Shown here: positions 1 to 64,000 of the stretch, in pieces | Numbering within the stretch: position 1 is the stretch's first letter | Layout: the number at the start of each line of letters is the position of its first letter | Origin: an uncultured bacterium | GTDB lineage: Bacteria > Verrucomicrobiota > Lentisphaeria > Victivallales > UBA1829 | Direction: 5' to 3' | Assembly: GCA_949297765.1 (NCBI GenBank) | Contig: CASFTV010000009.1 | Location: 1-64,000, forward strand | Length of the DNA stretch: 64,000 nt | The notes under the pieces: model-generated | What the model was told of the DNA's origin: nothing | Seen by the model: only the letters and a program-made list of their open reading frames with translations | Database searches by the model: none | Program-made: the position numbers and the translations under genes

Positions 1-18
1 CCATGATTTGACTGCCAT
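1..18 (-). CDS. Start of a gene running off the left edge (first 6 codons)
   Basis: Reading the minus strand, an ATG at position 18 is preceded by GGGAGGTGAAT, a strong ribosome binding site at normal spacing. Six codons (MAVKSW) are visible before the window ends. The product cannot be named. The gene points away from the GntR-type regulator gene in the same orientation, separated by about 170 bp. Confidence 0.5.
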
Positions 19-188
19 ATTCACCTCCCGCGTTACAGAATGCAAATATAGCATAATTTTCTTGGATTTCATCTTTTATTTAGGGATAAGTTCTAAGTCA
101 CATTCTGATTCAGTGAAGTCCTTCTGAAAGGAATCCGGTGAGATCGGAAAAGGATGGGATGCCTCGCGGAGACGGTCGGAAGAATGCT

Positions 189-1289
189 TCAGCATTCCGG
201 AAAGGAGGCTTCAGGGGAAGACGGACAGGAATCCCCCTCCTCGAATTTCATTTTCACCATGATTCTGGAACGGTTGCGGATCAGGTCCGGCAGAGCCAGC
301 AGATGCAGAATGGCCTTCGCCATCTCCTCATGGGAGAAATCCATGCAGGGGATGCTGGCATTCCGGTCATCCATTCCCCGGCGGCAGAAGGCGGCCAGCG
401 TGAAATCCTGCGGAGAGAAAATTCCCATTCCGCGGGCGAGCAGCTTGATCTCCTTTGCCATGGAACAGTTTGTAACGATCAAAGTGGGATGCCGGCGCTC
501 TGACCGGTACCGTTTCAGAAGAGCGATCAGGGAATCTGTCTCATGATTGACGGACCAGGAGAGCGTGTTTTGCAGTTTTTCTCCTCTGGAACGAAGGAAA
601 TCCGTCACGCCGTGATACCGTTCCCAGTAGATCCGTCCCGCCGGAGCAGCCGGATTTGTTTCAAACGGCAGGACAAAACAGAACTCCGAGGCCTTCCGGT
701 TCAGCAGAAGTTCCGCAAGATCCCATCCGGCCTGATAGTTGTCAGGACAAACGCATGCCGTTTCACCGGCCGGCCCCATTCCATACGCGACAAGCGGCAC
801 ATCGGAAGAGGAAAGCGCATCCAGATTCAGCTGGATGCGCTGCGGATAGGCCGGAACAACGATGCCGGCAGCATACGGATCGGCACACGCCTGCCGGAAG
901 ATTTCCGCATTCAACAGATTCTCCAGACGGAAATTCCACCGTTTCCAGGCGGCCTCCTGACTCAGGAAATGAAAAATATCCGTGTGATAGGCGTCCGCCT
1001 GAATGGCGGAGGGGTAATAGAAAAAGTACAGAGTCTTCAGATACGCTCCCGAAGAAGAGGGCGATGACGGGACAGACGAAACAAAAATCCCGGATTTCGG
1101 ACGCGTTTCCAGAACCCCCTCCGCCACAAGTTCCCGAACCGCATGAACCACGGTCATGGGACTGCAGTTCATCTTCCGGGTCAGCATGCGGATGGACGGC
1201 AGTTTGTCTCCGGGAGTATTGAACTGATCCATGACCATTCCGCAGATCCGCTGCTTGACTTCATTGATAAATCGGTGATTATGTCTCAT
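189..1289 (-). CDS. GntR-family transcriptional regulator with LacI-type sensor domain
   Basis: This 366-residue protein begins with a GntR winged helix-turn-helix (about residues 1-75), visible as GDKLPSIRMLTRKMNCSPMT, then a V-x2-A-x2-L stretch and a GIFVSS end. From about residue 85 it changes to a periplasmic-binding-protein-like sensor of the LacI type, as in the AraR/GntR-LacI hybrids, which usually bind a sugar. The start is the ATG at 1289, with GGAG eight bases upstream. It is divergent from the HAD-pseudopilin/GH2 gene set and is its likely local regulator. A perfect 9-bp inverted repeat overlaps its own promoter, which suggests autoregulation. The ligand cannot be predicted from the sequence. 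Confidence 0.88.
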   Translation of the reverse strand: MRHNHRFINEVKQRICGMVMDQFNTPGDKLPSIRMLTRKMNCSPMTVVHAVRELVAEGVLETRPKSGIFVSSVPSSPSSSGAYLKTLYFFYYPSAIQADAYHTDIFHFLSQEAAWKRWNFRLENLLNAEIFRQACADPYAAGIVVPAYPQRIQLNLDALSSSDVPLVAYGMGPAGETACVCPDNYQAGWDLAELLLNRKASEFCFVLPFETNPAAPAGRIYWERYHGVTDFLRSRGEKLQNTLSWSVNHETDSLIALLKRYRSERRHPTLIVTNCSMAKEIKLLARGMGIFSPQDFTLAAFCRRGMDDRNASIPCMDFSHEEMAKAILHLLALPDLIRNRSRIMVKMKFEEGDSCPSSPEASFPEC

Positions 1290-1305
1290 CCGCGTCTCCT
1301 TCTTT

Positions 1306-1334
1306 CAATCTGTTCTTGAAAATATAACAGATTG
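1306..1334. promoter_or_regulatory. Candidate operator: perfect 9-bp inverted repeat
   Basis: CAATCTGTT at 1306-1314 is matched by AACAGATTG at 1326-1334, with an 11-bp spacer. The right arm starts at the last base of the -10 box of the GntR gene. An inverted repeat of this size in the regulator's own promoter is a typical operator arrangement; the binding factor is inferred. Confidence 0.55.
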
Positions 1335-1349
1335 TTTCTTTCTTTTCAA
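1321..1349 (-). promoter_or_regulatory. Promoter of the GntR-type regulator gene
   Basis: On the minus strand TTGAAA (1349-1344) and TATATT (1326-1321) are separated by 17 bp, a good sigma-70-type match. The gene starts at 1289, about 30 bp downstream of the -10. Confidence 0.6.
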
Positions 1350-1369
1350 GGATCAAGGGTTCTGCGGTC

Positions 1370-1398
1370 TTGCCATTTTCCGGTAAATCGGGTATAAT
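1370..1398 (+). promoter_or_regulatory. Promoter of the HAD-pseudopilin fusion gene
   Basis: TTGCCA (1370-1375) and a consensus TATAAT (1393-1398) have a 17-bp spacer. The spacing to the ATG at 1454, which has AGAAAGGA just upstream, supports that start over the in-frame upstream codons at 1370 and 1433. Confidence 0.65.
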
Positions 1399-1453
1399 TT
1401 CAGGGAAGTCGGATATCATTTTAACAGAACGCATGAAACAGAAAGGACACCGG

Positions 1454-2941
1454 ATGACAAAAAAACTTTTCATAACCGATCTGGACGGGACCGCTCTCGG
1501 CGGAAGTGTCCCATACGACCGCTTTCCCGACATCTTCAGCGATTTTCTGGATGCTCTTGCCGCGGACGGCTGGGATTGGGCGATCAACAGCTCCTGGTCG
1601 CCGGAAGGACAGATGGATCTGGTCCGGCGCAGCAGGGTGTCCTCCCGTCCGCGGTTTCTGATTGCCGAATACGGACGGCAGCTGATCGAAGTCCGCGGAG
1701 ACGAACTTCACCGTGTCGAACCGTACACGTCGGACAACGACGCGCGGATTGCGGCCTTCTGCCGGGATTCCCTTCTGCCGTTTCTCGCCCGCCTCTTCCG
1801 GCGGATTCCTCCGCGGCAGGTGAACTATTATGAGCATCTGGTCTCCATCCGCTTCCGGGAGGAGATCCGGGAAGAGACGATTCCGGAGCTGAAGGACGCA
1901 CGGGAAAGCGGCGTCTTCCACCTGCAGATTTCGGGGAGCAGTCTAAGTCTGCGTCCGGAGTTTCTGTCAAAGGGTCTTCCGATGCCGCTCCTGAGCGGAG
2001 AGTTCGGATACCGGCCCGAAGCCGTCGTCTGCGCGGGCGACGAAGAGACGGATCTCGGAATGATGCGCCACGCCTCCGGCTGCCTCGCCCCCGCAAACGC
2101 ATCGCCGGAACTCCGTGCGGCTCTCGCCGGCGGAAAGGGGTTCCTCAGCGAGCGGAAGTTCGCATGGGGAGTCATCGACGCATTCCGGCAATGGGAAAAG
2201 AGCGCTTCCGGGAAATCCAAAGACCGGAACGGAAATCCGACGGAACGGAAACCCTCCCGTCCGCGCATGTTCTCCCTGATTGAACTTCTGATCACCATTG
2301 CGATCATCGCGATTCTTGCCGGACTTCTGCTCCCCTCTCTGGCGAAGGCGCGCGAATCCGCACGCAGTCTCTCCTGCATGAACAATCTGCGCCAGATCGG
2401 TCAGTTTGTGCAGTCGTATGCAGGAGACAACGACGATTATTCCGTTTACAATGCGCAGTGGATTTCCGATACGAACACGAATCAGAACCGCTGGTTCGTC
2501 CTGCTGCAGCGGAACGGATACTTCAAAAAGATGACCGCATACTACAACGCGGGCCGGGAAAAACTTCTGACCTGCGCCTCCCTCTCCCGGAGCAGCGAGG
2601 AAAATGTTCCCTACGGACTGAACAAAACCATTCATACGTCCAGCCGGAAAATCAGCGCCTGCCGTCATCCTTCGCGGGGGATTCTGATCGGAGAAAGCTC
2701 CCTCTACTTCTCCGGGATCCACTATTCCGCCGGACAGACTCACATGGGACCGGCGACCAGTCAGTTCGCCCTGCCCGGGGAACAGCATAACGGCGGAGTC
2801 AACGCCGTCTTCGTCGGCGGCAATGCCCGTTGGGGACGATGCAGGGAAATGCGCTATTATGCGGGAAGTTCCTCCTATTACTGGGAACGGGTCTGGAATC
2901 AGCACTACGTCTGGGGACCCTGGAACGCCGAACTCCAGTAA
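1454..2941 (+). CDS. HAD-IIB phosphatase fused in frame to a pseudopilin
   Basis: This 495-residue protein has two unrelated parts. Residues 1 to about 250 are a HAD-superfamily IIB (Cof/sucrose-phosphatase-like) hydrolase: FITDLDGT with the catalytic aspartates D9 and D11, a conserved lysine in LSKG, and the acidic motif [11 protein letters not shown]. From M272 it becomes a type IV pseudopilin: FSLIELL at 273-279, a hydrophobic helix ending in [14 protein letters not shown], and a globular domain like the other pseudopilins here. The linker (about 250-271) is basic and polar. A pseudopilin leader is normally 5 to 50 residues; here a whole soluble enzyme sits in that place. An internal restart at the ATG at 2267 is possible but has no clear ribosome binding site. 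Two genes fused by loss of a stop codon is the simplest reading. The GH2-like gene follows 24 bp downstream. Confidence 0.82.
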
Positions 2942-2965
2942 CGCAAGAACAAGGAGAATGAAACA

Positions 2966-5900
2966 ATGAAAACGATCTTCCGATTGGTCTTTTTCTGTCT
3001 GATCTGTGCAGCGGCGGACGCGGCCGTTTCGATCCGTCAGCCGGAGAAAACGGCGTGGACAATGGATCTGACTGATTCGTGCATCCGCGACGGCCGGATC
3101 CGCATGGCAGACCACCTCTCCCGCGAACGCCGGACGGTTTGCGACGATGCCGGCACACTGTTCCGCTGGTCTCTTTCCGTCGATGCGCCGAAGCGGAACG
3201 CTCCCCACGGCCTTCTGCTGGAGTTTGACAACGGCGACGTCGTGGAATCGTTGAAAATCAACGGACAGCCTGCCGTACTGTTCCCCGTGAAAAAACCGTT
3301 CTGGCCCGGCGCGGAGCGGGCGGCTCTTCTGCCGGATGCGGAACAGTACCAGATTGAATTCCGGGTCCGGAATCTGATCTCTCTTTATCCGAATGCGTTC
3401 GGGCGGCTTTCCCTGCGCCCGGCAACCATCAACGATGTTTTTGTTCTGGAACGGGATCCCCGGGAACAGGGAAAAATCACGCTCAGGAACCGCGGCTGGA
3501 AAACGGAACGAACCATTCTCCACGCCGCCAGCACCGACTTTTTCGGAGTTCCTCTATCCGAAGAGCGTTTCTCGCTGGAACTGAAGCCGGGAGAACGGAA
3601 AGCGGTCCGCATCCGGATCGTTCCGCACCGCTGGGTGACCGAATATCGTCTGGAACAGGGAGATCAGCGTTCCTGGTCCTGGCGGGACTATCCGCGTCCG
3701 GACCAGTGGTTTCCGGAGCGGGCGGAAGCCGTTCCGATTCTCTCCGGCTGGGAAAAACAGCCGGGCGGAAGTTCCGCCGAACGGGGACCCCTTCCCGGAA
3801 ACGGATGGGAAACGGCGGGAAAATTCCCGCTGATGCTGGATCCGAAACAGGAGAAGAGCCATTTTTTCTGGCTTCGGACCCGGGTAACGGTTCCGAAGGA
3901 ATGGACGGGAAAGGAACTGTATCTTGCATTTCCGATGGTCCACTTCAAGGCGGATCTCTTTCTGAACGGGACGGAACGGGGAAGCGTGTTTCTGTGGAAT
4001 ACGCCCTCGAGGATCCGGATCTCGGACTGGGTGCGGGCCGGAGAGAGCTTTGAACTGGCGCTCTGCATCACGGACTACACGGCGGCGCTCCTGAAAGGGA
4101 CGAAAATGCCGGAAGCGGGGATTTACGGAGCGCCGTCCCGCAGTCTGACAGCGGCGGTGGGACACTTTCCCGCCGGCGGGATTCCGGGATTGAAATCGCC
4201 GCCGGAACTTCTGGCGCTTTCCCCGGTCCGGACCGACCATGTTGCGATCCGGAGCACGGTCACGGGCGGACCGCGGCTGGACGTGGATTTCGAACTGCGC
4301 AACGAAACACCGGGCGGACAGGATGTCCGCATGGAATGGGAGGTTCTCCGGCAGGGACGGCGCATATTTCAAATTCCGCCGGAAACCCTCCGTCTGAACG
4401 CGGGAGAAACACGCCGCATCCGACGGAGCAGAACCTGGACGGATCCGGAGTTCTGGACGCCGGAAACCCCCGTTCTGTATGAACTGCGGACCACGCTGCG
4501 GGATCCCGCAGGAAAGATTCTGGATCTCCGCCGGGAGAGGTTCGGATTCCGGGAACTCGGAATCCGCGGAAACCATTTTACGCTGAACGGGGACCCGGTC
4601 CGTTTCTACGGATTCAGCCAGACGACCCCCAAGACCATGACATGGCCGTTTGTCCCTCAGCCGCTGACCATGTTCCGCTATCATTTTCATGATGACGGAT
4701 ATTATATGGGAGGCATCGGCCATGTCCGGATCGGCGACGAACTCGGGATCTTCAGCAAGGCGGAAAATCTCTCCCACAATGCGCATCACGGGGAGCGGTT
4801 TGCATATCAGGATCCGGTCACATGGGAACGGCTTTACGGAGAGATGTCGCATGTGATCCGGGCCGTCTGCAACGCGCCCTCCATCGCATTCTGGGATATC
4901 GGAAACGAGAATAAATTCTCCGCGCCGGGTGAATCGGAAAAGATGGGAGAACTCTTTCGCCGGATTTCGGAACTGGACCCCACGCGCCATGTCACAATCA
5001 GCGGAGGGCATCCGCTTCCGAAAGGAGACTCCGTCCGGCTTCTGGATACACATGGATGGTGCGACATCTCTGCGGAAACATGGTTCTTCCTGCATCCGGA
5101 AAAGCGTCCGGAAAACCGAAAGAATTCCGGACGGTATAATTTCATTCCATCCGGCGAGGACCCCGCCCGCTGGGACGAGGGGCGCAGTTTCTCCTCCACC
5201 TTCGACACCCATTCCTATAAGAGCAATCTTCTGCACTTCCGCAACCTTCCGGTCTTTTTCAGCGAGAGCATGTATCTTCACGCGCACTATCTTCCGGGAC
5301 TGCATGGGGAATCGATCTATACGCCGGGCGTCAGCAGAAGTTATCAGCTGAATCCGAATCTTTCGGGACGCCGCTGGATGCTGCGGATGACGAGGAGAGC
5401 CGATGTCGCCGCAACCCTCGGCCATGTCGCCCGCTTCCATGGACGGGAATGTGCGCCGCTGGCGGCGTTTTCATCCGACTTCCGCCTCCGCTTCCGCTCC
5501 GGGGAGCGTCTGATCCTGCCCTTTGATCTCTACAATCAGACCTCCCGCGCCGATCGGGTCCGGATCCGTCTGACGCTGAGAGAAAACGGAAAGACCGCCG
5601 CCGTCCGGGAACGGCAGCTTCCGCTCGGACCGTATGCGAAACAGACTCTTGCATTCGATTTCGGCGAACTGCGTGCGGAAACGGAGGACCGCCGGTTTGA
5701 TCTGCTTGTTTCCGTCGAAGGCAGATCCGGCGCCGCATTCGAGGATTGGGAGGAGATCTCCCTCTACAAACCGGAACGCTTCGACGGGAAAACCACACCT
5801 GTTCCCGATGTTCTGGACCCGTCCGGCATTCTTTCCCGCTGGATGACGGAAAAGGGAATCCGCCATCATCGTCTGGCCTCCAGCGGCGACTGGAAGGGCG

Positions 5901-8323
5901 GAGAAGGCGCCTGGCTTGTGGTCGGACCGGACGCGCTCCGCGACGGGGCGGAAATCCGGCAGCTTGCGAAAACGCTGCGCAAAGGAGGCGCAATTCTGGT
6001 TCTGGAGCATGATGAACTGCCGGATCTGACCGCCGGCGCACTGACGAATCTGAAATACGGTTCTGTCGGAGTCTATCCCCGTTTTCTTCCCGAATCGCCT
6101 CTGTACGGGATCATGATGCCCGCCGATCTCCGTTTCTGGAATACGAAGGATCGTGATTTCCTGACGGTCAGACGCATGATCAAACTGCCCTCCAAAGGGA
6201 ATTTCCGCATTCTCGCCGAAGGAGCGTATGAGGACGGGATCAAGTCCATGAGCACGGCTCTGCTGGATTACGGCGTGGGAAAAGGAGTTGTCCGGTACAG
6301 TCAGTTCAATCTGGCGCGGAGCCTCGGAAGCGAACCTGCGGCGGACCGTCTTCTTGCCGCGCTTCTGACCCGTCCGCCGCTTCCTTTCGGAGCGCCCGGC
6401 AGAGCTGTTCTGGCGGGGACCGAAGGACGGAGAATCCTTTCCGGACGATCCGGAGTTGCGGAATTTGCGTCCTCCTTCCAGAATCTGCGGCTTTCAACTC
6501 TCCGCTCTCTGGTCTGTGACAGGGAGAGTTTCTCCGCCCTGCCCGCTTCCGATCTCACCCGTCTGCGCCAATGGCTCGCCGATGGAGGGGAACTTCTCCT
6601 TCTGAATGCGGACAGTTCCTGTTCCGCGGCCATGGAGACCCTCTGCGGCACGGCGGTCCGCTTCCCGCCGTTTGCGCTGGACCGGGCGCGCCTGATCCGG
6701 CAGGAGAAATCCACCCGGGGCATTTCCAGCGGAGACTTCTTCTGGAATGCCGGGAAGAGCGGAACCAACCGGGCGATCCGGTGGATCCGGGAAGAAAAAG
6801 GCGGGAAGGCGTCGGCATCCGATCCGGGCCATGTTGTTGTGGAATGTTCCGCGGCGCAGCCGCTGACCCGCCCGGCGTATCTGTCGGAGATTCGGATCGG
6901 GAAAGGAAGGATCACGGTATCCACGCTGCGTTTGTTTGAGTCGCCGACTCCGGAAGCGGAGCGTCTTCTCTCCAGTCTTCTGAGCAATGCCGGAGTTCTT
7001 CTGGATCCCGGCCGGGCTTCCGCCGGTTCCGATCCGGACCGGGAGGCCAGGACCGGATGGACCTACTCGCCGGTTCCGCTTGCAAAATTCTGCAACCGTG
7101 GATTCCGGGACGACCCGGATGCGCCGGTTCGCGGCTGGTCCGCACAAGGACCGGATGATGATCTTTCCGCCCTTCCCGTCGGGAGACAGGTGATGCGCGG
7201 AGTGACCTTTGAGATTGTTGATCCGAAGAGAAACGGCGGAAAAAGTCTGATTGCGCTTTCCGGGACCAAGGAAATCGGCGTGCTTCCGGAACGAGTCAAG
7301 GACATTCCGGTCGGACGGCGGCATGAGCGTCTGGTCTTTCTTTACGGATCCGCCTGGGGCGCGCCGCAGTTCACGATCCGGATCAACTACATCGACCGGA
7401 AGAGCTGGATTCCCGGCGCCCCCGATCCGTTTGTGGAACTGACCATGCGGCCGAAATTGGAAATCGACGACTGGTACATGGCGGACACCTATCTGGAGGG
7501 CGGCGGTTCCATGCCCCGGGCCAAACTGGCATGGGCGGGATACACCGCAGCATCCAGGCGCCGCGACCGCCATGTCGGACTTTTCCTCTATGAATGGGAC
7601 AATCCGTATCCGGAAAAGATCATCGACTCGATCGACATTCTTTCGCCGGGACGGAAAGGCTCCGGCCAGCTCTTCCTGATCGCACTCTCCGGCGCGGACC
7701 GGAAAAAGCAGATTCCGCTGAAACAGCTGCTTCCGGACGATTCCGCCCGGAATCTCCTGAAACGGATGGAATATTCAAATTACGGACTTCTTCTGGACAA
7801 AAACGGTTCAATTCCCCTGCTCTACCGGCTCCGGGATTCCCGGCCGCTCTTTACCGGCCGGCGCTGGATTGTTCAGGGACGCTCTTCCCGGGACGGGAAA
7901 ATCCGCCATACGCATCTGGAGGGTGCTCCCCGCACATTCCGCATTGAACAGGAATCCGAGAGGGCGGTCACGCTCCGTGCGCAGACCGATTATCTGGAGG
8001 TAAAAGAATCGCTGACTCTGGAGGAGACAACGCTTCTTCTGGAATACCGGTTCCGGATCCGGAAGAATCCGCCGGAAGGAATGGATGCCTCCCTGATCCT
8101 TTCCTTCTATCCGATCGGCGGCGAATTCGGGAATCTGGTGAATACGAATCCTCTGATCATTGACTGGAAGGAGTTCTCCGGATCGCTTGCCTTTCCTCCG
8201 GAATACCGCTGGCACAGGGGATACTACGGATCGAAAAAAGCGGTCGCCTTCACGCCGTTTCCGAACGGGAGATTCCGGGCGGGAAACGAAGCGAAACTGA
8301 CACTGCGTCTGAATCTCCCGTGA
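2966..8323 (+). CDS. Very large secreted GH2-like glycoside hydrolase
   Basis: This 1785-residue protein has an N-terminal signal peptide (MKTIFRLVFFCLICAAADA). A sugar-binding jelly roll lies at about 258-365 (FLNGTERG near 333), a GH2-type immunoglobulin-like domain at about 430-535, and a TIM barrel from about 536 (NHFTLNGDPVRFYGF). The acid/base is E648 in IGNE and the probable nucleophile is E767 in FFSES. After about residue 850 come another beta-sandwich, two stretches resembling glutamine-amidotransferase-like domains (about 960-1300), and a beta-rich module starting GWSAQGPDDDL near residue 1391 that recurs in the GH5-like enzyme at 20973-24374. GH2 enzymes are usually 600 to 1100 residues, so this one is exceptionally long. 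Ribosome binding site AAGGAG. The substrate is unknown; beta-galactoside, beta-mannoside or beta-glucuronide linkages are all possible for the family. Confidence 0.8.
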   Translation: MKTIFRLVFFCLICAAADAAVSIRQPEKTAWTMDLTDSCIRDGRIRMADHLSRERRTVCDDAGTLFRWSLSVDAPKRNAPHGLLLEFDNGDVVESLKINGQPAVLFPVKKPFWPGAERAALLPDAEQYQIEFRVRNLISLYPNAFGRLSLRPATINDVFVLERDPREQGKITLRNRGWKTERTILHAASTDFFGVPLSEERFSLELKPGERKAVRIRIVPHRWVTEYRLEQGDQRSWSWRDYPRPDQWFPERAEAVPILSGWEKQPGGSSAERGPLPGNGWETAGKFPLMLDPKQEKSHFFWLRTRVTVPKEWTGKELYLAFPMVHFKADLFLNGTERGSVFLWNTPSRIRISDWVRAGESFELALCITDYTAALLKGTKMPEAGIYGAPSRSLTAAVGHFPAGGIPGLKSPPELLALSPVRTDHVAIRSTVTGGPRLDVDFELRNETPGGQDVRMEWEVLRQGRRIFQIPPETLRLNAGETRRIRRSRTWTDPEFWTPETPVLYELRTTLRDPAGKILDLRRERFGFRELGIRGNHFTLNGDPVRFYGFSQTTPKTMTWPFVPQPLTMFRYHFHDDGYYMGGIGHVRIGDELGIFSKAENLSHNAHHGERFAYQDPVTWERLYGEMSHVIRAVCNAPSIAFWDIGNENKFSAPGESEKMGELFRRISELDPTRHVTISGGHPLPKGDSVRLLDTHGWCDISAETWFFLHPEKRPENRKNSGRYNFIPSGEDPARWDEGRSFSSTFDTHSYKSNLLHFRNLPVFFSESMYLHAHYLPGLHGESIYTPGVSRSYQLNPNLSGRRWMLRMTRRADVAATLGHVARFHGRECAPLAAFSSDFRLRFRSGERLILPFDLYNQTSRADRVRIRLTLRENGKTAAVRERQLPLGPYAKQTLAFDFGELRAETEDRRFDLLVSVEGRSGAAFEDWEEISLYKPERFDGKTTPVPDVLDPSGILSRWMTEKGIRHHRLASSGDWKGGEGAWLVVGPDALRDGAEIRQLAKTLRKGGAILVLEHDELPDLTAGALTNLKYGSVGVYPRFLPESPLYGIMMPADLRFWNTKDRDFLTVRRMIKLPSKGNFRILAEGAYEDGIKSMSTALLDYGVGKGVVRYSQFNLARSLGSEPAADRLLAALLTRPPLPFGAPGRAVLAGTEGRRILSGRSGVAEFASSFQNLRLSTLRSLVCDRESFSALPASDLTRLRQWLADGGELLLLNADSSCSAAMETLCGTAVRFPPFALDRARLIRQEKSTRGISSGDFFWNAGKSGTNRAIRWIREEKGGKASASDPGHVVVECSAAQPLTRPAYLSEIRIGKGRITVSTLRLFESPTPEAERLLSSLLSNAGVLLDPGRASAGSDPDREARTGWTYSPVPLAKFCNRGFRDDPDAPVRGWSAQGPDDDLSALPVGRQVMRGVTFEIVDPKRNGGKSLIALSGTKEIGVLPERVKDIPVGRRHERLVFLYGSAWGAPQFTIRINYIDRKSWIPGAPDPFVELTMRPKLEIDDWYMADTYLEGGGSMPRAKLAWAGYTAASRRRDRHVGLFLYEWDNPYPEKIIDSIDILSPGRKGSGQLFLIALSGADRKKQIPLKQLLPDDSARNLLKRMEYSNYGLLLDKNGSIPLLYRLRDSRPLFTGRRWIVQGRSSRDGKIRHTHLEGAPRTFRIEQESERAVTLRAQTDYLEVKESLTLEETTLLLEYRFRIRKNPPEGMDASLILSFYPIGGEFGNLVNTNPLIIDWKEFSGSLAFPPEYRWHRGYYGSKKAVAFTPFPNGRFRAGNEAKLTLRLNLP

Positions 8324-8345
8324 AATATCGGAGAAAGGAAAAACG

Positions 8346-9590
8346 ATGAACGCTGTTTCTCATGCCAACATCATGCGCGGAGCCGTTTCGGCGCTTCCGG
8401 AAACAATCCGTGCGACGATCTCCGTTCCGGAAGAGCTGATCGAACGGGCGGGGAACTATCCCGACCTCTTCGACGATCCGACCGTTCCGGCGGAAAAGAA
8501 AAATGTCATGGACCCCGAATGGGAAAAATATATTGTTTATCCGGAAGGGCTTCCGGCGAAATTCCTTCATTTTGTCCCGGCGCCTCCCGCCGACCAGTTT
8601 TCCCGGATTCCGGTTTACTCCTATCTGCTGACGCGGATGATTGAATCCCGCCGGGAAGGCCGGATGGCGGATTTCATCAAGTTCTCCGGATGCCTCAGTC
8701 ACGCGATGGGGGACTGCACCCAGCCCGCGCACATCGGGCCGGATTCCAACGGACGGATTCTCCGTGAACTGCTTCCCGTCCCGGCAAATCCCCGTCTGAG
8801 GGATTTCCACTATCACACCAGCGTCGAGGCGGTTTCCGGGAAGTGCGGAACACTGGCCGCGCCGCAGCTTCTCGGACAATCCGCGGAGGAGGCCGCATGG
8901 AAACTTTCCTGTCTGGCACAAAACGCGGTCTCCTACTGCCGCCGCTTTCTGATTCCGACCATCGAGGCGCTCTTCGCCGACGACATCAAAAAAGCGGAAT
9001 CCATTGCGGAAGAACCGGTTACGATTGCAGCACAGCTGACCGCGGACGCCATCTTCACCGCCGTTCTCCTGGCGGAGGGGAATACAGCCCCCCTGCCCGA
9101 TGCGGATCTGCGGAAGATTCCGCCGGTCCGGGAGTTTCACGATCTCGTCTACGGAGACGCGGTCCTCGACGGGAATAAAAAAGTTCCGCCGAACAATGTT
9201 CCCGTCACGCCGGGCAGACTCATGGTAAACGGCGTTCCGACTCCGTTTCCCGGACTCGGCATGCTTCCGCACAGCGGGATGAACGGGGAGCGCGCCTGCT
9301 TCTCCACCTGGCGGCTGCCGGAAAACGTGTTCCGTGTTTTTTCGGCGAAAGTCGGACTCCATGCGGAAATCGGGACCGGTGCCGTGGAGTTTCTCGTCCT
9401 TCTTGACGAAAAGGCGGTCTGGTCCAGCGGGCGGATGACCCGGGAGTCCAATGCCCGGGAATGCCGGATTCCTCTCGGATCGGCGCATACACTCACTCTG
9501 AAAGTTCTGGATGCGAACAACGGCCGCTCCTTCTGGGACAATCACGCCTACTGGGCGGAACCGCTTCTTCGACGAAAGGACTCAGAATGA
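8346..9590 (+). CDS. Zinc phospholipase C/S1-P1-like protein with C-terminal NPCBM domain
   Basis: This 414-residue protein has an all-helical N-terminal half with a metal-site pattern typical of the zinc-dependent phospholipase C/S1-P1 nuclease fold: GCLSHAMGDCTQPAH, with H119, D123 and H129. The C-terminal part (about 290-405) matches the NPCBM carbohydrate-binding domain: FSTWRLPENVF, a central VEFLVLLDEKAVWSSG, and an ending near DNHAYWAEPLL. No signal peptide is visible, which is odd beside secreted enzymes. It starts 22 bp after the GH2-like gene with GGAGAAAGGA upstream and overlaps the deacetylase gene by four bases (ATGA), so the genes are probably one operon. The fold assignment is fairly good; enzymatic activity is unproven. 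Confidence 0.68.
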   Translation: MNAVSHANIMRGAVSALPETIRATISVPEELIERAGNYPDLFDDPTVPAEKKNVMDPEWEKYIVYPEGLPAKFLHFVPAPPADQFSRIPVYSYLLTRMIESRREGRMADFIKFSGCLSHAMGDCTQPAHIGPDSNGRILRELLPVPANPRLRDFHYHTSVEAVSGKCGTLAAPQLLGQSAEEAAWKLSCLAQNAVSYCRRFLIPTIEALFADDIKKAESIAEEPVTIAAQLTADAIFTAVLLAEGNTAPLPDADLRKIPPVREFHDLVYGDAVLDGNKKVPPNNVPVTPGRLMVNGVPTPFPGLGMLPHSGMNGERACFSTWRLPENVFRVFSAKVGLHAEIGTGAVEFLVLLDEKAVWSSGRMTRESNARECRIPLGSAHTLTLKVLDANNGRSFWDNHAYWAEPLLRRKDSE

Positions 9591-10567
9591 AACACCTGCT
9601 TCTTTTCTTCTTTTTCCTGCTCCTCTCCTGCACCGGCTTCCCGGGGGAAACTCTTCAGATCTGCAAATTCAAGGATGACAAAAAGGCCGCGCTCTCCCTG
9701 ACATTTGACGACGGGACGCGGGACCACCTGCACTATGCGCTCCCCCTCCTGGAACGATACGGGTTCAAAGGGACCTTCTACATTATCATCCGGCGAGTTC
9801 CGGAGCGGGTGAAAGATCCTTCCGCCCGGACCGGACATCTCACATGGGATGAGCTGCGCCGGTTTCTCAAAGCCGGACACGAAATCGGCAACCACTCGCT
9901 CACCCACCGCCGTCAGCTGACCAGAGAAACGAACATGGAGGACGTCCGGCGCGAGATCAACGCACCGATTCCCATTTTCCGGGAAAAACTCGGGATCGAC
10001 GTGGAAACCTTCTGCTATCCCGGCGCTTCCAGCACACGGGAAATCGAAGCGCTTGTCCTTGAGCATCATCTCGGGGCCTCCCGCTGGCGGTTTCCTTGCG
10101 GAGGAAGCTCCTTCACACTGGAAAAATGGTCCGCTTTTCTGGACCGCACCATTGCAAAGGGAAACGATGAGGCGGCGATGATTCACAGCATTGTCCCGGA
10201 GGCAAAAGGATGGATGCCGTTTGCCAGCCTGGATCAGTTCGATTCCTTTCTCCGGGAAGTGAAGCGGCGTGAGGCGGATCTCTGGGTCGACACATATTCC
10301 GCGGTCATCCGCTACAAACGTCTGCGGGAAAACTCCGTTCTGACCATCCTCTCCGAAAACGCCGATACCATGCAGTGCGAACTGCGAAGCAATGTTCCCG
10401 CCCGACTCATCCGTCCCCTGACCGTGAAATACAGCGGAAGTGGCCTGCTCCGCGTGGAACAGAATGGACGCCCGGTCCCCTTCCGAAAATCCGGCGACGG
10501 CGTTCTGTTTGAGATTCGCCCGGGAGCCTTTCTCCTGAAAAAGCAGTCGGTTCCGGATACGAAATGA
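9587..10567 (+). CDS. Polysaccharide deacetylase (CE4/NodB), probable lipoprotein
   Basis: This 326-residue protein begins with a very hydrophobic signal (MKHLLLFFFFLLLSC) ending in a lipobox-like LLSC, so it may be lipid-anchored. The NodB fold follows: LTFDDG (catalytic and metal aspartates), then NHSLTH (metal-binding His-x3-His). CE4 enzymes remove N- or O-acetyl groups from polysaccharides such as peptidoglycan, chitin or xylan. The start at 9587 overlaps the upstream stop codon (ATGA) and creates the signal peptide; upstream in-frame codons would bury it inside the preceding gene. The last 70 residues form a small beta-rich tail. Last gene of the 1454-10567 operon. Confidence 0.85.
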   Translation: MKHLLLFFFFLLLSCTGFPGETLQICKFKDDKKAALSLTFDDGTRDHLHYALPLLERYGFKGTFYIIIRRVPERVKDPSARTGHLTWDELRRFLKAGHEIGNHSLTHRRQLTRETNMEDVRREINAPIPIFREKLGIDVETFCYPGASSTREIEALVLEHHLGASRWRFPCGGSSFTLEKWSAFLDRTIAKGNDEAAMIHSIVPEAKGWMPFASLDQFDSFLREVKRREADLWVDTYSAVIRYKRLRENSVLTILSENADTMQCELRSNVPARLIRPLTVKYSGSGLLRVEQNGRPVPFRKSGDGVLFEIRPGAFLLKKQSVPDTK

Positions 10568-10597
10568 CCGCGCGGCACTCTCCGGAACGCATTCCTG

Positions 10598-11581
10598 TCA
10601 TCCGCCGGCGGGATGGTCCGTCCCGTTCTCCGCGTTCGGAGGAGCGGTGGTGCTTCGCTGGAAGAAATTGTAGTCCACCACCACATCTCCTGTTACCGGC
10701 TCCTTGTGAAGAAGGCGGTTGAACAGAACAACGGCATGCTGGGCAAGAAACCGGTAATTCTGCATGATTCCGGTCACCGGCGGATCGCAGTAACGCGAAA
10801 AATCCGGATGAAGCCAGCCCGCCAGAGAAATATCCTCCGGCACCCGCAGTCCGAATTGCTTCAGATAATACAACGCCTGATATTCATCGCCCTCCGCCGT
10901 GGTGATGATCGCCGTGACATTCCGATCCAGCAGGCGGCGGAGAGCAATATCCTTTTCCTGGTTCCACTGCATTTCGGAAAGCAGATTGTCCGGCAGCCCG
11001 AACTTCCGCATCACCGTCTGAAAAGCGGCAACACGGTTCTTTCGGTTGAAATTTTCCGCATTCAAATATTTCTTCCAGTAAAGCAGACCGATTCGTTTGT
11101 GACCGAGCTCAACAAGATGGCGGACCAGGAGATTCATTCCCTGTTCATCATTGGAGACCACGGAATAGATCCCCTCAAAATGCCAGGGTTTCGTATTGAT
11201 GCAGACCAGCGGTATCGGATGCTTCTCCCCCCACAGGCGTTCCAGTCCGCTGCTGCCGACCACCGAAAGCGCTCCGCAGAAATTCTGTTCCTCAAGCAGA
11301 TCCAGCGAATCCTGCGGAATCACCTCCATCCGAAACTGTTCCATGCTCAGAAGAGGTCCTATTTCTTTCAGCATGCCATAAAAATAATTCCCCGCGTTCA
11401 GCGACGGAAGAATGATGGCGACCGTCCGCCGCGCTTCCAGATATCCGAGTTTCCGGGCCGCGGCAAGAACCGCATTCCGCGTTCTGGACGAAACCCACCG
11501 CCCGCTGTTCATCACGCGGGAAACCGTGGCAGGGGAATAGCCCGATTCATGTGCGACATCCTCGAGTGTTCTGCGTTTCAT
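10598..11581 (-). CDS. LacI-family transcriptional regulator
   Basis: This 327-residue protein has the LacI helix-turn-helix at the very N-terminus (TLEDVAHESGYSPATVSRVM) with the hinge up to GYLE. A periplasmic-binding-protein-like sensor follows, recognisable in VAIILPSLNAGNYFYGMLKE and the C-terminal region. The ATG at 11581 is preferred over 11587 because AAGGAG lies six bases upstream of it but directly touches the earlier ATG. The gene is divergent from the pseudopilin/glycosidase unit at 11763-16022, which it probably controls in response to a released sugar. Two TTTTC-N2-GAAAA palindromes lie in the intergenic region. Confidence 0.88.
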   Translation of the reverse strand: MKRRTLEDVAHESGYSPATVSRVMNSGRWVSSRTRNAVLAAARKLGYLEARRTVAIILPSLNAGNYFYGMLKEIGPLLSMEQFRMEVIPQDSLDLLEEQNFCGALSVVGSSGLERLWGEKHPIPLVCINTKPWHFEGIYSVVSNDEQGMNLLVRHLVELGHKRIGLLYWKKYLNAENFNRKNRVAAFQTVMRKFGLPDNLLSEMQWNQEKDIALRRLLDRNVTAIITTAEGDEYQALYYLKQFGLRVPEDISLAGWLHPDFSRYCDPPVTGIMQNYRFLAQHAVVLFNRLLHKEPVTGDVVVDYNFFQRSTTAPPNAENGTDHPAGG

Positions 11582-11614
11582 CTCCATCTCCTTGTTTTGA
11601 AAAAAATAAACTTC

Positions 11615-11712
11615 TTTTCCTGAAAATCAAATCAATTTTTTCATAATCAATCATTTTTTCCAGCAATTTCAACAGAAAATCCACTTCCTTTTTCGGGAAA
11701 ATGTTGTATAAT
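11615..11712 (+). promoter_or_regulatory. Two candidate LacI-type palindromes and a -10 element
   Basis: TTTTCCTGAAAA at 11615-11626 and TTTTCGGGAAAA at 11690-11701 share the pattern TTTTC-N2-GAAAA, with centres 75 bp apart. The second ends five bases before a consensus TATAAT (11707-11712) that suits the pseudopilin gene starting at 11763. No good -35 is visible there. LacI-family operators are short palindromes of this size; binding is inferred. Confidence 0.4.
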
Positions 11713-11762
11713 TTCCTCCGAAGAGATCCCGGAAAAAAACATCAGAATCAGGAAGGGGAAAA

Positions 11763-12500
11763 ATGAAAATCATGCGAAGGAAAATATTTACCATCATTGA
11801 ACTTCTTGTTGTTGTTTCCATTCTTGCAATTCTTGTTGCTCTGCTTCTTCCTGCGCTGAATTCTGCGCGGGAAAAAGCGAAGGAGATCACCTGCACCAGC
11901 AATCTGAAACAGATCGGGACAGCCTCCTTTTCCTATTCCGACGACAACGACGGAAGACTGCCGCAGGCGGCGGACGATGCCTCCGCCATCCTTGCCAAAC
12001 ATCTGGCGAACTACATGGGAACAGCGGAATATACGCTGGAGCAGAAAGGGGTCTGGTTCTGTCCCAGCTACGAGAAACTTCCGTCCGACAACGGCACAAC
12101 GCAGTATTACGGCTCCTACAATCCCATCAATGTCCACAACTACGCTCTCGGCGCCGGATGGTATGGCAGCGGAGACACCGCCATGATGCAGCTCGGCACG
12201 GCCAAACTCTCCATGCTGGAACCCTCCATTTTTCTTCTGAGCAACAAAAAACCGGAATACTTCTGGAGTGCGATGGGCAATGTCGGTCCGCGCGCTCCGC
12301 TGACGAAGGAGCAGCTGGTTCCGGAAACGGGAGAGGCTATGCAGGAATCCATGACAACGCTGTTTGTCCATCAGGGATATGCGCCGTTTTTCAAAGTTTC
12401 CGGCGCGGTCATCAGCCGCAGAATCGGAACGCTGAAGAAGACCTACCGCAATCCCGGAGAAAAATACGGTCCCGGATGGATCGCCATCTTCGAGCCTTAA
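11763..12500 (+). CDS. Pseudopilin (prepilin-type N-terminal domain)
   Basis: This 245-residue protein starts with a five-to-six-residue basic leader and then [11 protein letters not shown], the hydrophobic prepilin helix with the conserved glutamate at +5, ending in [14 protein letters not shown]. The rest is a globular domain with [20 protein letters not shown], shared by the pseudopilins in this window. The residue before the predicted cleavage site is isoleucine, not glycine. Such proteins assemble into short periplasmic pseudopili of type II-like systems or stay in the inner membrane. The H-X9-DG motif near the C-terminus is not evident in this copy. The secreted glycosidase gene follows 27 bp later and is probably co-transcribed. 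Confidence 0.87.
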
Positions 12501-12527
12501 TCTCTTCATTCACAGAAAGGAAACAGG

Positions 12528-15500
12528 ATGAAATTCCCGACCATTTTCCTGCTGATTGCCGGAATGACGGCTTCCGCTGCGGAAAATCTGATTTTCAACG
12601 GTTCGTTCGAACTGGGAACAGATGGATTCGCCATGCAAAAAAATCTGAATTCTTCCCGGAATCCGAAGCTGGAATTCTTTCCCTTGCAGGTTGATTCTCT
12701 TCAGCCGGGGGATGGAAAATATTCTCTCCGGCTGGAAAATCCGCATGGAGAACATTTTGAACTGCGGAGCCGGGAATTCCCCATGAAACCGGAAACGGAG
12801 TATGTTCTCCGCGGAATGATTCGTTCGGACCGCCCGGAAACGCATTTCCGTCTGCTGGTTCTCGGAATCAATCCGAAGCGGAAATGGCTCTTTCACACCT
12901 TTTCGCTCAAGGCGGGAAAGGAATGGAAGAGCGTGGAATTCAAATTTAAAACAACGAAAGATGCAGCCTCTTATTCCCATCTTTTCCTGGCGCCGGAAGA
13001 AGGAAAAACCCCTTCTCCAGCAACGCTCTGGCTGGATCGTCTGGAACTGCTGGAAGTCCCGCAGAACACGGCTCCGGCTCTTCCGGAAATCGCGGTCTGC
13101 ACACCGGTCCGTCTCTATGAGCTTCCGGAAGCAGAGGAGGCAGAGTTCAGCGTCAAGACCTGGAATCCCGGAAAGGAGGAAATCCGGGGGAAAATCCGTC
13201 TTGCGGTCCGGGAGGATGTCTCCGGGAAAACAGTATTTTCCCGGGAGCTGGACTGGAACCTCCGTCCCGGGGAACGGAAGGATTACCCTCTCCGGATGCC
13301 GCTCGGAGCCTATGGAGCCTATCGTCTGGATGCGGAGGCCACCTGTCCGGTGAAGAGTCTGCCCGGATTCTTCGCCGTGATCGGGAAATATCACCCGAAA
13401 AAGCTGGATGTGGAGAACACCTTCTATGTCGGACTCTGCGGAGGATTCCTCCTTCAGGAGAACGGATGGAAAGTGTACAACGACTCGTTCGAACGGCTTC
13501 CGGAACTTCTTGCGAAAATGGGCTGCCGCGTTCTGCGCGGACTCCGGTCTCCATCTGACGCATGGGGAATTCTGGAAAAGGAGAGAGGAAAATTTAATTT
13601 CCGCGATCTGGACATTCTGTACCGGACTCTGGAAAAATATCAGTTTCACTATCTCTGCGTTCTGGGGCAGTCCGTTTTTCTGAAGCATCCGAAGCGGAAG
13701 GATATCGGCTGTCCGGAGTGGCTGATTCCGCTGTTCGGGAAACCCGCCCGTCTTCCCTCCTACACCTGGCCGGCGGTCCGGAGCTGGACGGTTCTTCCGC
13801 CGAAGGATCTCTGGCGCAATTACCTGCGGAATCTGCTGGAGCACGGGAAAGGCAGATCCATCTCCTATGAACTGCTGAATGAACCGAACGGCTATATGGC
13901 CCCCGAAGATTATGTGGAGTATGCACGGATCGCCACGGAGGAGATCCGTCGCGCCGACCCCTCCAGCCGCATCGTCGGAATCTGCGCGACCAGCGATTTC
14001 AATGCGGATGCAAGTCTCTTTATCGCCGAATGCATGAAGCTCGGGATGGGGAACCGGATTGATGCGGCGTCCTTCCATCCCTACAACGGGCGGACGCTCG
14101 GAAGCCGGAATCCCGCAGATACTTACATTCAGAAATTCCGTTCGCTGGTAACCGACGGAGGAAAGAAGCAAATGCCGGTCTGGAACACCGAACTGTTTTT
14201 CCTCTTCGACGTGCCCCCGAAAACGGGTGCGTTCGAACAGGAACTCTGCGGGCCGGCGGACATCGTCACCCGTTTTCTTGTCGACATCGGCGAAGGGGTT
14301 TCGCAGTCCCAGCTTCTGGTGGACTGGCAGCTGTGGAAGCATATTCTGCTTCCGAATTTCCTTTGTGCGCAGACGAAATGGGTGGAATTGATTCCGTCGG
14401 CCAACTATGTGGCGCACAATGCCGTCGCCCGGCTGTTCGAGGGAGCAAAACCGGTCCGGAAATTCCGGAAGGAGAAGAACGGGATCTGCTACGTTTACCG
14501 CAAGGAGGGCCGTCTCATTGCCGCGGTCTGGAATTACAGCGGAAAGAAGGGACTCCATGCGGATCTTTCCTCCTTCCGGGTCATGGATCTGTTCGGGAAT
14601 GAATGCAAGCCCGGCGAATATGAACTGGGAAAATCTCCGTTCTATCTGACGCAGGGGAATCTTTCCGATGACGATTTTCTCGCAAAACTGGAGACCTTTC
14701 CGGTTCGGATGCAGCAGCCGTTCAGCGTATCGGCGGATGTCCGCAAAATCGGAAACAGCCTCTTCGCAACCATCTGGAACGATTCTTCAAAAACGGAATG
14801 CGCCTCCTTCTGTTTCCGGAATGCGGAGTTCATAACACCGTCTCCGGTGCGCGCAGAAGTTTCCCCCCGCGGAAGCGCCTCCCTTGAATTTCCGCTTCAG
14901 CGCCGGACCGTTCCGTCCGGCACCCCTTCCGAAGTTCTGCTTCTTTATGAGAACCGGGAATTCCGCATTCCGGTGAATGTGGAGGAGAGTCCGTATATTT
15001 CTTCGACCTTCCGTCTTGCGAACGCGGAAGGGAGCATCCGCCGGGAAGCGGAGCGGATCGTCCTGAAGATGAAGGTTTTCGATCCGAGTGATGCGGGTCC
15101 ATCGGGAAAACGCAAACCGTGGGAAACCGACAGTGTCGAACTCTTTTTCGACCTTGCGCCGCTGCAGCTTTCCCGGATTGATGCAACGGCCTATACCCCG
15201 TCCACCTTCCGTCTGTTCGTCCTGCCGCGGGATTCCCGGAAGCTGCTTGCCTCCGGCGGGATCCGGGCGGAGGCGTGCAGACTCGACTTCCGAACGGAAT
15301 CCGACGGCTACTCGTTCACACTTGAAATTCCCGGGAAAGCGGACGGGCCTCTCGGATTCGACCTCAAGGTCAACGACCGGAACGGAACTTCGCTGCGGAC
15401 GACCCGGCTCGGCAGCGGCAGGGAAATCCATGTGAACCGCTGTCAGTTCGGAATCCTCCGCGACGGAAAAGAGATTCCGGAAAACAGTGACGGAAACCGT

Positions 15501-16022
15501 CTTGACAACGGAAATTTTGAAACCTCCGCACCGCTTGATTTCAAGACGGATCCTGCCTCCGGAGCCGAACGTCTTTCCCTCGTTCCTTCCACGAATCCCT
15601 TCTGCGGGGAAAAGAGCCTTCTCCTGCGGCACCTCCCGGGCGAGAACCTGAGTCTTCTGAGCGGCAACTACCCGATCCGTCCCGGAGAAACGGTTGAACT
15701 CCGCTTCTGGTGCCGCGCCGGGCAGGAGACCGATTTCCGGGTCATTTTCGATTTCTGGAAAAACGGTCAGACGCCTCATCTCTGGACGCATCAGCTCTTC
15801 CGCGCACGTCCGGAATGGCAGGAACAGGTCTTCCGCTATACGATTCCCTACGATCTCGAAAAATATCCCGCGCTGAAAAATGGAACGATGAAAATCCGTT
15901 TCCAGTTCACGGACCGCACCCGTCCCGCCGCTCTGTATCTGGACAACATTGAATTCCGGACAGGAACGAGTCTCCGGCCGGGTTCCGCCCGCAGCGAAAC
16001 AGCAGCTCAGAAATCCCTCTGA
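12528..16022 (+). CDS. Secreted multidomain glycoside hydrolase (GH39/GH5-like clan A barrel)
   Basis: This 1164-residue protein has a signal peptide (MKFPTIFLLIAGMTASA). A CBM4/9-like beta-sandwich (NLIFNGSFELG) occupies about 19-165 and an Ig-like domain follows. The TIM barrel spans about 290-620, with acid/base E452 in LLNEPN and probable nucleophile E555 in WNTELFF, the clan GH-A arrangement. The C-terminal parts are a beta-sandwich, a CBM9-like module (about 835-985, with TDSVELFFD) and a second CBM4/9-like module (about 993-1150). It is a paralogue of the enzyme at 17189-20095: both share GICAT, FHPYN, ARLFEGAK and similar C-terminal modules. Substrate unknown. Confidence 0.8.
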   Translation: MKFPTIFLLIAGMTASAAENLIFNGSFELGTDGFAMQKNLNSSRNPKLEFFPLQVDSLQPGDGKYSLRLENPHGEHFELRSREFPMKPETEYVLRGMIRSDRPETHFRLLVLGINPKRKWLFHTFSLKAGKEWKSVEFKFKTTKDAASYSHLFLAPEEGKTPSPATLWLDRLELLEVPQNTAPALPEIAVCTPVRLYELPEAEEAEFSVKTWNPGKEEIRGKIRLAVREDVSGKTVFSRELDWNLRPGERKDYPLRMPLGAYGAYRLDAEATCPVKSLPGFFAVIGKYHPKKLDVENTFYVGLCGGFLLQENGWKVYNDSFERLPELLAKMGCRVLRGLRSPSDAWGILEKERGKFNFRDLDILYRTLEKYQFHYLCVLGQSVFLKHPKRKDIGCPEWLIPLFGKPARLPSYTWPAVRSWTVLPPKDLWRNYLRNLLEHGKGRSISYELLNEPNGYMAPEDYVEYARIATEEIRRADPSSRIVGICATSDFNADASLFIAECMKLGMGNRIDAASFHPYNGRTLGSRNPADTYIQKFRSLVTDGGKKQMPVWNTELFFLFDVPPKTGAFEQELCGPADIVTRFLVDIGEGVSQSQLLVDWQLWKHILLPNFLCAQTKWVELIPSANYVAHNAVARLFEGAKPVRKFRKEKNGICYVYRKEGRLIAAVWNYSGKKGLHADLSSFRVMDLFGNECKPGEYELGKSPFYLTQGNLSDDDFLAKLETFPVRMQQPFSVSADVRKIGNSLFATIWNDSSKTECASFCFRNAEFITPSPVRAEVSPRGSASLEFPLQRRTVPSGTPSEVLLLYENREFRIPVNVEESPYISSTFRLANAEGSIRREAERIVLKMKVFDPSDAGPSGKRKPWETDSVELFFDLAPLQLSRIDATAYTPSTFRLFVLPRDSRKLLASGGIRAEACRLDFRTESDGYSFTLEIPGKADGPLGFDLKVNDRNGTSLRTTRLGSGREIHVNRCQFGILRDGKEIPENSDGNRLDNGNFETSAPLDFKTDPASGAERLSLVPSTNPFCGEKSLLLRHLPGENLSLLSGNYPIRPGETVELRFWCRAGQETDFRVIFDFWKNGQTPHLWTHQLFRARPEWQEQVFRYTIPYDLEKYPALKNGTMKIRFQFTDRTRPAALYLDNIEFRTGTSLRPGSARSETAAQKSL

Positions 16023-16367
16023 AAAGGACTGCATTTTCCGCGGAATCCGTATTTGCGGGAAATGCAGCCGCCCCTTCCATCGCCCTGTCCCGTACACAGC
16101 AAGCGGGGAAACCTCCCCCCTCCTGATTCCGTCGTCCTCCCCGGAACAGCCTCTCTGATCCGCAGATCCGAAAAGAGAAAAAGCGGAACACGATCCAACG
16201 GCTTGCAGATCCCGAACATACTTGAAAAGATATGTTTTTCTCCATTTTGGACATTCCCAAACATCCGGATCCATTGTATAATTAATCATGCGCCGAAGAA
16301 GAGGAAGGCAGCAGCGGCGCAGAGTAATTCAATCCAAAACGGTCACTGGAATAGAAAGGGATAGGGA
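16023..16367. other. 345-bp intergenic region with promoter-like elements
   Basis: No credible gene is seen. An inverted repeat AACATA (16215-16220)/TATGTT (16231-16236) with a 10-bp spacer lies upstream of a consensus TATAAT (16277-16282) in the context ATTGTATAAT; the best -35 is a weak TTCCCA at 16254-16259. These probably serve the pseudopilin gene at 16368. Confidence 0.45.
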
Positions 16368-17150
16368 ATGGAAAGGAAGAAATCCGTCTGCGGAAAACAT
16401 CGGGATATGAAAGGCGTCTGCCGGTCTTGCTTCTCTCTGATCGAGCTTCTGATTACGATTGCGATCATCGCAATTCTTGCGGCGCTTCTGCTTCCGGCCC
16501 TGAATGCAGCCCGGGAACGGGGGCGGGCCATCCACTGCGTCGGGAATCTCCGACAGATCGGGCAGTTTCTGCTCTCCTACACGGATGACAACAACAGCTG
16601 GGGGCCGCAGGCGGTGGACAGCGACTTTCTTCTGAACAGCAGCACCATCACCCAGGCATGGCAGGACCGGCTGATGATCTATTACATGCCGAATATTCCC
16701 GTGTCCAATCTTCATCATGTGATCACGGCGGAGGGGAAGAGAAAGATCCGTCCGATTTTTGCCTGTCCGTCGCACAGCAACACGGAGTTTCCGCAGAATG
16801 ATGTGGGTTCTCTCTGGAGACACTACGGAATCAATCAGCACATGGGAGGAGGAGTTGACAAGAATTCCGTTCCGGCATACAGCGGACGGCGTCTTTCCGT
16901 TCTGCGCCGTCCCTCTGCGCGGGCCTGGACGGCAGACCTCGGGCCGAACACTCTCACCCATGCCGATGCCGGAGGACCGAGCTTCATCACCGGTGGCGCA
17001 CACCGGGACATACAGGGATATTATATTGCCTACCGCCATCTCTCCCTTGCTAATTTTCTTTTCGCCGACGGCCATGTCGCAAGCCGCAATTATTTCCAGA
17101 CACCACCGAATTACGGGGACTATTTTTTCTCATCCAACAGGGAAAATTAA
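16368..17150 (+). CDS. Pseudopilin with H-X9-DG motif
   Basis: This 260-residue protein has a leader of about 21 residues and then [20 protein letters not shown], followed by [12 protein letters not shown]. The residue before the predicted cleavage site is cysteine. The globular part carries [18 protein letters not shown] and, near the C-terminus, [12 protein letters not shown], an H-X9-DG motif. AGAAAGGG precedes the ATG at 16368; an internal ATG at 16407 would shorten the leader to eight residues. The paralogous glycosidase gene begins 38 bp downstream. Confidence 0.88.
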
Positions 17151-17188
17151 TTTTCAAATCATCCAATCTTATTGAAAAGGAACATGTT

Positions 17189-20095
17189 ATGAGAAAATTT
17201 CTCGGGCTTCTCCTGTTCTGTTCCGCACTGTTTCTCTCCGGCGGGGAGTCAAATGCGATACGGAACGCCGATTTCAAACTGGGACATGCCGGATTCGGTC
17301 TCTGGCGTCTGCTCCGTCCGGAGGTCAATCCGGATCTGGAATACATCCCGCTTTCCGTTGAAAATAAGAAACTTGTGCTGGACAACTCCCGCGGAGAATA
17401 TTTTCAGATCCGCAGTGCGGAGTTTTCCCTTCCGGAGAATCGGAAGATCACGTTTTCCACCTCGTTTCAAGCGCCGGAAGGGGTTCTTGATTTCACGGTC
17501 CTGCATATTACCGGAGAAGGAAAATGGATCACGCACCACCGGACGGTTCCGACAACCGGAAAACAGCAGAAATTCGAATTTTCCTTCCAGACCGGACAAC
17601 ATGGAGGAGCCTACATGCTGGTGGTTTATTCCTCGGCAGAGGAAACTCCGAAAGGAATTTTCCGCTTTGATTACTTCCGGATCGCCGGAGGAGAAAACGC
17701 TCCGGAAATCATTGCGGGATGCTTCGTCGAAAAAACACTCTATCTTCTTGAGGAAGAAAAAGTTGCGAAACTCCGTTTCATGCTTTCCTCCTCCGCTCCG
17801 GAGAAGCGTTCGGGAAAACTGGAACTCACGGTCCGGGATCCGCGGCGCGGAGCACTTCTGTTTCAGAAGGAGGAGGATGTCGATCTGGGTTCCGCACCCA
17901 TGGTACGGGAGATTGCGGTTCCGCTGACCCGCAGCGGAATGTTTGTCACGTCGGCCCGGTGGAACGGGAAGGAGATTCCCGTGCTGAACGGCGTATTTTC
18001 CGTAATCCGGAAATATTCGGGAAAACCGTTCATTGATCCGGCAAGGGAGTTCGCGGTCGGAGTCAACGGAGGTCTCGGATACATCGAACAGCGGGGAAAA
18101 TCCCGGGGAGGCTTTGAAGCGAACGGAATCTCTCCTCTGAAGAAGTATGAACTGCTCCAGAAGATGGGATGCCGCCTGATCCGGGACTGGGACAGCGGAA
18201 TTCAGGCAACCGACTGGCGATGCATGGAACCGGAAAACGGCAAATTCGATTTCAAAAATTTTGATTTCTCCGTCGACACCGCCCGCCGCTACGGAATGCA
18301 GATTCTTCCGGTGTTCGGACGGATGTATGAAAACTGGCAGCCTTCACAACGGGAGTTCCGGCCCGAATGGCTGCGGGAAAAACTGATCCGGATTGAAAAA
18401 AATCCGCCGGGAACCCATCCGAAATTTATTGTCCGAGTCCCTCCGATGCCGCTGTGGGAACGCTATATCGCCGCGTTTGCAAAGCACGCAGGGAAAAGGA
18501 TTTCCATCTATGAGATCATGAACGAACCCGACTTGAACATGAGTCCGGAACTCTATCTGCGCTACATGATTCCGGCTGCCGCGGTTTTGAAAAAACATGC
18601 GCCGCATGCCACCGTGATCGGAATCTGCGCAACCGGCGACAAAGGAAATCAGGTGCTCGGATATTTGCAGGAATGCGTCCGACTCGGCGCGGCAAAACAT
18701 CTGGACGGCATCAGTTTTCATCCCTACAACGCCCGCACGCTGAATTCTCTGATGCCGGCGGACCGTCAGATCGGAATCATACGCAACATGGTGGGAACCA
18801 AGCCGTTGTACAACTCGGAACTGTACTATCTCTTCGATGTGGACCATCCTTCCAATTCCGCCGGCCAGATTCTGCCGCAGGCGCGGCACGCGGCATGGCG
18901 TTTTCTCACCGATCTCGGCGAAGGGCTGACACAGAGCTGCGCAATCCATATGCGCTCCCTCTGGAACCAGCCTCTCCATCCGACCTGCGCAGCATACTAT
19001 CAGACAGACAGTATTCCCAACGACGTATTTGTCGCATATAATACTCTGGCCCGTCTGTTTGAAGGGGCGAAGGCCGTAAAGAAAATCCGTCTTCCGCACC
19101 ATACGATCTGCTACGTCTACCGGAAAAACGGAAAACCGATCGCCGCGCTCTGGAATTCCGCAGAGAAAAAAGGACTCTTCGCAGATCTCTCCCCGTTTCA
19201 GGTGACCGACCTTTTCGGAAATCCGGAAAAAGCCGGGAAGACTCCGCTCTCCGGGGATCCGTTTTATCTCACACCGAACGGCCAGTCCGAAGCGGAATTT
19301 CTTTCCGCGCTGGAGAATCTCACCCTCACACTCCGGCAGCCGGTCAGCGGAGCACCTCTTGCACGGTGTCTCGGCAACAGCTTCTTTGTGATGCTTCACA
19401 ACGAATCCGATCAGGAGCAATCCGGCGTCATCGGGATCACCGGAGGCGGATGGACCGCTGTGCATCCGGTCCGCTTCCGTCTTGCCGCACGGGAATCCCG
19501 GAGTTTTGAAATCCCGGTCCGGACCGTCAAGCCCAAAGGGACGGGAACAGAACTGATCCTCCACTGGAACGGAACGACCTTCCGGACTCCGATAAAAGTC
19601 GTTCAAAACAAACAACTTGAAAAGACATTTCAAATGGAGAATGCGGAAGGAAAACTCGAATTCGGAAACAACGGCATCACGCTGGAAATGCGGGTGAAAG
19701 ATTCCACGGATGCCGGAGCAACCGGGACACGTCCGCTGTGGAAGACCGACTGTGTGGAACTCTTTTTCGATACGGCGCCGCTGGATCTTCCGCTGATCCG
19801 TCCGCAGGCCTATACGAAGAATACCTTCCGGCTTTTCATCACGCCCCGGGACTCGGTGAAACTGCACTCCGGCGGACCGGTCCGGGCAGAGGACTGCCGA
19901 CTGGAACTCCAGCAGGATTCGACCGGCTATTCGTTCAAGCTGACCATTCCGGTGAAAACCGCTTCCCGGCTCGGATTCGATGTCAAAATCGACGACGCGG
20001 GAACCGCATTCCGGGAAACCACACTCGGCGGCGGACGGGATCTGTTCCGCAACCGCACCCTGTTCTGCATTGCCGGAAAGGAAAATGTACAATGA
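17189..20095 (+). CDS. Secreted glycoside hydrolase, paralogue of the 12528-16022 enzyme
   Basis: This 968-residue protein has a signal peptide (MRKFLGLLLFCSALFLSGG), an N-terminal CBM4/9-like sandwich, an Ig-like domain and a clan GH-A TIM barrel with acid/base E446 in IMNEPD and probable nucleophile E544 in NSELYYL. A CBM9-like module (about 817-960, TDCVELFFDTAP) ends the protein. Compared with its 1164-residue paralogue it lacks the final CBM4/9-like module, which is encoded by the next, overlapping gene instead. The two genes therefore look like a split version of one architecture. The stop codon overlaps the next ATG (ATGA), suggesting translational coupling. Confidence 0.8.
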   Translation: MRKFLGLLLFCSALFLSGGESNAIRNADFKLGHAGFGLWRLLRPEVNPDLEYIPLSVENKKLVLDNSRGEYFQIRSAEFSLPENRKITFSTSFQAPEGVLDFTVLHITGEGKWITHHRTVPTTGKQQKFEFSFQTGQHGGAYMLVVYSSAEETPKGIFRFDYFRIAGGENAPEIIAGCFVEKTLYLLEEEKVAKLRFMLSSSAPEKRSGKLELTVRDPRRGALLFQKEEDVDLGSAPMVREIAVPLTRSGMFVTSARWNGKEIPVLNGVFSVIRKYSGKPFIDPAREFAVGVNGGLGYIEQRGKSRGGFEANGISPLKKYELLQKMGCRLIRDWDSGIQATDWRCMEPENGKFDFKNFDFSVDTARRYGMQILPVFGRMYENWQPSQREFRPEWLREKLIRIEKNPPGTHPKFIVRVPPMPLWERYIAAFAKHAGKRISIYEIMNEPDLNMSPELYLRYMIPAAAVLKKHAPHATVIGICATGDKGNQVLGYLQECVRLGAAKHLDGISFHPYNARTLNSLMPADRQIGIIRNMVGTKPLYNSELYYLFDVDHPSNSAGQILPQARHAAWRFLTDLGEGLTQSCAIHMRSLWNQPLHPTCAAYYQTDSIPNDVFVAYNTLARLFEGAKAVKKIRLPHHTICYVYRKNGKPIAALWNSAEKKGLFADLSPFQVTDLFGNPEKAGKTPLSGDPFYLTPNGQSEAEFLSALENLTLTLRQPVSGAPLARCLGNSFFVMLHNESDQEQSGVIGITGGGWTAVHPVRFRLAARESRSFEIPVRTVKPKGTGTELILHWNGTTFRTPIKVVQNKQLEKTFQMENAEGKLEFGNNGITLEMRVKDSTDAGATGTRPLWKTDCVELFFDTAPLDLPLIRPQAYTKNTFRLFITPRDSVKLHSGGPVRAEDCRLELQQDSTGYSFKLTIPVKTASRLGFDVKIDDAGTAFRETTLGGGRDLFRNRTLFCIAGKENVQ

Positions 20096-21006
20096 AAACG
20101 ACGGCCTTCCTCCTGCTGCTTTCCCTCCTTGCGGGATTCCCGGTTTCCGCAGTGGAAATCACCATCGTTCCCCAAGCCCCGTGGACCGGGGAGAACGGAA
20201 GCTGGTCCATACAGCTCGACGGATCCGAATCCCGGCCGATGCTTCGGATTCTCCCCGGGGAACTCCGGAAAAAGAGTTACTATAAACTTTCCTTCGATGC
20301 GGAACTCCGGAATCTTCCGCTGACGGTCTGCTGTCAGCGAAAAAGCGGGAACGGGGTATCGGCGGCACAGCATCAGAAGACTCTCCGGGAGAGTGCGGGG
20401 CAGCAGCGCTTCTCCTTCTATTTCCGGACCGGGAACGAAAAGACCGCCGTCTTTGCGCTCTATTCCAATCCGGGAGAAACGGGCCGTGCACGCATTTCCG
20501 GCATCCGTCTGGAAGAAGTCTCCGAACTCGGAAACAATCTCCTGACGGAAGGTGATTTTGAATCCGGGAATGTTCTTCTGCCCCGGCATAAAAAATTTGA
20601 GAAACAGCTTTCGATCGTCGAATCGCCGTCATTCCTGAGCGGAGAAAAAAGTCTGCTTCTGAAGAAGAAGGCGAACGATTTCGCGGCGGCAATCACCGGA
20701 GATCTTCCGGCGCTTCCGGGAAAAACCGCCGTCATCCGGTTCTGGGCGCGGTCGGAAACGGGAACCGTCCCCGGCATGCTGTATCTCGACTTTTTCCGGA
20801 ACGGACATAAAAAACACCTCTACCGCCGTTTCTTGTTCCGCGCGGAAGAGGAATGGAAAGAGTTCACCTTCTCCTGGACAATTTCCTCCGATACAACGGT
20901 TTATACCGCTCTGACCGAAGGAATGGCGCGCCTCCAGTTTCATCTGCTGAAAAGCGCGGAGGAAAACGGAGTCTATTTCGACAATCTCGAATACTTTCTG
21001 GAGTGA
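20092..21006 (+). CDS. Secreted carbohydrate-binding protein (two CBM4/9-like sandwiches)
   Basis: This 304-residue protein has a signal peptide (MKTTAFLLLLSLLAGFPVSA) and two beta-sandwich domains (about 20-145 and 150-304) but no catalytic domain. The second is clearly related to the C-terminal module of the enzyme at 12528-16022: both have GEKSLLL, an RFW-x-R stretch and an LFRA-x2-EW stretch. The start at 20092 overlaps the upstream stop and creates the signal peptide. Its last 34 bp overlap the 3' end of the convergent glycosidase gene. It probably binds the same polysaccharide as its neighbour. Confidence 0.75.
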   Translation: MKTTAFLLLLSLLAGFPVSAVEITIVPQAPWTGENGSWSIQLDGSESRPMLRILPGELRKKSYYKLSFDAELRNLPLTVCCQRKSGNGVSAAQHQKTLRESAGQQRFSFYFRTGNEKTAVFALYSNPGETGRARISGIRLEEVSELGNNLLTEGDFESGNVLLPRHKKFEKQLSIVESPSFLSGEKSLLLKKKANDFAAAITGDLPALPGKTAVIRFWARSETGTVPGMLYLDFFRNGHKKHLYRRFLFRAEEEWKEFTFSWTISSDTTVYTALTEGMARLQFHLLKSAEENGVYFDNLEYFLE

Positions 21007-24000
21007 CCGGAAGAGAGTCCGGCGTTTTCCTCCTGCCGGATCAGCTCATACGCGAGCGGAGAATCGTCGCCGGAACTGTTGTCCGCGCGGAATGAAATGA
21101 TGCCGTTGTTTTCCGTAAACGGAATCGTCCTCCGGCGTTTTCCGGAAACATCCAGGGTAAACAGAACCCCGGTTCCGGGCGCGCGGTTTTTCAAAGAGAT
21201 CTCCGCCGATCCGATTCTCAGAAGATAGGGATACGTTCCCTTTTCATAGACACGCAGACGCGTTCCGAGACGGGTACAGCGGATCTTTCCGGGTTTTACA
21301 TCGGTCAGGTGAAGGAACAGTACATGTCGGCTCTCCTCCAGCGGACGGTTGTCAAGGCTTCCGGCAAAAACCGTGGAAAACACCGTATTGTTATCCACCG
21401 ACAAAGCCTTTCCCCGGTTCTCCTTCTCCTCTTGAATCAGCGCCTCGCTCTTCGGCGTTACGACCTTGAAACGGTTTTTCCCAGGATGAAACACGATCTG
21501 CCCGGAACAGGATCTCATTTCCCCTTTTTCCGGAATCCCCGCCTTCCGGAGAAAGAGATCCGGATCCTTCTCCGCGGCGCCGGCAAGACGGGCGACTTCA
21601 TCCGCAAAGAAACCTCCGCGTCCCGGTTCGGAAACGACACGGATTCCGGTTTTGGCAAACAGTCCCAGCCGCGTGAACGCCGGCGGCGGAACGGCATTCC
21701 GGACATTTTTCCAGTTTTTGAAATCCAATGCGTAACTTCTGTCCCGGATTGTTTCCGGAACCTCCAGGGCGATCGTCTGTTTCGCCTCATCCACATCGCC
21801 GCGCAGATAGAAGAAGTTGATGATTCTGCTGGAGAGCAGCGAAACGGGATCGTTCATGGTATCGAAGACGCCCATTCCCCGCGACAGAGGCTCCTCCTCC
21901 AGAATTCCGAACGGCGCATCCGGCATTCCCCAGAAATCAAAGATCCCGTCGATTCCCTGAAACGCGGAAAGCGCCCCCATCAGGACACCGCTTTCGGAAC
22001 GCCAGGAATTCGGCGCACAGAAATGCCACTCCGTCAGCAGGAACGGTTTGCCGAGAATCCGGGACGCGACCGCATCCAGCGGAGAACGGGCGTATGCGGA
22101 GATCGCACTGATGTCCTCGAACTCCATCGGCGGTTTCCATTTCGCGCCGGGGAATTCGGGATGGTCGTGGTAGGAATGAAGATCCGTATAATCAAAATGG
22201 TTCCGGATCGGCGCAAGAATGTACTCAAATCCGGAAGAGATGTCGGAGACCGGAGCTTTGCAGTTCAGATCGTCCAGCAGAGACCGGAACTCGCGGAACA
22301 GCTCCAGATGCGTATCCGCGACATAGCGGGCCCATGTGCGGTCCGTCGGGACGCTCTCCCCGGGAAGAGCATTTTTCCGGCACCATGCGGCGAATCCCCG
22401 CCGGAAAATTCCGGACATCCGTGAATCTGCGGTTCCATACCGGAGAATTTCATGCGGTGTGAACATCTTGTCCTCGTTCACCAGCCCGACCGACAGAAGA
22501 GCCGGGTCCTCCGCAACGGTCATTCCGGTATAGGGATTGACCGTCCCGAGCAGCTGCCGGACAAACTCCTTCATCTCGCTCCGGACAGCAGGATCAAACA
22601 GAATCAGCGCCTTCTGATAAAACGCATCCCGGGAGGCGTCCGCTCCGGAAAACCCGTCCCGCCGGAGAGTAAACAGATCCAGCGTGATATAGAACCCGAG
22701 TTCCTTGTATCGCGCAAACGTCCGGAACCAGCGGTCCAGCTTCTCCTTTCGGAATTTCAGAGCGGAACCTTTTTCCACGATGTATTCGTCGAAGTGGTGG
22801 AAGCGGACCGCATTGTACCCGACGGCGCGCAGCCGCCGCGGAAGCTCATCCAGTTCGCGATCCGTCGGGAACATGGCACCCCAGTAGGCGACGTTCGTTC
22901 CGAAAAAGCGGACCCGCATCTCCGGACGGTGTTCAAAACAGAAATGTTCCCCCTTCACGATCACCCGTCCGTATTTTCCCGCCGGCGCATGTTTTTCAAA
23001 TCCGGAAAAATCCAGAGCGCTCCCGGGTTCGATCCGTTTTGAATACCGGAACGGTTTCCAGACGTTTCCCGGAACAATGTCGCAGGAGACCTCCCGGACG
23101 GGACTTGCCGAAACGGGAGCATGGAGTCCCCGGATTCCGGTAATTCCCGCCACCATCCAAAGCGTAGTTCCCTCCGTCGTGAGGAGCAGAGAGCGGATCG
23201 GCTTCGGCTGAATCGGAAAACGGCTCAGATACAGGCCGACCTTTGCGGAACGGTTCTCCGCACGCCAGACGACAACGCCGTTCTCAAGATCCTCCGGCTC
23301 CCACCAGTTGCCGGCATCGCGGCCGTCAAGGATGGAGATCTCCTGACGTGTTCCGTCCTGATAGCGGACAAGAACCGTCGCAATCGTTCTTCCCTTCTGA
23401 ACCCAGGCCGCCGCATGCAGAAAATAGAGGGTATCCGCAACCGCCCCGTTTCCCGGGATCTCCGCCGTCCGCAGCAGTCCCGGACGCGCGGAATTCCGGA
23501 AAACCAGACAGCTTTTCCCGCTGTTCTCCGCCGGATCAGGGATCTCAAACGGAATGTCTCCGAAGCGGCGGAGTCCGGGCGTCATCGGCGAAAGATCGTT
23601 CTCCGGCCCCTGATCGGTCCAGCCGCCCTTCCCGTCGTTGGCGACAGGATCCGCAAACCCCATATTTGCCGCTCCGCGCAGAGAAAACGTGACCGGAATG
23701 CAGGGAAGATACTCCACCTTCAGACAAATTTCCAGCTCCCGGACCGGGCGTTCCCCTGTCGCGCAGAGCAGACGGATATTGCTTCCATTCTTTCCATAGC
23801 GGGCGACCTGCACCGGGGTTCGGAATCCCGAAATCCTCAATGCACCGCGACGCATCGGAATGGTCAGCGCCTCCGCGGTTTCCCCTTTGCGGAGCGTGCT
23901 GAAAATCCATCGGAATCCCCCCTCCGGCTCCGGAAGAACAACGCGCTGCGTCTCTTTCGAAGACATTGCAAATTCGACACTCCGCCCTTTCATCGCGGGA

Positions 24001-24374
24001 TTCAGGTTGAGTCCCGCCCAGAATTGTTTCACCTTCTGCGGCCGGTCCGAAGAAAGCACCATTCTCCATTCGAACGCCTGCGGATGGAGTTTCCGGAAAG
24101 AGCTTTCCACCCGGAATCCGGCACCGTCCGGCAGGAGGAGCTCTCCGCGGAAACCATTCTCCGTTTCCGTCATACCGGAGTGTTTCAGGCCGTCCGCCAT
24201 GAATTCCAGGATCACGACGTCGCATTCGCTCCGGGAAAACGGAAGCAGTTTTCTGTCTGAATTTTCCGTGATCTGGATTCCCTTTCCGGGTGTCAGCAGC
24301 GCCCAGTCGGGCAGATCCGCAAATCCGGCGACCGGACCGGCGAGCAGAAACGCAATCAGAAAATACGCTTTCAT
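20973..24374 (-). CDS. Secreted GH5-like (clan GH-A) glycoside hydrolase
   Basis: This 1133-residue protein starts at 24374, where the ATG has AAGGAG eight bases upstream and opens a signal peptide (MKAYFLIAFLLAGPVAGFA). Its N-terminal 450 residues are beta-rich and include a GGWTDQGPENDL module also present in the 1785-residue enzyme. The TIM barrel begins around residue 480 (RFFGTNVAYWG, YNAVRFHHFD); E634 in LVNED is the likely acid/base and E782 in LTEWHF the likely nucleophile. A C-terminal beta-sandwich follows. It lies 29 bp downstream of a pseudopilin gene. Substrate unknown; a beta-1,4-mannan or glucan hydrolase is possible. Confidence 0.78.
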   Translation of the reverse strand: MKAYFLIAFLLAGPVAGFADLPDWALLTPGKGIQITENSDRKLLPFSRSECDVVILEFMADGLKHSGMTETENGFRGELLLPDGAGFRVESSFRKLHPQAFEWRMVLSSDRPQKVKQFWAGLNLNPAMKGRSVEFAMSSKETQRVVLPEPEGGFRWIFSTLRKGETAEALTIPMRRGALRISGFRTPVQVARYGKNGSNIRLLCATGERPVRELEICLKVEYLPCIPVTFSLRGAANMGFADPVANDGKGGWTDQGPENDLSPMTPGLRRFGDIPFEIPDPAENSGKSCLVFRNSARPGLLRTAEIPGNGAVADTLYFLHAAAWVQKGRTIATVLVRYQDGTRQEISILDGRDAGNWWEPEDLENGVVVWRAENRSAKVGLYLSRFPIQPKPIRSLLLTTEGTTLWMVAGITGIRGLHAPVSASPVREVSCDIVPGNVWKPFRYSKRIEPGSALDFSGFEKHAPAGKYGRVIVKGEHFCFEHRPEMRVRFFGTNVAYWGAMFPTDRELDELPRRLRAVGYNAVRFHHFDEYIVEKGSALKFRKEKLDRWFRTFARYKELGFYITLDLFTLRRDGFSGADASRDAFYQKALILFDPAVRSEMKEFVRQLLGTVNPYTGMTVAEDPALLSVGLVNEDKMFTPHEILRYGTADSRMSGIFRRGFAAWCRKNALPGESVPTDRTWARYVADTHLELFREFRSLLDDLNCKAPVSDISSGFEYILAPIRNHFDYTDLHSYHDHPEFPGAKWKPPMEFEDISAISAYARSPLDAVASRILGKPFLLTEWHFCAPNSWRSESGVLMGALSAFQGIDGIFDFWGMPDAPFGILEEEPLSRGMGVFDTMNDPVSLLSSRIINFFYLRGDVDEAKQTIALEVPETIRDRSYALDFKNWKNVRNAVPPPAFTRLGLFAKTGIRVVSEPGRGGFFADEVARLAGAAEKDPDLFLRKAGIPEKGEMRSCSGQIVFHPGKNRFKVVTPKSEALIQEEKENRGKALSVDNNTVFSTVFAGSLDNRPLEESRHVLFLHLTDVKPGKIRCTRLGTRLRVYEKGTYPYLLRIGSAEISLKNRAPGTGVLFTLDVSGKRRRTIPFTENNGIISFRADNSSGDDSPLAYELIRQEENAGLSSGHSRKYSRLSK

Positions 24375-24403
24375 CGGAAGATCTCCTTTTCTGAACTGAT
24401 GGA

Positions 24404-25177
24404 TCATAAGGTGGTCACTTCAACGCCTTTGGCGTCGCGCAGGATTCCGGTTCCGCGACACTCCGTTTTCAGTCTTCCGACGGAGACCGAACGTCCGCTG
24501 CCGTCCAGCATGGAGACATTCGCGGAAAGTGCGTGGCGGACCGAAACAGAAGCATCGTTGGAGCCGAAAAAGCAGACCTGCGTTCCGCGCGGAGCCTCCC
24601 GGACACTGTCCGCGAGAACGATCGTCGAACCCGCCTGGCGCGCAGGGACCCAGTCCGTCGGAGTCAGTCCAATCCGGTTGAGCTTCATTGCCCGGCTGGA
24701 ATTCCACGCGCCGCCCAGATACCGGTTCATCCCGAACATTTCCTCGGAGACGATGGAGGACCCGTTGTAGCGCTCCTGAAGCGGCGTCACGGGACAGGTG
24801 AATTTCCGGTACGGCTTTGCCGTCCAGGTCTGCTCCTCCGGAAGATGATCCACCGAAAGGAGCAGCCGCTTTCCCCAGGAGGGACCGCCGCTTTCCAGCG
24901 AATTGCCCGCCTCGTCCTTCATCGACTGAGGCGACGGAAGATAGTCGTCGAAACTGTTCGCATAGAGCGCCAGGGCGAGTCCGGACTGCTTCAGATTGTT
25001 GAGACATGAAACACTCTGCGCCTTCCGGCGTGCACTGTTCAGCGCCGGAAGCAGAAGACCGGCAAGGATGGCGATCAGAGCAATTACGATCAGAAGTTCT
25101 ATCAAGGTAAATTTCATGCGCCGTCTTTGAGAAATGGTCCCGGCATGCGGATGCCGCAGGGAAGTTCCATAGATCAT
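24404..25177 (-). CDS. Pseudopilin with H-X9-DG motif
   Basis: This 257-residue protein begins at the ATG at 25177, chosen because AAAGGA lies six bases upstream; the in-frame ATG directly before KFTLIELL is an alternative. The prepilin helix is [20 protein letters not shown], followed by [13 protein letters not shown]. The residue before the predicted cleavage site is lysine. [12 protein letters not shown] near the C-terminus is the H-X9-DG motif. It is the first gene of a two-gene unit with the GH5-like enzyme and is divergent from an AraC regulator. Confidence 0.88.
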
Positions 25178-25323
25178 TTTCAATCCTTTCGCTGTTTTAT
25201 TTCTCTGAAATGTCAAATCCGGAAAAATCTCTTCCCGGCGGAAAGCGGTCCGATCCCGAAAAGCGCGGATTCGAAGATTCCAAAAAAGAACCGCTCTCCG
25301 CCCTTGCTTTTCCGCCGGGATAT

Positions 25324-25352
25324 ATTATACTACATTTCAAGAGGTTTGACAA
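25324..25352 (-). promoter_or_regulatory. Promoter of the pseudopilin/GH5-like unit
   Basis: On the minus strand TTGTCA (25352-25347) and TATAAT (25329-25324) are separated by 17 bp. The -35 hexamer overlaps a plus-strand TTGACA at 25346-25351 facing the AraC gene, so the two directions may compete. Confidence 0.65.
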
Positions 25353-25365
25353 CAGGCATTTTGTC
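25348..25365. promoter_or_regulatory. Candidate operator between the AraC gene and the pseudopilin unit
   Basis: GACAA (25348-25352) and TTGTC (25361-25365) form a short inverted repeat with an 8-bp spacer that touches the -35 of the minus-strand promoter. Its position fits control by the adjacent AraC-family protein; the arms are short. Confidence 0.3.
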
Positions 25366-25406
25366 GTATTTTTTTACATTTCAATCATCAAGGGAGGATC
25401 GGGAAA

Positions 25407-26219
25407 ATGGCGGGGAAAGTGTACAAACGGCTGGAATCGGCCTCCACCTCGCTGGCGATGCCGCTGCGCATTTATTCAATCGGAGAAAAAATCCTGCGGG
25501 AAAATGAGAGAGAACGGACGGAAGATGTGAAAAACGGATTTGTGGAATTGATCTGGGGGATCTCCGGAATCGGCGAGGTCACACTTTACGGACAGACCTT
25601 TCAAATCCGGGAAAACGACGTGTTCTACTATCTTCCCGGCGAAGCCCATGTTCTGCGGGGGATCTCCTCCGAATGGAAAAGCCGCTGGCTCTGTTTCGAC
25701 GGTCCTCTGGCGGAAGCGGTCATGCTCTCCTACCGCTATCCGCGCCTGCAAAGCGCGGGATGTTTTCCGGAGGATCTGTTCCGCCGCATCGAACAGGGAA
25801 TCTGCGAAACAGAACCCGTTCAGCTCCGGACCATGGCAGGTCTTGTTCTGGAAGTTCTCGCCTGCGCCGGCGGAAATGCCGGATACGGCATCCATTCGGG
25901 AAGGATCGTGAAACGGTGCATGGAACTGGTGGAGAGCAATCTCTCCAATCCGGAACTGGATGTGCCGATGCTCAGCAATCTGATGCGGATTCACCGCTCG
26001 ACTCTGACAAAGCTCTTTTCCGCGCGGATCGGGCGGACTCCCGGACGCTATATTCTGGATCAGCGCTTCGAACTGGCAAGAACCCTTCTGCTGGGCAGCA
26101 GTCTTCCCGTCGGAGAGATTGCCGTCCGCTGCGGTTTTTCGACACCGGGATCGTTTTCCCGCTTTATCCGCCGCGGCACCGGACGTTCTCCGCAGGCATA
26201 CCGGAAGGAAAAGCAGTGA
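25407..26219 (+). CDS. AraC-family transcriptional regulator
   Basis: This 270-residue protein has a cupin-like sensor in its N-terminal half (GEVTLYGQTFQIRENDVFYY, then GEAHVL) and the double helix-turn-helix of AraC regulators at about 170-268 (IGRTPGRYILDQRFELAR, then IAVRCGFSTPGSFSRFI). It is divergent from the pseudopilin/GH5-like unit and probably activates it when a sugar binds the cupin pocket. A ribosome binding site (GGGAGGATCGGG) lies upstream of the ATG. Confidence 0.87.
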   Translation: MAGKVYKRLESASTSLAMPLRIYSIGEKILRENERERTEDVKNGFVELIWGISGIGEVTLYGQTFQIRENDVFYYLPGEAHVLRGISSEWKSRWLCFDGPLAEAVMLSYRYPRLQSAGCFPEDLFRRIEQGICETEPVQLRTMAGLVLEVLACAGGNAGYGIHSGRIVKRCMELVESNLSNPELDVPMLSNLMRIHRSTLTKLFSARIGRTPGRYILDQRFELARTLLLGSSLPVGEIAVRCGFSTPGSFSRFIRRGTGRSPQAYRKEKQ

Positions 26220-26270
26220 CGCCCCCTCCCCCTCCAGATGGGACGGGCAGAGTGGAGCAGACGCGGAAAA

Positions 26271-27113
26271 TCAGCGCGTTGTTTCAAAGATCTGGAGAAT
26301 GCGCTGTTTCGTCTGCTCCGGGGCTTCCAGCGCCAGAAGGGAACTCAGAAGGTCGATCACCAGAAACTGCGCAATGGTGGAATCCATCGCCCCCAGACGC
26401 AGACGCTGTTCATCCGCCGTCGTCTGGAGAATGCACACCGCGTTTTTCGCCAGCGGAGAATTCAGGTAGTTGGTCAGGCCGAGGATCGGCACACCGTTTT
26501 TCCGGGCGAGATGGATGCTGTCCTGAATCGACCGGGTATCTCCGCTGAAGGAGATCAGAATCAGAAGATCCTGCGGCGCAAGAGTGGCGATCAGCGACCG
26601 GACATTTTCCACATCCTCCACGAACATCGCATAATATCCGATTCTCACCAGTTTGATGCGAAGATCCCTGGCGGCCAGTCCGGAGGAACCGAATCCGCAG
26701 ACCACAATATGGCGCGCCTGACGAATCAGCCCGGCGGCCTGTTCAATGGCTTCTTCCGAAAGATTTTCCAGCGTATCATTGATTGTCCGGGTAAAGCTCT
26801 GGGAAAAATTTTTCTTCATCTGCCCGAACGTCGTTGTCGGTTCGGCGATCTGGCGGCGGAGGGTCCGTTTCGGGTCAATCAGTTCCGCCGCAATCCGGTT
26901 CTTCAGGCTGGTGAATCCGTCGTATCCGAGCTTCTGACAGAGCCGCACCACCTGAGAACTGTCACAGCGGCACATCTCGGCGAATTCGCTCACCTTGGTC
27001 TGCAGCACCTGCTCCGGAAAATGGATGATCCGCTCGGCGATCACCCGGTTGTTCCCCGTAAACTCCGAAAGACGCTGACGGATTTCCTGTAAAAATTTCG
27101 GGGTGAATTCCAT
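26271..27113 (-). CDS. RpiR-family regulator (HTH plus SIS domain)
   Basis: This 280-residue protein has an RpiR/HTH_6 domain (FAEMCRCDSSQVVRLCQKLG) in the first 80 residues and a SIS sugar-phosphate-binding domain from about 110 (HIVVCGFGSSGLAARDL, ILISFSGDTRS). RpiR proteins sense phosphosugars. The ATG at 27113, with GAGGGAAG upstream, is preferred over the upstream TTG. It is divergent from the manA-like/ROK/GH42 operon, whose products make and use sugar phosphates, and so is the likely regulator. Confidence 0.88.
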   Translation of the reverse strand: MEFTPKFLQEIRQRLSEFTGNNRVIAERIIHFPEQVLQTKVSEFAEMCRCDSSQVVRLCQKLGYDGFTSLKNRIAAELIDPKRTLRRQIAEPTTTFGQMKKNFSQSFTRTINDTLENLSEEAIEQAAGLIRQARHIVVCGFGSSGLAARDLRIKLVRIGYYAMFVEDVENVRSLIATLAPQDLLILISFSGDTRSIQDSIHLARKNGVPILGLTNYLNSPLAKNAVCILQTTADEQRLRLGAMDSTIAQFLVIDLLSSLLALEAPEQTKQRILQIFETTR

Positions 27114-27123
27114 AACTTCCCTC

Positions 27124-27175
27124 AAGATTATTGATCTTCATTATTCATAATAGCATTTTTTTTGTTTTTTGTCAA
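27124..27175 (-). promoter_or_regulatory. Promoter of the RpiR gene with a small inverted repeat
   Basis: On the minus strand a perfect TTGACA (27175-27170) and TATTAT (27152-27147) are separated by 17 bp. Downstream, AAGAT (27124-27128) and ATCTT (27134-27138) form an inverted repeat in the leader that could be an autoregulatory operator. Confidence 0.6.
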
Positions 27176-27184
27176 ATTCCCCTC

Positions 27185-27213
27185 TTGTCTTTTCATTATA
27201 ATTGTTGTATAAT
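27185..27213 (+). promoter_or_regulatory. Promoter of the manA-like/ROK/GH42 operon
   Basis: TTGTCT (27185-27190) and a consensus TATAAT (27208-27213) are separated by 17 bp. A second TATAAT lies at 27197-27202. The region is strongly AT-rich and divergent from the RpiR promoter. Confidence 0.6.
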
Positions 27214-27265
27214 ATAACAGAAAGCAATAAAATTGCAAAATTTTTAATGGAAAGGCAGATTCTGT

Positions 27266-29065
27266 ATGAGTTTCATGTTCAAGCCGTATCCGTATGTTGA
27301 TCCGCAGGCGCTCAACACGCCGCAGGTTCCGCCGAATGTGCGCAATGCGCTGGTGGCGGGCAATCGGGCCGTGGCGAGAACGCTGACAGAAGCGGCGGGA
27401 ATGCACGGCGTCCTCGCTCTGGATGGTTATGCAGGAGCATTGTTCGACGCCCTCCTGAAACGAATCGAGGAACGCATGGAGGGAAAACGCATATGCCTGC
27501 TCAATGCGGCAAAGGCCTACAAAGATTCCGCGGAACTGGAAAAAATGCTCTCCGAAACACTTCCGGAAGACCGGGAAATTGATCCGATTCTGCTGTTCGG
27601 GAAAAGCATTCACCGGGAGATCGAATCGCTGTTCGATCCGGAACGGACGGAACAGCTCCGTCAGGAGATTTCCAAGGCGAAAAAAGAGGCCGATCTCGTT
27701 GTTCTGTACGGCTGTGGAGCCGCCTGCAGAGCACTTCATCCGTCAGCCGATGCAACCGCCTTCCTTGATGTAACACCGCTTTCCGTGACCTGCCGGGTAC
27801 AGGCGGGACGGGTCCACGCGCTCGGAGATTCCGGGAAACGGCAGCTTCCGTACATCTTCCGCCGGCTTTATTACTATGATTATGAGATCATGATGCTTCA
27901 CCGGCGCGATCTTCTGGCAAGAGGAGATGCAGACTTCTACATCGACAGCAATCAGGAGGAAAATCTCAAACTGCTCCCTCTTCCGGAGTTCCGGGAACTT
28001 CTGCGTCTTCAGACGGAATATCCGTTCCGGTGCACCCCGGTCTATCTCGAAGGAGTGTGGGGCGGATTCTTCGTGAAGAATCTCCGTTCCCTTCCCGCCG
28101 ACATGCGGAACTGTGCATGGGTGTTCGACATGATCCCGAACGAGGTTTCGATCCAGATCCGGACAGGCGGACAGACACTGAATATCCCGTTCTCCACCTT
28201 TTTCAAAGCGGAAGGAGAGCGGATCATGGGCCGGGAAAGCGTCGAACGCTTCGGCACCGTTTTCCCGATCCGCTTCAACTACGACGACACATACGGCGGA
28301 ACAGGAAACATGTCCATTCAGGTTCATCCCCCGCAGGCCTACAACCGGAGCCACTTCGGAGAACCGTTCCAGCAGGACGAGAGTTATTATGTGGTCCGGA
28401 CCGCCGGTTCCAAAACCTATCTCGGCCTTCGCGACGACTGTGACACCGCGGAATTCTTCCGCTGCATCGACCGGGCGGAAAAAGAACATCTTCCTTTCGA
28501 CCACGACCGGTATGTGAACAGTTTCCCAAGCGAACAGGGGGATCAGTTCCTGATGCCGGGAGGAACCATCCATGCGTCCGGACGCAATCAGGTGGTCCTG
28601 GAGATCGGCAGCTACACGATCGGCAGCTACACGTTCAAACTGTATGATTATCTGCGCAGCGATCTGGACGGCAATCCGCGCCCGATCCACTCCATTCACG
28701 GAAAAAACGTCCTGGTGACGGATCGGCGCAGAAGCCGGATCGACGGCATCCTGCGTCCGAAACCCGTCACAATCCGCGAAGGCGATGGATGGAAAGAAGA
28801 GATCATCGGCGAGCATGATCTGATCTATTTCTCGCTGCACCGTCTCTCCTTCGAGCATGCTGTTCCGGACAACACCGCGGGAAAATTCCATGTCCTCGTA
28901 CTGGTCGAAGGCGAGGAAGTTCTGGTTTGTTCCCAGTCCGATCCGACGCGCTGCTACCATCAGAAATTCATGGATATGGTTGTAGTCCCCGCGTCGATGG
29001 GCGAATACAGAATCATCAATCTGGGAAAAACGCCATGCAGACTCACCAAAACCTTTCTGAAATAG
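27266..29065 (+). CDS. manA: Class I mannose-6-phosphate isomerase-like protein with N-terminal extension
   Basis: This 599-residue protein carries a type I phosphomannose isomerase cupin in its C-terminal half. The metal ligands of the family can be placed at Q352 and H354 (IQVHPP), E372 (DESYY) and H436 (GGTIHAS). These enzymes interconvert mannose 6-phosphate and fructose 6-phosphate. The first 220 residues resemble a nucleoside-kinase-like domain but no intact P-loop is visible, so any kinase activity is doubtful. Standard enzymes have about 320 to 400 residues; the longer form occurs in other bacteria. First gene of an operon with a ROK kinase (31-bp overlap) and a GH42 enzyme. Confidence 0.8.
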   Translation: MSFMFKPYPYVDPQALNTPQVPPNVRNALVAGNRAVARTLTEAAGMHGVLALDGYAGALFDALLKRIEERMEGKRICLLNAAKAYKDSAELEKMLSETLPEDREIDPILLFGKSIHREIESLFDPERTEQLRQEISKAKKEADLVVLYGCGAACRALHPSADATAFLDVTPLSVTCRVQAGRVHALGDSGKRQLPYIFRRLYYYDYEIMMLHRRDLLARGDADFYIDSNQEENLKLLPLPEFRELLRLQTEYPFRCTPVYLEGVWGGFFVKNLRSLPADMRNCAWVFDMIPNEVSIQIRTGGQTLNIPFSTFFKAEGERIMGRESVERFGTVFPIRFNYDDTYGGTGNMSIQVHPPQAYNRSHFGEPFQQDESYYVVRTAGSKTYLGLRDDCDTAEFFRCIDRAEKEHLPFDHDRYVNSFPSEQGDQFLMPGGTIHASGRNQVVLEIGSYTIGSYTFKLYDYLRSDLDGNPRPIHSIHGKNVLVTDRRRSRIDGILRPKPVTIREGDGWKEEIIGEHDLIYFSLHRLSFEHAVPDNTAGKFHVLVLVEGEEVLVCSQSDPTRCYHQKFMDMVVVPASMGEYRIINLGKTPCRLTKTFLK

Positions 29066-29868
29066 TCCTTGCACTGGATATCGGCGGGACCTGCATCAAA
29101 TCCGCCCTTTTCCGGGACGGAAAAATTTTCCGCCGTCTTCCTCCCGTTCCGAGCTGTTCGGAAGGAAGCCAGACGGAAATAGCGGAAGCGCTCCGCAGAG
29201 CCATTGCCGGAGCGGGCGGATTCGATCATCTGGTCGCGGCAGTTCCAGGCCCGTTCGACTATGAACACGGCATTTTCCGCATGACCCACAAGTTCGCCGC
29301 GGTGAAGGATTGCTCATTCGAAGAACTCTCCGGGGGAATCCGGGGAACCTTTCTGCATGATGCCAATGCTTTTCTTGCGGGAGAAGCGACACACGGAGCG
29401 GCACGAGCCTTCTCCCGCTGCGGAGGAATCACCCTCGGGACCGGACTCGGAGCGGCATTTCTGGAAAACGGAAAACTGAAAACCGGAAACGACGGCTCCC
29501 CTGCACCGGAAGTCAAGCTCTGGAATGTTCCATTCCGCGGCGGTATTGCGGAGGATGTCATTTCGACGCGGGCGCTTCTCCGCGCCTGTCCGGCGGGAAG
29601 CGTCCGGGAAATCGCCGATCGCGCCAGAGCGGGCGATTCCGAAGCCCGGCGGGCCTGGCGGAACTACAAGGAGGCTCTGTTCGAACTTCTGAACGGCTGG
29701 ACCGCTCGTCTTTCGCCGGAAGTGATCGTGATCGGAGGCGGCATCGGGGGCGATCCGGACCTGTTCGGAGCGATCCCCGCCGCCCTGCCGCTGCGCGCGT
29801 CGGCACTCGGCGAAGAAGCGGCTTTGTATGGGGCATACGAATATTTTCAGAAAAGGATTGTGTCATGA
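29035..29868 (+). CDS. ROK-family sugar kinase, zinc motif absent
   Basis: This 277-residue protein has the ROK phosphate-binding start ALDIGGTCIKSALF, the VPGPFD turn, HDANAFLAGEATHGAAR with the probable catalytic aspartate, and GITLGTGLGAAFLENGKL. The cysteine-rich zinc motif (CxCGxxGCxE) found in most ROK kinases is missing; the region reads GSPAPEVKLWNVPF. It may still be an active glucokinase, fructokinase or mannokinase, since zinc-less ROK proteins exist. The ATG at 29035 lies inside the end of the isomerase gene; the stop overlaps the GH42 start (ATGA). Translational coupling with both is likely. Confidence 0.8.
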   Translation: MQTHQNLSEIVLALDIGGTCIKSALFRDGKIFRRLPPVPSCSEGSQTEIAEALRRAIAGAGGFDHLVAAVPGPFDYEHGIFRMTHKFAAVKDCSFEELSGGIRGTFLHDANAFLAGEATHGAARAFSRCGGITLGTGLGAAFLENGKLKTGNDGSPAPEVKLWNVPFRGGIAEDVISTRALLRACPAGSVREIADRARAGDSEARRAWRNYKEALFELLNGWTARLSPEVIVIGGGIGGDPDLFGAIPAALPLRASALGEEAALYGAYEYFQKRIVS

Positions 29869-31967
29869 AAGAGTTTATGCTGGGGGCCATGTACTGGCTC
29901 AATCCCAAATACGGAGCAAGAGAGGTGGAGGAAGATCTGCGGAAGATCTGCGACAACGGATTCAACATCATCCGATCCTTCATCTGGTGGGAGCAGGTGG
30001 AGCCGCAACGGGGAATCCGGGATTTTCGTCAGCACGATATTCTTTTCGAAGCGGCGGACAAAACCGGATTGCGCGTCATGGAAACGTTCGGACTCTATCT
30101 TCCGCTCTGGCTTCAGAAACTTCTGCTGAGCAAGGGAATCGACGACCGGAGCCGCCGCTATCCCTGTTTTGACCGCCCGGAAGTGGCAGAACCGATGGAG
30201 GAGTTCATCCGCTCTGCAGTGGAACGCTACCGGAACGCACCGGCTCTGGCTATCTGGAATCTCTGGAACGAGCCGACAAACCGTCCGTGCCGGTGTCCCG
30301 CGACCCTGATCCGGTTCGCCGACTGGCTCAAGCGGAAATATCCGACCATCGACGCTCTGCGCGCCGCCTGGCTGGCGGAGGCACAAGTGTTCACCACCCT
30401 CTGTCCGGAAAGCATGGAGGAACTGACGGCCGAATGGATCGCCGACGCCTTCGAATTCGGCTCAAGAGGACGCATCTCTCCGATGGAATACGACTGGTAC
30501 TCTTTCACCCTGGACAACACCGCAGCGCAGATGAAATGGCTGAACGACATCGTCAAATCCATAGATCCGCTTCACGAAACCCATGCGAATCCGGACAAGG
30601 CCTTCTTCAACAGTCTTCACGCCGGTCTTGATGAATGGAAAATTGCCCGGGTGCTCGACTCCATCAGTGTTTCCGTCCATCCCTCGCACCACTTTTTCGA
30701 CTGGAAGAAACCGCCCGAAAGCGCCTCGATGGAGGATTTCCGTCAACGGTATCTGTTCTGCATCGACCAGGTTCGCTCCTGGGCGCAGGGAAAGGACGCG
30801 TGGATCGGGGAACTGCAGGCGGGAACAACCTGTTATCACCGTCATCATTACACGCCGTCCCCGGAAGAGATTCTGCATACGCTCTATCATGCCGTCGGCC
30901 GCGGTCTGCGCGGCGTTCTGTTCTGGGAGTGGCAGGCGTGGAAATCAAGTCTGATGGAGGTGGGCGAATTCAGTCTCCGGCGCGCCCAGGACGGTGCTCC
31001 GACTCCCCGTTCCGAAGCGGCAAAAGCCTTTGCCGCCGACATTGCCGCCCATGCCGCTGTTCTCGCGCAGGCACACTTCCCGGAACCGGAAATCGCCATA
31101 TTCTGTTCCAAAGACACAAGCAAATACAAGATCATGGAAGAGCTGGCGAAGCCCCATATTGCGGATTCCATTGAAAGTGAACATCTTGATGCGGTTTACG
31201 GATGCTACAAAGCGCTGAATGCGGCGAATCTCGCGGTCCGTTTCATCTCGGAAGTGGAGATGGAGGAAGGTGTTCTCGAACGATTCCGGGTTCTTTATCT
31301 TCCGCATGTGGAGCTTCTCTCGGCGAAGAGTGTGGAACGCATACGGGAATTTGTCTGGAACGGCGGAAAGGTCTGGGCGGACGGACGGTGCGGATGGCTG
31401 GATGAACATATCCATCTCCATGATGCGATTCCGGGACACGGACTTTCCGATGTCTTCGGCTGCCGCGAAGCGGACTTTGTCGCCATGACGCTCCGGGATC
31501 CGGAGTTCCGGGTCGGGAACATGCGCGGATTCCGCCATCTTCAATATCTGGAAACGACCACGGGAAGCGTCGAAGCGGAAGCGCCGGACGGAGCAACCGT
31601 TGTCCGCAACCGCTACGGAAAGGGAGAAACTCTTCTGGTCGGAAGCCTGGTGACACTGGGAATCCGTCGGCGGACGGAAAGCGATCCCGCCACATGGACA
31701 GAGGTGGCGGAGTTCGCCCGGAACGCCGGAATTCAACCGATGGTGAATGCTCTTCCGGCGGGAGCCGTCGAATGCAGCGTCCTGAACGGACCGGAGGCCG
31801 ATGTGTTCATTCTCGGAAACCGGCGCGCGGTCCCCATCACCGCCGGATTGAAATTTCAGAGGTCTTACCGGAGACTGGAATCGGGAGGAAACGACTTTCC
31901 CGCAGGAGCTGAACTGTCGCTGCCGCTCGGAGCGCAGGAAACCAGAATGCTCGTCGGGTGGAAATAA
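29865..31967 (+). CDS. GH42-type beta-galactosidase (cytoplasmic)
   Basis: This 700-residue protein lacks a signal peptide. The GH42 TIM barrel covers residues 1 to about 390, with FNIIRSFIWWEQVEP near the start, acid/base E136 in LWNEP and nucleophile E316 in WIGELQAG. A glutamine-amidotransferase-like middle domain (about 400-610) and a C-terminal beta domain complete the usual GH42 arrangement, and the length is typical. It would hydrolyse imported beta-galactosides, or a related beta-linked sugar, and supply sugar to the kinase and isomerase encoded upstream. Confidence 0.87.
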   Translation: MKEFMLGAMYWLNPKYGAREVEEDLRKICDNGFNIIRSFIWWEQVEPQRGIRDFRQHDILFEAADKTGLRVMETFGLYLPLWLQKLLLSKGIDDRSRRYPCFDRPEVAEPMEEFIRSAVERYRNAPALAIWNLWNEPTNRPCRCPATLIRFADWLKRKYPTIDALRAAWLAEAQVFTTLCPESMEELTAEWIADAFEFGSRGRISPMEYDWYSFTLDNTAAQMKWLNDIVKSIDPLHETHANPDKAFFNSLHAGLDEWKIARVLDSISVSVHPSHHFFDWKKPPESASMEDFRQRYLFCIDQVRSWAQGKDAWIGELQAGTTCYHRHHYTPSPEEILHTLYHAVGRGLRGVLFWEWQAWKSSLMEVGEFSLRRAQDGAPTPRSEAAKAFAADIAAHAAVLAQAHFPEPEIAIFCSKDTSKYKIMEELAKPHIADSIESEHLDAVYGCYKALNAANLAVRFISEVEMEEGVLERFRVLYLPHVELLSAKSVERIREFVWNGGKVWADGRCGWLDEHIHLHDAIPGHGLSDVFGCREADFVAMTLRDPEFRVGNMRGFRHLQYLETTTGSVEAEAPDGATVVRNRYGKGETLLVGSLVTLGIRRRTESDPATWTEVAEFARNAGIQPMVNALPAGAVECSVLNGPEADVFILGNRRAVPITAGLKFQRSYRRLESGGNDFPAGAELSLPLGAQETRMLVGWK

Positions 31968-32155
31968 AAACTTTCGATCCGGAAAATGCAGAGAATCAAG
32001 GTCCCGTGTTCTGCTCCGGCGAACCGCCGACAGCGGAACATGGAAGAGATACCCCCGGCGCCCGTACACAGACTCTGTCCGATGACAATGCGAAGGCCGG
32101 ACTTCAGGGAACCGGGAAAATCAATTCAACAGAAACAGAAGAGGGTGAACCATGA
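31958..32155 (+). CDS. Possible small acidic protein between the GH42 and pseudopilin genes
   Basis: A GTG at 31958 inside the end of the GH42 gene opens a 65-codon frame whose stop overlaps the next ATG (ATGA at 32152). The product would be polar and acidic with no recognisable domain. The only support is the double overlap with its neighbours; it lacks a clear ribosome binding site and could be chance. No promoter is evident in this interval, so the pseudopilin unit may be transcribed from the GH42 operon. Confidence 0.2.
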   Translation: MEIKTFDPENAENQGPVFCSGEPPTAEHGRDTPGARTQTLSDDNAKAGLQGTGKINSTETEEGEP

Positions 32156-32898
32156 AATCAGAGAGAAATGCCGGACATTGTTGCTTTACGCTCATAGAAC
32201 TCCTCATCGTAATTGTCATCATTGCGATCCTTGCAGCGATGCTGCTTCCGGCGCTGAATCAGGCGCGGAACAAAGCGCAGGCGGCGGCCTGTCTGGGAAA
32301 CATGAAACAGTTTTCCACCGCGACCCTCTCCTATGCGTCGACCTACAACGACTATCTTCCGGCTGGACAGATCAAAGATTACGGCGACGGCGGGTGGTCA
32401 GTCCTGATTGCTCCGTTTCTCGGGATGAATCTGAAAATTGTGGATGCGACGACCGGCCTTCCGTCGGTCCGGAATCCCGAATTGGGACGCGGTGTGTTCC
32501 GGTGTCCGAGTTTCCAGAATCAGACCGTGCTTCTGATCGGAGGATCGCTTCCCTCCGGAGACGACAATCCCGGCTCCCTCTACGGAGCCATCGGCTACGG
32601 AGCAAACTGGCTCTACCGCTCGACTTACTACAAAACGACAAAAATCCTCTCTCCGTCGGAGAAGATCTTCCTGGGCGACACGATCGACTGGGGCTCATCC
32701 TCGGCGGAACTGCGGCTTCTGTTCGGCGGCAATTCCAGTTATGTTCCCCGTCCCTCGGTCGGTATCCGCCACAGCGTCGGCATCAATCTGATGCTGGGTG
32801 ACGGGCACGTCGCCTATTTCCGGCAAAATGCACTTCTCCGCCCTTATAACGGGAAGTGGCTCTACCGCTACACCTTTGACAACAATCCAAGCTATTGA
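32152..32898 (+). CDS. Pseudopilin with H-X9-DG motif
   Basis: This 248-residue protein has a leader of about 11 residues and then [20 protein letters not shown], followed by LPALNQARNKAQA. Cysteine precedes the predicted cleavage site. HSVGINLMLGDG near the C-terminus is an H-X9-DG motif. The ribosome binding site is GAGGGTG. It lies 33 bp upstream of a gene for a large secreted protein, the usual pairing in this window. Confidence 0.88.
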   Translation: MKSERNAGHCCFTLIELLIVIVIIAILAAMLLPALNQARNKAQAAACLGNMKQFSTATLSYASTYNDYLPAGQIKDYGDGGWSVLIAPFLGMNLKIVDATTGLPSVRNPELGRGVFRCPSFQNQTVLLIGGSLPSGDDNPGSLYGAIGYGANWLYRSTYYKTTKILSPSEKIFLGDTIDWGSSSAELRLLFGGNSSYVPRPSVGIRHSVGINLMLGDGHVAYFRQNALLRPYNGKWLYRYTFDNNPSY

Positions 32899-32931
32899 TC
32901 TCAACCCATCCTGACCAGGGAGTTTTCAAAA

Positions 32932-35928
32932 ATGCACAGAAATCTGAAATATGCAGGAAGCGCTCTGCTTCTCACGCTTCTGCTGAGTACCGGAAACGGC
33001 GGAGAGCTGAAACTGAACTGCGGAGACACCGATGTCTACTTTTCAGAGGAAAACGGCTCCATCACCCGGATCTGCAACAAGAAGGGAGCCGTTCTTCCGC
33101 TGACATCCGATGCCCTGTTCCGGGCGACGGGAGACCGGAACACCATTGCGCCGGCCGGAGCGGACTGCCGCGTTGCCCGGGACGGACAGAACCTCATCGC
33201 CACATACCGGAAAAACGGCACCGTCGTCCGAATCACGGCGACTCCCGGGCCGGGATATCTTGATCTTCAGGCGGAAGTGAACAACGGGACCCCCTCCGTC
33301 ATCAAAGAGTTTCACCTTCCGGCCCGTCTGCATTTTTCTGTCCGGGATCTGGAGCGTCTGATCATGCCGGGCAACGGCATGTTCAGTGTCGGATTCGCAC
33401 TGGAACCGGAATTTTTCCGGGAGGCTCCGCTGACGGAGCCGATCGGCTACCAGCCGGTCATCCGGGGAGATGCGGGATTCCGGAAACTTCTCGGAGGGAG
33501 TCTGGAAAAACTGGATTTCCAGAAAACCGCCGCAACCCGCCTGACGGTGACGGAAGAAGGGAAAAAAATCTTTTCTCCGGAACTGACAGCACGCATCAAT
33601 GCCAGCACCCGGAAGGTCCATCGTCCGCCATCCCCCGGATTTGCCCGGACGATCCTGATCAATTCCCCTGACGGTCCGTTTCTCTCGGGAAACAATCTGG
33701 GCGGCAGCGGCAACTTCTGGCAGTTCGGCGGCTGGCAGGAAACCAACGACACCTTCACCAACTGGCGTCTGAGGGAAACCGACACCGAGGGGAAGAACAT
33801 TTTCATCCAGTCGGTGCTTGCCGTCATTGCCGATCGTGCAAACAAGACTCCCGACCGGAAGAAGATCGTCCTGTTTTCCCTCCACAACGGACCTCTGGTC
33901 GGCAACTGGGGACGGATCAAAGTCGTCATCTGGGAAAACGCCATGAGGAAATTTGCCGAAGCCCGCGGACTGCTTCTGGTTCCGGCGACCTCGGCGACAC
34001 AGGCGCTGAAACTTCTGAAGGATCCGGACGTTCTGGCGTTTGTCAATCCTTACAGTGAATCGCTTCCGGTTCCGCCCGAGGGAGGGAAGGCGATCATTCC
34101 GGCGATCTGGGAATTTGTCCGGAAGGGCGGCAACTGGTTTGAAAGCGGCGGCTATCCGTTTTATGCGGAACTGCGTCCTCTGACCGGCCGGACCTACTCG
34201 GTTCCCTATCCCGCGGCGACCGCCGATTTTCAGCAGTTCGACGGCAAGCAGATCCGTTTTGCCCTCTATTCGGTTCAGCCGCTTTCCCCCCGTCCGTGGG
34301 ATCCGGATTCCATTCTGGAGACCTCCACGCTCAGCTGCGGCGGCGGAAAACTGGGCTGGCTCGACCGTTCCTTCATGGTCTGGATTGAAAAAAACGAACA
34401 CTGGAAGTCACCGGTTGTCCGCATGCGTTTCGGCTCCCCGGAGGAAAATCTGAACGCCTATTGCGCCGACAATGACATCCGGAAGACCCTGGAACAGAAA
34501 ATGCCGAAGGAGATGCTCCAGCCCTTCAAAGACGCTCTGTTTCTTTATGCCGGAGGCGGAGATTTCCGTTATACGCGGAACGTGATGGAGGATCTTCCCG
34601 TTCCTGTTCTTCTGCACTCCCACAGTTATCTGCGCAACGGATTCGACGCGAGCTATCCGGACCATTTTCCCTTTGACAAGCATCATGCCCGGCATGGCGA
34701 GATCACCCGGGAACTGCAGAAACGCGGCCAGCTTGTAATGCCGTATTCCAACTCCAGCTGGTGGTGCGAGACCACTCCGCGTCCGCCGACCTTCGCCCGC
34801 GAAGGCGAAGCGCCCCTGCTGAAACGCCGGGACGGCAAACCGAACCGTGAACACTACGGCTACAGCAGCAATCCCAAGTTCGGATTCACCACCACGATGT
34901 GGCATCCGGCGGTCCGGAAGGCGAATGACAAGACCATTACGGAATTTCAGACGATCTTTCCGGTTTCCATGCTTTTTCAGGATCAGGTCGGCGTGCGGAT
35001 CAACCAGTACGACTTCAACCCCGCGTCGCCGAGCCGGACGGCCTATGTGACCGGTCTGATCAATCAGGCGAGAACGGACTCCGCGCGCCTTCCCATCACA
35101 ACCGAAGGCGGTTATGCCCATCTGGTCAACTACGAATGCGCCTTTTTCGGCATGGGCTTCGGACTGATTCCGAATGAGTTCCGCGGATCCGGCAATGTGG
35201 ACTACCATGCAATCTGGCCGGCGAATCTGTGGAAAATCTATCCGATGGCACAGCGGATCATGCACGACAAACTGAAAATGCATACACACAATCTCAACGC
35301 ATTCTCTGAAAGTCTTGCGGTTCTCACATGGCAGCTCGGACTCGGATTCAATCCGACCTTCGAACCGGCAAAGGAAAAACGATGGGTCGGAATTGACGCA
35401 ATCTCCGAACCGAAGAACAAGGGGCGCCTTGATTTTCTCTCCGCGGTCCAGAAGGAAGTCACTTCGCCCTGGGTCGGGAAAGGAGTCGTGAAGTTTGAAC
35501 ACCGCAGACCGGACGGAAATGACACCGGCATCATCGACGCCTGCTACGGCAACACCAGGATCCTGGCAAATCTGAACAAAAAACCGCTGCAATGGAACGG
35601 AATGACTCTTGCACCAAACGGCTATCATGCCGCACGGCCGGGAATGCGCTCCGGAGCGCTCATCCAGGCGGGCGGACGCACCTTCCGTTCTCCTGCGATC
35701 TATGTTGCCTCGTCCAAAGACGGTAAAATTTCCGCTTCCGTGTTCACCCGTCAGGGCGACCCCTGTGCGCTTGAACTTCCGGAGGCGGGGACGTTCCGGG
35801 CGTTCCGCCTGAACGACGGAAGCCGGATCCCGTGCGAAACAAAAAATGGATTTGTCTTCTTCACCGCCCCGAAAAAAACCGGAATTCCCGCCGACTGCAT
35901 GATTGCGCTCTCCGGAGTTCTGGAATAA
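32932..35928 (+). CDS. Large secreted protein, probable glycoside hydrolase of unknown family
   Basis: This 998-residue protein has a signal peptide (MHRNLKYAGSALLLTLLLSTG). The N-terminal 250 residues are beta-rich. The centre resembles a TIM barrel: FGFTTTMWHPAVRK, then MLFQDQVGVRINQYD, with a conserved acidic residue, and TEGGYAHLVNYECAFFG. The C-terminal 150 residues are beta-sandwich-like. It may belong to the uncharacterised secreted families (DUF6259-like) common in related bacteria, but I cannot confirm this. The catalytic pair is not assigned. It is the second gene of a pseudopilin unit and ends near a set of strong hairpins. Confidence 0.6.
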   Translation: MHRNLKYAGSALLLTLLLSTGNGGELKLNCGDTDVYFSEENGSITRICNKKGAVLPLTSDALFRATGDRNTIAPAGADCRVARDGQNLIATYRKNGTVVRITATPGPGYLDLQAEVNNGTPSVIKEFHLPARLHFSVRDLERLIMPGNGMFSVGFALEPEFFREAPLTEPIGYQPVIRGDAGFRKLLGGSLEKLDFQKTAATRLTVTEEGKKIFSPELTARINASTRKVHRPPSPGFARTILINSPDGPFLSGNNLGGSGNFWQFGGWQETNDTFTNWRLRETDTEGKNIFIQSVLAVIADRANKTPDRKKIVLFSLHNGPLVGNWGRIKVVIWENAMRKFAEARGLLLVPATSATQALKLLKDPDVLAFVNPYSESLPVPPEGGKAIIPAIWEFVRKGGNWFESGGYPFYAELRPLTGRTYSVPYPAATADFQQFDGKQIRFALYSVQPLSPRPWDPDSILETSTLSCGGGKLGWLDRSFMVWIEKNEHWKSPVVRMRFGSPEENLNAYCADNDIRKTLEQKMPKEMLQPFKDALFLYAGGGDFRYTRNVMEDLPVPVLLHSHSYLRNGFDASYPDHFPFDKHHARHGEITRELQKRGQLVMPYSNSSWWCETTPRPPTFAREGEAPLLKRRDGKPNREHYGYSSNPKFGFTTTMWHPAVRKANDKTITEFQTIFPVSMLFQDQVGVRINQYDFNPASPSRTAYVTGLINQARTDSARLPITTEGGYAHLVNYECAFFGMGFGLIPNEFRGSGNVDYHAIWPANLWKIYPMAQRIMHDKLKMHTHNLNAFSESLAVLTWQLGLGFNPTFEPAKEKRWVGIDAISEPKNKGRLDFLSAVQKEVTSPWVGKGVVKFEHRRPDGNDTGIIDACYGNTRILANLNKKPLQWNGMTLAPNGYHAARPGMRSGALIQAGGRTFRSPAIYVASSKDGKISASVFTRQGDPCALELPEAGTFRAFRLNDGSRIPCETKNGFVFFTAPKKTGIPADCMIALSGVLE

Positions 35929-35933
35929 ACGAC

Positions 35934-35990
35934 TCCTCCCTGCGGAGGAAACCTGCGGATCCCGCTCCCGTCACCGGAGGGATCCGCAGG
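35934..35990. terminator. Two tandem hairpins between convergent genes
   Basis: TCCTCC-N4-GGAGGA (35934-35949) is followed by a perfect 12-bp stem CCTGCGGATCCC/GGGATCCGCAGG (35952-35963, 35979-35990) with a 15-base loop. Neither has a clear T-run, so intrinsic termination is uncertain. The position between the 3' ends of two convergent genes suggests a termination or mRNA-protection role. Confidence 0.5.
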
Positions 35991-36090
35991 AGAAAAACAA
36001 TCGTCCGGAACCGGACAGGAGAACCGCCTCCGGACCGGCAGCGATGCGCCCTCCGGATCCGGAGAATCCTCATGATTCCGTTTGATCTTC

Positions 36091-38571
36091 TCACAGGAAA
36101 CGCGCGGTGACGCTTTCCGGAACAGCGCGGATTGCGTCGAGGGTTCCGGCGGCTACGATCCGGCCGCCGTCGGCGCCGCCGCCGGGCCCCATGTCGATGA
36201 TGTAGTCCGCATTGCGGATCACGTCGAGATCATGTTCGATCACCACCACGGTCGCGCCGCTTTCGATCAGGCGGAGGAAGACCTCCAGAAGCGTGCGGAC
36301 ATCCAGCGGATGCAGACCGATCGTCGGCTCATCGAACACGAACACCGAATCGGACTGGGAACGGCCCATTTCGCAGGAAAGTTTCAGTCTCTGCGCTTCA
36401 CCGCCGGAGAGACCGGGGGTTTCCTCGCCCAGCGTCAGATAGCCGAGTCCGAGATCGTGCAGGACCTTCAGGCGCTGGTGAACCGTCCTCAGATCCCGGC
36501 AGAACTCCATTGCGTGCGAAACATCCAGATCCATGAGTTCCGGCAGCGAACGGGCCTCTCCCGCCCGGTTGACAAAACGGATCCGGTCTGCCGCGCCGGA
36601 ATAGCGCGAACCGCGACACTCCGGACACGGGATCTCCACATCGGGCAGAAACTGCACATCCAGACTGATCGTTCCCGTTCCGTCGCAGGCGGGACAGCGC
36701 AGCGAACCCGTATTATAGGAAAAATCTCCGGCCTTGCAGCCGTGCTCCTTCGCATCGGGCGTTTTTGCGAAAACCTTGCGCAGTTCATCATGGACATTGG
36801 CATACGTTGCCACGGTGGAACGGACATTGATTCCGATTGGCGTTGCGTCGATCAGCTTCACCTGCCGGATGCCGTCCGCCTCCACCGAGCGTACATGCTC
36901 CGGCAGTTTCGCCCCCTCGATCCATGCCCGGAGGCCGGGAACCAGGCTTTCCAGCACGAGCGTGGTTTTCCCGGAACCGGAAACCCCGGTCACGACCGTC
37001 ATGCGGCCTTTGGGGATCTCCACTTCCAGCGGCCGGACCGTATGAATCGAACCGGTGGAAAAGCGGAGTTTCCCGAAACGGAAAAGTTCATCCGCGGGGG
37101 GATTGTGCAGAACCCGGATTTTCTCCCGGCCGGAAAGGAACGGGCCGATCCGGGAATTTGTATTGGAGGAGAGATCGGCGATCGTGCCTTCCGCAAGAAT
37201 GCGTCCACCGTCCGCGCCGGCCTTCGGACCGAGTTCAACAACCCAGTCGGCTTCCGACAAAATCTGCGTGTCGTGATCCACCAGAATCACGGAATTTCCG
37301 TCCGCGACCAGATCGTGCATCACGCCCGTCAGCCCCGCGATATTCGACGGATGAAGTCCGATGCTCGGCTCATCCAGCACATACAGCACACCGGTCGTTC
37401 GATTGCGGATGGCCCGGGCAAGCTGCATCCGCTGCCGTTCTCCCGTGGAAAGCGTGGAGGAGGCGCGGTCAAGCGTCAGGTATCCGAGTCCCAGATCCAT
37501 CAGCCGCTTTGCCGCAGAAAAAAACGAATCGCAGATGCTCGCTGCCATCGGACGCATCTCCTCCGGCAGCGAAGCGGGAACGCCCCGGACCCATTCCATC
37601 AGTTCCGCAAGAGTTTTCCGGCAGGCATCGGCCAGCGAAATCCCCCGCAGCCTCGGTGCGCGGGCCTTTTCCGAGAGTCTGGAGCCGCCGCAATCGGGAC
37701 ACTCCTCTTCGCGCAGGAACTTCGCAACCCGCTTCATTCCCGTTTCATCCTTGACCTTGGAAAGAGCGTTTTCAACCGTATGGACGGCACTGTAATAGGT
37801 GAAATCCAGTTCGCAGGCGTCCTGCGTATTTTTCGCCTTGTAGAAAATATGCTTTTTGACGGCGGGACCGTCGTAGACGATCTCCTTCTCCTCCGGCGAA
37901 AGATCGCGGAACGGCACATGGGTCCGCACCCCCATTGCGCGGCAGACGTCCACCATCAGCGACCACATCAGGGAGTTCCACGGAGCAACCGCTCCCTGTT
38001 CAATCGTCAGCGACTCGTCCGGCACCAGCGTTGCACGGTCGACGATGCGGACCGTCCCGGTTCCGTCACATCCGCGGCAGGCGCCCTGGCTGTTGAATGC
38101 CAGCTCCTCCGCAGAAGGCGGCGAAAACACCGCGCCGCATACCGGGCAGATCAGCTCCTGTCCGGCGGCGACCGCAAGGCTCGGCGCATGAAAATGACCG
38201 TTGGGGCAACGGTGTTCCGCCAGACGCGAAAACATCAGCCGGAGCGAATTCAGCAGTTCCGTTCCGGTCCCGAATGTGCTGCGGATTCCGGGCACTCCGG
38301 GCCTCTGGTGCAGAGCCAGTGCCGCAGGAACATGAAGGATTTCGTCCACCTGCGCTTTCGCCGCCTGCGTCATTCGTCTGCGGGTGTAGGTCGAGAGCGA
38401 CTCCAGATACCGCCGGGACCCCTCCGCATACAGCACTCCCAGCGCCAGCGACGACTTGCCCGATCCCGACACCCCCGCAATCCCGACGATCCGGTGCAGC
38501 GGGATATCCACATCAATATTTTTAAGATTGTGCACCCGCGCGCCGCGCACCTGTATTGTATCGACGTTCAT
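36091..38571 (-). CDS. uvrA: UvrA-like ABC ATPase (class II, UvrA2-like)
   Basis: This 826-residue protein starts at 38571, where GGGAGATAAAATG gives a good ribosome binding site; the longer open frame upstream is not coding-like. It has two UvrA-type ATP-binding halves: P-loop GVSGSGKS at 33-40 and a second GVSGSGKTT near 527-537, each with an LSGGEAQ- or STGERQ-type signature. Zinc-finger cysteines occur as CPVCG, CRGCDG, CPDCGG, CPACDG and CPECRG. UvrA proper has about 940 residues and a UvrB-binding insert; the shorter length here fits class II UvrA, linked to DNA repair or drug resistance. No uvrB or uvrC is nearby. Confidence 0.87.
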   Translation of the reverse strand: MNVDTIQVRGARVHNLKNIDVDIPLHRIVGIAGVSGSGKSSLALGVLYAEGSRRYLESLSTYTRRRMTQAAKAQVDEILHVPAALALHQRPGVPGIRSTFGTGTELLNSLRLMFSRLAEHRCPNGHFHAPSLAVAAGQELICPVCGAVFSPPSAEELAFNSQGACRGCDGTGTVRIVDRATLVPDESLTIEQGAVAPWNSLMWSLMVDVCRAMGVRTHVPFRDLSPEEKEIVYDGPAVKKHIFYKAKNTQDACELDFTYYSAVHTVENALSKVKDETGMKRVAKFLREEECPDCGGSRLSEKARAPRLRGISLADACRKTLAELMEWVRGVPASLPEEMRPMAASICDSFFSAAKRLMDLGLGYLTLDRASSTLSTGERQRMQLARAIRNRTTGVLYVLDEPSIGLHPSNIAGLTGVMHDLVADGNSVILVDHDTQILSEADWVVELGPKAGADGGRILAEGTIADLSSNTNSRIGPFLSGREKIRVLHNPPADELFRFGKLRFSTGSIHTVRPLEVEIPKGRMTVVTGVSGSGKTTLVLESLVPGLRAWIEGAKLPEHVRSVEADGIRQVKLIDATPIGINVRSTVATYANVHDELRKVFAKTPDAKEHGCKAGDFSYNTGSLRCPACDGTGTISLDVQFLPDVEIPCPECRGSRYSGAADRIRFVNRAGEARSLPELMDLDVSHAMEFCRDLRTVHQRLKVLHDLGLGYLTLGEETPGLSGGEAQRLKLSCEMGRSQSDSVFVFDEPTIGLHPLDVRTLLEVFLRLIESGATVVVIEHDLDVIRNADYIIDMGPGGGADGGRIVAAGTLDAIRAVPESVTARFL

Positions 38572-38639
38572 TTTATCTCCCTGCTCCCATCGGGGAAAAC
38601 TGTTTTCTTCCGCGGAAACCTGCCGCGGCCCCGTTCCGG

Positions 38640-38668
38640 AATGTAGCACAGGGCGCTCTCTTTTGCAA
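38640..38668 (-). promoter_or_regulatory. Promoter of the UvrA-like gene
   Basis: On the minus strand TTGCAA (38668-38663) and TACATT (38645-38640) are separated by 17 bp, about 70 bp upstream of the start codon. Confidence 0.45.
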
Positions 38669-38769
38669 CCTTTTTTACGGAAACCTTCCGTTTTCAGCCA
38701 GGTTCCGCCTCCGGAGGAATGCGGGAAATTCCAGGTGCAGGAGAATCCCGAAAAAGCGGAAACACCTTC

Positions 38770-38798
38770 TTGAAAAGCAGACTCTTCCATAGTATCTT
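38770..38798 (+). promoter_or_regulatory. Promoter of the DUF4011 helicase gene
   Basis: TTGAAA (38770-38775) and TATCTT (38793-38798) are separated by 17 bp. Transcription would begin near 38805, leaving the ATGs at 38829, 38883 and 38901 all usable. Confidence 0.45.
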
Positions 38799-38828
38799 AT
38801 CCGACAGGGGGAACGCATTCCGGAATCC

Positions 38829-41800
38829 ATGCCGGGGGAAATCAGCTCCACAGTTCCCTGGAACGCCACTTGGAAACAGACGATGAAAGAAGAGACTCTC
38901 ATGATGAAAACCCTATCCGCCGCGGGAAATTCCGCGCCGGCACCGGAGACATCGGACCGGCCGGTTCCTTCTTCCTCTCCCGCCGAACCGGGGAAACCGG
39001 AGTCCGACAAGGATGAGACGGCCGGTTTTTCGGCGGAACTCTCCTTTCTCCCGTTTTTCAATCTGGCGCTTCAGCAGAACGCCTTTCCGATCCACTCCGA
39101 TCTGACGCTGATCAACAAGACCGGACATCGGCTGGATTCGATCCGCTGTGAAATTTCCACGACTCCCGCCTTTCTCTCACCGAAGACCGTCATTGCGGAG
39201 TCGCTGGAAAACGGAGAAGAACGGCTGATCAGCGAACTGGATGCGGTTCTGGATTACGATCTTCTGAGTTCGCTTTCCGAAGCGGTGAAAGGGAAACTGA
39301 AACTGGAAATTTTTCATGGGGACACGCGCCTCCTTCTCCGGGAATACGAGGTGGAGGCGTTCGCCGCGGACCAGTGGCTCGGCCTCAACCGTCTGCCGGA
39401 ACTTCTGGCTTCATTTGTCACACCGAATCTGGATGTGGTGAACCGGCTTCAGAGCGTTGTTTCGGACGAGCTGAAGGCGGCCACGGGAGACCCTGCCATT
39501 CAAGGCTATCAGGCGGACAGGGATCGCGTTTACGAGATCTGTGCGGCGATCTACCGCGCCATCCATTCGTGGGGGATCCGGTATGCCAATCCGCCGTCGT
39601 CATTCGGTCCGCCGGGACAGCGGGTGCGGTTTGCGGACACGATCTATCAATACCGGCTGGGGACCTGTCTGGATACGGCTCTTCTGTTTGCCTCGGTGAT
39701 GGAGCAGTGCGGTCTGCATCCGGTGCTTCTGCTGCAGGAGGGGCACGCCTATGTCGGCTGCCATCTGGTGAACCGGTATTTTTCCGACATTCCGATGGAC
39801 GATCTGCAGATCATCCGCAAGCTGGCGGACCTGGATGAGTTCCTCGTCATCGAGACGACAAAAGTCACTGGAGACACCCCGTTTTCCGTTGCTGAAGCCG
39901 TCGCGCGCACGGAGCACCTGAATATCGACAACAAGTTCCAGTGTGCCATCGACATTGTCCGTGCGCGGTACAGCGGAATCCGTCCGCTTCCGCTGCGGCG
40001 CAGCGTGAACGGCATTGCGTTCGAGGAAGAGGAAAAACGGGACGTTTCCGAACTGGAACGGGAACCACGCAGGGAACTGCAGAAGGACATTGATCTCTCC
40101 GGATTCGAAAACCGGGAGGAGCGGTCGGGACGCGTGGCGCGCTGGAGCCGGAAACTGCTGGATCTCTCTCTGCGCAACCGTCTACTGAATGTCCGGGACA
40201 CCCGGCAGGTCATCCCGATCGTCTGTTCCGACATCACGGTTCTGGAGGACCGGATTGCGGCGGACGAAATGCTCTCCCTCCATCCGCTTTCGAATCTTCT
40301 CAGCGAGAAGGATCAGCACGATCTGGCGATGCTCCGCAACAGCAATGTCAAAAACGAGATTCAACTTCTTCTGGACAAGGAACTTGCGCAGCGGCGGCTC
40401 TGGACTCTCCTTTCTCCGCTTGAACTGGGCCGGCGCCTGACCGCGCTCTACCGTCAGGCGAGGATCGATCTGGAGGAAGGAGGAGTGAACACGCTGTTTC
40501 TGGCGGTCGGCTTTCTGGAGTGGAAGATTTCGGAGCGGGAGGAGAAATCCTTTCTTGCGCCGATTCTCCTGATTCCGATCCGCCTGCAGCGCCGATCCAT
40601 TGCGGAGGGAATCCGCATTGCCCGGATCGACGAGGATACGGTCATCAATGAGACGCTTCTGGAACTTTTGCGAACCCAGTTCCAGCTCACGATCCCGGGC
40701 GTCGTCCCGCTGCCGGCCGACGAATCCGGAGTGGATGTGAAACTGGTCATGCAGATTTTCCGGCAGTCAATCCGGAACATGAAAGGCTGGGAAGTCCGCG
40801 AAGAGGCGCGGATCGGCCATTTCTCATTCGGCAAGTTCCTCATGTGGAACGACATGACCGCCCGCATTGACGATTTGAAACGAAATCCCCTGATCCGTCA
40901 TCTGATGGAGGGCGGCGGAATCTTCGACGACGGCATCGAAGTGTTTCCGCCCGAAGAAGTTGCCCGTCATCTGAAGCCGGAGGAACTCTACTGTCCGCTG
41001 AGTGCCGATTCCTCCCAGCTCGCGGCCGTTCTCTATTCCCGGACCGGGAAAAGCTTTGTTCTCCACGGCCCGCCGGGGACCGGGAAGTCGCAGACCATCA
41101 CCAATATCATTGCGCACAATCTCGCCCACGGACGGCGCGTGCTGTTCGTTTCGGAAAAGAAGGCCGCACTGGACGTTGTCCATCGCCGTCTGAGTTCCAT
41201 CGGTCTTCGTCCGTTCTGCCTGGAACTGCACTCCAGCAAATCCGGGAAAGCCGAGGTGCTCGCCCAGTTTTCCGAGGCGCTGCACATTCCGGATACTCCG
41301 TATCCCGGGACCTGGGAAACCGCCGCGAAATCTCTGGAAACGCTCCGGGATGAACTGAACGAATATGTTGCGGAACTGCACCGGCAGTTCCCGAACGGAC
41401 GTTCCGCCTATGATTGTTTCTCCCGGCTGTTCCGGGGCGGGCCATCCCTGCCCGAAGGTTCGCTGAACATCGACTGTCTGAGCCAGAGCCGGACGGAACT
41501 GGAGGCTCTGCGCTCTCTGGTCCGGGATCTCGGAAACGCATGGAACGGCACCGATCCCGAAGCGGCGGCGGCATTCCGCGAACTTTCCGTGACGGACTGG
41601 AGCCCGGTTTTCGAAAAGGAGTTTCTGACTGCCGCTGAAGCGCTTCTGAAGAGTGCGGAGAAACTGGAAACCTGTTTCACGGAACAGGCGGCGGAACTCC
41701 GTCTCCCGCCGGATCCGCGAATCGAACGCATCTATCGGACCGCACTTCTGCTGGAACATCTCAAAAGCGGCGGCAGCGTTCCCGCCGCCTTCCTGACCGA

Positions 41801-44800
41801 GGAGTTTGCACAGCAATCCGGATTCCTGAAAAATTTTGCGGAAACGATGCTGCGCAGGAGAGAGCTGGCCCGGACACTCCGGAACTATCATACGGAACGG
41901 CTGAACGATCTGGATCTGTCCGGAATTGCGCACCGGATTGAAGAGAACAGCCGGGCGTTTTTCCTGATCCGTTTTCTGAAGAACAGAGCTCTTCTGAAGG
42001 AACTCTCCGGCATCAGGAAGATCGGCGGAGGCAGGCTGAGCATTCCGGAATTGCTCCGGCAGCTTCCGGATTTTGAATGCTGGGTCAAGCTCTCTGCGGA
42101 TCTCGCCGACGGCAGCTCCCGGGCGGAAAAACTGCTGGGAAATCTGTGGAACGGCGGAGAACCGGACTGGGATTCCCTCACTCCGCTTGTCGGCCGGGCG
42201 CAAAAGACGCTGGAACTGGCCAAAGCGGCGGCGGAGAACAATCCCGACCAGGAAAATGAGCTTCTGGAAACTCTGCGGCTTCTTCTCCCGGATGCGGAGC
42301 GCCGCTTCGGAAAAGAGGCTCCTGCCCGGAAAAAAATAAACGCTCTGCTGACCGCATGGAACGATTTTCAGGAAAAGCAGACGGCCTTTGCCTCCTACGC
42401 ACTCGGAATCACGGAAAAAGACTCGCTGACGGAAATCCGCGATGCCGTCCGGACAATCATCGCCCGCCGCGACGGACTGCGGGGAGCGCTGCGCTACCGC
42501 AAGCTGCGCGACGAGGCCGGCGGACAGGGGATTTCCGCCTTTGCGGAAGCGCTCGAAAACGGGACGGTGAAACGTGCGGAAATCGCGGACGCATTCGAGC
42601 GGGCCTTTCACGAGGAGATGCTGAATCAGATTCTGGCACGCACGCCTCTTCTCTGCAGTTTTTCCGGGACCGCACGGGAGGAGCGCATCCGGAAATTCTG
42701 TGAACTGGATGCGAACTATACCGCCCTTTCCCGACAGGTGATTTTTGCCCGTCTTGCCTCTGCCCTTCCGCGCCGCCGCTCCGGACCGTGTCCGGAAGGG
42801 ACCGAGCTGGGAATTCTGAAACGGGAATGTGAAAAGAGAGCCCGTCAGAAACCGGTCCGGCGTCTGCTGGAGCAGATTCCGACTCTGGCACCGGTTCTGA
42901 AACCGTGTTTTCTGATGAGTCCGCTTTCCGTTGCGCAGTATCTCCCGCCCGATGCGGAGCCGTTTGACCTGATCGTTTTCGATGAAGCGTCGCAGATTCC
43001 GGTCTGGGATGCCATCGGAGTGATTGCCCGCGGACGGCAGCTGATCGTTGTGGGCGATCCCAAACAGATGCCGCCCTCCGACTTCTTCCAGAAGGGGGAG
43101 AATGACGAAAACGCCCCCCTCCCCGAAGAGACGGAGGATCTTGAAAGCATTCTGGATGAATGTATTGCCGCCGGCGTTCATCCGACCTATCTGAACTGGC
43201 ACTACCGGAGCCGTCATGAATCGCTGATCTCCTTCAGCAATCACTATTATTACGAGGACCGGCTGTTCACGTTCCCTGCGGCGCGTGACTCTGAACGGCT
43301 TGGAGTCCGCTTTGAATTTGTACCGGACGGAGTCTACGACCGCAGAGGGACCCGCACCAATCGTCAGGAGGCGGAAGCTCTTGTCCGCTATGTCTTTGCG
43401 CGTCTGGAAAATCCGGACTGGAAGCCGCGCAGCATCGGTGTGGTCACCTTCAGTCAGGCGCAGAAGGAACTGATCGAGGACCGGATGGAGGAGGAGCGGG
43501 CCCGCCACCCCGGTCTGGAGTCTTATTTCAGCGACCGGAATGAAGAACCGCTCTTCGTCAAGAATCTGGAAAATGTGCAGGGGGATGAGCGGGATGTCAT
43601 ACTCTTTTCCGTCGGCTATGCTCCGGACATGGAGGGAAAATTCTCCATGAACTTCGGTCCGCTGAACCGCAAGGGGGGAGAGCGCCGTCTGAATGTGGCG
43701 ATCACCCGGGCCAGAGAGCAGGTTGTTGTTTTTTCGAGCATCCACGGGCATCAGATTGATCTCTCCCGGACGGGAGCTGTCGGAGCGGCTCATCTCAAAT
43801 ACTTCCTCGACTACGCGGAAAAAGGCATCCGCATTCAACCGAAGAGCGCTGCCGGGGTCCGCCGGGACGGACTGATCGACACCATTGCGGAATTCCTTGA
43901 AAATCATAATTTTACAGTGGAACGGAACATCGGCTGTTCCGGCTGCAGAATGGATCTTGCGGTCCGCCGTCCGGACCGGCCGTCGGAGTTCCTTCTGGGG
44001 ATCGAATGCGACGGAGCCGCCTATGCCGCGCAGAAAACAACCCGCGACCGGGATAATCTGCGCACCTCCGTTCTCCGCCGTCTCGGCTGGCACATCTACC
44101 ATGCCTGGAGCGTCGACTGGGCGTTCGACCGGGCACGCGCCGAACAGGCTCTCCTGAACTTGATTGAAACGATCCGGAACGCCCCGGAGCCTCCTGTCGA
44201 AGAAAAGAGGGAACCCGTTCAGAATCAAGATGTTTCACCTTGTGAAAAAGCCCGGATTCCCGATCCGCCTCCGCCGTCCCGCCCACCCGAACACCGCCGG
44301 GAGTATTCCGTCTGGATCCATTCGGAAGTTCTGGCGCAGGAGTCCTTCTACGATCCGGCCGCACTGGAGCAGATCCGTCGGCAGATGCGCGATGTCATAC
44401 AGACAGAAGGCCCTGTCTGCGAACAACTTCTGAAAAAACGGATCGTCAAGGCCTGGGGATTCAACCGGACCGGAGAGAATATCCTCGCCATCCTCAACAC
44501 CGCCCTTCCCGGGGAGTTTGAAGTGACACGGATCGGAAGCGACCGCGTCTACTGGCCGTCCGGACAGACTCCCGCAGAGTTTCATGACTACCGGGTCTCT
44601 CCGGAAGGAACCTGGAAACGCTCTCTGGAGGAAATCCCTCCGGAAGAGCTTGCCAATGCCATGTATGAGGTTCTGGTGGATTTCAATTCCTGCGAAAAAG
44701 ACACTCTCTATCGCGAAACGGTCAAACTTTTCGGATTCTCCGCTGTGACGGCAAAAGCCAGAAAATCTCTGGATTCCGGTTTTCTTGCCCTGAAACAGTC

Positions 44801-44813
44801 CGGGAAAATCTGA
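38829..44813 (+). CDS. DUF4011/SF1 helicase/Vsr-like nuclease/DUF3320 protein (Hhe-type defence candidate)
   Basis: This 1994-residue protein has an N-terminal transglutaminase-like segment (GTCLDTALLFASVMEQCG with C280, then EGHAYVG with H306), the DUF4011 signature WSRKLLDLSLRNRLLN near 439, and an SF1 helicase core. The helicase shows P-loop GPPGTGKS near 747, Walker B FDEAS with D1385/E1386, GDPKQMPP, YRSRHESL and NVAITRAREQ. A Vsr-like nuclease follows, with D1709 in MDLAV and E1726/D1728 in GIECDG. DUF3320 forms the C-terminus. This order matches the single-gene Hhe anti-phage system reported among predicted defence genes. The start is uncertain; M19 (38883) and M26 (38904) are alternatives. 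Divergent from the UvrA-like gene. Confidence 0.82.
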   Translation: MPGEISSTVPWNATWKQTMKEETLMMKTLSAAGNSAPAPETSDRPVPSSSPAEPGKPESDKDETAGFSAELSFLPFFNLALQQNAFPIHSDLTLINKTGHRLDSIRCEISTTPAFLSPKTVIAESLENGEERLISELDAVLDYDLLSSLSEAVKGKLKLEIFHGDTRLLLREYEVEAFAADQWLGLNRLPELLASFVTPNLDVVNRLQSVVSDELKAATGDPAIQGYQADRDRVYEICAAIYRAIHSWGIRYANPPSSFGPPGQRVRFADTIYQYRLGTCLDTALLFASVMEQCGLHPVLLLQEGHAYVGCHLVNRYFSDIPMDDLQIIRKLADLDEFLVIETTKVTGDTPFSVAEAVARTEHLNIDNKFQCAIDIVRARYSGIRPLPLRRSVNGIAFEEEEKRDVSELEREPRRELQKDIDLSGFENREERSGRVARWSRKLLDLSLRNRLLNVRDTRQVIPIVCSDITVLEDRIAADEMLSLHPLSNLLSEKDQHDLAMLRNSNVKNEIQLLLDKELAQRRLWTLLSPLELGRRLTALYRQARIDLEEGGVNTLFLAVGFLEWKISEREEKSFLAPILLIPIRLQRRSIAEGIRIARIDEDTVINETLLELLRTQFQLTIPGVVPLPADESGVDVKLVMQIFRQSIRNMKGWEVREEARIGHFSFGKFLMWNDMTARIDDLKRNPLIRHLMEGGGIFDDGIEVFPPEEVARHLKPEELYCPLSADSSQLAAVLYSRTGKSFVLHGPPGTGKSQTITNIIAHNLAHGRRVLFVSEKKAALDVVHRRLSSIGLRPFCLELHSSKSGKAEVLAQFSEALHIPDTPYPGTWETAAKSLETLRDELNEYVAELHRQFPNGRSAYDCFSRLFRGGPSLPEGSLNIDCLSQSRTELEALRSLVRDLGNAWNGTDPEAAAAFRELSVTDWSPVFEKEFLTAAEALLKSAEKLETCFTEQAAELRLPPDPRIERIYRTALLLEHLKSGGSVPAAFLTEEFAQQSGFLKNFAETMLRRRELARTLRNYHTERLNDLDLSGIAHRIEENSRAFFLIRFLKNRALLKELSGIRKIGGGRLSIPELLRQLPDFECWVKLSADLADGSSRAEKLLGNLWNGGEPDWDSLTPLVGRAQKTLELAKAAAENNPDQENELLETLRLLLPDAERRFGKEAPARKKINALLTAWNDFQEKQTAFASYALGITEKDSLTEIRDAVRTIIARRDGLRGALRYRKLRDEAGGQGISAFAEALENGTVKRAEIADAFERAFHEEMLNQILARTPLLCSFSGTAREERIRKFCELDANYTALSRQVIFARLASALPRRRSGPCPEGTELGILKRECEKRARQKPVRRLLEQIPTLAPVLKPCFLMSPLSVAQYLPPDAEPFDLIVFDEASQIPVWDAIGVIARGRQLIVVGDPKQMPPSDFFQKGENDENAPLPEETEDLESILDECIAAGVHPTYLNWHYRSRHESLISFSNHYYYEDRLFTFPAARDSERLGVRFEFVPDGVYDRRGTRTNRQEAEALVRYVFARLENPDWKPRSIGVVTFSQAQKELIEDRMEEERARHPGLESYFSDRNEEPLFVKNLENVQGDERDVILFSVGYAPDMEGKFSMNFGPLNRKGGERRLNVAITRAREQVVVFSSIHGHQIDLSRTGAVGAAHLKYFLDYAEKGIRIQPKSAAGVRRDGLIDTIAEFLENHNFTVERNIGCSGCRMDLAVRRPDRPSEFLLGIECDGAAYAAQKTTRDRDNLRTSVLRRLGWHIYHAWSVDWAFDRARAEQALLNLIETIRNAPEPPVEEKREPVQNQDVSPCEKARIPDPPPPSRPPEHRREYSVWIHSEVLAQESFYDPAALEQIRRQMRDVIQTEGPVCEQLLKKRIVKAWGFNRTGENILAILNTALPGEFEVTRIGSDRVYWPSGQTPAEFHDYRVSPEGTWKRSLEEIPPEELANAMYEVLVDFNSCEKDTLYRETVKLFGFSAVTAKARKSLDSGFLALKQSGKI

Positions 44814-44837
44814 TTCCCTCAAAAATCTTCTGACGCG

Positions 44838-44866
44838 TTTGCATTTTCTGCAAATCATTCTATATT
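44838..44866 (+). promoter_or_regulatory. Promoter with inverted repeat before the cysteine-rich gene
   Basis: TTGCAT (44839-44844) and TATATT (44861-44866) have a 16-bp spacer. TTTGCA (44838-44843)/TGCAAA (44849-44854) is a perfect inverted repeat with a 5-bp centre covering the -35, so the promoter may be regulated. Confidence 0.5.
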
Positions 44867-44887
44867 CCTGAAAGGACAAGGAGAAAA

Positions 44888-45112
44888 ATGGACAGCAACG
44901 AAAAACATCCCTGCAACTGCGACTGCGACAACTGCTGCAATCACTGCTGCAATCACTGTTGCGACGATCCCATGAACTGCACCGGAAATAATTCTCTTTC
45001 TTTCGGAGCACTGATCTGGGGAGCAATTAAACTGGCGATTGCCCTTCCGCTGATCTGGTGGCTGTTTCCGCGCCTCCCGATTGTTGAGGATATCATTGCT
45101 CTTTTCCGCTGA
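44888..45112 (+). CDS. Small cysteine-rich membrane protein
   Basis: This 74-residue protein starts with a polar stretch containing ten cysteines between residues 9 and 31 (CNCDCDNCCNHCCNHCC, then C31) mixed with Asp, Asn and His. One hydrophobic segment follows at about 42-62 (IWGAIKLAIALPLIWWLF). It would be a single-pass membrane protein with a metal-binding or thiol-rich N-terminal tail. A ribosome binding site (AAGGAG, five bases upstream) and its own promoter support expression. I do not recognise the family. The next gene encodes a Fur-type metalloregulator about 500 bp away. Confidence 0.7.
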   Translation: MDSNEKHPCNCDCDNCCNHCCNHCCDDPMNCTGNNSLSFGALIWGAIKLAIALPLIWWLFPRLPIVEDIIALFR

Positions 45113-45543
45113 AAATCCACCTCCCGGAATAACGTTCCGAATCATCCGGACGGTGACGTTCAGTCTTTCCGCAAGAGGTTCCGGTACAGCAGTTTTTTCC
45201 TTCTGTTTTCGGACACGGAACATTCCAAACAGCTATCACTCTGCCGCTCTCCGGACGGAAACTGGCACCGAGATTTCCTCGTTTCTTCATGAGCCTTCAG
45301 CCATCGTTTCCGCTTCGTTTTTCCGGTCATTTTCAGATTCCGCCAGCATCGGAAGAGTCTGCGCGTTCCGTTTTCCCCCTGCCAGGGAGTCTGTTTCCCA
45401 TCCGCACATGGGCTGTGCGCCGGACACATTTTCTCCCACAGAAAACCGAACGAGACGCCGAGAATCGCACTCCCCGGAAAGTCGTTTCCTCCGCCACTCG
45501 ATGCCACGGATAAAAAAATTTTTCAAAAAAAAGAAAAACAGAG
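45113..45543. other. Gene-poor stretch without a recognised feature
   Basis: Overlapping open frames on both strands here have no ribosome binding site and no family features, and their translations are rich in Ser, Arg and Pro, which suggests chance. It may be a decayed gene or a non-coding RNA locus, but I see no diagnostic structure. Confidence 0.35.
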
Positions 45544-45572
45544 ATTGACAAATTTGCAAATAAATATTATAT
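45544..45572 (+). promoter_or_regulatory. Promoter of the Fur-family gene with internal palindrome
   Basis: A perfect TTGACA (45544-45549) and TATATT (45567-45572) are separated by 17 bp. The spacer contains the perfect 10-bp palindrome ATTTGCAAAT (45551-45560). Fur-family genes are often autoregulated at such sites. Confidence 0.65.
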
Positions 45573-45615
45573 TTAATTAGATTTCAAATTAATCCAGAAA
45601 GAGAACAGGGATATT

Positions 45616-46152
45616 ATGGGACTTGGGAAACATGCGGAATTCATGAACATCTGCCGGGAATCGGGGTGGAAATGCACAGCGCAGCGACTGGCGGTGTATG
45701 AATTTCTCCAGGGAAATCTTACCCATCCGGATGTGGATACGGTCTGGTCAACGGTGCGGCAGACTCTGCCGACCATCACCCGGGAGAGTATCTACCGGAT
45801 TCTGAATGAATTTTCGGAAAAGGGGATGATCCGTCGTCTGGATCAGATAGAGAACGCCCGCTACGATTCGCGGACGGATGCACACGGCCATTTCATCTGT
45901 CAGCGCTGCGGAAAAATTTCGGATTTCAGCTGGCCGGAGGGGACATCTCTTCCGGCGGAGATGCAGGCGGGAGAAGTCCTTCACATGGAAATCCGGCTGG
46001 TCGGAATCTGCGGAGAATGCCGTGCGGCGGACAAGCGCTCCGACAAACAGAAAGAAAAAACATCCGGTCTCCGGAACGGAGGGCCCGTCGACACCTCTCC
46101 GGCCCGGGACAACACACAACCCCATACAGAGAGAGAAGGAGAAACAACATGA
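45616..46152 (+). CDS. Fur-family metalloregulator
   Basis: This 178-residue protein shows the Fur winged helix (CTAQRLAVYEFLQGNLTHPD, then ITRESIYRILNEFSEKGMI) and the structural zinc site C95-x2-C98 and C132-x2-C135. It could be Fur, Zur or PerR; the sensory ligands do not settle this. A polar C-terminal tail of about 40 residues extends beyond the usual 140-150 residues. The stop codon overlaps the QueD-like start (ATGA), so the two are co-translated. Coupling a Fur-family repressor to a pterin-synthase homologue recalls the Zur-controlled QueD/FolE paralogues of other bacteria. Confidence 0.87.
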   Translation: MGLGKHAEFMNICRESGWKCTAQRLAVYEFLQGNLTHPDVDTVWSTVRQTLPTITRESIYRILNEFSEKGMIRRLDQIENARYDSRTDAHGHFICQRCGKISDFSWPEGTSLPAEMQAGEVLHMEIRLVGICGECRAADKRSDKQKEKTSGLRNGGPVDTSPARDNTQPHTEREGETT

Positions 46153-46712
46153 GAAGCATCACGAAAATTGAACTGCAGTACGCCCACCGGTTCTACAAGT
46201 TCCAGGGAGAGGCCCAGTATCTGCACGGCCACACCGGAGTTCTGACCATCGAAGTGGAGGACTCCATCGAAGCCGGGGTCAATATGGTCTTCCCCTGCAA
46301 CGAGATCCAGAAGGTGGCCTGGAATGTCCTGAAGAATTTCGACCACGCATTGATTCTCCGTCAGGATGATCCGCTCCTCCCGGCGATTCTCGCGGTCTAC
46401 GAGAAACAGGGAATCAAGGATGGAGCGCCATCCAACAAGATGAAGGGTGAGGCCTTCCGGACCGAACTTGCAACCGCGTATCCGGAGGCCCGTCTGGTCG
46501 TCACCAAAGAGACCATGACCGTCGAAGGAATGATCAAGATTGTCTACGAACTTCTGAAAGACAAACTCAACATCGCGAAACTCACCTTCACAAGCGGAGT
46601 CAACGCCGCGACACAGGAATACACCCCGACCCGGACGGTCGACCGCTGTCCGCTCTGCGGCGTCGCCCTTGTGGACGGAGTCTGCCCGAAGTGCGGCTAT
46701 AAGAAACATTAA
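46149..46712 (+). CDS. QueD/6-pyruvoyl-tetrahydropterin synthase-like protein with zinc ribbon
   Basis: This 187-residue protein has the PTPS zinc ligands H13, H26 and H28 (YLHGHTG) and the DHALIL region. The catalytic cysteine found four residues before the HGH motif in QueD is alanine here (A22), with E21 beside it; PTPS-III enzymes use glutamate at this place, so a variant activity is possible. A C-terminal zinc ribbon (C167, C170, C179, C182) is an addition to the usual 120-150-residue enzyme. Start overlaps the Fur-family stop. A strong terminator follows. Confidence 0.75.
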   Translation: MRSITKIELQYAHRFYKFQGEAQYLHGHTGVLTIEVEDSIEAGVNMVFPCNEIQKVAWNVLKNFDHALILRQDDPLLPAILAVYEKQGIKDGAPSNKMKGEAFRTELATAYPEARLVVTKETMTVEGMIKIVYELLKDKLNIAKLTFTSGVNAATQEYTPTRTVDRCPLCGVALVDGVCPKCGYKKH

Positions 46713-46736
46713 ACCGTTCTGACAGCGGATAAACGG

Positions 46737-46780
46737 ACGCGGAAAGGAGAATCCCATCTCCTTTCCGCGTTCTTTTTTCT
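46737..46780 (+). terminator. Rho-independent terminator
   Basis: A perfect 14-bp stem (46737-46750 with 46757-46770, starting ACGCGGAAAGGAGA) with a six-base loop is followed by TCTTTTTTCT. It ends the Fur/QueD-like operon and separates it from the convergent hydrolase gene. Confidence 0.9.
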
Positions 46781-46833
46781 TCCCGACGCATACCGGATCA
46801 TCCATTCAGCACGGCTTGAAAAATCGAAGCAAG

Positions 46834-48492
46834 TTACGGATTCTCAGAATGTTCCATCACGGGAAGAACGAGACGGGAAGGATGGAGACGATCATGAAAA
46901 ACCGTCTGGCGGGCAATCCGCAGCTCTGTATCGTCCGCAATGGATCCGCCCGTCTGATTGTTCCGGCTGAATTCGGGAAAGTCGCTCCCGGCGATTTCCA
47001 GACGGATCCGGTGGCCCGGCAGAAAACAGTTGGCGATGCTCCAGAGGTCGATATTGAATTCACAGACTTCTCCGGGAGAAAGGAGTTCCGGCACCTCCAT
47101 CGAATTCCGGCAGCGCGCCCGCAAAATACCGTTGGCGATATTGAATGCGCGGCCGTCCGGATAGACATCGACCAGTTTCGCAGTAAAATCCGTATCCGGA
47201 GCGGTACTTGACGCAAACAGAAAAACCCGGACCCTCCCGGCAATCTCCAGAGGAGAAGCCAGAGGTTCCGATGTATATACAAGGACATCGGTCCGCCGCT
47301 CAAGTTCGGACTGGTCATGCGATCCGCAGGGGACACAGATCCCGTGGCCGCCGGTTGTCGGGACAGGATTGCGCGGATCACTGATAAAACAGTCCGGAAC
47401 CTCCTGTTCCGGAAGAAGAGAGGAAAGAGTCCCGTCGCCGAACCGGCTGTTGGCGGCACCGCGGCTGTGAAGATACATATTCTGCTCCCCGGAACCGGCG
47501 GGCGGCCAGGTCTCCGCAGTCCGCCACTCGTTGATTCCCAGCATGAAATAGCGGAGGGGCGCGAAAGGGGGAAGCTCTTCGCCGTTCAGGCGGGCTTCCA
47601 GAAACAGTGCCTCGGGTTCCTCCACCTGTTTCCGGCGGGAGAGATCGCCATCCCCCAGAGGGATCTCCCCGGCGGGTTCACTGTGAGCCCAGGGACCGAT
47701 CACGCACCGGGTCAGATTTCTGGCCTCCGCGGATCCGGCGCGGGAACGCATCAGCATAAAACTGTCGAGTGCGCCCTGCGTGTAAATGTCGAACCAGCCG
47801 CTCCAGACAAATGCGGGGACCTTGATCCGGTCGACAAAAGAGGCAAGATCGAATTTCCGCCAGTAATCATCGTAGTCCGGATGCTCCAGCCATGTCCGCC
47901 AGAAGGGGACCCGGCCAAGACCGGCCGCCTCGTCCACCGTCCGCAGAGGAAGATGAGCGGACAAGAATGCCAAGTCGAGCGGCGGCATATCCCGGTCCGG
48001 ACTGTTTTTTTTCCATGTCTCAAGCGCCCAGCCGATGTTCTGCTGGAGGATGAACGCTCCCCCCTGGTACTTCGGACTCTCGTGATAGTTGCAGGGCGCG
48101 ACTCCGGGAGAAACGGCAACAAGGGAAGGATTTCCACATTGAGCTGCAAACCATTGAGCAGCACCGAGATAGGAAGCCCCCCGCATTGTGGTCCGTCCAT
48201 TGCACCATGGCTGTGCGGCAATCCATTTCAGACAATCCTCCCCGTCCTCCGCCTCCTGAATCCACGGGCGCTCCCACCGTCCTTCCGACATTCCGCTTCC
48301 CCGGACATCCTGATGCACGAACACGATCCCCTTTTCCGTGATTCCCTCATGGGCGGCGATCCCCCCTGCGGCACGGTACAGGTTCCGGATCAGGAGAACC
48401 GGGAAAGGCCCCTGCCCGTCCGGGAAATGAAGTGTGGTAAACAGTCGGACTCCGTCACGCATCGGAACCATTTCCGTCAGAATCTTCATCAT
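46834..48492 (-). CDS. CocE/NonD-family hydrolase
   Basis: This 552-residue protein has the CocE/X-Pro-dipeptidyl-peptidase alpha/beta-hydrolase fold. The N-terminal catalytic domain contains MRDGVRL, HQDVRGSGMSEG and the nucleophile motif MRGASYLGAAQ (GxSYxG). A helical cap follows and the C-terminal third is the jelly roll typical of the family (IAGRVRVFLFAS, SPGEVCEFNIDLW). These enzymes hydrolyse esters or amides such as acyl or proline peptides; the substrate is unknown. No signal peptide. The start at 48492 (or 48489) gives MMKILTEMV; the longer open frame upstream is unlikely to be translated. Confidence 0.85.
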   Translation of the reverse strand: MMKILTEMVPMRDGVRLFTTLHFPDGQGPFPVLLIRNLYRAAGGIAAHEGITEKGIVFVHQDVRGSGMSEGRWERPWIQEAEDGEDCLKWIAAQPWCNGRTTMRGASYLGAAQWFAAQCGNPSLVAVSPGVAPCNYHESPKYQGGAFILQQNIGWALETWKKNSPDRDMPPLDLAFLSAHLPLRTVDEAAGLGRVPFWRTWLEHPDYDDYWRKFDLASFVDRIKVPAFVWSGWFDIYTQGALDSFMLMRSRAGSAEARNLTRCVIGPWAHSEPAGEIPLGDGDLSRRKQVEEPEALFLEARLNGEELPPFAPLRYFMLGINEWRTAETWPPAGSGEQNMYLHSRGAANSRFGDGTLSSLLPEQEVPDCFISDPRNPVPTTGGHGICVPCGSHDQSELERRTDVLVYTSEPLASPLEIAGRVRVFLFASSTAPDTDFTAKLVDVYPDGRAFNIANGILRARCRNSMEVPELLSPGEVCEFNIDLWSIANCFLPGHRIRLEIAGSDFPEFSRNNQTGGSIADDTELRIARQTVFHDRLHPSRLVLPVMEHSENP

Positions 48493-48721
48493 GTCCCATA
48501 TTCCATTTTTGATTGGCCGTCCCGGGAAAAGCCTCCTTCCCGGAACGACACCGTGTTGTTTCCGGAAATCTCCGAAAGGGAAATCCCGCGTCTGGAATAC
48601 AGTAATGTTTCCTGTCTGTTTTTCAAGTTCCGAAGGGTCCTCTCCTTTTCTTTTCCGGCTGATTTTCCGGAAAAGAAAACAGGCAACAGAAGAGGCGGCG
48701 AACGGGAAATGCCGGGAGAGT

Positions 48722-50749
48722 TCAGGAATCCCTCTGCTTCCGGGACGCCCCGGAACCGTTGAAAAACGGAATCCGGATGCCGTCAACCACCAGAGCCGAA
48801 TCCAAAACCTTCACCGATGCGTTTTTTTCCCCAAGAACAGCGAAGAAAACGGCGGAGCGGACCTTCCCTTTTGATCCGTATGCAAGCACATGGGCATTTC
48901 CGGCCTCCGCCTCCTTTCCCTGCCGGACCTCGTCCCAGTTGCTGACCCGTTCCGATACGACATAACCTTTTGACACTTCGTTATTTCCACTGGTCTGAAT
49001 ATGCAGTGTCGCCTTCGGATGGCGATACAGAAAACGGTTTTCCCCCTTCTCTTCCAGAACCGCATTCCGGAAAATATTGTTCAGATGAAGGCGCGCACGG
49101 AATTCAAAAGCACCCCGATCCGCCTCCGCCTGATCCAGAACGACAAGCTGACGACTCTTTTTCAGCCATGCAAAAGTACGGATCATCCGTTTCAGAGGCT
49201 GAGAATATGCACCGCGCAGATCCAGACGCAGCAGCACCATCTCATCATCTTCGCGAAACTCGGGACATGCGGTTTTCTGTTTCCCGGGCGGCAGCTGATC
49301 GGTCCCGTCGACCGTCACGGTGTTTGCGGCGGAAGTCCGGATGCTCAGCTGATGAATCGGACGGCGGTAGAGATTGGTGTTTCCGGAGTGCATAACAAGA
49401 GGAACTCCTCCGGCGGCAAAGACAAAGTTCCCATTTTCCGGCCGCTTGTGACTGTTCACCCGGGCGCGGGTGTTCCAGTAACAGCAGAAGACAGGCTCCT
49501 TCTCCTTCCATCCGGCACGGATGAACGTCTGTCCGTTGGAAAAACGTGCGGTCAGCGGAAGATTCAGCTTTTCGGGAACGGCGATCCGGGGATCCTTTCC
49601 CCTGCCGGCAAGAAATGTGTTGATGTTCCAGTTCCACCACGGCTTCCGCCACGGAGAACGCGAACCGAGGTATGCCGCAATCGGATCATCATAGGCAAGC
49701 GAAAGGATATACATGGTCCCGGCAGGAGGAGAAGAAAAATAGTTGTCGTCGCCGAACGAAATCCGATAGAACCGATCCGGGCTTCGCACGTCATGATACA
49801 GCATCCATTTTGCCACGTTCCGGAGGGGGGAATCCCGGAAGAAGTCCGTCCGCTCCCTCTCTGTCAGATAGGGGTAGATCGACGGGATCACACTCATTGC
49901 ATATCCGGCGTATCCGGCGCCCTCCCCGTAACTTCCGTCCGCTTCGAAACTTGAGCGGAAATAGTGTTTCAGAAGCCGGAGTGCGAATTCCGCTTTCGGC
50001 GCATCCTCAAAATATTTTGCGGAAAGCAGAAGAGCACCGCTCAGAATGGAGGTCCAGTTGTTGGGTTCCCGATCCCATTCCTGCCGCCGCACAAGATCAT
50101 CGTAACACGACTCCAGAACATATTCCCGGTACCGGGCCTCAATCAGACGGATCTCTTCCGGAGTAAACAGGTCCCGGCAGCGGAGCAGAATGGCGTTCAG
50201 AACCCGCGCAAACGGCAGCGTATGCAGATCCGCATACCGTTTTTTGACGGTGTCTTTTTTCCAGACCCGGTACATCTGTCCCATCCAGAACCAGCGGTCG
50301 AGCGTCATGGCATGCATGGTATAGTCGTGAATGAAGGTGCCGACCAGAGAATTTCCCGTAAAAAAGTAGGTATCAAGCATCGGTTCGATCGCGAGATAGC
50401 GGAGCTGGTACGCGGGAACCACATTCGGCGGGAGACTCCAGGAATTCAGATAGCGAAGCACATGGATTTCATTCTGTTTGCGCCAGGTGTTTCTTCCGTT
50501 CGGATCATCCCGGTAAAATTCGGCGATCCTCACCAGCATCTCACGGGGTGCGGGAAGAGGGCGGAGATTTTCCATGCGCCGGATCCGCTCCACATCCATC
50601 TTCAGATCTTTCATGGAAAGTTTCCGAAATCCGGCCGGAGGCGCAAGTTTGAATTCCCGCATGTCCGGATAGATTCCCAGAAGGAGTTTCTCCTCCGCAA
50701 AGAGGGACAGACTGCCGATCAGAAGGATGGAAAACAGAATGCGTTTCAT
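48722..50749 (-). CDS. Secreted heparinase II/III-like polysaccharide lyase
   Basis: This 675-residue protein has a signal peptide (MKRILFSILLIGSLSLFA). The N-terminal 380 residues form an alpha-helical toroid with NNWTSILSGA and DGSYGEGAGYAGYA, the signature region of heparinase II/III and alginate lyase families. The C-terminal 280 residues are beta-sandwich with ARVNSHKRPENGNFVFAAGG and the histidine/tyrosine stretches seen in such lyases. It would cleave uronic-acid polysaccharides by beta-elimination. The family number cannot be set by eye. No pseudopilin precedes it. Divergent from the IclR gene. Confidence 0.78.
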   Translation of the reverse strand: MKRILFSILLIGSLSLFAEEKLLLGIYPDMREFKLAPPAGFRKLSMKDLKMDVERIRRMENLRPLPAPREMLVRIAEFYRDDPNGRNTWRKQNEIHVLRYLNSWSLPPNVVPAYQLRYLAIEPMLDTYFFTGNSLVGTFIHDYTMHAMTLDRWFWMGQMYRVWKKDTVKKRYADLHTLPFARVLNAILLRCRDLFTPEEIRLIEARYREYVLESCYDDLVRRQEWDREPNNWTSILSGALLLSAKYFEDAPKAEFALRLLKHYFRSSFEADGSYGEGAGYAGYAMSVIPSIYPYLTERERTDFFRDSPLRNVAKWMLYHDVRSPDRFYRISFGDDNYFSSPPAGTMYILSLAYDDPIAAYLGSRSPWRKPWWNWNINTFLAGRGKDPRIAVPEKLNLPLTARFSNGQTFIRAGWKEKEPVFCCYWNTRARVNSHKRPENGNFVFAAGGVPLVMHSGNTNLYRRPIHQLSIRTSAANTVTVDGTDQLPPGKQKTACPEFREDDEMVLLRLDLRGAYSQPLKRMIRTFAWLKKSRQLVVLDQAEADRGAFEFRARLHLNNIFRNAVLEEKGENRFLYRHPKATLHIQTSGNNEVSKGYVVSERVSNWDEVRQGKEAEAGNAHVLAYGSKGKVRSAVFFAVLGEKNASVKVLDSALVVDGIRIPFFNGSGASRKQRDS

Positions 50750-50799
50750 AAGACGTTTCTCCTGTAAATAAAAAGCGGAACGGTTTCTTCCCGCATTTC

Positions 50800-50828
50800 A
50801 TTTTACCAGATAAGCTCCCGATTGTCAA
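50800..50828 (-). promoter_or_regulatory. Promoter of the lyase gene
   Basis: On the minus strand a perfect TTGACA (50828-50823) and TAAAAT (50805-50800) are separated by 17 bp. The start codon is 50 bp downstream. Confidence 0.65.
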
Positions 50829-50911
50829 GAGGAAACGCGCTCCAAAGCCTGCATTGTCTCTTCATCGTGGAGAACCGGAGGAAGAAAAAGGAAGGACTCC
50901 GGAACAGAATA

Positions 50912-50939
50912 TTGAAAAGAGCGTTTGCGGGATTATATT
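50912..50939 (+). promoter_or_regulatory. Promoter of the IclR gene
   Basis: TTGAAA (50912-50917) and TATATT (50934-50939) have a 16-bp spacer. Transcription from here makes upstream in-frame starts impossible and supports the ATG at 50974. Confidence 0.5.
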
Positions 50940-50973
50940 CCGATTCAGAGAAACGACGAAGGAACAAGGGCGG

Positions 50974-51705
50974 ATGAAGGATAAAATTCAGGTTCTCGAA
51001 CGTGCATTTCATGTGCTGGAACTGGTTGCGCAGGATACGGAGCGGCCGCACACGGTGGGAGAACTTGCGGAAATGAGCGGCCTCAAGGTGCAGACCCTTT
51101 CCAAGATCGTGCGGACGATGACGGTGCTCGGCTATCTGGAAAACACGGGGCGGAAAAGCGGCTACATCATCGGGGAAAAACTTCTCCGTCTTGCCGAAAG
51201 CTACCGGGATCCGGACACTCTGCGCCGTCTGGTTCTGCCGCATCTGAAGTTCTATGCGGAACAGATCGGAGAATACATCTGTTTTTCGGTTCTCCGCGGA
51301 TACTACAAGCGGATCGTCTGCAAGATCCGGGCAAAAGAGGCGAATCCGCGGTTCCAGTACACCTTTCCGGCGGAGGAGAACGCGTTTGAATCGCTCTCGG
51401 GGATCTGTCTGGTCGCCCGGAGCGGCAGAGAGCGGCAGATCAAATTCTACGACCGCTGCGGTGTTCCGCCCGCCTGGGGAAAGATTTCAAAAGAAGAATA
51501 TCTCCGGAAAATGGAAGCGCTCTCACGGGAGGAGTTCTCGCTCTCCCGCGAAATCCGACCCGGTTATATCATCATCTGCTATCCGGTGATCTGCGACGCG
51601 GAACTCATCGGAGAGCTCGGCTCCTTCATGCCGGAAGCGGCCTATTCCGACACCGTTCCCGCTCTCCTGCGGGAAATCGCCGGAAAAATCGCCAGAAGTT
51701 ATTGA
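50974..51705 (+). CDS. IclR-family transcriptional regulator
   Basis: This 243-residue protein has an IclR winged helix (VLERAFHVLELVAQDTERP, MSGLKVQTLSKIVRTM) and a C-terminal GAF-like effector domain (VLPHLKFYAEQIGEYICFS, EFSLSREI, IICYPV). The ATG at 50974 has GAAGGAACAAGGG upstream. It lies between the divergent lyase and the downstream GH38 gene and could control either or both. IclR proteins bind organic acids or sugar breakdown products, which suits a uronate lyase. Confidence 0.87.
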   Translation: MKDKIQVLERAFHVLELVAQDTERPHTVGELAEMSGLKVQTLSKIVRTMTVLGYLENTGRKSGYIIGEKLLRLAESYRDPDTLRRLVLPHLKFYAEQIGEYICFSVLRGYYKRIVCKIRAKEANPRFQYTFPAEENAFESLSGICLVARSGRERQIKFYDRCGVPPAWGKISKEEYLRKMEALSREEFSLSREIRPGYIIICYPVICDAELIGELGSFMPEAAYSDTVPALLREIAGKIARSY

Positions 51706-51709
51706 TCCG

Positions 51710-51732
51710 GTTCTCTCCCATCAAGAGAGAAC
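51710..51732. promoter_or_regulatory. Perfect 8-bp inverted repeat between the IclR and GH38 genes
   Basis: GTTCTCTC (51710-51717) and GAGAGAAC (51725-51732) with a seven-base centre start five bases after the IclR stop. There is no T-run, so it is either an operator upstream of the GH38 promoter or a weak terminator. Confidence 0.45.
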
Positions 51733-51746
51733 GGGAAGTTCTCCGA

Positions 51747-51775
51747 TTGCATTTTCTCCGACTTCCGCGTATAAT
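51747..51775 (+). promoter_or_regulatory. Promoter of the GH38 gene
   Basis: TTGCAT (51747-51752) and a consensus TATAAT (51770-51775) are separated by 17 bp. Confidence 0.65.
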
Positions 51776-51817
51776 GAACATGCGCATCCGGCCATATTCA
51801 TTCAGGAGGAGATAGAG

Positions 51818-54346
51818 ATGTCAACAGAGAAATCCGCCGTTTATCTGATTCCGTTCGCCCATCTGGACCTTTTCTGGGCGGGGAGCAGAGAGGAGTGTCT
51901 GTCGCGGGGAGCGGAGGTGATCCTGACCGCCCTGCGGCTTCTGGAACGGTATCCGGACTACCGTTTCATGATCGAAGCCGTCAATTTTCTGGACTATTTC
52001 CGGGAGGCGTATCCGGAAGACTTTCTCCGGCTCGGAACGTTTGTGCGGGAAGGACGAATGGAAGTGATTCCCGTCCGCGCGATTCTGTACACGCAGCTTC
52101 CCTCCGGAGAGACGCTGATCCGCAATTATCTCTCCGGCCGGGAGAGCTGCGGAGAGTGGTTCGGATTCTCCGGAAAGACGGTGTCGCTTTCGGATATTCC
52201 GGGTGTTACACCCCAGCTGCCGCAGATTGCAGGGAAATCCGGATTCACCGCTCTGCTTCTCTCGCACGGGACACCGCCGCATACCGACCGGGTCTGTTAC
52301 GCCGCCCTGGACGGAACGCGGATCGCCACCTATGCGCCGATCCATTACGGCCGCTGCCGGAAACTCTTCGGAGAAGCGGAAAATTATACCGCCATGTGTG
52401 CGAACGAAGCGCAGATTGAACAGGAGCTCGGCGGAATGGAGTATCCTCAGCTCTGTCAGTTCGGGACCGACCTCTGTGTGATTCCGGAACAGGTTGTGGA
52501 GAATTTCCACCGCTGGAACGCGGACGGACACCGTCCGTTTCTTTTCACAACGCCGGAAGAGTATTTCCGACAGCACTTCCCGGAATCGGCCCGGTGCATT
52601 TCCGGCGAAATTCCTTCTCTGTGGCCGAACGTGGAAAGCAGCTGGCCCGATCTCTGGCCGCAGGACCTCCCGTCAGAAAACGCGCTGTTCCAGGCGGAGT
52701 TCTTTGAAGCCCTGCGATGGGAAAACCGTTCGCAGGACTACCGGAAACGTGCCTGGAACTTTCTGCTGGATTCGATGGATCACAATCAGAACGGCATCGG
52801 AGGAGAGATCGCTGACAGGGAGAAAAAAGAACTGAAACAGTGCGCCCGTCTCATGGCGGAGCGTCTGGCGCGGGAGTCGGCGATGATCTCTGCGGCACGG
52901 ATCCCGGCTCCGCGGCCCGACTGCTTTCCTCTGGTGATCTTCAACCGGCTTTCGTGGAGAAGGAAAGGACTTGTCCGCGCGCGGACGTCCCTGTACGGGC
53001 CGGGAACGGCAAAGCATCCCCGGCTCCGGGACAACAATTTCCGTCTGATCGACGACCGGGGAGAAGAGGTTCCCTTCCGTCTTGTCAAACACCTCCGGCG
53101 AGTGGCGGATTCCATTGAAGCGGAGTTCTCCGCGGAGGTTCCGGCGTTCGGTTTCCGGTCGTATTTTCTGGAGATTGCCGAACCATCCCGATTCGAATCG
53201 CCGTTCCGGATCGACGATGGCAATGAACGGGACCGCCACGCGCCGAACGGCCCCGCCGCAAAAACAACCGTCGAATCCCGGACGCTCCGGCTGACAATCG
53301 ACCGGATCACCGGCCGTCTCTCTCTGTTCGACCGGACGTCGGAACGGTTCCTGTTTGTCAATGCGGAACTCATCGGGCGGGAAGAGATCCGGGGCGACTA
53401 CATCTGCCGCATGGACCCGAGCGGGCGAACGATTCCCTCCGTGGTGGAACATGTTGAAATTCAAGAAGATTCACCGGTTGCCTGTCGGATTCTCCTCCGG
53501 GGGACAATCTACGGGATGCGCTATGAACAGCATCTCACCCTTCCGGCCAAAACAGCGGAACTGGAAATTGAAAACACGATCCACTGGAAATGCGGCGCCT
53601 ATGTCCGCCTCGAACAGACCTTTCCTTTTCCCGATGCGGAAAAACGGGAGATCGAATACGGCGTTCCCTTCGGCAAAGTCCGTTATCCGGAAACGATTTA
53701 CAAAGACGGTCTCCTGTTCCGCTCCATTGTCACGCCGGAACGCGGCAGCAATCCGGATCCGGAGATCGAACATTTCCGTCTGGCCTCCCAATGGGTCGCC
53801 TTCCGCGCGGACGGACATTTCACTACGATCGGCTGCGACCACCGGCTCTGGGAATTCGAGCCGCATGAGATCCGCAGCTGCATGATCCGGGGGATCGGCT
53901 ACTGCAGCGGATGCGAGGAGATTCTTGCCGACGGAACGCGCAAACCGGTTCAGCGTCCCCCGGACGGCGTATACTCCTGCCGCTACCGGATTCAGCCGGG
54001 AATGCGCCCGGAATGCGGATGGGAACTGAATGCGCCGTTCTATCCTGTCGGTGTCGGCCGGTGCATCCGGAACGACTCCGCCGCACCGTCCCTTCCCGCT
54101 CTGCCCGATACAACGGGGAGCGGCATCATCGGAAGCTGCGTAAAACCGGCGGAACGGATTCCTGGAGCCATTGCGATCCGTCTGTTTGAAACGCTCGGCA
54201 GGAGCGGAGAACTCCCTCTCCCGGACGGCGACTGGATGGAGACCGATCTGATGGAGCAGAATCCCGTTCCCGCAGCCGGGCCGCTGAAATTCACCCCTTT
54301 TGAAATCAAAACACTGATCCTGAAAAGACCGCATTCTCCACAATGA
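51818..54346 (+). CDS. GH38-type alpha-mannosidase
   Basis: This 842-residue protein begins with the GH38 metal motif in the form FAHLDLFW (H15, D17). D126 in SLSDIPGVTPQLPQI fits the nucleophile position. The N-terminal barrel (1-280), a three-helix middle domain (about 300-370) and the large C-terminal beta-supersandwich complete the family architecture at normal length. No signal peptide, so it probably acts in the cytoplasm on imported mannosides. Ribosome binding site AGGAGGAGA. It is downstream of an IclR gene but has its own promoter. Confidence 0.85.
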   Translation: MSTEKSAVYLIPFAHLDLFWAGSREECLSRGAEVILTALRLLERYPDYRFMIEAVNFLDYFREAYPEDFLRLGTFVREGRMEVIPVRAILYTQLPSGETLIRNYLSGRESCGEWFGFSGKTVSLSDIPGVTPQLPQIAGKSGFTALLLSHGTPPHTDRVCYAALDGTRIATYAPIHYGRCRKLFGEAENYTAMCANEAQIEQELGGMEYPQLCQFGTDLCVIPEQVVENFHRWNADGHRPFLFTTPEEYFRQHFPESARCISGEIPSLWPNVESSWPDLWPQDLPSENALFQAEFFEALRWENRSQDYRKRAWNFLLDSMDHNQNGIGGEIADREKKELKQCARLMAERLARESAMISAARIPAPRPDCFPLVIFNRLSWRRKGLVRARTSLYGPGTAKHPRLRDNNFRLIDDRGEEVPFRLVKHLRRVADSIEAEFSAEVPAFGFRSYFLEIAEPSRFESPFRIDDGNERDRHAPNGPAAKTTVESRTLRLTIDRITGRLSLFDRTSERFLFVNAELIGREEIRGDYICRMDPSGRTIPSVVEHVEIQEDSPVACRILLRGTIYGMRYEQHLTLPAKTAELEIENTIHWKCGAYVRLEQTFPFPDAEKREIEYGVPFGKVRYPETIYKDGLLFRSIVTPERGSNPDPEIEHFRLASQWVAFRADGHFTTIGCDHRLWEFEPHEIRSCMIRGIGYCSGCEEILADGTRKPVQRPPDGVYSCRYRIQPGMRPECGWELNAPFYPVGVGRCIRNDSAAPSLPALPDTTGSGIIGSCVKPAERIPGAIAIRLFETLGRSGELPLPDGDWMETDLMEQNPVPAAGPLKFTPFEIKTLILKRPHSPQ

Positions 54347-54359
54347 AGGGAGAATGCGG
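54329..54359 (+). terminator. Hairpin at the end of the GH38 gene
   Basis: A perfect 11-bp stem CCGCATTCTCC/GGAGAATGCGG (54329-54339, 54349-54359) has a nine-base loop containing the stop codon. No T-run follows, so termination may be weak. It sits ten bases before the next promoter. Confidence 0.5.
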
Positions 54360-54369
54360 ATCGCCCCCA

Positions 54370-54398
54370 TTGACAAACTATCCGGAATCGCATATAAT
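54370..54398 (+). promoter_or_regulatory. Perfect consensus sigma-70 promoter
   Basis: TTGACA (54370-54375) and TATAAT (54393-54398) are both perfect and the spacer is exactly 17 bp. It precedes the frameshifted pseudopilin gene. Confidence 0.8.
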
Positions 54399-54428
54399 TA
54401 AAATAGATCATCAACAGAAAGGTGCGGT

Positions 54429-55129
54429 ATGAAAACAACAGCGTTGACGATGCGGAAACATCAAAGAAATTCCAGATTTACTTTGATAGAACTCCTCGTT
54501 GTAATTGCGATCATCGCGATTCTGGCGGGAATGCTTCTTCCGGCCTTGAATGCTGCGCGGGAGAAAGGAAGATCCATCAGCTGTCTTTCGAATCTGAAGC
54601 AGTTCGGACTGGTCTCTCTGGAATACACGCAGGAAAACGATGGTTATGTGATCCATCTCGGAACGGAAGCGACGGTCGGGAAAAACGTGTCTGGTACAAC
54701 GCCATGGCGCCGTATCTGGCAAAGAAAAAAACGGAAACGGTATTCGACTGGAAAAACTTCTGCTGTCCGAGCAAAGTTGCGGCGTCCAAGGATATCACGG
54801 AAAATTACGGGCTTCTCTCCGGAGTCAATGTCTATTCCGGAAGCAGCCTCAAGACATTCAAAATCGAAAAACTGAAACAGCCGTCGCGTCATTTTCAGTT
54901 CATGGATGCCATGGCATTTCTTCTGAACTACATCAACAGCTCTTACGCCGGCTGGCTGCAGTACGGGGAAACCGGAGTTTCCGGCCACTGGAACAGTCCG
55001 GCATTCCGGCACAAGGAACGTCTGAACGTCCTGTTTTTCGACGGTCATGCTGCCAATTTGGACCACACGCGGATCCACGGTTCGGAGGAAGTCAAGGAAT
55101 TCTGGTACTTCGACGAATCCCTGCGCTGA
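54429..55129 (+). pseudogene. Pseudopilin gene broken by a one-base frameshift
   Basis: The reading frame from the ATG at 54429 gives a normal start: a basic leader, [20 protein letters not shown] and [20 protein letters not shown]. Near 54680-54688 the family-like sequence moves to the -1 frame, which continues with [18 protein letters not shown] and ends with HKERLNVLFFDG (H-X9-DG) and a stop at 55129. Adding one A to the AAAAA run (54681-54685) would restore a single frame of about 233 residues. It could be a genuine recent mutation, an assembly error in a homopolymer, or (less likely) a programmed -1 shift. Unlike the other pseudopilins it has no secreted-enzyme gene directly downstream. 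Confidence 0.8.
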
Positions 55130-55207
55130 ACCATTCCCGCCCGGGCATTCCGAGAGCAGGGCTGTTCTCCGCCAGAAGAAGAACCGCCTTGCTCATTCGT
55201 TTTCCGG

Positions 55208-58200
55208 CTACCACTGCCGCCAGGAATTTGGATCGAAATTCAGGATCAGACGGGAGGGGCGATCGAAGAAAATCGCATCGGATTCCGGTTTTTTACCGCC
55301 GATTCGCACCTTTCCAATAATACCGCCGTTTCCGCGCAGATCGCGGACACGAACCACAAGAATATTCTTTTTTCCCCATTGTATCGCTTTGTCCGGAATC
55401 CGATAAAGACGTTTTGCAGACCAGTATTTCGGAGTTTCTGCGCCGGTATGTCCAATTGGTATTCCATTGAACCAGACCCAGTCAAAATCATCAATCGTAT
55501 CGGCATCAAAATAGAGCCTTTTCCCCTTCCAGCTCTTCGGAATGGTGACAGGAATACGATACCATGCGTCTCCGTCGTAGGGAAGTCCGGCGGACGGGCT
55601 GCAGTTCGGATTTTTCATTGTGATTCCCTGCCCCTCCCAGTGAGAACCGATTTCCAGTTTTTCCCAGCTGGAATCATCGACCCCAGGCAGATACCATCCA
55701 AGATCCTCTCCTTTTGATTCGGGATCGGTTCGGAACGGAACTTTGAGTCTGTCCAGATGGAGATCTCCTGAATCAGAAGTAAAATTCAAACGGGCTGACG
55801 CCGGTGCACCGAGTGAGCTCAGAAGAACGGAAAGAATCCGTTGAAGTTTGATTCGCGACGCCTCTTCCGTCAAATCTGACGGAAGGATTGTAAGTGCCAT
55901 GATTCGTCCTCGGCCTGCATGGAAATCCTCCACGATTCGCGATTGTCCGAAAACCGGAAGCTCGACTGCGGGATTGAAATAAAAATCCGAATTCCCGAGT
56001 CCACGAAACATCGGATTTCCCTTCGGATATCCTGCCAGACGAACCTTTTCCCGGACAGGATTCGGCAGTTTCAGAAGCGAATATTCCCGGGAGGACAATC
56101 CGACAGCAAGGATACTTCCCCCCTCTTCCGCGAAACGACGTACTTGATCTGCAGGAATCCTGAATCCAGAACCGAGAACCAGAAGTTTCGCCGATCCAAG
56201 CTCTGATTCCGGAAGAAAATCGAATCCGAGATCCGTCAGAGCCTCTTTCGATCCGGAAATCACCGCAGGAACCGTCTGCGGAACCGGATCCGGCTCTAAA
56301 GCATAGGCGAAAATCCGATCTGCCAGCAGAGTCGCGACGGGATCAACACCGTAACGTGACGGGAAATCCAGTTGACAGAACAGCACACGTCCTTTCTCCG
56401 TAAAATATTCCAGCAGAGCCGTACGCGAAAGATCTGCGTCACAGTCCAACAAAACACGAAACCGTCCGCTGCACGGCTTATCCATCACGAACGAAACCAC
56501 TGTTCCTTCGGTTCCCCACCGCATAAAACGTCCGTTCTTCATCGACATGCCGAGATCCGGATACGGATCCAGCACATCGGGTTCTCCCCTCCAGTAGCGA
56601 AGATCTTCTTCACCAATCCCCTTTAAAATCGGATGTATGGAATCTTTCGAGAAAACCATGCGGCACCGCCGTTCCTCCAGATAGTCTTTCAGAGCACCGC
56701 GATCATTCTGCGGCAAAACGAGCATCGTCAGCCCATTCTTCAGGAGTTTCTCCAATCCCCATTCGCGACATTTTGCGAGGAATGCCGACGAGAAAGATTC
56801 CGCTCCAACGACCAGAAGAGAAGTCCGGGGAAGCTGCTGTTCCTTCGATATTTCGAGGAATGAAATTCCCATCTGTTTCAGAAGTGTACGGGTTTTTCCG
56901 ATCTCGTCGTACAGCAGGACGGGAAAACACTTCCCGGACGAAACCGTCCGCTGCGGAAACAGATGCAAATCGAACGAATCATTGCAACTCTCCGATCCGT
57001 ATCGGACATTCAGGTAAATCCGACAGTGTTCCCGTTTTTTCACCTCTGTCACCTTCCAGGAGAAGGGGATTTTCCGAACGGCTCCCGCAGGAAGGTGAAA
57101 TCCGGACAATTGACCCGAAGCGAGTTCTTTCTTATCGCGCAGACAAACAATTTTCCAGGCGATATCCGCAGTAACCGAAGTCAGATGGTCATTGGAAAGG
57201 ATGATCTGCTTTTCGACGGTTTGCCCGCTGTAAAACGCATGTTCCCGAGAAGAGAGACGTCCGGGACGCCCGGCGATGAATGCAAGGAACGGATGTTGTC
57301 CTGCGGATACCGCGGCATGAAGCCGGTTCGGATATTCATAGGAAAATTCCGCTGAATAATCCGCTTTTGCACCGGGTGTTGTAAGATCCGCAGCCGGAGG
57401 TAAATCCTTTTCCGACTCCTGGGTACGGGAGAAATAGTCAACGGTCGACTCGAACAGCCAGATTCCGCTGATATCGTATGCCCGCCATGCGGAAAGGCAG
57501 CGGGAAAGCCAGAGTTCCGCCGTTTTCTCCATTGCCTTGTCCATCCGATTCCGGATGATTCCGTTTTCCCTGATTACGCCCGCCCGCCCCGTACTCCATC
57601 CGTCATCCGGCTGATGCGGCGAAGAGCTTTCGTAAATGGAATCGCCGAAGTAGCGTGCTCCCTGCTCATAGAACATCTGTTTTTTTTCATCCCAGGAGGT
57701 ATCTTTTCCTGTCCGGCTGTTGCGCCAGTTCGCATAGTTGAAACAGAATGGAAGAGCGACTTCCTCCAGGACAAGCGGCTTTTTCCTGACGGCGGACCAC
57801 TTCATCGGCCAGTCCGCCCATTCATCAGGATTGTTCTCGAAGGTCGGATACGGATTCGCCGCAATAATGGAACCGGAGCTTCCGCCCATACTCTGAAGAA
57901 CAATCCGTGACGGGTCCAGACGGCGCAGGAATTCCTCCTCCATCAGAGAGGCCTTCAAAATGTCGTTCTGAGGCTGATTTGCATCAATCCGGTTTGGATT
58001 GATCCACTCCGAGTTCCAGCAGAGCAGCGGATTGATCGCCCAGATGACCAGACTGGGATCATTCCGGAATTTCCGGACAATTCCAATCAAAGTCTCCTCC
58101 AGTTCCAATTTTGCGCGACGGAATTTCGGCGCAAGATAGACCTCGAACGGATATCCGTGATTCGGCACCCCGGGAAGATATGTTCCCATTCGGACCAGCG

Positions 58201-60088
58201 GCGGCATCACATGGCGCAGAACCACCATCATGCCGAGACGATTGCAGAGCTTGACAATCCGTTCATTCATTGTTTCGAGCATGATACCGTTGAAGTGCAT
58301 TTTCTTCAGGGCCGTCAGCATGTTGACAAGGCCCTGTTCGCTGAGCGAGGTGTAACGGAACTGACTGCTTTTGAACAGCAGGCGGATCTTGGATCCGTTC
58401 AGATAGAAATTTCCGCCGCTGACCCGCAGCTCCCGGAAACCGAATTCATCCGACATTTCATCGAGAATCTTCCCTTCCGCGTCGCAGACCGTGAAACGGA
58501 GAGAGTAAAGACGGGGATTTTCCGGACTCCAGTATTCCGGATTTTCCCATTTTCCGGAAATGCCGATCCGCTCCGAGCTTCCCGCCTTCAGCACAACGGT
58601 TCGTTCTGGAAGGGAAAAAACCGTTTTCCCCTGATCGGTCACTTCCGCGCGAATCCGGAGCACCCGGTCCTCCTGAGAACGGTTGAAGAATTCAGCATCG
58701 GCGAAAAGGAGCTTTTTTTCCACCGAGGTCAGAATCCGCAGATCGTTTCCGGAAAGCTCCGCCGGCAGCACATGAAGCCAGACATCATCCGTAATGCCGG
58801 GGCCATCATGCCAGCCGAACCACCAGACACTTCCCATCTTCGGCAGAATAAACTCCGAGTATTTCGGATGCGATTTCCGGAGCGGGAAAGAGGAATACTG
58901 GACCAGCAGCGCGATCTCATTGTTTCTGCCCGGCAGAATCTGACCGGAAATATCCAGCGTTCCTGTTTTGGAAATATCCTTCACCGGGACCCCGTTGACA
59001 AACACTCTCGCCTGATCTTCGATCGCGTTGAACTGCAGAAGGAACCGGCATCCGCTCCAAGATTCCGGAATGGAAAGTGCACGGCGATACCATCCCTGTG
59101 CATAATCCGAAACCGGCAGGCCGTCGATCTGCGAAATGCGCGATTTCTCCCGGTCGAGAAGATAGAAATAACGACCATCCCAGCGTCCCGGGACTTTCAC
59201 ATAGATCCACGTTCCGCCGCTCTGGACGGAATCCGGCATTCCCGGCTGTTTTCCATCATGCTTCCGCAGTTTTTCGACCGAGGAATCCAAATTGACCTGG
59301 AACTGCCAGTAGTTGTTCAGCGAAATCGAATGACGGACCGAAGTGTTCCGCTGAAAATGATTCTCCCGTTTCCAGTCCACCCATTCCGGCAGAGCGTAGC
59401 ATGAAAGCGGCGTTTCAACCGGGTTCCGGCTTGAAAGCGGACGAACAGACGCTTGCTCCGTTCCCGAATGTCTCAACGAAGGATCCGGCACAGAGGTGGT
59501 GCGGAAGACGGTTCTTTCCTTCGCCCCCTTCTCAAACGCGATCTCGTAAAGATAGAACTCCGCATGTTTTTTTGACGGATCGTTCAACTGCATGCCGATT
59601 GCAAATTGCAGATTGGTCACATTTTTCAGATTCAAAACGGGAGGATTCTCCTTGTTCGGACCCAGATAATGGAAATCACGAACAAGGAGAACTTTTTTGA
59701 CCCAGTCCTCGTTATAGCAGGGCAGCATGGCCGAGGTTTTCCAGCGTTCGCCATTCCAGCACCAAGAATTCTTCTCCCCGTCGGAAAGCAGCACGACAAA
59801 ATTGCCTGTTCCTCCGTCTCCCCGATAGATCACGGAAACCCCGTCATATCCATCCGCGACATTCCGGAACGCCGGAGCCGTAAACTGGACTGCTCCGCTT
59901 CTCGCCGTTCCAACTCCGCCCAAGCTCACCCGAAGAGACTCCCTGCCGTCTTTCCGGACCATCTGAGCAGCAGCATTTCCATAGGCGTTGAAATGTCGGA
60001 ATCGTCCCGGGGACGCAACCAGATGCGACTCAAGCCCCGCCAAAGAAAATCCCGCCAGGCAGGATAGAAGAACAAACCATTGTTTCAT
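55208..60088 (-). CDS. Very large secreted GH2-like protein lacking the acid/base glutamate
   Basis: This 1626-residue protein starts at 60088 with an ideal AAGGAGGT site and a signal peptide (MKQWFVLLSCLAGFSLAG). A CBM-like sandwich is followed by GH2 domains: sugar-binding jelly roll (VFVNGVPV), Ig-like domain (FRELRVSGGNFYLNG) and TIM barrel from about 610. Where GH2 enzymes have a W-x2-NE motif the sequence reads IWAINPLL (P687 in place of Glu); the candidate nucleophile region VLEEVAL (E775/E776) remains. Two amidotransferase-like regions and a C-terminal GH2-type jelly roll (VWFNGIPIGH) follow. It may bind rather than cleave, or use another acid. Preceded by a pseudopilin gene 34 bp upstream. 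Confidence 0.8.
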   Translation of the reverse strand: MKQWFVLLSCLAGFSLAGLESHLVASPGRFRHFNAYGNAAAQMVRKDGRESLRVSLGGVGTARSGAVQFTAPAFRNVADGYDGVSVIYRGDGGTGNFVVLLSDGEKNSWCWNGERWKTSAMLPCYNEDWVKKVLLVRDFHYLGPNKENPPVLNLKNVTNLQFAIGMQLNDPSKKHAEFYLYEIAFEKGAKERTVFRTTSVPDPSLRHSGTEQASVRPLSSRNPVETPLSCYALPEWVDWKRENHFQRNTSVRHSISLNNYWQFQVNLDSSVEKLRKHDGKQPGMPDSVQSGGTWIYVKVPGRWDGRYFYLLDREKSRISQIDGLPVSDYAQGWYRRALSIPESWSGCRFLLQFNAIEDQARVFVNGVPVKDISKTGTLDISGQILPGRNNEIALLVQYSSFPLRKSHPKYSEFILPKMGSVWWFGWHDGPGITDDVWLHVLPAELSGNDLRILTSVEKKLLFADAEFFNRSQEDRVLRIRAEVTDQGKTVFSLPERTVVLKAGSSERIGISGKWENPEYWSPENPRLYSLRFTVCDAEGKILDEMSDEFGFRELRVSGGNFYLNGSKIRLLFKSSQFRYTSLSEQGLVNMLTALKKMHFNGIMLETMNERIVKLCNRLGMMVVLRHVMPPLVRMGTYLPGVPNHGYPFEVYLAPKFRRAKLELEETLIGIVRKFRNDPSLVIWAINPLLCWNSEWINPNRIDANQPQNDILKASLMEEEFLRRLDPSRIVLQSMGGSSGSIIAANPYPTFENNPDEWADWPMKWSAVRKKPLVLEEVALPFCFNYANWRNSRTGKDTSWDEKKQMFYEQGARYFGDSIYESSSPHQPDDGWSTGRAGVIRENGIIRNRMDKAMEKTAELWLSRCLSAWRAYDISGIWLFESTVDYFSRTQESEKDLPPAADLTTPGAKADYSAEFSYEYPNRLHAAVSAGQHPFLAFIAGRPGRLSSREHAFYSGQTVEKQIILSNDHLTSVTADIAWKIVCLRDKKELASGQLSGFHLPAGAVRKIPFSWKVTEVKKREHCRIYLNVRYGSESCNDSFDLHLFPQRTVSSGKCFPVLLYDEIGKTRTLLKQMGISFLEISKEQQLPRTSLLVVGAESFSSAFLAKCREWGLEKLLKNGLTMLVLPQNDRGALKDYLEERRCRMVFSKDSIHPILKGIGEEDLRYWRGEPDVLDPYPDLGMSMKNGRFMRWGTEGTVVSFVMDKPCSGRFRVLLDCDADLSRTALLEYFTEKGRVLFCQLDFPSRYGVDPVATLLADRIFAYALEPDPVPQTVPAVISGSKEALTDLGFDFLPESELGSAKLLVLGSGFRIPADQVRRFAEEGGSILAVGLSSREYSLLKLPNPVREKVRLAGYPKGNPMFRGLGNSDFYFNPAVELPVFGQSRIVEDFHAGRGRIMALTILPSDLTEEASRIKLQRILSVLLSSLGAPASARLNFTSDSGDLHLDRLKVPFRTDPESKGEDLGWYLPGVDDSSWEKLEIGSHWEGQGITMKNPNCSPSAGLPYDGDAWYRIPVTIPKSWKGKRLYFDADTIDDFDWVWFNGIPIGHTGAETPKYWSAKRLYRIPDKAIQWGKKNILVVRVRDLRGNGGIIGKVRIGGKKPESDAIFFDRPSRLILNFDPNSWRQW

Positions 60089-60122
60089 CACAAAACCTCC
60101 TTGATTCTTATCATATTGTATT

Positions 60123-60833
60123 TCAATACCACAGGAAAGTGTTTCGGAATCGCAGAGTGGAATGGGTTCCATCAAAATAGGGTAGCGAACAGAAGGCGAC
60201 ATGTCCATCCGCGAACAGGAAGTTGATTCCACTGTTTCCGTGCCGGAACTGGAAATCTCCGCGCTGATCCGGCGGAGTTCCCGGAGTAATCGTCAAATGG
60301 GTGGTGTTCCAGTCGTATGTGTGTCCCTTTCCTTCCGCATAGACGAACTGGCGCGAAGGCTGCCGGATCAGCGAACTGCGGAATCGTGTCGGCACCTCGC
60401 TCGATCGTCCGATCACATAATGGTTGGCCTCATAGTTCGTTCCGGGATTCTTTACCTCATTGGCCGGACAGAAGAAAATCGACGATACCGGAACCGTATT
60501 GTTCGGCCACGGCAGCCGGCACGAACTCTTCCCGGGGACTAGATACGGCGTAATCCGGTCCAGCGTGATCAGCCCCATATTCAGCCAGTCCGCCGCAGAC
60601 ACGTCATCTCCCTGCCTCCAGTCGGCAGGATCTCCCAGCAGAGGATAGTAATCCTGATTGTCCGCCTGATACTGCGCGAATCCGATTCCGAGCTGTTTCA
60701 TATTCGATGCGCACTGAATCCGCAAAGCACTTTCCCTTGCCCGTCCCAGAGCCGGCATCAGCAGCGCCGCGAGAATCGCGATGATCGCAATCACGATCAG
60801 GAGCTCTATCAGAGAAAACACTTTTTTTTTCAT
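60123..60833 (-). CDS. Pseudopilin, H-X10-DG variant
   Basis: This 236-residue protein begins [18 protein letters not shown], a four-to-five-residue leader and the prepilin helix, followed by [13 protein letters not shown]. Valine precedes the predicted cleavage site. Near the C-terminus [13 protein letters not shown] has ten rather than nine residues between His and Asp-Gly. GGAGGA lies upstream of the ATG. It sits only 46 bp after the LVIVD-repeat gene and is probably in the same operon. Confidence 0.88.
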
Positions 60834-60879
60834 TCCGTCCTCCTCTCTTTTTTAAACAGCATTCTTTTCTGCAAGGATC

Positions 60880-62955
60880 TCACTTATTCCGTTCCGGAGC
60901 GCTCCGGAGTTTTTCCCGCTCCAGCTCCCAATACACTCCGGCATATCCGGCGGGAATCACCATTCTGTTCCGGAAGAAGCAGACCGTTCCAGGCATTCCG
61001 GGAACCGTCAAAGAACGTATCCGATCCCAGACGGGCCGGAGCGGATCGCAGATATCCAGCACCGTAATTTCTCCGGTCCGGCGATAGGAAAGAACCACGG
61101 TGTTCCCATTGACGGACGGAACGCCGACAAGCGTTTTCCCCGCAATCCGGATCCGTTTCCACTCCGACGGCATCCCGTCCTGATTGGGGCGGAGCAGATA
61201 ATATCCGCCGTCCGCAACCGCCAGACAAAGATTCCCCAAACTTGCCGCTCCTCCACGGTGTGTGGCAAAGCGGGTCCGTTTCCAGTTTGCCAGCGCAACC
61301 GATCCTCCTGCAGTGTCATACCACGCATATCCACTGTTGTGCCAGTTGAAAAACAGATAGCGTCCGCCGACCAGCTGATGCGTCATCAAATCCGAATAAA
61401 CTATTCCGACCTGATTGTGGCGGAAGACCTCCTTTGCCTTCTTCGGATCTCGTACATTCAAGAAGAAAATCCAACCTCCATGATCGGAGACAATCAGAAT
61501 ATCGGTCTTCTCCGGAGCCCAGATTCTCTGACAGTCCAATCCCCACGGCATAGCGATTTGGGCTTCCGGCTCCAGGAGGCCATTCTCCCGTATCCGGTAA
61601 ACACCGATTCCTTTTTCGTTTTCAGCGACATAAAGCGTTTTTCCACGGATCTTCAGATCAAATGCAAATTTTTGCGAATACTGATGAAGCGGTTCAATGC
61701 TCCGCTCTCCAAGCCGGACAGAATGAATCCCATCCTCCGAGGCGGCAAGAAATGCAACGTTTCCGCAAACGGCCGCCTCCCGGACCATTCCATCCGTCCG
61801 GTATACGGCGAATCCCTTCACTTCCGGGAACGGCGGCGGATGAGCCTTCCGTTTCGGAAATGATTCCGGTTTCCGCGGCGAGGCAATTCCGGGAAGTTCC
61901 GCAAGATACAATCCCGTCTTCTGACCGCAGAGATAAACCACTCCCTCGCCAATGGCAAGACTGCTCAGTGCATCCGGGAGAGAGGAATTTTCCAGGACAT
62001 TCCCTTCTGCGTCATACCGTTTTTCCACAACGATCTCCTCCAGCTTCGCATGTCCAACGCAGAAGGGCTTTTTCGGATCGGAAATATTCAGGATGAAAAA
62101 GCCGTTATGCGTATCCGCGCAAAATGCGTACTTCCCCGAGACCCGAACCGTCCAGTAATCGTTTCCGAGATTGTAGAAACGGGGAAACCGAAAGATGGAC
62201 AGCCGTTCCGGCCGTGCTGAATTGCGAATATTCCAGATCTCAACTGCATGTCCGTTTCCCGATCGGAGACTCCGTGGACCGGATTTCCGGTGATGACCGG
62301 TAGAGGCGAACAGAAGTTCTCCCTGGACATCCAAACCGTCGCCGAAGCCATCCAGCCGGATACATCCAGCCAGCTTCAGAGAGGCAGGATTTGACGCATC
62401 CGCGATTCGAATCTGTCCGGCAGCCCAGTCTCCCGCGAACACCCGTGTTCCGGAGACTTTCACCGATTGAGCCTCTTCGGTTAGAAAATTGCCAAGAAAA
62501 CGCGGTCGGCGCGGATTGGAAATATCCACGGTCTCCACGCCGTAGATCCGGTTCCCAATATAGGCATACTCCTCTGTCAGATCAATCCCAGTGGCAAGTT
62601 CAATGGACTGGTAACGGCTCAGGATCTCCGGTTTTTCCGGATTCCGGATATCCACCAGCACCATTCCGCTCTGCCGCCCGGCAATTGCGGCGATTCCGTC
62701 CCGGACCGCCATCTGGCGACAACCTTTCGACACACGGAGTTTGCGGATCAGTTTCGGAGCGTTCGGCCGGGAAACATCGAAGGCAAAGAGAGTTCCTTTT
62801 GATCCCGCCACCCATAGCGTTTTCTGTTCCAGAGCGACCGCCATCGCGCCTTCCTCCACGCAGGGAATCCGTTTCAGGGAAATTTTTTCTCCGTATGATT
62901 CTCCAGAAAGTGAAATTGCCTGCCAGAGGGAAAGGAGTAAGAGCATTTTTTTCAT
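60880..62955 (-). CDS. Secreted LVIVD-repeat beta-propeller protein
   Basis: This 691-residue protein has a signal peptide (MKKMLLLLSLWQAISLSG). It is filled with LVIVD-type repeats, for example MVLVDIRNPEKPEILSRY, ETVDISNPRRPRFLGNF and FFILNISDPKKPFCVG, which form beta-propeller blades; at least eight repeats are visible. No catalytic motif is seen. Such proteins are extracellular binding or scaffold proteins of unknown function. The start at 62955 is chosen because it opens the signal peptide. A pseudopilin gene ends 19 bp upstream, making this the one unit whose cargo is not an obvious enzyme. Confidence 0.82.
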   Translation of the reverse strand: MKKMLLLLSLWQAISLSGESYGEKISLKRIPCVEEGAMAVALEQKTLWVAGSKGTLFAFDVSRPNAPKLIRKLRVSKGCRQMAVRDGIAAIAGRQSGMVLVDIRNPEKPEILSRYQSIELATGIDLTEEYAYIGNRIYGVETVDISNPRRPRFLGNFLTEEAQSVKVSGTRVFAGDWAAGQIRIADASNPASLKLAGCIRLDGFGDGLDVQGELLFASTGHHRKSGPRSLRSGNGHAVEIWNIRNSARPERLSIFRFPRFYNLGNDYWTVRVSGKYAFCADTHNGFFILNISDPKKPFCVGHAKLEEIVVEKRYDAEGNVLENSSLPDALSSLAIGEGVVYLCGQKTGLYLAELPGIASPRKPESFPKRKAHPPPFPEVKGFAVYRTDGMVREAAVCGNVAFLAASEDGIHSVRLGERSIEPLHQYSQKFAFDLKIRGKTLYVAENEKGIGVYRIRENGLLEPEAQIAMPWGLDCQRIWAPEKTDILIVSDHGGWIFFLNVRDPKKAKEVFRHNQVGIVYSDLMTHQLVGGRYLFFNWHNSGYAWYDTAGGSVALANWKRTRFATHRGGAASLGNLCLAVADGGYYLLRPNQDGMPSEWKRIRIAGKTLVGVPSVNGNTVVLSYRRTGEITVLDICDPLRPVWDRIRSLTVPGMPGTVCFFRNRMVIPAGYAGVYWELEREKLRSAPERNK

Positions 62956-62974
62956 AAAACCGTTTTCTCTCCGC

Positions 62975-63688
62975 TTATTGAAGTACAAGGACTTGGTATC
63001 CGACCAGAATTGCCTGAAAGAGCATGGACTGGAAATACGCACTCTCCCGCCGTTCCGCATGACCATCCGGGAATCCGCAGACTGCACTGTTCAGATGATG
63101 CAAACTGACCTTATAGTCCCCCTGGTCGGTTCCCGGACAGAACTGACGATTTCCGGCTTTTCTGCCCGTCCCGGCATCAATGGAACAGGTATCCGCCAGA
63201 AGAGGAAAGCGGGAAGGATTTCGGATCCGGGCAAGATTGTATCCGTAATGCGGATCTTTGTTGTAATAGACCTCATCTCCGAAAAGAGTTCGGATTTTTT
63301 CTTTTCCCAGCCAGGCCCACGTCCAGCCATTCTGGGCAGCCATGATTCCATAGGTCTCTGTGCGGAGAAGATCGCTCTTTTCAGAGTTGAGTGCCGGACA
63401 GTAAACAACTTTCGGAGACAGATACGATGTTCCGGTTGTCATCAGCCTTGCCCATGCTCCATAACCTGCACCGGTGTGGGTATTGTAATTCTCACAGCTG
63501 GTGAGCATCCCGCTGAAATCATCTCCATAGGCCTGAATTCCCATCATGCATTGCCTGACGTTGTTCAGACAGAAGGTGGCATAGGCCAGTTCTTTTGCAC
63601 GCCCGAGAAGCGGAAGAAGCAGACCAACAAGAATTGCAATAACAGCGATCACAATTAAAAGTTCTATAAGAGTAAAAAATTTTCTCAC
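62975..63688 (-). CDS. Pseudopilin with H-X9-DG-like motif (GTG start)
   Basis: This 237-residue protein starts with GTG at 63688 (AGGAGGAAGGATT upstream) and reads [21 protein letters not shown] followed by LPLLGRAKELAY. Phenylalanine precedes the predicted cleavage site. HLNSAVCGFPDG near the C-terminus is an H-X9-DG motif. The start overlaps the stop of the regulator-like gene (GTGA), so the two are coupled. Next gene: LVIVD-repeat protein. Confidence 0.86.
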   Translation of the reverse strand: MRKFFTLIELLIVIAVIAILVGLLLPLLGRAKELAYATFCLNNVRQCMMGIQAYGDDFSGMLTSCENYNTHTGAGYGAWARLMTTGTSYLSPKVVYCPALNSEKSDLLRTETYGIMAAQNGWTWAWLGKEKIRTLFGDEVYYNKDPHYGYNLARIRNPSRFPLLADTCSIDAGTGRKAGNRQFCPGTDQGDYKVSLHHLNSAVCGFPDGHAERRESAYFQSMLFQAILVGYQVLVLQ

Positions 63689-64000
63689 AATCCTTCCTCC
63701 TTTTCTGCTTTTTCCAGTGTATCGATCAATCCGTCTCGGATTCTCATAAACTCCTCCATCCGGTAAAAATAATGCGGATGTGCGATTTCTTTCGAAACAG
63801 GTGCTCCATCTGCTTCAATGTTATCAATCAGAAGATTGACGGCATCCCGCACGAAGACATAAAAATTTTCATAGATCACACCTGTCACGGCGGAATCATC
63901 AATTAGATCCATGGGGAAATTGTAACCGGTCACGATTTCAGGGGAATAAGAGCATTTCTGTTTCCGCAGCCATTCCAGAAACATCCGCACCACTCTGCAG
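63685..64000 (-). CDS. C-terminal part of a probable sugar-sensing regulator (runs off right edge)
   Basis: The open frame continues to the window edge, so only about 105 C-terminal residues are visible. The order of a conserved turn (GVIYENFYVFVRDAVNLLID), a spacer and a tail resembles the end of a LacI/GntR-type periplasmic-binding-like sensor, where a helix after the ligand pocket precedes the last strand. This is a weak identification. Its stop overlaps the pseudopilin start, placing a regulator inside the transcript rather than opposite it. Confidence 0.45.
   Translation of the reverse strand, partial: CRVVRMFLEWLRKQKCSYSPEIVTGYNFPMDLIDDSAVTGVIYENFYVFVRDAVNLLIDNIEADGAPVSKEIAHPHYFYRMEEFMRIRDGLIDTLEKAEKEEGL

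Follow-up and report, generated by a model that had tools for sequence, protein, structure and literature searches.

Type I toxin peptides such as TisB, Ldr and Fst are short and hydrophobic and carry charge within the membrane helix, and the morons of prophages include small membrane proteins that act in superinfection exclusion. A moron, as one published account defines it (PMC2629481), is an independently expressed gene inserted in a phage operon; such a gene has its own promoter and terminator, is dispensable for phage growth and alters the lysogen. A further comparison is offered by the cysteine-rich transmembrane module of eukaryotes (CYSTM), in which a very short protein combines one membrane helix with an adjoining dense run of Cys; work on CYSTM (PMC10217909) indicates that small Cys-rich membrane proteins of this kind can act in metal stress.

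The small gene described here, at 44888-45112 of the window (the whole stretch of DNA that was analysed, 64,000 nucleotides), can be set beside all of these. Like a prophage moron it is small, has its own promoter-like leader and, in its prophage copy, runs on the strand opposite to the tail genes, in a slot that related prophages leave empty or fill differently. However, no prophage is recognised around three of the four known copies, and one copy is Cys-tailed. Insertion in a phage operon, with absence from that place in related phages (G168, G195, G043 and G167), was found for one copy only, that on contig C72 of the same genome; as to independent expression, the promoter-like leader is conserved, and no terminator was found beside the window copy. 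The protein resembles CYSTM in its brevity, single helix and adjoining Cys run but differs in being bacterial and in having an N-terminal, repeat-built tail; 0 Pfam families, CYSTM among those sought, were matched at E 0.1, and the search for a bacterial metallothionein family gave 0 Pfam and 0 NCBIfam families. With the type I toxins it shares a short hydrophobic peptide with charge in the helix but not evidence of an antitoxin RNA. The reading that we favour, with a probability of about 0.5, is that the gene encodes a small, moron-like membrane peptide that derives from a phage and has been retained in host chromosomes; its Cys tail would be a recent, repeat-made addition with a candidate metal or redox role.

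A gene in two parts

The features of the locus are as follows.

38829-44813, + strand: upstream neighbour, a 1994-residue DUF4011/AAA/MTES_1575/DUF3320 helicase-nuclease matching PADLOC PDC-S37, a candidate defence protein (1252 bits); context
44838-44866, + strand: promoter-like element (TTTGCA, 17 nt, TATATT; match 9/12), overlapping the inverted repeat
44838-44854, + strand: inverted repeat TTTGCA-N5-TGCAAA, the sole match in the window at up to one mismatch (0.08 expected)
44878-44883, + strand: Shine-Dalgarno-like AAGGAG 5' of the ATG, kept in relatives
44888-45112, + strand: whole ORF, ATG start, 74 residues, TGA stop included
44888-44911, + strand: first copy of the ancestral start (MDSNEKHP), with 18 of 24 bases as in the C72 start (letter-shuffle p 0.00017, codon-shuffle p 0.005)
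44912-44971, + strand: Cys tail of five 12-nt tandem units (CNCD CDNC CNHC CNHC CDDP), absent from all relatives found
44972-45112, + strand: 46-residue core (MNCTGNNSLSFG...DIIALFR), which contains one membrane helix and is a homologue of the complete 46-residue proteins at C72, G002 and G003

The initial annotation had described a 74-residue membrane protein with ten N-terminal Cys, and the ORF, the Cys positions and a scan of the window confirm it. The Cys are residues 9, 11, 13, 16, 17, 20, 21, 24, 25 and 31, so that residues 9-31 hold all ten, and the membrane helix is C-terminal to them. Among stop-free 23-residue stretches in the six frames, this ORF has the top Cys density of the window, at 10; the runners-up, with 8 each at 11807 and 16644, both lie across larger ORFs read in a different frame or from the opposite strand, and the peak in 10 first-order Markov controls was 5-7. 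AlphaFold2, given a four-row alignment, predicts a helix at 40-62 and a short helix at 64-73 (block pLDDT about 70-78) and leaves the Cys tail unstructured (pLDDT 45-52), the model being weak because the mean pLDDT is 61. The gene is real and narrow in range and, as comparison of its copies has it, is composed of two parts, a 46-residue core and an added Cys tail.

The core family

A DNA search of the window's own genome found promoter and core again on contig C72 (core 86%, leader 78%), and a core profile matched the two copies of that genome (contigs C9 and C72), contig C32 of G002 and contig C24 of G003 at E 1e-31 to 1e-33. Among 197 genomes of the class, 81 matched at E<=1 and just three below 1e-30; these three, G000 with two copies plus G002 and G003, belong to a single genus. 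The fourth genome of the genus, G001, gave a weak core match only (0.0995, inside a 751-residue frame), and the next best match, in G147 (0.006), was judged to be chance given 197 genomes searched. A core scan of genome_contigs returned two contigs only, equal in length to those of G003 and G002. No core homologue was found in the phage and plasmid collections, nor in viral_contigs by profile (24 pattern stretches, none confirmed) or DNA pattern. Searches with the protein of Pfam (E 0.1), NCBIfam, PHROGs, PADLOC and PDB sequences gave no family match, and a literature search found nothing on the family.

All three relatives (C72, G002 and G003) are 46 residues long, start MNCDEN and lack the Cys tail, and all three keep the leader and the Shine-Dalgarno sequence. 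The window core differs from that of C72 by 20 substitutions, 13 of them at third positions, with a dN/dS of 0.14; for the other five pairs the ratio is 0.39-0.40 in four and 0.63 in the closest, a pattern of purifying type as read from alignments in which the ratios rest on few changes because only four copies are known. The ratios in one antisense frame resemble the sense-frame values, so the call of strand rests on the start, the Shine-Dalgarno sequence and the leader.

Genomic places and the prophage link

On C72 the gene is part of a prophage tail cluster, where it runs antisense directly before the tape-measure gene, with a short ORF ending at 5372 on one side and the tape-measure protein (PHROG 9959, E 3e-41) starting at 5537 on the other; the contig, 10 kb in length, belongs to a draft genome and may be mis-binned. 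G003 and C72 agree over 300 bp at 89%, a stretch that takes in the core, about 33 bp past the stop and, from the 5' end of the tape-measure gene, about 83 bp. Directly beside this 300-bp phage remnant in G003 is a CRISPR-like array (L009, 29-561; eight copies found, 66-bp spacing). The G002 copy sits between two ORFs that, read by eye, are sugar-hydrolase-like. The window copy begins 74 bp past the PDC-S37-matching protein, whose C-terminal 394 residues were found in its own genome only, one of the four of the genus, and in none of three sister genomes; a search of one library of papers gave 0 hits for PDC-S37. Defence features adjoin the window copy (the PDC-S37 gene) and the G003 copy (the CRISPR-like array) and not the G002 copy.

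In the prophages of other genera the slot before the tape-measure gene is without the small gene in G168, G195 and G043 and holds other small ORFs in G167. The G167 slot (L069, reverse complement, about 1298-1476) has two small hydrophobic ORFs, one per strand, and inspection by eye shows a Shine-Dalgarno-like site for the antisense ORF. Small genes for membrane proteins may recur at this slot. In G001 a tape-measure gene with 97% identity to the C72 one runs from base 1 of contig C22 (L067); the slot is unreadable because the gene starts at the contig edge, and the small gene may be missing from this genome through assembly only. A search of viral_contigs with the tape-measure protein yielded no related phage.

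The inverted repeat and the Fur-family promoter

An inverted repeat, TTTGCA/TGCAAA, had been noted in the small-gene promoter, and it is indeed present at 44838-44854, where it overlaps the -35-like element TTTGCA. As a promoter the match is weak when set against shuffles (two sites in the region, shuffle mean 0.9), and about 21 nt separate the -10-like box from the start codon. The repeat is imperfect in the other copies of the small gene. Read in the direction of the tape-measure gene, the C72 leader is GGTTTACGCAAAATGCAA, which spans the tape-measure ATG, and the same 18 bases precede the tape-measure gene of G167, which belongs to another family and whose core-profile matches are weak and on other contigs. 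From these comparisons the repeat of the window is best read as a mutated tape-measure start region in antisense.

The repeat had also been likened to a palindrome in the downstream Fur-family promoter. That likeness does not hold up, as it amounts to a short common word, ATTTGCAAAT, which is absent from the same promoter in all five relatives. No conserved operator common to the small gene and the Fur promoter, as expected of a Fur/Zur regulon, was found, and co-regulation through a shared metal operator is rejected, the word being absent from the relatives and the palindrome apparently phage-derived. The Fur-family promoter (window 45544-45592; TTGACA, 17 nt, TATATT) does contain an element, TTATATTTA, that is kept in all six rows, the window and the five relatives, and this is a candidate self-regulation site of the Fur-family gene. 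The Fur-family gene and a PTPS-like gene are adjacent in 5 of the 5 relatives fetched (G001, G002, G003, G007 and G013); in three sister-genus genomes this pair and the small gene, if there is one, are on different contigs.

Probable origin and possible role of the cysteine tail

A second copy of the ancestral start, with 19 of 24 bases kept, lies at 44972, and its distance from the first, at 44888, is exactly 84 nt, or 7 x 12. Two neighbouring tail units differ by one silent base, and a search of the genome with the tail DNA found only itself. The simplest reading is that the start region was duplicated and a repeat expanded out of ancestral Asn-Cys-Asp codons to form the tail; judged by its distribution among the copies, it is recent and lineage-specific.

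Such an origin leaves room for a neutral tail, in which slippage on the TGC/AAC-rich start would have given an in-frame repeat that has no selected role and is tolerated because the core still works. The 12-nt periodicity, the single silent difference between adjacent units and the confinement to a single lineage all agree with this, but the tail has been kept in frame at a strongly unusual composition and free thiols would usually be costly. We regard neutrality as possible, short of likely.

An unlikely alternative is a tail under selection as a metal or thiol buffer, whose C-[ND]-x-C units would hold Zn, Cu or Fe at the surface of the membrane. Its 23 residues contain ten Cys, two His and several Asp, the repeat units are multiples of 3 nt and leave the reading frame intact, and CYSTM offers a eukaryotic precedent. 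Against this, no metal-regulator site is held in common with the Fur promoter, no known metal-binding family was matched in Pfam or NCBIfam and no metal-transport gene was identified adjoining the small gene. The tail is present in 0 of 3 relatives and so cannot be the core function of the family. The proposal in the initial annotation of a metal buffer or redox tail therefore stands in so far as there is a membrane protein with a Cys-rich tail, but not as an account of the family; homologues of the core were found in three other places, and the Cys tail is in none of these relatives.

Other readings of the core

Of lower probability still is a membrane-active, toxin-like peptide of the type I toxin-antitoxin kind. 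The core, at 46 residues, is hydrophobic, has charge inside its helix, brings its own leader and occurs at several genomic sites, all of which would suit a toxin, but no antisense promoter-like site was found at 44600-45700, there is no Rfam match, the RNA fold is hardly stabler than shuffles (z -1.25) and the interval between the -10-like box and the start is short. A structured or antisense RNA is likewise unsupported by the Rfam and folding results.

More speculative again, and in our view improbable, is that the host took over the phage membrane peptide for membrane defence and that in this lineage 12-nt repeat expansion created a new metal- or redox-sensing Cys domain, which would make this defence or exclusion responsive to metal or oxidation. 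The neighbours in question are the PDC-S37 candidate helicase here and the CRISPR-like array in a sister species.

On the minus strand, a 122-residue ORF at 44855-45223 has an Ala/Val-rich hydrophobic stretch opposite the Cys repeat. That this strand is the real gene is very hard to credit: its frame is open opposite the core in all four copies, and one antisense frame gives similar dN/dS, but the copies do not share conserved DNA on the upstream side of this ORF, the minus strand yielded no promoter-like site there and it is the sense start, Shine-Dalgarno sequence and leader that are conserved.

A proposed moron-like peptide retained in host chromosomes

In the favoured reading, that of a phage-derived, moron-like peptide with a later tail, the 46-residue single-span membrane protein would have originated in a prophage, in the position ahead of the tape-measure gene and antisense to it, and would have moved from phage to chromosome, its leader and reading frame being kept at three unrelated host sites. 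The core would insert in the inner membrane with its acidic N-terminus probably outside, and the charges of this N-terminus weakly suggest that the Cys tail faces outside too. The core may serve as a phage-control peptide, for example in the exclusion of competing phage. The window copy would then have gained its Cys-rich tail through the start duplication and 12-nt expansion set out earlier, and the added segment would bring metal chelation or the cross-linking of neighbouring molecules as a side property, the main one remaining with the core.

On this reading the family would allow the spread of a tiny phage gene into host chromosomes to be followed. It would also make the birth of a Cys-rich segment by repeat expansion traceable, with the tail-free relatives as natural controls. 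A lesson from the promoter is that what looks like a metal-operator palindrome can be a relic of the start of a phage gene.
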